Source: Micrococcales bacterium
GTDB lineage: Bacteria; Actinomycetota; Actinomycetes; Actinomycetales; Microbacteriaceae
Reading direction: 5' to 3'
Length of the DNA stretch: 15,178 nucleotides
NCBI GenBank assembly: GCA_947448975.1
Contig: CANFPR010000009.1
Span: 1 to 15,178, forward strand
A program made the translations under genes and the position numbers. This document shows positions 1 through 15,178 of this stretch, piece after piece. The notes below the pieces were generated by a model. That model was given only the letters and a program-made list of their open reading frames with translations. It had not been told where the DNA came from and did not search any database. The number at the start of each line of letters is the position of its first letter. Positions within the stretch are counted from its first letter, which is position 1.

Positions 1-2
1 CT

Positions 3-647
3 TTGCCTCGATGGGTGCACTACGGTAGCTCGATTAGCCACTGCGAAGACGCCGATGGGCCTTTGGGTGTTTGGTCGGTTGCAGCTGCTCGCGACCTCGG
101 GCTCGAGATTTACAACCTTGGAATGGGTGGGTGCGCCAACCTAGAACAGTTTTCGGCACGAACCATCCGTGACCTACCGGCCGATTTGATCAGCTTGAAA
201 CTCGGAATCAACGTGGTGAACGGAGCCAACCACACCTCGCGCACCTTCGGGCCGGCCGTGCACGGGTTTATCGACACCATTCGCGACCGTCATGCCACTA
301 CCCCGATTCTTGTGATTTCGCCGGTCAGTTGCCCTGCGCACGAACAGAACCCCGGGCCATCATCAACCGGGGCCGATGGCATGGTCGAGGGGCAAGAATT
401 CTCACGTCACAGTTGGATTGGCGAGCTCACCCTCGAAAGCATCCGTGAGACTCTGAAAGAACTTGTCGAAGTGCGGGCACAAACCGACGACAACATCTTC
501 TACCTCGATGGGCTTGAGCTATTTGGCCACCAGGATGCACCCACCATGCCAGACGGCATTCATCCCGATGCCGCGGGTTACCGTTTGATAGGCAAGAACT
601 TTGTGGCGAGGCATCCCCGTGCCTGGATTGAAGCGGCTCACAAGTAG
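3..647 (+). CDS. SGNH/GDSL-family hydrolase, C-terminal part (5' end outside window)
   Basis: Probable esterase or lipase of the SGNH hydrolase superfamily; the substrate cannot be read from sequence. The open frame runs in from the window edge and the first TTG is probably internal, so I treat the gene as 5'-partial. The 214 residues seen hold the family blocks in order: YGSSIS near residues 7-12 with the likely nucleophile Ser9, a Gly block GMGGCAN at 40-46, LKLGIN at 65-70 with the block III Asn70, and DGIH at 184-187 giving the catalytic Asp and His. The wording (GSSISHC, then IRDLPADLISLKLGIN) resembles the Lipase_GDSL_3 type of SGNH domain, which often sits behind an N-terminal beta-sandwich domain; that part would be upstream. 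It converges on the acyltransferase gene, with 24 bp between the stop codons. Confidence is high for the fold and low for the substrate. Confidence 0.85.
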   Translation: MPRWVHYGSSISHCEDADGPLGVWSVAAARDLGLEIYNLGMGGCANLEQFSARTIRDLPADLISLKLGINVVNGANHTSRTFGPAVHGFIDTIRDRHATTPILVISPVSCPAHEQNPGPSSTGADGMVEGQEFSRHSWIGELTLESIRETLKELVEVRAQTDDNIFYLDGLELFGHQDAPTMPDGIHPDAAGYRLIGKNFVARHPRAWIEAAHK

Positions 648-675
648 CTCCGCTGCGGGAATCGGGCCGAGCTAC
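644..675. other. Inverted repeat spanning both stop codons of the convergent pair
   Basis: A 7-bp perfect stem (GTAGCTC at 644-650, GAGCTAC at 669-675) with an 18-nt loop lies between the SGNH hydrolase and acyltransferase genes and includes both stop codons. Neither side is followed by a T-run, so it is not a convincing intrinsic terminator. It may weakly limit convergent read-through. Confidence 0.3.
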
Positions 676-2909
676 AAAAGACCGTTTTCGATCAGGAAAG
701 CCCTAAACAACGGAGCCATCTTGGCTGCGAAGGTTTGGGTGAAGTGCGAGCCATCCCAGTAAACGGGAGTCTTGTCGATTATGGCTGGGCAGTCGCCGTT
801 GCTGCAGGTCCAGTCGTTCGAGTCGATGAACGGAATGCCGTATTTCGAGGCTAAGTTCGACTGAGTTTGCACGTAGTGCGAGAGCCAACTGTAGTGACCA
901 GTGCAGCGTTCACCTAGTTGATTGCCGGCCTGAACACAGTCGACCAAACCCTGCTGGCTGGTTGGCAAACCAAAGTAGACGATGTTTTTTGAAAGTTTGC
1001 TCAGTTTCGACAGAGCGCTGTCTAGCCCTGCCTGCCAGAGTGCATCGTGATTGTCTACCGCCTTTTTATTGCCATCGGCAATTGGGTGGTAAACCTGATC
1101 AGACAACACAACCAGGTCTGGCTGATTTTGCTTGATGTACTGATTCACCCAAGCGCGGTGATCAGGGCAGCTGCTGTCAGCACCTGCGTCTGACCATGAC
1201 CACGGAACAATGTCAGAAACCATACATTCGCGTTGGTTCAGCCCAATGATGTGCCAATCCTTTAGCCCAAGGGCTTCGATAACCATCGGGTAGATCGCAA
1301 GGGCATAGGAATCACCGAGGATTACGGCAGTATGTGCGGCGTTTACAGGGCCGTAGCTGCAAGTTGGTTGGTGAAAGCTCGGGTCCATGCACTGCGCCCA
1401 CTGAGCACCGCGCTGACCCAGCAACGAGGCGATCGGCGGGTCTAGGTCGTCGGGCACTCTAGTGAGGGCCAGGCCATCCTGAATCTTTGGAAGCCACTTC
1501 GACAGAAGTGCGGCAAGCTTTGGCTCAGCCGGTGGTTCTGGTGGGTCGGTGGGTTTCACGGTCGGCTTTACCGAAGGACTTGCCGAGGGGCTTGCAGACA
1601 CCGACTCGGTAGGGCTCGGAGTCGAGGTGGGTTTCGATGTGGCCGAATCGCTCGGTGTTGGCGACGATGTTGGCCCAGAAGCATCTGGCTTGTACTTGTC
1701 TGGGGTCTTCGAGCCTGAATCAGCAAAAACGTGAGCGGTGTTCAATGTGCCACCGGTCATGGCCAGAGCACTTGAGGCTAGCCCCAAAATCGCAACGGTT
1801 GCAGCGCCAACCATCACAAAACGCTGCTTTGACGAGCGCTTAGTGGTGGGCAGTTCTAGGCGTCTGACCGGGGTTTCGACGAAGCGGTAACCCAGAGCCG
1901 AAAAACCAACGGTTACTGCGATGACGGTTGGCGCGTACATCCAAGAATTCGCCAGGTCGGGTAGCAACGACCGAGTGAAGATAAGTACAGGCCAGTGGAT
2001 GAGGTAAATGGAGAACGAAATCTTGCCTACGTAAACCATGGCCTTCGACGTGAATATTCTCGAAAGTACAGATACCTTTGTGTTGCTCAAATCGGCCCAG
2101 ATGAAGGCGGCGGCTGCGAGCGTAGGGAGCAACGCGAGGTAGCTCGGAAAGCCGAGGGAAGCATTGAGTGCGACAAACGAAATTGCAAAAGCGGCGACCG
2201 CACCCAACGAGGCGATGGTCGAACGACGAACGCTGACCTTGGTCTTCTTGCCGAACGCCAGAGTTGCCAACAGCGCTCCGACGGCGAGCTCATAGGCTCT
2301 GGTTGCCGACGAGAAGTACGCCGTGGCCGGCTCGGTCGAACCCTGCCAGATGGCCCAGACCAGCGACAGGGTTGCTCCTGTTGCAATAACCCAGGTGAGT
2401 ACCGTTTGCCTCTTAACCGAGCCAAGTTTTCTCGCCATAGCAACCACAGCGATTACTACCAAAGGAAACACTAGGTAGAACTGCTCCTCGACCGCCAAAG
2501 ACCAATAGTGCTGCACAACAGATTGATCGAAACCGTGGTTGAAATAGTCGGTTGACTGCTGGATCAAATGCAGGTTGGCGAGAAAGAGTGCCGCCCAGTA
2601 GGAGTCGGTAGCAACTTGAACCGCTTTGAGTTGGCTAAACAGCAAGAGTGCTGCCAGGCAGGTGAGCACAAGCACCAAAAGCGCCATCGGAAGAATGCGG
2701 CGGGCACGGCGGAAGTAAAACTCACCGAGAGAGATTCGGCCAGCCGATGCGCGCTGAAGTAAGAAGTTGGTGATCAGATAGCCAGAGATGACGAAAAAGA
2801 TATCTACACCGCTGAATCCTCCAGAGAAGCCGGCGATACTCAGGTGTGAAAGCACTACAGCGCCAACTGCAACTGCACGCAGGGCATCTATGTCGGGGCG
2901 ATATTTCAA
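672..2909 (-). CDS. Membrane O-acyltransferase (acyltransferase 3 family) fused to an SGNH domain
   Basis: OafA-like integral membrane acyltransferase, expected to move acyl (usually acetyl) groups onto extracellular glycans or cell-wall polymers. Residues 1-350 form the acyltransferase 3 domain with about ten hydrophobic segments. It opens with YRPDIDALRAVAV and has the conserved His22 in LSHLS, followed by FSGVDIFFVISGYLIT; SLAVEEQFYLVFP lies at 137-149. One further membrane segment lies near 364-384. A Pro/Ser/Thr-rich linker covers about 398-462. Residues 463-745 form an SGNH domain with LGDSYA at 531-536 (nucleophile Ser534) and DGSHFT at 719-724 (Asp719, His722), placed outside the membrane. 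In known OafA-type fusions the SGNH domain completes acyl transfer. The start is TTG at 2907-2909, chosen because the family motif begins right after it; the Shine-Dalgarno is weak. It lies 71 bp downstream of giant gene A on the same strand and may be co-transcribed with it. The acceptor is unknown. Confidence 0.93.
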   Translation of the reverse strand: MKYRPDIDALRAVAVGAVVLSHLSIAGFSGGFSGVDIFFVISGYLITNFLLQRASAGRISLGEFYFRRARRILPMALLVLVLTCLAALLLFSQLKAVQVATDSYWAALFLANLHLIQQSTDYFNHGFDQSVVQHYWSLAVEEQFYLVFPLVVIAVVAMARKLGSVKRQTVLTWVIATGATLSLVWAIWQGSTEPATAYFSSATRAYELAVGALLATLAFGKKTKVSVRRSTIASLGAVAAFAISFVALNASLGFPSYLALLPTLAAAAFIWADLSNTKVSVLSRIFTSKAMVYVGKISFSIYLIHWPVLIFTRSLLPDLANSWMYAPTVIAVTVGFSALGYRFVETPVRRLELPTTKRSSKQRFVMVGAATVAILGLASSALAMTGGTLNTAHVFADSGSKTPDKYKPDASGPTSSPTPSDSATSKPTSTPSPTESVSASPSASPSVKPTVKPTDPPEPPAEPKLAALLSKWLPKIQDGLALTRVPDDLDPPIASLLGQRGAQWAQCMDPSFHQPTCSYGPVNAAHTAVILGDSYALAIYPMVIEALGLKDWHIIGLNQRECMVSDIVPWSWSDAGADSSCPDHRAWVNQYIKQNQPDLVVLSDQVYHPIADGNKKAVDNHDALWQAGLDSALSKLSKLSKNIVYFGLPTSQQGLVDCVQAGNQLGERCTGHYSWLSHYVQTQSNLASKYGIPFIDSNDWTCSNGDCPAIIDKTPVYWDGSHFTQTFAAKMAPLFRAFLIENGLL

Positions 2910-2910
2910 G

Positions 2911-2966
2911 GTGCGGTCCGTTCAAAACTAAAGGGAGCCGACCGCACAATCAACTCTCTTTAGTTT
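2911..2966 (-). promoter_or_regulatory. Two interleaved inverted repeats between gene A and the acyltransferase
   Basis: Stem 1 pairs 2925-2937 with 2954-2966 (13 positions, 12 Watson-Crick matches). On the minus strand it is followed by TTTTG, like a weak intrinsic terminator for gene A. Stem 2 pairs 2911-2918 with 2940-2947 (8 perfect pairs), and its 3' arm lies just before the TTG start of the acyltransferase, over its ribosome-binding region. The arms alternate, so the two stems exclude each other or form a pseudoknot. This is the geometry of an attenuator, but no function is shown. Confidence 0.4.
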
Positions 2967-2980
2967 ATGACGAGACTCTG

Positions 2981-5900
2981 TTATCTAAGGTTTGCGTTCG
3001 AGTTTCTGGTCCACTTCGCGAACGCCTTGACGTTGCCCTTCAGCATGAATGCGTCTCCAGGTGCATAAGACACGCCTCCCAGAACCCAGCCGGCAAATGT
3101 GTAACCGTCGCGCACCAGCGTGCCCTCAGACACGGAGAGCGTTGTTGAACCGTAACCCTGAATCGATGACGGAGCTAGGCCGCCAGTTGCTCGCGCTGCC
3201 ATGTATGTGATGGTAAAGCGAGACCACAAAGCAATCGCGGTAACCTGACCCTCGACAGAGATGGTGTCACCCGGTCTGTAAGTGGTTCCGTTAATCGACC
3301 AACCAGAGAAGTAGTATCCGGTTCTCTTCAACGATCCAACGTTGGCTCGAACAATGCGGTTCACGCATCCGTTCACAGTCGGAGGCAGTTGTCCGGAGGT
3401 CTTGGTCGGAGCTACGTAAGTCATGTAGCAGCGAATCCACCGTGCGAAGAGGTTTGTATTCTTCGAAACGGTCACATACTGCCCTGAAGCGTAGGTGGTT
3501 CCGTTCAGAACCCAGCCACCGAAACTGAATCCGGTTCTGGTTAGAGTTCCGTTGTTTGGAAGCAGGAATCGACCTCCACCTGACGTGCTGCTAGGTGCCG
3601 AACCTCCGTCGGCGCCGGCTCGCAAGAAGGAGATGGTGTATCCGAGAGTCGTGTCTGCCGAAGCAGCACTGTAGGTTCCGGTGCCTGCCTCGTTAGTCGC
3701 GGCCACCTTGAAGCTGTAAGACGTGTATGCAGTTAGGTTTCTGATGATCACGCTAGATCCGGTGAACTCACTGCCTGCGTAGGTGCTCCAAACTACTGCA
3801 CTGCGCTCTTTGAATTGAATAACGTAACCGTCGATCGCCGCTCCGCCGTTGTCAGATGGATCTGTCCATGTGACGACGACAGTGGTTTGCGTGGTGACAG
3901 TTGCGGTGATGGCCGGAGCTAGAGGTGCTCGTCGAGGTACCCCAGTGACGGTGCTTGAGTAGGCACCGGTAGCCACTGAACTTACCGCTGCGATTTGGAA
4001 GTCGTATACGGTTCCGTTGACAAGCCCGACGACTGTATAGGTCGAGTTGATTCCGAAGCCGTCGTTTACCGTACGCCATACGTTTGAACCATTAGCCCGG
4101 TATCTCAATACATAGTCGGTGATTGCTGCACCGTTTCCGGTTGCACCACTCCACGACACAGTGACCTGGCTCACTCCGGCAACCGTGGTGACGGTTGGGG
4201 CCGTAGGTGAACCAAGTGGCGTTGCTGCAATACGCGAGCTGTAGCTCTGCACGGTGACGGAGTCGGCCATGGCAGCGATCTCGAATTCGTATTCGGTGCC
4301 GTTGTTCAAACCGGTCACTGTTCCCGAAAGCGAGGTTGACTGAGTGTCAATTTCTGACCAAGTAACCGTGCCCACTTCGCGATAGCGAACCACGTAGTTG
4401 ACAGGGCTTCCAACTAGAGGGGCTACCCAAGTTAGTGCGACACTCTGGTCTCCAGGAGTTGTGGCAACGTCAACGGTGCTGACGCCAACGCCTGCACCAC
4501 GAATGTTAGTTGCCTCAACCAGGAAGTCGTAGTCGCTCACACCATCGAGGCCTGAAACCGTCGCACCTGGCGTTGGTGTTAGCCCATCGGTGAAGGCAAT
4601 CCATGTTGGCGAGGTGCGAACCTTGTAATAGACGTTGTAATCATTCACAGCTGCACCACCATCAGAAACTGGCGCTTGCCAGGTGAGGTTTGCATCGGTG
4701 CCCGAAATAGACACGCTTAGGTTGGTTGGCTGCCCTGGAACCGTTGCAGGGGTTGCCGACACGGGAGCCGCAAAGGCACCCTGGCCGATTGCGTTCTTGG
4801 CGGCGACGCGCACGAGGTAAACCGTTCCGTTTACCAGTCCGGTAATAACTGCGTTGGTCGCCGTTGAGACGCCGTCAACAAATGGCACGTATGACGATCC
4901 AACCTTGTACTGAATCACGTAGTCGGTAATCGCAGAGTTTCCGTCACTCAAAGGTACTTGCCACTGAATCGAGATCTGACCCGCTTCACCCGAAGCCTCC
5001 AGGTTTACAACCTCACCGGGAACTGTCTTCGGAGGATCCGCCGGCAAGACCGTAAACGACGACGACGCAGTTGCTGCGATGTGGGTATCGTCTCCAGGCT
5101 GGTCGGCGGTAATCGAACATAGACCTTGGCCAACCAGCGTGATCACGGTACCGGTGACGGTACATACGTTGGATGGAGAGACGGTGTAGGTGTAAGGCAG
5201 ACCGCTGCCCTGGTTTGTAGTTGCCAAGTAGATTGGGCCCTGGTCAACCTTGGTGTCTTGAATATCCGTTGGCTCAACTAGCTGCACAAATATTGAGAGC
5301 GAAGCGGGGGTTCCTCGTCCGATTGTGTTTTCGGCTAGCACCTGCATCGAATAAAGCTGGCCGGCCGTAAGGCCGCTAAGTGGAATCGATAACGTGCCAT
5401 CGCCGTTGTCGTTAACCTGTGCGGGGGTCAACCACGACGAGCCGCCATCAATCGAATAAAGGTAGCCAGTTATCGGAGCTCCACCCACATCTGTCGGAGG
5501 GGTGAACGTTAGATTGGCCGAAGTGTTTAGACCGCTTCCGTTCAAGTTCAGCGGTGCACCTGGCACGCCCAGGAATAGAACCTGACCATCCTGCGCGTCA
5601 ATGTTGAGGTTTCTCACCGAGTCGAAAGATTGCGAGGCAACAGCATCTACAAGGGTTCCAGTAACCTGGGTCGCCAGTGGAAGAGAGCCGCCACCCGAGG
5701 TGAGAGCCACCGATGAGCAGAGCTCTGGGCCTTTACCTTGGTAGTCAAGCGCGATGGTTGCCGAAGTGATGCTGCCGGATACTCCCATAAACGCAAAGCT
5801 AAAGGTTGGTCGTGACCCCGAAAGCGCAGTGTCTAGAGCTGACATATCTAGGTCGGAACCCACGGTCACAGGCACGTTAGTCCAACCTGTAACAGCCTCG

Positions 5901-7564
5901 CCCGAGGCCTTTCTCACTGTCAGGAATATTCCAGTAGCAGTTCCTCCGCCAACGATGTTGGAAATTCGTAGAGTACGCCAAGCGGTGATTCCGTTGATTG
6001 AAGAGCAGGCGTATCGCGGAGCAAATTGCGACGGTTGAAGGGTAATAACCGGGTTGGCTGCGCAGCCAGGTTGCCCAGTAATGCCATCAAAGTTTCCAAG
6101 CACACCTTGATCGCTGTTGAACCAAAGACAGGTGGCGTTCTCCGGGTCGGAGGTTACTTGATAAAGGTGAACGGTGTTGTAGTTGTTATAGGCCGAACTA
6201 TCGAAACCTGCACAAACGTCGTCTGCTGCGAAGTCAAAACAACCCACCTGGGAGGCGCTTGCATCTACGACATACATCCGGTGATTAACAACCACACCGT
6301 CGTTCCAGAGATCATTTATGGCACTTACCGCTACTAAGGGATTATTGACGTTTAGAACATTGCCATCGAAGTCGATGCAGACATCATTTCGGCACATGCC
6401 ATCGACAACGCCAGATACCGATTCATGCAGAAGGAAGTAGAACTGGCCATCGCCGCCAATGGCAAGAGGCCAGTTGGAGCCGCTGCACTGCGACAAATCT
6501 GAAAGTTTGTAACAAGAAATACCTGCACTATTTGAGAGGTAGATCGAACTGCCGTGGGCCAGCATTCTGGAGAAATAGTCATTGTTGCCGTATTCGGGGG
6601 CAAGGTTTTCGGCACAGGCGGCGTTTATAGACGAGTCGAAGCAGAGGATTCGGGTGTGGCTAGGCTCGGAATAATAATATTTCGAACCCACGCGATTGAG
6701 TTCAGGAACCCCGATCCAGTTGAAGACATTTTGTTCATCGCTAAGCACGGTGAAGCCACAATCAATCGGGTTTGCCACGTCGGTAACATCGATGCATAAG
6801 ACGCCGGCCTTGAACTCATTTGGCCCGCTTGCTGGCGCAGTCGCTAGATAGAGCTTTCCGTTTAGCGAGTCTGCCACGGGGTTCGACTTCGAACCAGTGA
6901 AGTAATCGACACCATCTGACGTTTGAATCCATCGTGGTTGTCCGTCTGAGTAGCACGAACTGCTGTCTGACTTCAGGTGGCAGTCGAGACCGACACGCGA
7001 GTCGTGGTGGTAAACGTTGAAGACGTAGTTGTCCATCAGTGTGACACCCCAACCGTCACCACCAGAATTGGCCGAGAAGGTAGAGGCAGGAATCGCAGCC
7101 GTCGTTTCTGTGGAATAAGCCTGAGAATAGCCGCTGATGAGTCCGGCAGTAACGCTTGCAGCAACGGCTTTGATGTCGGTAACCGACGATGCCGGAGCAG
7201 GTTCATTGAGCTGCCAAGTTGCGCCGTTATCGGTGCTGAAATATAGAGTCCAGCCTTCTGGAGCTTCTGCTGAACCCGCTTGGTAAACAGTTGTTGAAGT
7301 GTATGTGGTGTGAATCTCGCGATCGCCCACACCAGGTGTTAGAAGAGCCGATGTTCCGACTCGAACCACCGTGCCGTCTGCGAGGGTAGCGCCTTCACGG
7401 AGAGTTTGACCGTTTAGATAGGCCTCGGTGTTGGAGCCAACGACGTCGGCTACCGGCCCGGTAGTGGTAGCCAATGCGGGCTGAGCGCTCAGAAGAGAAA
7501 GTGGCAAGAGAACTGCCAACAGACTTGAAAGAAACTTGGTCCGAGCGTTGATCTGAATCTTCAC
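2981..7564 (-). CDS. Giant secreted multi-domain protein A (Cys-paired propeller-like, FN3 and Listeria-Bacteroides repeats)
   Basis: Probable exported surface or matrix protein; no enzymatic motif recognised. The start is GTG at 7562-7564, preceded by AGGAG at a 6-nt distance. Residues 1-32 are a Sec signal peptide ending AQPALA. Residues 33-165 form a domain I do not recognise, shared with paralogue B. Residues about 166-510 hold seven cysteine pairs in a repeating unit that suggests a seven-bladed propeller; one unit (LCIDVTDVANP) resembles LVIVD repeats. Residues about 511-660 look like a beta-sandwich. FN3 domains follow at about 667-763, 847-940, 942-1036, 1038-1116, 1118-1210 and 1212-1307, with an Ig/MBG-like insert at about 764-840 carrying Cys801 and Cys816. 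Three Listeria-Bacteroides (InlB B-type) repeats lie at 1309-1520. There is no LPXTG motif and no C-terminal membrane helix, so anchoring would be non-covalent, or the protein is released. Adhesion or matrix binding is an inference. It is divergent from a TetR gene that may control it. Confidence 0.93.
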   Translation of the reverse strand: MKIQINARTKFLSSLLAVLLPLSLLSAQPALATTTGPVADVVGSNTEAYLNGQTLREGATLADGTVVRVGTSALLTPGVGDREIHTTYTSTTVYQAGSAEAPEGWTLYFSTDNGATWQLNEPAPASSVTDIKAVAASVTAGLISGYSQAYSTETTAAIPASTFSANSGGDGWGVTLMDNYVFNVYHHDSRVGLDCHLKSDSSSCYSDGQPRWIQTSDGVDYFTGSKSNPVADSLNGKLYLATAPASGPNEFKAGVLCIDVTDVANPIDCGFTVLSDEQNVFNWIGVPELNRVGSKYYYSEPSHTRILCFDSSINAACAENLAPEYGNNDYFSRMLAHGSSIYLSNSAGISCYKLSDLSQCSGSNWPLAIGGDGQFYFLLHESVSGVVDGMCRNDVCIDFDGNVLNVNNPLVAVSAINDLWNDGVVVNHRMYVVDASASQVGCFDFAADDVCAGFDSSAYNNYNTVHLYQVTSDPENATCLWFNSDQGVLGNFDGITGQPGCAANPVITLQPSQFAPRYACSSINGITAWRTLRISNIVGGGTATGIFLTVRKASGEAVTGWTNVPVTVGSDLDMSALDTALSGSRPTFSFAFMGVSGSITSATIALDYQGKGPELCSSVALTSGGGSLPLATQVTGTLVDAVASQSFDSVRNLNIDAQDGQVLFLGVPGAPLNLNGSGLNTSANLTFTPPTDVGGAPITGYLYSIDGGSSWLTPAQVNDNGDGTLSIPLSGLTAGQLYSMQVLAENTIGRGTPASLSIFVQLVEPTDIQDTKVDQGPIYLATTNQGSGLPYTYTVSPSNVCTVTGTVITLVGQGLCSITADQPGDDTHIAATASSSFTVLPADPPKTVPGEVVNLEASGEAGQISIQWQVPLSDGNSAITDYVIQYKVGSSYVPFVDGVSTATNAVITGLVNGTVYLVRVAAKNAIGQGAFAAPVSATPATVPGQPTNLSVSISGTDANLTWQAPVSDGGAAVNDYNVYYKVRTSPTWIAFTDGLTPTPGATVSGLDGVSDYDFLVEATNIRGAGVGVSTVDVATTPGDQSVALTWVAPLVGSPVNYVVRYREVGTVTWSEIDTQSTSLSGTVTGLNNGTEYEFEIAAMADSVTVQSYSSRIAATPLGSPTAPTVTTVAGVSQVTVSWSGATGNGAAITDYVLRYRANGSNVWRTVNDGFGINSTYTVVGLVNGTVYDFQIAAVSSVATGAYSSTVTGVPRRAPLAPAITATVTTQTTVVVTWTDPSDNGGAAIDGYVIQFKERSAVVWSTYAGSEFTGSSVIIRNLTAYTSYSFKVAATNEAGTGTYSAASADTTLGYTISFLRAGADGGSAPSSTSGGGRFLLPNNGTLTRTGFSFGGWVLNGTTYASGQYVTVSKNTNLFARWIRCYMTYVAPTKTSGQLPPTVNGCVNRIVRANVGSLKRTGYYFSGWSINGTTYRPGDTISVEGQVTAIALWSRFTITYMAARATGGLAPSSIQGYGSTTLSVSEGTLVRDGYTFAGWVLGGVSYAPGDAFMLKGNVKAFAKWTRNSNANLR
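3005..3640 (-). repeat. Three Listeria-Bacteroides (InlB B-type) repeats at the C-terminus of A
   Basis: Three units of about 70 residues, each with the pattern RTGY-F-GW-NG-Y-G, then a hydrophobic strand and a closing ARW, ALW or AKW. The middle unit adds Cys1379 and Cys1400, likely a disulfide. Repeats of this kind occur in extracellular proteins and are often tied to surface attachment or spacing. Confidence 0.85.
3641..5566 (-). repeat. Six FN3 domains plus one Ig-like insert in A
   Basis: Repeated units of about 90-97 residues with the FN3 hallmarks: a lead such as VPGQPTNL, then TW-P-SDGG--ITDY-V-Y, then GL-NGT-Y-F-V-A-N--G-G. The fourth unit (from about residue 1038) lacks the usual Pro-rich lead. 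The second unit is preceded by an Ig/MBG-like module with a cysteine pair. This is a rigid stalk-like arrangement. Confidence 0.9.
6035..7069 (-). repeat. Seven cysteine-paired repeats of A, probable beta-propeller
   Basis: Cysteines fall in seven local pairs: 195/204, 257/269, 308/317, 351/360, 391/396, 442/451 and 479/501. Most units read as a hydrophobic -LY- strand, a loop, a strand ending in C-F-D or similar, a short turn and a second Cys, such as ILCFDSSINAAC. The seven-fold count and strand pattern suggest a seven-bladed propeller with a disulfide in each blade. The fold is inferred, not shown. Confidence 0.6.
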
Positions 7565-7570
7565 TTAGTA

Positions 7571-7575
7571 CTCCT
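7571..7575 (-). promoter_or_regulatory. Shine-Dalgarno site of gene A
   Basis: The minus strand reads AGGAG, then 6 nt, then GTG. This supports the GTG start at 7562-7564 and a leadered transcript, unlike the neighbouring TetR gene. Confidence 0.75.
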
Positions 7576-7593
7576 GGATACGTTTGCGCAGTT

Positions 7594-7599
7594 TTTATA
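7594..7599 (-). promoter_or_regulatory. Candidate -10 element for gene A
   Basis: The minus strand reads TATAAA about 30 nt upstream of the GTG start. No good -35 hexamer lies at the expected distance; that place (about 7616-7623) is taken by a perfect 12-bp palindrome, which fits a promoter controlled by a bound regulator. Assigned by position and sequence only. Confidence 0.45.
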
Positions 7600-7611
7600 A
7601 CGATAAGCGAT

Positions 7612-7623
7612 TATTCGCGAATA
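7612..7623. promoter_or_regulatory. Perfect 12-bp palindrome, candidate TetR operator
   Basis: TATTCGCGAATA is its own reverse complement and lies where the -35 element of gene A would be. TetR-family dimers bind palindromes, often in the gap between their own gene and a divergent target. A weaker outer pair (CGATA at 7601-7605 and TATCG at 7622-7626) overlaps it. It is absent upstream of paralogue B. Confidence 0.5.
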
Positions 7624-7628
7624 TCGGA

Positions 7629-7647
7629 AGTTATTTCCAAAATAAGT
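7629..7647. promoter_or_regulatory. Imperfect inverted repeat, second operator candidate
   Basis: AGTTATTT, then 3 nt, then AAATAAGT; seven of eight arm positions pair. It ends 2 nt before the weak -35 candidate of the TetR gene, so it could serve autoregulation. It is AT-rich, so a chance match is possible. Confidence 0.35.
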
Positions 7648-7648
7648 T

Positions 7649-7679
7649 TTAGGACCAAAAAACCCACTAAAGATACAAT
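7649..7679 (+). promoter_or_regulatory. Candidate promoter of the TetR gene giving a leaderless mRNA
   Basis: The -10 candidate TACAAT lies at 7674-7679, one base from consensus, and ends 6 nt before the ATG at 7686, so transcription would begin at or next to the start codon. The -35 candidate near 7649-7654 (TTAGGA) is weak. No Shine-Dalgarno is present before the ATG. Leaderless mRNAs are common in actinobacteria. Confidence 0.6.
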
Positions 7680-7685
7680 TCCGTT

Positions 7686-8345
7686 ATGGAAACTAACCGA
7701 GCATCGCGTGTTTCGGGCCTGCCTGTGAGTGGGCGCAAAAGTTCGGCAGTGTTAAGAAACCGAAAAAAGATACTTCTTGCCGCACAAGAAGTACTTGGCG
7801 AGCTTGGCCCAGATGTTCAAAACGACGCAATTGCCGCACGTGCGGGGGTTTCGGTTAGCACTCTCTATATGCACTTTACGAACCGTCAAGAATTGGTTCG
7901 AGCTGCTTTGCTAGATGCGTTACGTACCTGGGAACGCTGGGTAATGTCGCACTTTACGAGCATCGAGCCTTCGCTGGAGAATTCCGTTCTGCCAGCAAGG
8001 CTTCTAATGCGAATTCAAGAAACGCACCCGGTTTATGGCCGACTGCTTCAGAGCCACCTGGGATCGACCGGACTCCTGTTCGACGAGCTTTCTCAAGGCT
8101 TCTCCGACAGCATCAGGTTGTTGGTGCAAAGAGGTGAACTTTCGGATGACCAAATCGAGCCTCGCCTTGCAGCAATGGAGGGTGCCGTCTACGGAATTCT
8201 TGGTCGCCAGCTAAAGAACCCCGATGCCACGGCCGAGGAAGCCGACCTAGCTCTAGAGCTAGCTCTTCCGATTCTGGGAATCGCGCCAGATAAGGCGCGG
8301 CAACTGACTCACTCCCCGTTGCCTAATCTCTCCGCCCGAATCTAA
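7686..8345 (+). CDS. TetR-family transcriptional regulator
   Basis: One-component DNA-binding regulator of 219 residues. An unstructured Ser/Arg-rich start (1-22) is followed by the TetR DNA-binding domain at about 25-72: RNRKKILLAAQEVLGELG, then a helix-turn-helix around 46-64 with AIAARAGVSVSTLYMHF and the usual NRQELV after it. The rest is an all-helical ligand and dimer domain without a recognisable signature, so the inducer is unknown. The start is ATG at 7686 and the transcript is probably leaderless. The gene is divergent from giant gene A across 121 bp holding two palindrome candidates, the classic layout for a TetR repressor of its neighbour. Its stop codon overlaps that of the convergent membrane-protein gene by 3 bp (8343-8345 against 8342-8344). 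The family call is firm; the target is inferred from position. Confidence 0.92.
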   Translation: METNRASRVSGLPVSGRKSSAVLRNRKKILLAAQEVLGELGPDVQNDAIAARAGVSVSTLYMHFTNRQELVRAALLDALRTWERWVMSHFTSIEPSLENSVLPARLLMRIQETHPVYGRLLQSHLGSTGLLFDELSQGFSDSIRLLVQRGELSDDQIEPRLAAMEGAVYGILGRQLKNPDATAEEADLALELALPILGIAPDKARQLTHSPLPNLSARI

Positions 8346-9085
8346 GGTTTCTTGGCTTCGGCCGCGATCGTGGTGCGAATTTGCTCTGCAGCGTCTTTCG
8401 CGTATTTCAACGCAGCATCTTTGCCGTCGTTAGACCAAGCATTTGCGATGCCAACAGCGATTCCAATCGGAATCTGATCGAGGGCCATGTGTTGAAACGC
8501 CTCGCGTTTTGGTTTGTTGCTCATAGCAATCTTCAGCCAGAGGCCGTTCGGGCCTAACTCAAAATCAATAACCTTCGCGAGCTCAAAAACCCGAGCTTCC
8601 TTTTCGCCGATAAAGATCATTCGTTGACTGGTGATTTTTAGAGTCCCGGTATCGACCGAAGAGAGTTGCTCGGGGTTGCGAGTGATTTGACCCTGAGAAC
8701 CACCGACGTTTGCTCGAACTCTTCCAAAGATAGGAAAGCTCACTCCTAAGTTGCCCCCGCTGTAGCTCGATCCGGTGCTCTTGAACTCAAGTAGCTCGAC
8801 TCGAGTGATGTCGAACAGGGCCTCCTCATCACCGACGGTCTCTGCCGTGCCATTGAACAGGTTGCCTGACGCCCAAAGGTCAATTTTGTCTGCTATCTGC
8901 AAGAGTTCGGCCGAGTGACTAGCACCCTTAGATTTCGTCACCAGTATTGCGAGCGCCACAACTATGGCTATTACCAAAAAGGCTCCTACGGCCGCACCAG
9001 CTGCCCCCACATCGCGCACCGCGCTAGACATAAGTGAAATCGCTAGCAAGATGCCGAAGCATCCGAAACACCCAATCTTGTTCAT
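8342..9085 (-). CDS. Membrane protein with probable PH/GRAM-like domain, function unknown
   Basis: 247 residues from the ATG at 9083-9085. A 29-residue longer version from a TTG at 9172 is unlikely because it would start in the terminator tail of gene B. The N-terminus has two hydrophobic segments at about 4-19 and 29-52, the first with the odd CFGCFG motif. A soluble part follows. At about 142-200 the sequence TGTLKITSQRMIFIG, then VFELAKVIDFELG and LWLKI resembles the strands of bacterial PH or GRAM-like domains, which bind lipids or serve as scaffolds at membranes. The C-terminus is helical and Ala/Lys-rich (about 220-247). It lies between giant genes A and B and converges with the TetR gene. 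Its own promoter candidate is just upstream. I do not recognise a named family, and a link to A or B is only positional. Confidence 0.75.
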   Translation of the reverse strand: MNKIGCFGCFGILLAISLMSSAVRDVGAAGAAVGAFLVIAIVVALAILVTKSKGASHSAELLQIADKIDLWASGNLFNGTAETVGDEEALFDITRVELLEFKSTGSSYSGGNLGVSFPIFGRVRANVGGSQGQITRNPEQLSSVDTGTLKITSQRMIFIGEKEARVFELAKVIDFELGPNGLWLKIAMSNKPKREAFQHMALDQIPIGIAVGIANAWSNDGKDAALKYAKDAAEQIRTTIAAEAKKP

Positions 9086-9089
9086 GCCT

Positions 9090-9117
9090 AAAGTATGGTG
9101 CAACCCGGCGACATCAA
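9090..9117 (-). promoter_or_regulatory. Candidate promoter of the PH-like membrane protein gene
   Basis: On the minus strand, TTGATG (9112-9117), a 16-bp spacer and TACTTT (9090-9095) stand 4 nt before the ATG. The -10 fits the loose TANNNT actinobacterial form. The short distance implies a leaderless or nearly leaderless mRNA; no Shine-Dalgarno is seen. Confidence 0.4.
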
Positions 9118-9170
9118 GAGCATGAGGCACTCGCTGCGTTCGACGAAAAAGCGCTGGCGGCGGGTTGGGC

Positions 9171-9209
9171 AAAGAAAAACGGCACTCGACGGTTATGTCG
9201 AGTGCCGTT
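9171..9209 (-). terminator. Strong intrinsic terminator of gene B
   Basis: Perfect 13-bp stem (9178-9190 with 9197-9209) and a 6-nt loop. On the minus strand the last stem bases run into a TTTTTCTTT tract. It starts 12 bp after the stop codon of gene B. On the plus strand no T-run follows, so it acts one way. It insulates the membrane-protein gene from B. Confidence 0.9.
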
Positions 9210-9221
9210 CATCCGAGTGTT

Positions 9222-12200
9222 CTAACCTCTTGGTGCTAGAGAGTTTCTAGACCACTTCGCGAACGCTTTGACGTTGCCCTTCAGAATGAAAGTCTCGCCA
9301 GGCGCATATGACCTGCTGCCCAGAACCCAACCCGAGAAGGTGTAGCCGACACGCACGAGGGTTCCTTCGCTTGATGCAAGAGTGGTTGCTCCGTAACCCA
9401 AAGTAGCTGCAGGTGCATCTCCACCCGTGGATCGAGCTCCCATGTAGGTAATGGTGAAGCGAGACCATTGCGCGATGGCGGTGTAACGACCGTCGACTGC
9501 AATCACATCGCCCGGGCGATACGTGGTTCCGTTGATTGACCAACCCGTGAAGTAATAGCCAGTTCTCTTAAGATTGCCCACGTTGGCTCGCACGATTCGG
9601 TTCGTGCAGCCTGACACGCTTGACGGAACCGAACCCGAAGATTTGGTTGGCGCCACATAGGTCATGGTGCAACGAACCCAACGAGCAAACAGGTTGACAT
9701 TCTTAACCACGGTGATTTGCTGACCTGCCACATACGCAGTGCCGTCGAGCACCCAACCTAAGAACGTGTAGCCAGTTCGCGTCAAGCCGCTGGTGTTACC
9801 AGGGATTGTGAAACGGCCACCCGCTGTTGCGGCGCTAGGCGCAGTTCCAGACGTTGCCCCCGCACTGTAGAAGGTCACAACGAAACCAGTTGTCACACCG
9901 AGAGCCGCCGAACTGTAGCTGCCTGTGCCGGCATCATTCTCGGCGGCGACGCGGAACGTGTACGACGTATTTGGGGTAAGCGCCCGAATGATTACGCTCG
10001 AGCCAGTGAATTCGTTACCCGCGTACGTCGTCCAGACCACAGCGCTGCGCTCTCTGAACTGAACAACATAACCGGTGATTCCTGCACCACCGTTATCGGA
10101 AGGGTCTGTCCAAGAGAAGGTTGCCGTGGTGTGAGTTGTCGAGACAACCGTAATTGATGGCGCACCCGGTGCGCGTCTTGGAGTGGCTGGAACCGCCGAC
10201 GAATATGCTCCGGTTCCGACAGCGCTAACGGCGGCAACCTCAAACTCGTATTGAGTTCCATTAACCAGGCTCAACACGGTGTATTCGGAGTTTAGGCCGA
10301 CACCATCGTTTGCTGTGCGCCAGACGTTTGAACCAACAGCACGATAGTGCACGATGTAGTCGGTGATGGTTCCACCGTTTCCGACAGCACCGCTCCACGA
10401 AACCGTCACCTGAGAGACGCCAGCCACCGCTGTAACAGTTGGCGCCGTAGGGGTTCCTAGAGGGGTAGCCGAAATAGTCGAACTGTAACTTTGCACAGTG
10501 ACCGAGTCGGCCATTGCTGCGACACTGAACTCATATTCGGTTCCATTTGTAAGCCCAGCCACGGTAACCGCCAGCGAGGTGGATTGGGTGTCGATGTCCG
10601 TCCAAGTTGCCGCGCCTACCTCTCTGTAACTGACGACGTAGCTAACGGGACTTCCAACTAGCGGCGCAACCCAGTCGAGCGTGACCGCGGAATCAGAGAC
10701 AGAAGCATGGATGTCTACAGTGCTCACCGCGCTGCCGATACCCATGACGTTCTGGGCCTGAACCATGAAGTCGTAGTCGCTCACGCCATCGAGCCCCGTG
10801 ACCGTCGCTCCAGTTTGATCACTAACGCCTTCATCAAAAACTACCCAGGTAGGCGAAGTGCGGAGCTTGTAAGAAACCACGTAGTCGGTGATTGCTGACC
10901 CTCCATTTGAAATTGGCGCTTGCCAAGCAATGAAAGCATCTGTTCCCGATAGCGAGACAGCAAGGCCAGAGGATTCACCGGGAACATCCGCGGGTACCGC
11001 TGAAACTGCAACGGCGAATGGGCTTAGACCTACCGCATTTTTCGCTGCAACGCGGAACAGATAGGTTGTGCCGTTCGTGAGTCCGGTGACTAGAGCACTG
11101 CGCGTAGAAGATACACCGTCAACAAAGGGAACGTACGATGATCCAACCTTGAACTGCACCACGTAGTCGGTGATGGCGGAATTTCCATCACTGTTCGGTA
11201 GGTCCCAAGTGAGAAGCACCTGACCAGAACCTGCAGTAGCTGCAAGGTTTTGAACTTCGCTCGGAGCGGAGGTTACAACCGCGGCCGGAAGCACCGTGAA
11301 AGACGAGGTGTCGCTGGTAGCGATGTGCGTATCGTCTCCTGCCTGGTCTGTTGTCACCGAGCAAGAGCCAACGTCTACCAAAGTGACTACGTTGTTGGTC
11401 ACGGTACAAACCTCTGGAGGAGACACCGTGTAGGTGTATGGCAAGTTATTGCCATTCACTGTTGCAAGGTAAATCGGGCCTTGGTCAACGGGAGTATCGG
11501 GAATGTTGCTCGGTTCAACCAGTTGCACCGTGATCTGCAAGCGCGCTGGAGTACCGCGGCCGACGCTATTCTCGGCCAAGACCTGCATCGCATAGGTTTG
11601 GCCCGCCGTCAAACCAGTCAGAGGAATTGTGAGCGTGCCGTCGCCATTGTCGATGGTTTGTGATGGCGTAAGCCAGCTCGTGCCACCGTCAATCGAATAA
11701 AGGTATCCGGTTACCGCCGCTCCGCCAATGTCGATTGGTGGCTCAAAAGTAAGGTTTGCCGAAGTGTTCAGACCCGAACCAGTCAGGTTTTGTGGCTCTC
11801 CGGGTGTGCCAAGAAACAGATTCTGACCATCTTGGCTGTCGATGTTGAGAGTCCTCATCGAAGGGTAGGTTTCGGCCGTAACAGAGTCGGAAAACCAACC
11901 GAGAATTGCGGCGCTAACTGGAAGCATTCCGCCACCGGCATTGAGCTGAACGGTTGAGCAGAGTTCTGGACCTTTGCCCTTATAGTCCAGGGCGATCGTG
12001 GCAGACGAAATTGTTCCCTGCACGCCGATGAAAGCGAAGCTGAACGTCGGTCTAGAGCCAGATAGGGCAACATCAAGACCAGACATGTTCAAGTCAACGC
12101 CAAGCGAGATTGGAACATTGGTCCATCCGGTAACTGGAGTGCCATTCGCGTCGCGAACTGTCAAGAGAATACTGCTAGCCGTGCCACCTCCCACAAGAGC

Positions 12201-13832
12201 AGAGATTCGAAGAGTATCCCAAGAGGTAATGCCATTCGCAGTGGAACACGAATACCTAGGAGCAAACTGCGAAGGTTCTAGAGTCACCACCGGATTCTCT
12301 GAGCAGCCCGGATTACCGGAGGTAGCGTCAAAGTTGCCAAGAATACCCTCATCGCTGTTGAACCAGATGCAGTTTGCGTTGTTTGGGTCTTGCACGAGTT
12401 GGTACGTGTAAACCTGCACGTTGGGTGAGTAGGCAGAAGTGTTAAAGTCCGTGCAATAGTCACCAGTCAAGTAGTCGAAACACGATATCGAATAAGCAAT
12501 GTTCGTAAGAATGTATGCGCGGTGGTTTGTTACCAGCGCATCCTGCCAAATTTCTGCGTAACCACCGACGTACTGAATCGGGTTTACGACATTCAGCTGT
12601 GCTCCGCTGAGGTCCCAGCACCAGTCTGCTGAGCATAACCCGTCAACTATTCCAGACGAATTCTCGTGCTTTATGAACATGCCATAGACGTTGTTGAAGG
12701 GCACCCAGGATGGCCAACTGCCACTTGAACATGACGAAAGGTCGGCAACCTTAAAACATTCAAGAGCGCTAACCGTCATCACGTAAAGATTTCCTCCGTG
12801 AACTAGCAATCTTGTGGGGTTGGCATTATCCGACGCAGAAAGTAGAGGAACTTCGTTAGCCGAACAAGGTGATTGCGTGGCTGAATCGAAGCAAAGAATG
12901 GTGCTGTCACCAGAGAAACTCGCGAAGTACTTGGTGCCAGAACGCACGAGCTGCGAAAGTTGCTGACCGTACCAAAAGGACATGTAAAGGTTGTAGCCCG
13001 AACTGTCTGAAAGAGGTGTAAAGCCACAGTTTTGCGGGTCGCTTGGGTCGACGACGTCGATACAAAGTACACCGGGATCAAACGCGTGCGATCCGCCGCT
13101 GGGCATAGTGAAGAAGTACAAACGACTGGTGAGGGGATCGGCAATTGGGTTCGATCTTGGGCCGGTTACGTAGTCCTCACCTTCAGGGCCTCGGATGGTG
13201 CGAGGTAGCCCGTCGTTGTAGCACGATGAACTGTCGGATTTCAGGTGGCAGTCGAGACCCAGGTAGTCATAGTGGTGATAGATGTTGTAAACGTAGTTAT
13301 CCATCAGGGTCACACCCCAGCCATCACCAGCTGAGCCAGCTGAAAAGGTTGAGGCAGGCACGGCAGCCGTTGTCTCGGTGGAGTAAGACTGCGATAAACC
13401 GCTAATGAGTCCAGCCGTGACGTTGGTCTTTGTCGCTCTAATATCAGTCACGCTTGAGGCGGGTACCGGTTCGGTTGAAGACCAATTGACGCCATAGTCT
13501 GTGCTGTATTCGAGAGTCCAACCCTCCGGCGCAATAGCGCTTCCTGCTTGATAAATCACGTTCGAGTTGTAGGTCGTATGTATTTCTCTGTCACCGACAC
13601 CAGGGCTGAGGAGTGCAGACGTTCCAACCTGAACTTCCGTGCCGTCGGCTAGAGTCGCCTGCTCGCGCAGGGTCTGTCCATTTATAAAGGCCTCGGTGTT
13701 TGAGCCGACGCTATCGGCAACTGGCCCTGTGGTTAAGGGTGGTGACGCGTAAGCCTGGAGGCTGGACATCTGAAGTGCCACGGCAATCGTAAAGACAATG
13801 ACCTTGAACCATTTTGAGCTGGTACGAAACAC
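9222..13832 (-). CDS. Giant secreted multi-domain protein B, full-length paralogue of A
   Basis: 1536 residues with the same domain order as A and clear similarity along the whole length, so the two arose by duplication. The start is GTG at 13830-13832 with GAGGA 10 nt upstream. Residues 1-29 are a Sec signal peptide ending LQAYA, unlike that of A. The shared N-terminal domain (33-165) follows, with GQTLRE, LADGT and PGVGDREIHTTY in both. Seven cysteine pairs lie at 195-510, FN3 domains at about 676-770, 856-948, 950-1043, 1046-1126, 1128-1219 and 1221-1315, an Ig/MBG-like insert at 772-849, and three Listeria-Bacteroides repeats at 1317-1528. All 20 cysteines align with those of A. No LPXTG or C-terminal membrane helix is present. 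It has its own promoter candidate and a strong terminator, so it is probably monocistronic. Adhesin or matrix function is inferred from architecture only. Confidence 0.93.
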   Translation of the reverse strand: MFRTSSKWFKVIVFTIAVALQMSSLQAYASPPLTTGPVADSVGSNTEAFINGQTLREQATLADGTEVQVGTSALLSPGVGDREIHTTYNSNVIYQAGSAIAPEGWTLEYSTDYGVNWSSTEPVPASSVTDIRATKTNVTAGLISGLSQSYSTETTAAVPASTFSAGSAGDGWGVTLMDNYVYNIYHHYDYLGLDCHLKSDSSSCYNDGLPRTIRGPEGEDYVTGPRSNPIADPLTSRLYFFTMPSGGSHAFDPGVLCIDVVDPSDPQNCGFTPLSDSSGYNLYMSFWYGQQLSQLVRSGTKYFASFSGDSTILCFDSATQSPCSANEVPLLSASDNANPTRLLVHGGNLYVMTVSALECFKVADLSSCSSGSWPSWVPFNNVYGMFIKHENSSGIVDGLCSADWCWDLSGAQLNVVNPIQYVGGYAEIWQDALVTNHRAYILTNIAYSISCFDYLTGDYCTDFNTSAYSPNVQVYTYQLVQDPNNANCIWFNSDEGILGNFDATSGNPGCSENPVVTLEPSQFAPRYSCSTANGITSWDTLRISALVGGGTASSILLTVRDANGTPVTGWTNVPISLGVDLNMSGLDVALSGSRPTFSFAFIGVQGTISSATIALDYKGKGPELCSTVQLNAGGGMLPVSAAILGWFSDSVTAETYPSMRTLNIDSQDGQNLFLGTPGEPQNLTGSGLNTSANLTFEPPIDIGGAAVTGYLYSIDGGTSWLTPSQTIDNGDGTLTIPLTGLTAGQTYAMQVLAENSVGRGTPARLQITVQLVEPSNIPDTPVDQGPIYLATVNGNNLPYTYTVSPPEVCTVTNNVVTLVDVGSCSVTTDQAGDDTHIATSDTSSFTVLPAAVVTSAPSEVQNLAATAGSGQVLLTWDLPNSDGNSAITDYVVQFKVGSSYVPFVDGVSSTRSALVTGLTNGTTYLFRVAAKNAVGLSPFAVAVSAVPADVPGESSGLAVSLSGTDAFIAWQAPISNGGSAITDYVVSYKLRTSPTWVVFDEGVSDQTGATVTGLDGVSDYDFMVQAQNVMGIGSAVSTVDIHASVSDSAVTLDWVAPLVGSPVSYVVSYREVGAATWTDIDTQSTSLAVTVAGLTNGTEYEFSVAAMADSVTVQSYSSTISATPLGTPTAPTVTAVAGVSQVTVSWSGAVGNGGTITDYIVHYRAVGSNVWRTANDGVGLNSEYTVLSLVNGTQYEFEVAAVSAVGTGAYSSAVPATPRRAPGAPSITVVSTTHTTATFSWTDPSDNGGAGITGYVVQFRERSAVVWTTYAGNEFTGSSVIIRALTPNTSYTFRVAAENDAGTGSYSSAALGVTTGFVVTFYSAGATSGTAPSAATAGGRFTIPGNTSGLTRTGYTFLGWVLDGTAYVAGQQITVVKNVNLFARWVRCTMTYVAPTKSSGSVPSSVSGCTNRIVRANVGNLKRTGYYFTGWSINGTTYRPGDVIAVDGRYTAIAQWSRFTITYMGARSTGGDAPAATLGYGATTLASSEGTLVRVGYTFSGWVLGSRSYAPGETFILKGNVKAFAKWSRNSLAPRG
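9249..9884 (-). repeat. Three Listeria-Bacteroides (InlB B-type) repeats at the C-terminus of B
   Basis: Same three-unit array as in A, with RTGY-F-GW cores and closing ARW, AQW and AKW. Cys1388 and Cys1409 of the middle unit match the pair in A. The middle unit is the most conserved between the paralogues (for example NRIVRANVG and KRTGYYF). Confidence 0.85.
9888..11807 (-). repeat. Six FN3 domains plus one Ig-like insert in B
   Basis: Same arrangement as in A: one FN3 unit, an Ig/MBG-like module with Cys809 and Cys824, then five FN3 units. The unit starting near residue 1046 again lacks the Pro-rich lead, so that oddity predates the duplication. Confidence 0.9.
12276..13337 (-). repeat. 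Seven cysteine-paired repeats of B, probable beta-propeller
   Basis: Pairs at 195/204, 257/269, 314/323, 359/368, 400/405, 451/460 and 488/510 keep exactly the within-pair spacing seen in A (8, 11, 8, 8, 4, 8 and 21 residues between cysteines). The loops between them vary in length. One unit (CIDVVDPSDP) is close to the LVIVD repeat pattern. Confidence 0.6.
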
Positions 13833-13842
13833 TTTGAAACCG

Positions 13843-13847
13843 TCCTC
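13843..13847 (-). promoter_or_regulatory. Shine-Dalgarno candidate of gene B
   Basis: The minus strand reads GAGGA, 10 nt before the GTG at 13830-13832. The distance is on the long side, but no other in-frame start lies nearer. Confidence 0.55.
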
Positions 13848-13909
13848 TTAGGCGCCTGATGGTTAAAAATCTGCGCGTGGAGTTAGGCTACGTGAAATTA
13901 AGGGGTTTA

Positions 13910-13938
13910 AGAATATTTCTAGGTAACAATCGTGTTAA
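13910..13938 (-). promoter_or_regulatory. Candidate promoter of gene B
   Basis: On the minus strand, TTAACA (13933-13938, five of six to TTGACA), a 17-bp spacer and TATTCT (13910-13915). Transcription would start near 13903, giving a leader of about 70 nt before the GTG. The palindromes found at gene A are absent here. Confidence 0.55.
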
Positions 13939-13953
13939 AAGTAGGTTCGATGT

Positions 13954-15027
13954 CTAAACGTTGAAGCGGAACTCGACCACGTCGCCATCTTTCATGACGT
14001 AGTCCTTGCCTTCCATGCGCACCTTGCCGGCTGCCTTGGCGTCGGTCATTGAACCAGCCGAGTCGAGGTCTTCAAAAGAAACAATTTCGGCCTTGATGAA
14101 ACCACGCTCGAAGTCGGTGTGAATAACGCCAGCAGCCTGCGGAGCCTTCCATCCTTGACGAATGGTCCAGGCACGAGCCTCTTTCGGGCCAGCGGTGAGA
14201 TAGGTCTGCAAGCCAAGAGTCTTAAAACCAATGCGCGCGAGCTGGTCGAGGCCCGATTCATCCTGGCCCAGTGAAGCCAGCAACTCCCCTGCCTCTTCGG
14301 GCGTGAGGTCGATAAGTTCGCTCTCAACCTTGGCGTCTAGAAAAACAGCCTCGGCCGGCGCAACCAAATCGGCGAGCGCCTTCTTCTTGGCTGGGTCGGT
14401 GAGAATCGATTCATCCACGTTGAAAACGAAAAGTGTTGGCTTGGCGGTTAGTAGCCCGAGCTCGCGAATCGGAGCAAGATCAATTTTGGTGGCCGATAGC
14501 GGGGTTCCGGCATCTAGCGCTTTGAGGGCTTCGTCGATTACCTCGAGCACTGCGGGTTCGGCCTTTTTACCCTTTACTTCTTTTTCAACGCGTGGTCGCG
14601 CTTTTTCGAGGGTTTGCATGTCGGCGAGAATTAGCTCGGTGTTGATGGTCTCGATGTCACTCTTTGCGTCGACTCGACCATCTACGTGAATGACATCGCC
14701 ATCTACGAAGCCGCGAACCACCTGGGCAATGGCGTCGGCTTCACGGATGTTCGCCAAGAACTGGTTTCCTAGCCCCTCGCCTTCGCTTGCACCGCGAACG
14801 ATTCCGGCGATGTCGACGAACGACACGGGCGCTGGCAGGATTCGCTCAGAACCGAAGATCTCTGAAAGTCGCGTTAGTCGAACATCTGGGAGGTTGACAA
14901 CACCCACGTTTGGTTCGATGGTTGCGAACGGGTAGTTCGCCGCCAGAACGTTGTTCTTGGTGAGTGCATTGAAGAGGGTCGACTTGCCAACATTTGGCAG
15001 TCCCACGATTCCGATAGTTAGGGCCAC
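13954..15027 (-). CDS. ychF: Ribosome-binding GTPase/ATPase YchF (OLA1 type)
   Basis: Conserved cytosolic P-loop NTPase of the Obg-related group, linked in other bacteria to ribosomes and stress responses; family members often prefer ATP. 357 residues, close to the usual length of about 360. The Walker A/G1 motif GLPNVGKS is at 9-16, ATIEPNVG at 35-42, the G3 motif DIAG at 72-75 followed by GASEGEGLGNQFL, and the altered G4 motif NVDE at 203-206, which is typical of YchF rather than NKxD. A helical insert lies at about 129-170. The C-terminal TGS domain (about 279-357) has the conserved DFERGFIKAE and ends DGDVVEFRFNV. The start is GTG at 15025-15027. It is divergent from the exonuclease gene with 20 bp between, and no clear terminator separates it from gene B downstream. 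Confidence 0.97.
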   Translation of the reverse strand: MALTIGIVGLPNVGKSTLFNALTKNNVLAANYPFATIEPNVGVVNLPDVRLTRLSEIFGSERILPAPVSFVDIAGIVRGASEGEGLGNQFLANIREADAIAQVVRGFVDGDVIHVDGRVDAKSDIETINTELILADMQTLEKARPRVEKEVKGKKAEPAVLEVIDEALKALDAGTPLSATKIDLAPIRELGLLTAKPTLFVFNVDESILTDPAKKKALADLVAPAEAVFLDAKVESELIDLTPEEAGELLASLGQDESGLDQLARIGFKTLGLQTYLTAGPKEARAWTIRQGWKAPQAAGVIHTDFERGFIKAEIVSFEDLDSAGSMTDAKAAGKVRMEGKDYVMKDGDVVEFRFNV

Positions 15028-15035
15028 CTCAAGAG

Positions 15036-15042
15036 TTTAATA
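15036..15042. promoter_or_regulatory. Overlapping -10 candidates for the divergent ychF and exonuclease genes
   Basis: TTTAAT (15036-15041) on the plus strand is five of six to TATAAT and ends 6 nt before the ATG at 15048. TATTAA (15037-15042) on the minus strand ends 9 nt before the GTG of ychF. Both would give leaderless or near-leaderless mRNAs. The -35 regions would lie in the opposite gene and are weak. Confidence 0.4.
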
Positions 15043-15047
15043 GACGC

Positions 15048-15178
15048 ATGCCCCTGAACTTCACCGCAATCGACTTCGAGACCGCAAATAACGCGGCCGC
15101 GAGCCCTTGCGCGGTCGGGTTGGTACGTGTTCGCGAGGGCCAGATCGCCGATTCACTCGCCCTGCTGATTCAGCCGCC
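15048..15178 (+). CDS. DnaQ-like 3'-5' exonuclease, N-terminal fragment (cut by window end)
   Basis: The 43 complete codons seen give the start of a DEDD-type exonuclease domain: NFTAIDFETAN, where Asp9 and Glu11 form the Exo I motif that binds catalytic metal, then the strand CAVGLVRVREGQI. This opening is typical of stand-alone exonuclease (epsilon-like) or DnaQ-family proteins. The full protein could be the polymerase III epsilon-like subunit, an RNase T-type enzyme or a helicase-linked form; the window ends too early to choose. ATG at 15048 has no Shine-Dalgarno and is probably read from a leaderless mRNA. Confidence 0.8.
   Translation, partial: MPLNFTAIDFETANNAAASPCAVGLVRVREGQIADSLALLIQP

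What the first reader, a model, noticed from the sequence alone, without database searches (positions are those of the whole stretch)
6035..7069. Seven disulfide-paired units, a possible cysteine-stapled propeller, conserved in both paralogues
Cysteines in both proteins fall into seven local pairs with identical within-pair spacing (8, 11, 8, 8, 4, 8, 21 intervening residues), each in a strand-turn-strand context. The same region in B is 12276-13337. A propeller with a disulfide in nearly every blade is unusual, and I do not recognise a named family beyond a partial likeness to LVIVD repeats in one unit.
Basis: partly seen in the sequence, partly recalled or inferred. Interest (0 to 1): 0.7.

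Follow-up and report, generated by a model that had tools for sequence, protein, structure and literature searches.

The report
Disulfide-stapled propeller heads on bacterial stalks
Two neighbouring genes of a small-genome actinobacterium encode long, probably exported proteins whose front end is predicted to be a seven-bladed, propeller-shaped head held by cysteine pairs that stay the same while much of the rest changes, most likely a binding head on a stalk.

Summary
The cysteine pattern is real. A and B both have pairs with 8, 11, 8, 8, 4, 8, 21 intervening residues. An eighth invariant pair of cysteines (A C520, C616) lies just outside the finding.

Of 181 module rows, 180 keep Cys at all 16 columns, down to 22% identity to A. 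Whole-protein cysteine counts are even in 164 of 174 homologues. One relative has shifted a blade-1 cysteine to the preceding strand of the same blade. Six of seven pairs face each other in predicted hairpins in both models. Pair 479/501 does not, and no S-S distance could be measured.

No Pfam, NCBIfam or PDB sequence family covers the module. Relatives carry it on FN3, CshA-type or Ig stalks, 66 of 174 with a sorting-signal-like end. Between A and B the propeller is the least alike domain (49% against 69-76%).

Best reading: oxidised recognition head of a fibrillar-adhesin-like protein. Fold near certain, staples likely, adhesion inferred.

The parts
2981..7564 (-). Gene A, 1527 aa: export-signal-like N-terminus, beta-sandwich, propeller, beta-sandwich, FN3 array, three List_Bact repeats
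   Evidence: ORF; Pfam fn3 6 stretches, Flg_new 3 stretches; model
9222..13832 (-). Gene B, 1536 aa, paralogue with the same architecture
7466..7564 (-). Export-signal-like N-terminus of A (residues 1-33)
   Evidence: hydrophobic stretch, 13 of 14 apolar or small; no signal-peptide program was available
7115..7465 (-). N-terminal all-beta domain of the module, A 34-150 (conserved APEGW)
   Evidence: strands; 76% A/B identity; its fold was not searched separately
6053..7084 (-). Seven-bladed propeller of A, residues 161-504
   Evidence: model residues 132-475
6953..6982 (-). Blade 1 cysteine pair C195/C204
6758..6796 (-). Blade 2 cysteine pair C257/C269
6614..6643 (-). Blade 3 cysteine pair C308/C317
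6485..6514 (-). Blade 4 cysteine pair C351/C360
6377..6394 (-). Blade 5 cysteine pair C391/C396 (second and third strands)
6212..6241 (-). Blade 6 cysteine pair C442/C451
6062..6130 (-). Blade 7 cysteines C479 and C501; pairing uncertain
   Evidence: invariant but not opposite each other in the predicted hairpins
5645..6052 (-). C-terminal all-beta domain of the module, A 505-640, with invariant C520 and C616
3650..5587 (-). FN3 array of A (about residues 660-1305), likely stalk
2981..3649 (-). List_Bact (Flg_new) repeats of A, residues 1306-1527; no sorting signal
12294..13352 (-). Propeller of B (about residues 161-513)
   Evidence: by alignment to A; B itself was not folded

Best explanation
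A and B are exported surface proteins. The front module (all-beta domain, seven-bladed propeller, all-beta domain) is the head; the FN3 array is a stalk; the C-terminal repeats lie towards the cell. After export the cell's DsbA/VKOR-type machinery oxidises the head, putting a disulfide inside each blade (third to fourth strand in blades 1-4 and 6, second to third in blade 5) and another in the C-terminal domain. These bonds hold each blade without needing a conserved core, so strands and loops are free to change and diversify what the head binds while the frame stays fixed. Shown: cysteine pattern, conservation, domain order. Predicted: fold and strand register. Inferred: that the disulfides form, surface display of A and B, and binding of a surface ligand (glycan or protein of another cell or particle).
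Against: No S-S distance was measured; pair 7 fails the register test in both models. 120 of 181 rows (not A or B) have one more cysteine within 30 residues after the sixteenth column, its partner not determined; 10 of 174 whole proteins have an odd count. A and B have no sorting signal and no sortase was found in their genome, 73% complete, so their attachment is unknown. No known adhesive domain matches the module. Divergence of the head may be relaxed constraint rather than selection: blade 1 is 80% identical, and against five homologues the List repeats are less alike than the propeller in 3 of 10 comparisons. Foldseek's own TM-scores for the whole 611-residue model are modest (query-normalised 0.17-0.37 in the 50 rows shown). 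No binding data exist.
Confidence: 0.6

Rival explanations
1. The head is an enzyme. Propellers often carry active sites, and the invariant non-cysteine residues (G169 D170 G171, H186, Y468, D473; nearly N183, H187, P474, W481) fall in blades 1 and 7, which close the ring against each other and could hold a catalytic or metal site.
For: G169, D170, G171, H186, Y468 and D473 are the same in 197 of 197 rows, N183 in 194, P474 and W481 in 196, H187 in 187. Some relatives carry a subtilase domain (P0042).
Against: No enzyme family matches the module; most labels on the homologues are stalk-type domains; the invariant residues may simply close the ring.
Confidence: 0.13
2. The module is a passive, rugged cap or spacer at the tip of a surface fibre with no specific ligand; the cysteines serve only stability.
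For: Much of the sequence outside the cysteines is free to change; patchy distribution.
Against: Greater divergence of the head than of the FN3 stalk in A against B and in 10 of 10 homologue comparisons, one of them only just; invariant non-cysteine residues.
Confidence: 0.17
3. The cysteines are metal ligands or redox-sensing thiols, not structural disulfides.
For: Their extreme conservation; invariant His and Asp in the same module.
Against: Even counts, facing hairpin register, within-blade shift in L050; the proteins look exported and the genome has disulfide-forming enzymes.
Confidence: 0.04

Closest known systems
YncE and WDR5-type seven-bladed propellers
   Different: 6-12% identity in the rows shown; WD40 matched only 1 of 12 modules, at E 0.13; blade disulfides not known to me in them (recalled)
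Plasmodium CyRPA (PMC5349852, passages read)
   Same: Propeller whose disulfides are sequential and lie inside single blades; non-enzymatic
   Different: Six blades, sialidase-like fold, five bonds, one blade unstapled; no PDB sequence match to our profile
Photorhabdus PHL lectin (PMC5584973, passages read)
   Same: Bacterial seven-bladed propeller that binds sugars in repeated sites
   Different: Its one disulfide described in the passages joins two subunits; no stalk mentioned; no PDB sequence match to our profile
CshA and other fibrillar adhesins (PMC8286594 passages; PMC10952558 search listing)
   Same: N-terminal head, repeated stalk, C-terminal anchor in many relatives; some relatives use CshA repeats themselves
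   Different: Head is a propeller module outside the Pfam copy used; 'propeller' does not occur in PMC8286594; A and B lack a known anchor
PilY1-type pilus-tip propellers (recalled; PMC13190605 search listing only)
   Same: A propeller used at the tip of a surface fibre
   Different: Type IV pilus system of Gram-negatives; not compared here

Membership tests
Seven-bladed beta-propeller fold | Seven radial four-stranded blades | tested here: met
   Two models match seven-bladed chains over nearly the whole ring; a prediction, not a solved structure
Seven-bladed beta-propeller fold | Detectable internal blade repeat in sequence | tested here: inconclusive
   BLASTP of the region against itself found only the self match; an L-C-F-D ... 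C-A-G pattern recurs by eye
Disulfide-stapled propeller (CyRPA-like principle) | Sequential intrablade disulfides | tested here: inconclusive
   Six of seven pairs in facing register in two models, even counts, shift in L050; no distances, pair 7 not in register
CyRPA family | Sequence relationship and six-bladed sialidase-like fold | tested here: not met
   No PDB sequence match at E up to 1; seven blades predicted
WD40 (PF00400) | Pfam match over cut-off | tested here: not met
   1 of 12 diverse modules, at E 0.13
LVIVD repeat | Pfam match | tested here: not met
   Not listed at E up to 1 for A, B or the 12 modules; HMMER filters may hide weaker matches
Fibrillar adhesin | Exported long protein with repeated stalk domains | tested here: met
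   FN3 array in A and B, CshA repeats in relatives, hydrophobic N-terminus (export itself inferred)
Fibrillar adhesin | Known adhesive domain in the head | tested here: not met
   No Pfam family on the module of A at E up to 1
Fibrillar adhesin | Cell anchor | tested here: not met
   A and B: no sorting signal in the last 60 residues and no anchor domain; relatives: 66 of 174 have a sorting-signal-like end
Fibrillar adhesin | Demonstrated binding | not testable with these tools
   needs experiment

The most novel reading that the evidence does not exclude
An uncatalogued class of bacterial recognition heads in which an invariant disulfide frame frees a propeller to diversify, much as framework and loops divide labour in other binding scaffolds. 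A and B would be two specificities made from one stalk design; relatives have moved the same head onto sortase-anchored proteins, OmpA-bearing proteins, CshA fibrils and a myxobacterial protein with two copies, always with the same invariant site (DG, H, Y, D) where blades 1 and 7 meet.
Probability: 0.3. Interest if true: 0.7.

Novelty: new variant of a known kind. Interest (0 to 1): 0.52.

Why it matters
Propellers are common, but in the papers I could search and in recall I found no bacterial example with a cysteine pair in every blade. If the reading holds, a tip domain on surface fibres of small-genome actinobacteria gains a fold, a rule for recognising it (16 cysteines in order) and a testable role in contact with other cells or particles. 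It would also be a natural rugged, evolvable binding scaffold.

Tried and rejected
LVIVD and WD40 membership: no support. Viral carriage: 36 stretches matched a pattern in viral contigs, none encodes a relative. Structure search in viral models: 161 matches at E up to 0.001, the 50 shown mostly phage and giant-virus proteins at 7-12% identity; read as shared fold only. Internal repeat by self-BLAST: none. First search of related genomes with A1 gave 28 of 59, but A1 ended in an FN3 stretch and most places hit that part of the profile; it was replaced by the module-only A5. PF28033, a precomputed label on many FN3-rich hits, is unlikely to be the propeller, as module-bearing hits such as P0013, P0014, P0040 and P0049 lack it; the Pfam scan of A and B that I could run does not list it. 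Loss of a whole cysteine pair as proof of pairing: no row lost one, so the test had no material; the one shift (L050) was used instead. Other pairings among C479, C501, C520 and C616 cannot be excluded: the 501-520 gap (18-22) is as constant as the 479-501 gap (21-23). CyRPA and PilY1 are not among the rows shown; no weight was put on that. Host: other drawn members of its family have 3-4 Mb genomes; that it is an Aquiluna/Rhodoluna-type Microbacteriaceae is a guess from recall, not tested. Operon partner: none seen by eye in the window or L034; in L032, L033 and L035 glutathione-peroxidase and short-chain-dehydrogenase genes lie nearby, which may be mere synteny within the genus. Literature: ten searches. 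Searches asked for blade disulfides (one found no paper), 80 for cysteine-rich propellers, 86 for propellers in fibrillar adhesins. I saw no bacterial propeller with a disulfide in each blade among the rows listed; PHL was checked in passages and has an inter-subunit bridge. The propeller survey PMC9218822 has no occurrence of 'disulfide' or 'cysteine' in its main text. Listings were cut at 8-20 rows and the library lacks most subscription journals.

Full report
Observation. The two long minus-strand genes encode A (2981-7564, 1527 aa) and B (9222-13832, 1536 aa). Each has 20 cysteines; the 14 in the finding form seven sequential pairs with gaps 8, 11, 8, 8, 4, 8, 21 in both. Two more, C520 and C616 in A, follow at once and are just as conserved. 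Random placement reproduces the pair-and-gap pattern in 6 of 200000 trials, with limits chosen after the fact.

Family. Three searches returned 95, 43 and 36 homologues; each scored only the roughly 8000 candidates sharing most words, so these are lower bounds. After dropping five partial hits (P0093, P0095, P0136-P0138), 170 domains of the 174 proteins, nine locus stretches, A and B gave 181 rows. All 16 cysteine columns are occupied in 180; in P0094_1 an insertion shifts one, and its cysteine is present a few residues on. The rows include near-copies: P0001 and P0009 differ from A and B at 3 and 8 places, and some loci repeat. At under 60% pairwise identity 43 representatives remain, lowest pair 20%; between A150 and A620, 24 columns are invariant among them, 15 of them cysteines; the sixteenth cysteine column fails only in one row. 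In the wider set of 197 rows G169, D170, G171, H186, Y468 and D473 never vary, while N183 holds in 194, P474 and W481 in 196 and H187 in 187. Of 19 further loci (L042-L061 without L047), 16 had a module long enough to align, some from genomes already counted; 15 of 16 had all columns filled.

Do the cysteines pair? Gaps inside pairs are nearly fixed in pairs 1, 4, 6 and 7 and vary more in 2, 3 and 5, while gaps between pairs inside the propeller range from 20 to 61. Counts between the first and last column are 16 in 193 of 197 rows, 18 in two and 20 in one; the odd one, L050 with 15, has its sixteenth just upstream. I chose that stretch; in 120 of 181 rows one more cysteine follows within 30 residues, partner not determined. 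Over whole proteins, without the first 35 residues, the count is even in 164 of 174 and odd in 10. In L050 the fourth-strand cysteine of blade 1 has become glutamate and a new cysteine stands on the preceding strand, so the third-strand cysteine keeps a possible partner inside its blade (one sequence, strand placement by alignment). In both models six pairs face each other within one residue in adjacent strands, 12 of 12, against 211 of 2011 placements of the same spacings in A. Pair 7 fails: C479 lies on the second strand of blade 7 and C501 beyond the third, with a register offset of 8 in both models. It may clamp the chain leaving the ring to the second strand, or bond to C520 or C616. Distances were not available.

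Surroundings. Pfam finds FN3 and List_Bact repeats behind the module of A and B, and no family on the module of A at E up to 1; in 12 diverse modules five families match one member each, best E 0.046. NCBIfam and PDB sequences give nothing. Homologues carry the module before FN3 arrays, sometimes with OmpA or a subtilase (precomputed labels; subtilase seen again in P0042), before CshA and Ig repeats, or almost alone before a sorting-signal-like end. By a lenient pattern of my own such an end is present in 22 of 95, 43 of 43 and 1 of 36 homologues. Class E sortases of soil and freshwater actinobacteria use LAXTG (PMC5148588, passages), the form of 33 of the 43 in the second set. A and B have none. 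Sortase was found in 6 of 10 genomes of the genus tested, not in G000. A myxobacterial protein holds two modules. Within the genus 12 of 67 genomes hold the module; in wider draws 6 of 394 in the class and 5 of 396 in the phylum, the own genome counted in each, two of the class matches weak (E 1.9e-8 and 4.6e-4) and at most three candidates scored in most genomes.

Chemistry. The genome holds a VKOR and a Thioredoxin_4 (DsbA-like) match. In Actinobacteria MdbA, in Actinomyces oris reactivated by VKOR, oxidises exported proteins (PMC9974433, passages).

How it works. A and B are alike in the N-terminal domain (76%), the C-terminal domain, the FN3 array and the List repeats (69% each) but only 49% in the propeller, and 35-40% in blades 3-6; blade 1 is 80%. 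In ten comparisons of five homologues with A and B the propeller is less alike than both flanking domains and the FN3 array each time (P0002 against A only just, 0.629 against 0.632), but the List repeats are lower still in three. A frame fixed by disulfides, with the rest free to change, on a stalk that changes less, is what a recognition head would look like. It could also be relaxed constraint. No ligand is known.

Comparison. The nearest described principle is PfCyRPA, six blades with five intrablade disulfides and no sialidase activity (PMC5349852, passages). PHL shows that a bacterial seven-bladed propeller can be a lectin (PMC5584973, passages). Neither is a relative by the sequence search. 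The protein layout fits the fibrillar-adhesin class (PMC8286594 passages; PMC9210967 passages), except that its head is not a recognised adhesive domain and A and B lack a known anchor.

Verdict. Fold: about 0.95. Surface recognition head: about 0.55. New family by the libraries searched, known fold, known principle, new combination.

Noticed in passing
9177-9210, minus strand: Strong terminator-like hairpin (14 pairs, loop 6, T-rich tail) just after gene B, before the 276-aa ORF; suggests B ends its own transcript.
   Followed up: no
8342-9172, minus strand: 276-aa ORF with a membrane-like N-terminal part between the paralogues; no Pfam family over cut-off and none in NCBIfam.
   Followed up: no
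7686-8345, plus strand: TetR-type regulator between A and B on the opposite strand; could control either paralogue.
   Followed up: no
672-2909, minus strand: Acyltransferase-3 fused to an SGNH domain, next to gene A; probably acylates a surface polymer (inferred).
   Followed up: no
7208-7243, minus strand (A residues 108-119): Asp-box-like motif in the N-terminal domain, outside the propeller (PF02012, E 0.0037, under cut-off).
   Followed up: no
L045 and P0094 (L009): Surplus cysteines inside the module come in twos: four more in L045, an adjacent CC in both copies of the myxobacterial module.
   Followed up: partly
L032, L033, L035: In three genomes of the genus the CshA-type propeller gene has a glutathione-peroxidase gene and a short-chain dehydrogenase gene nearby.
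   Followed up: partly
G021 contig C3 (L033): A sortase match lies on the same contig about 3 kb beyond the propeller gene.
   Followed up: no
13954-15027, minus strand: YchF-type GTPase gene beside gene B.
   Followed up: no
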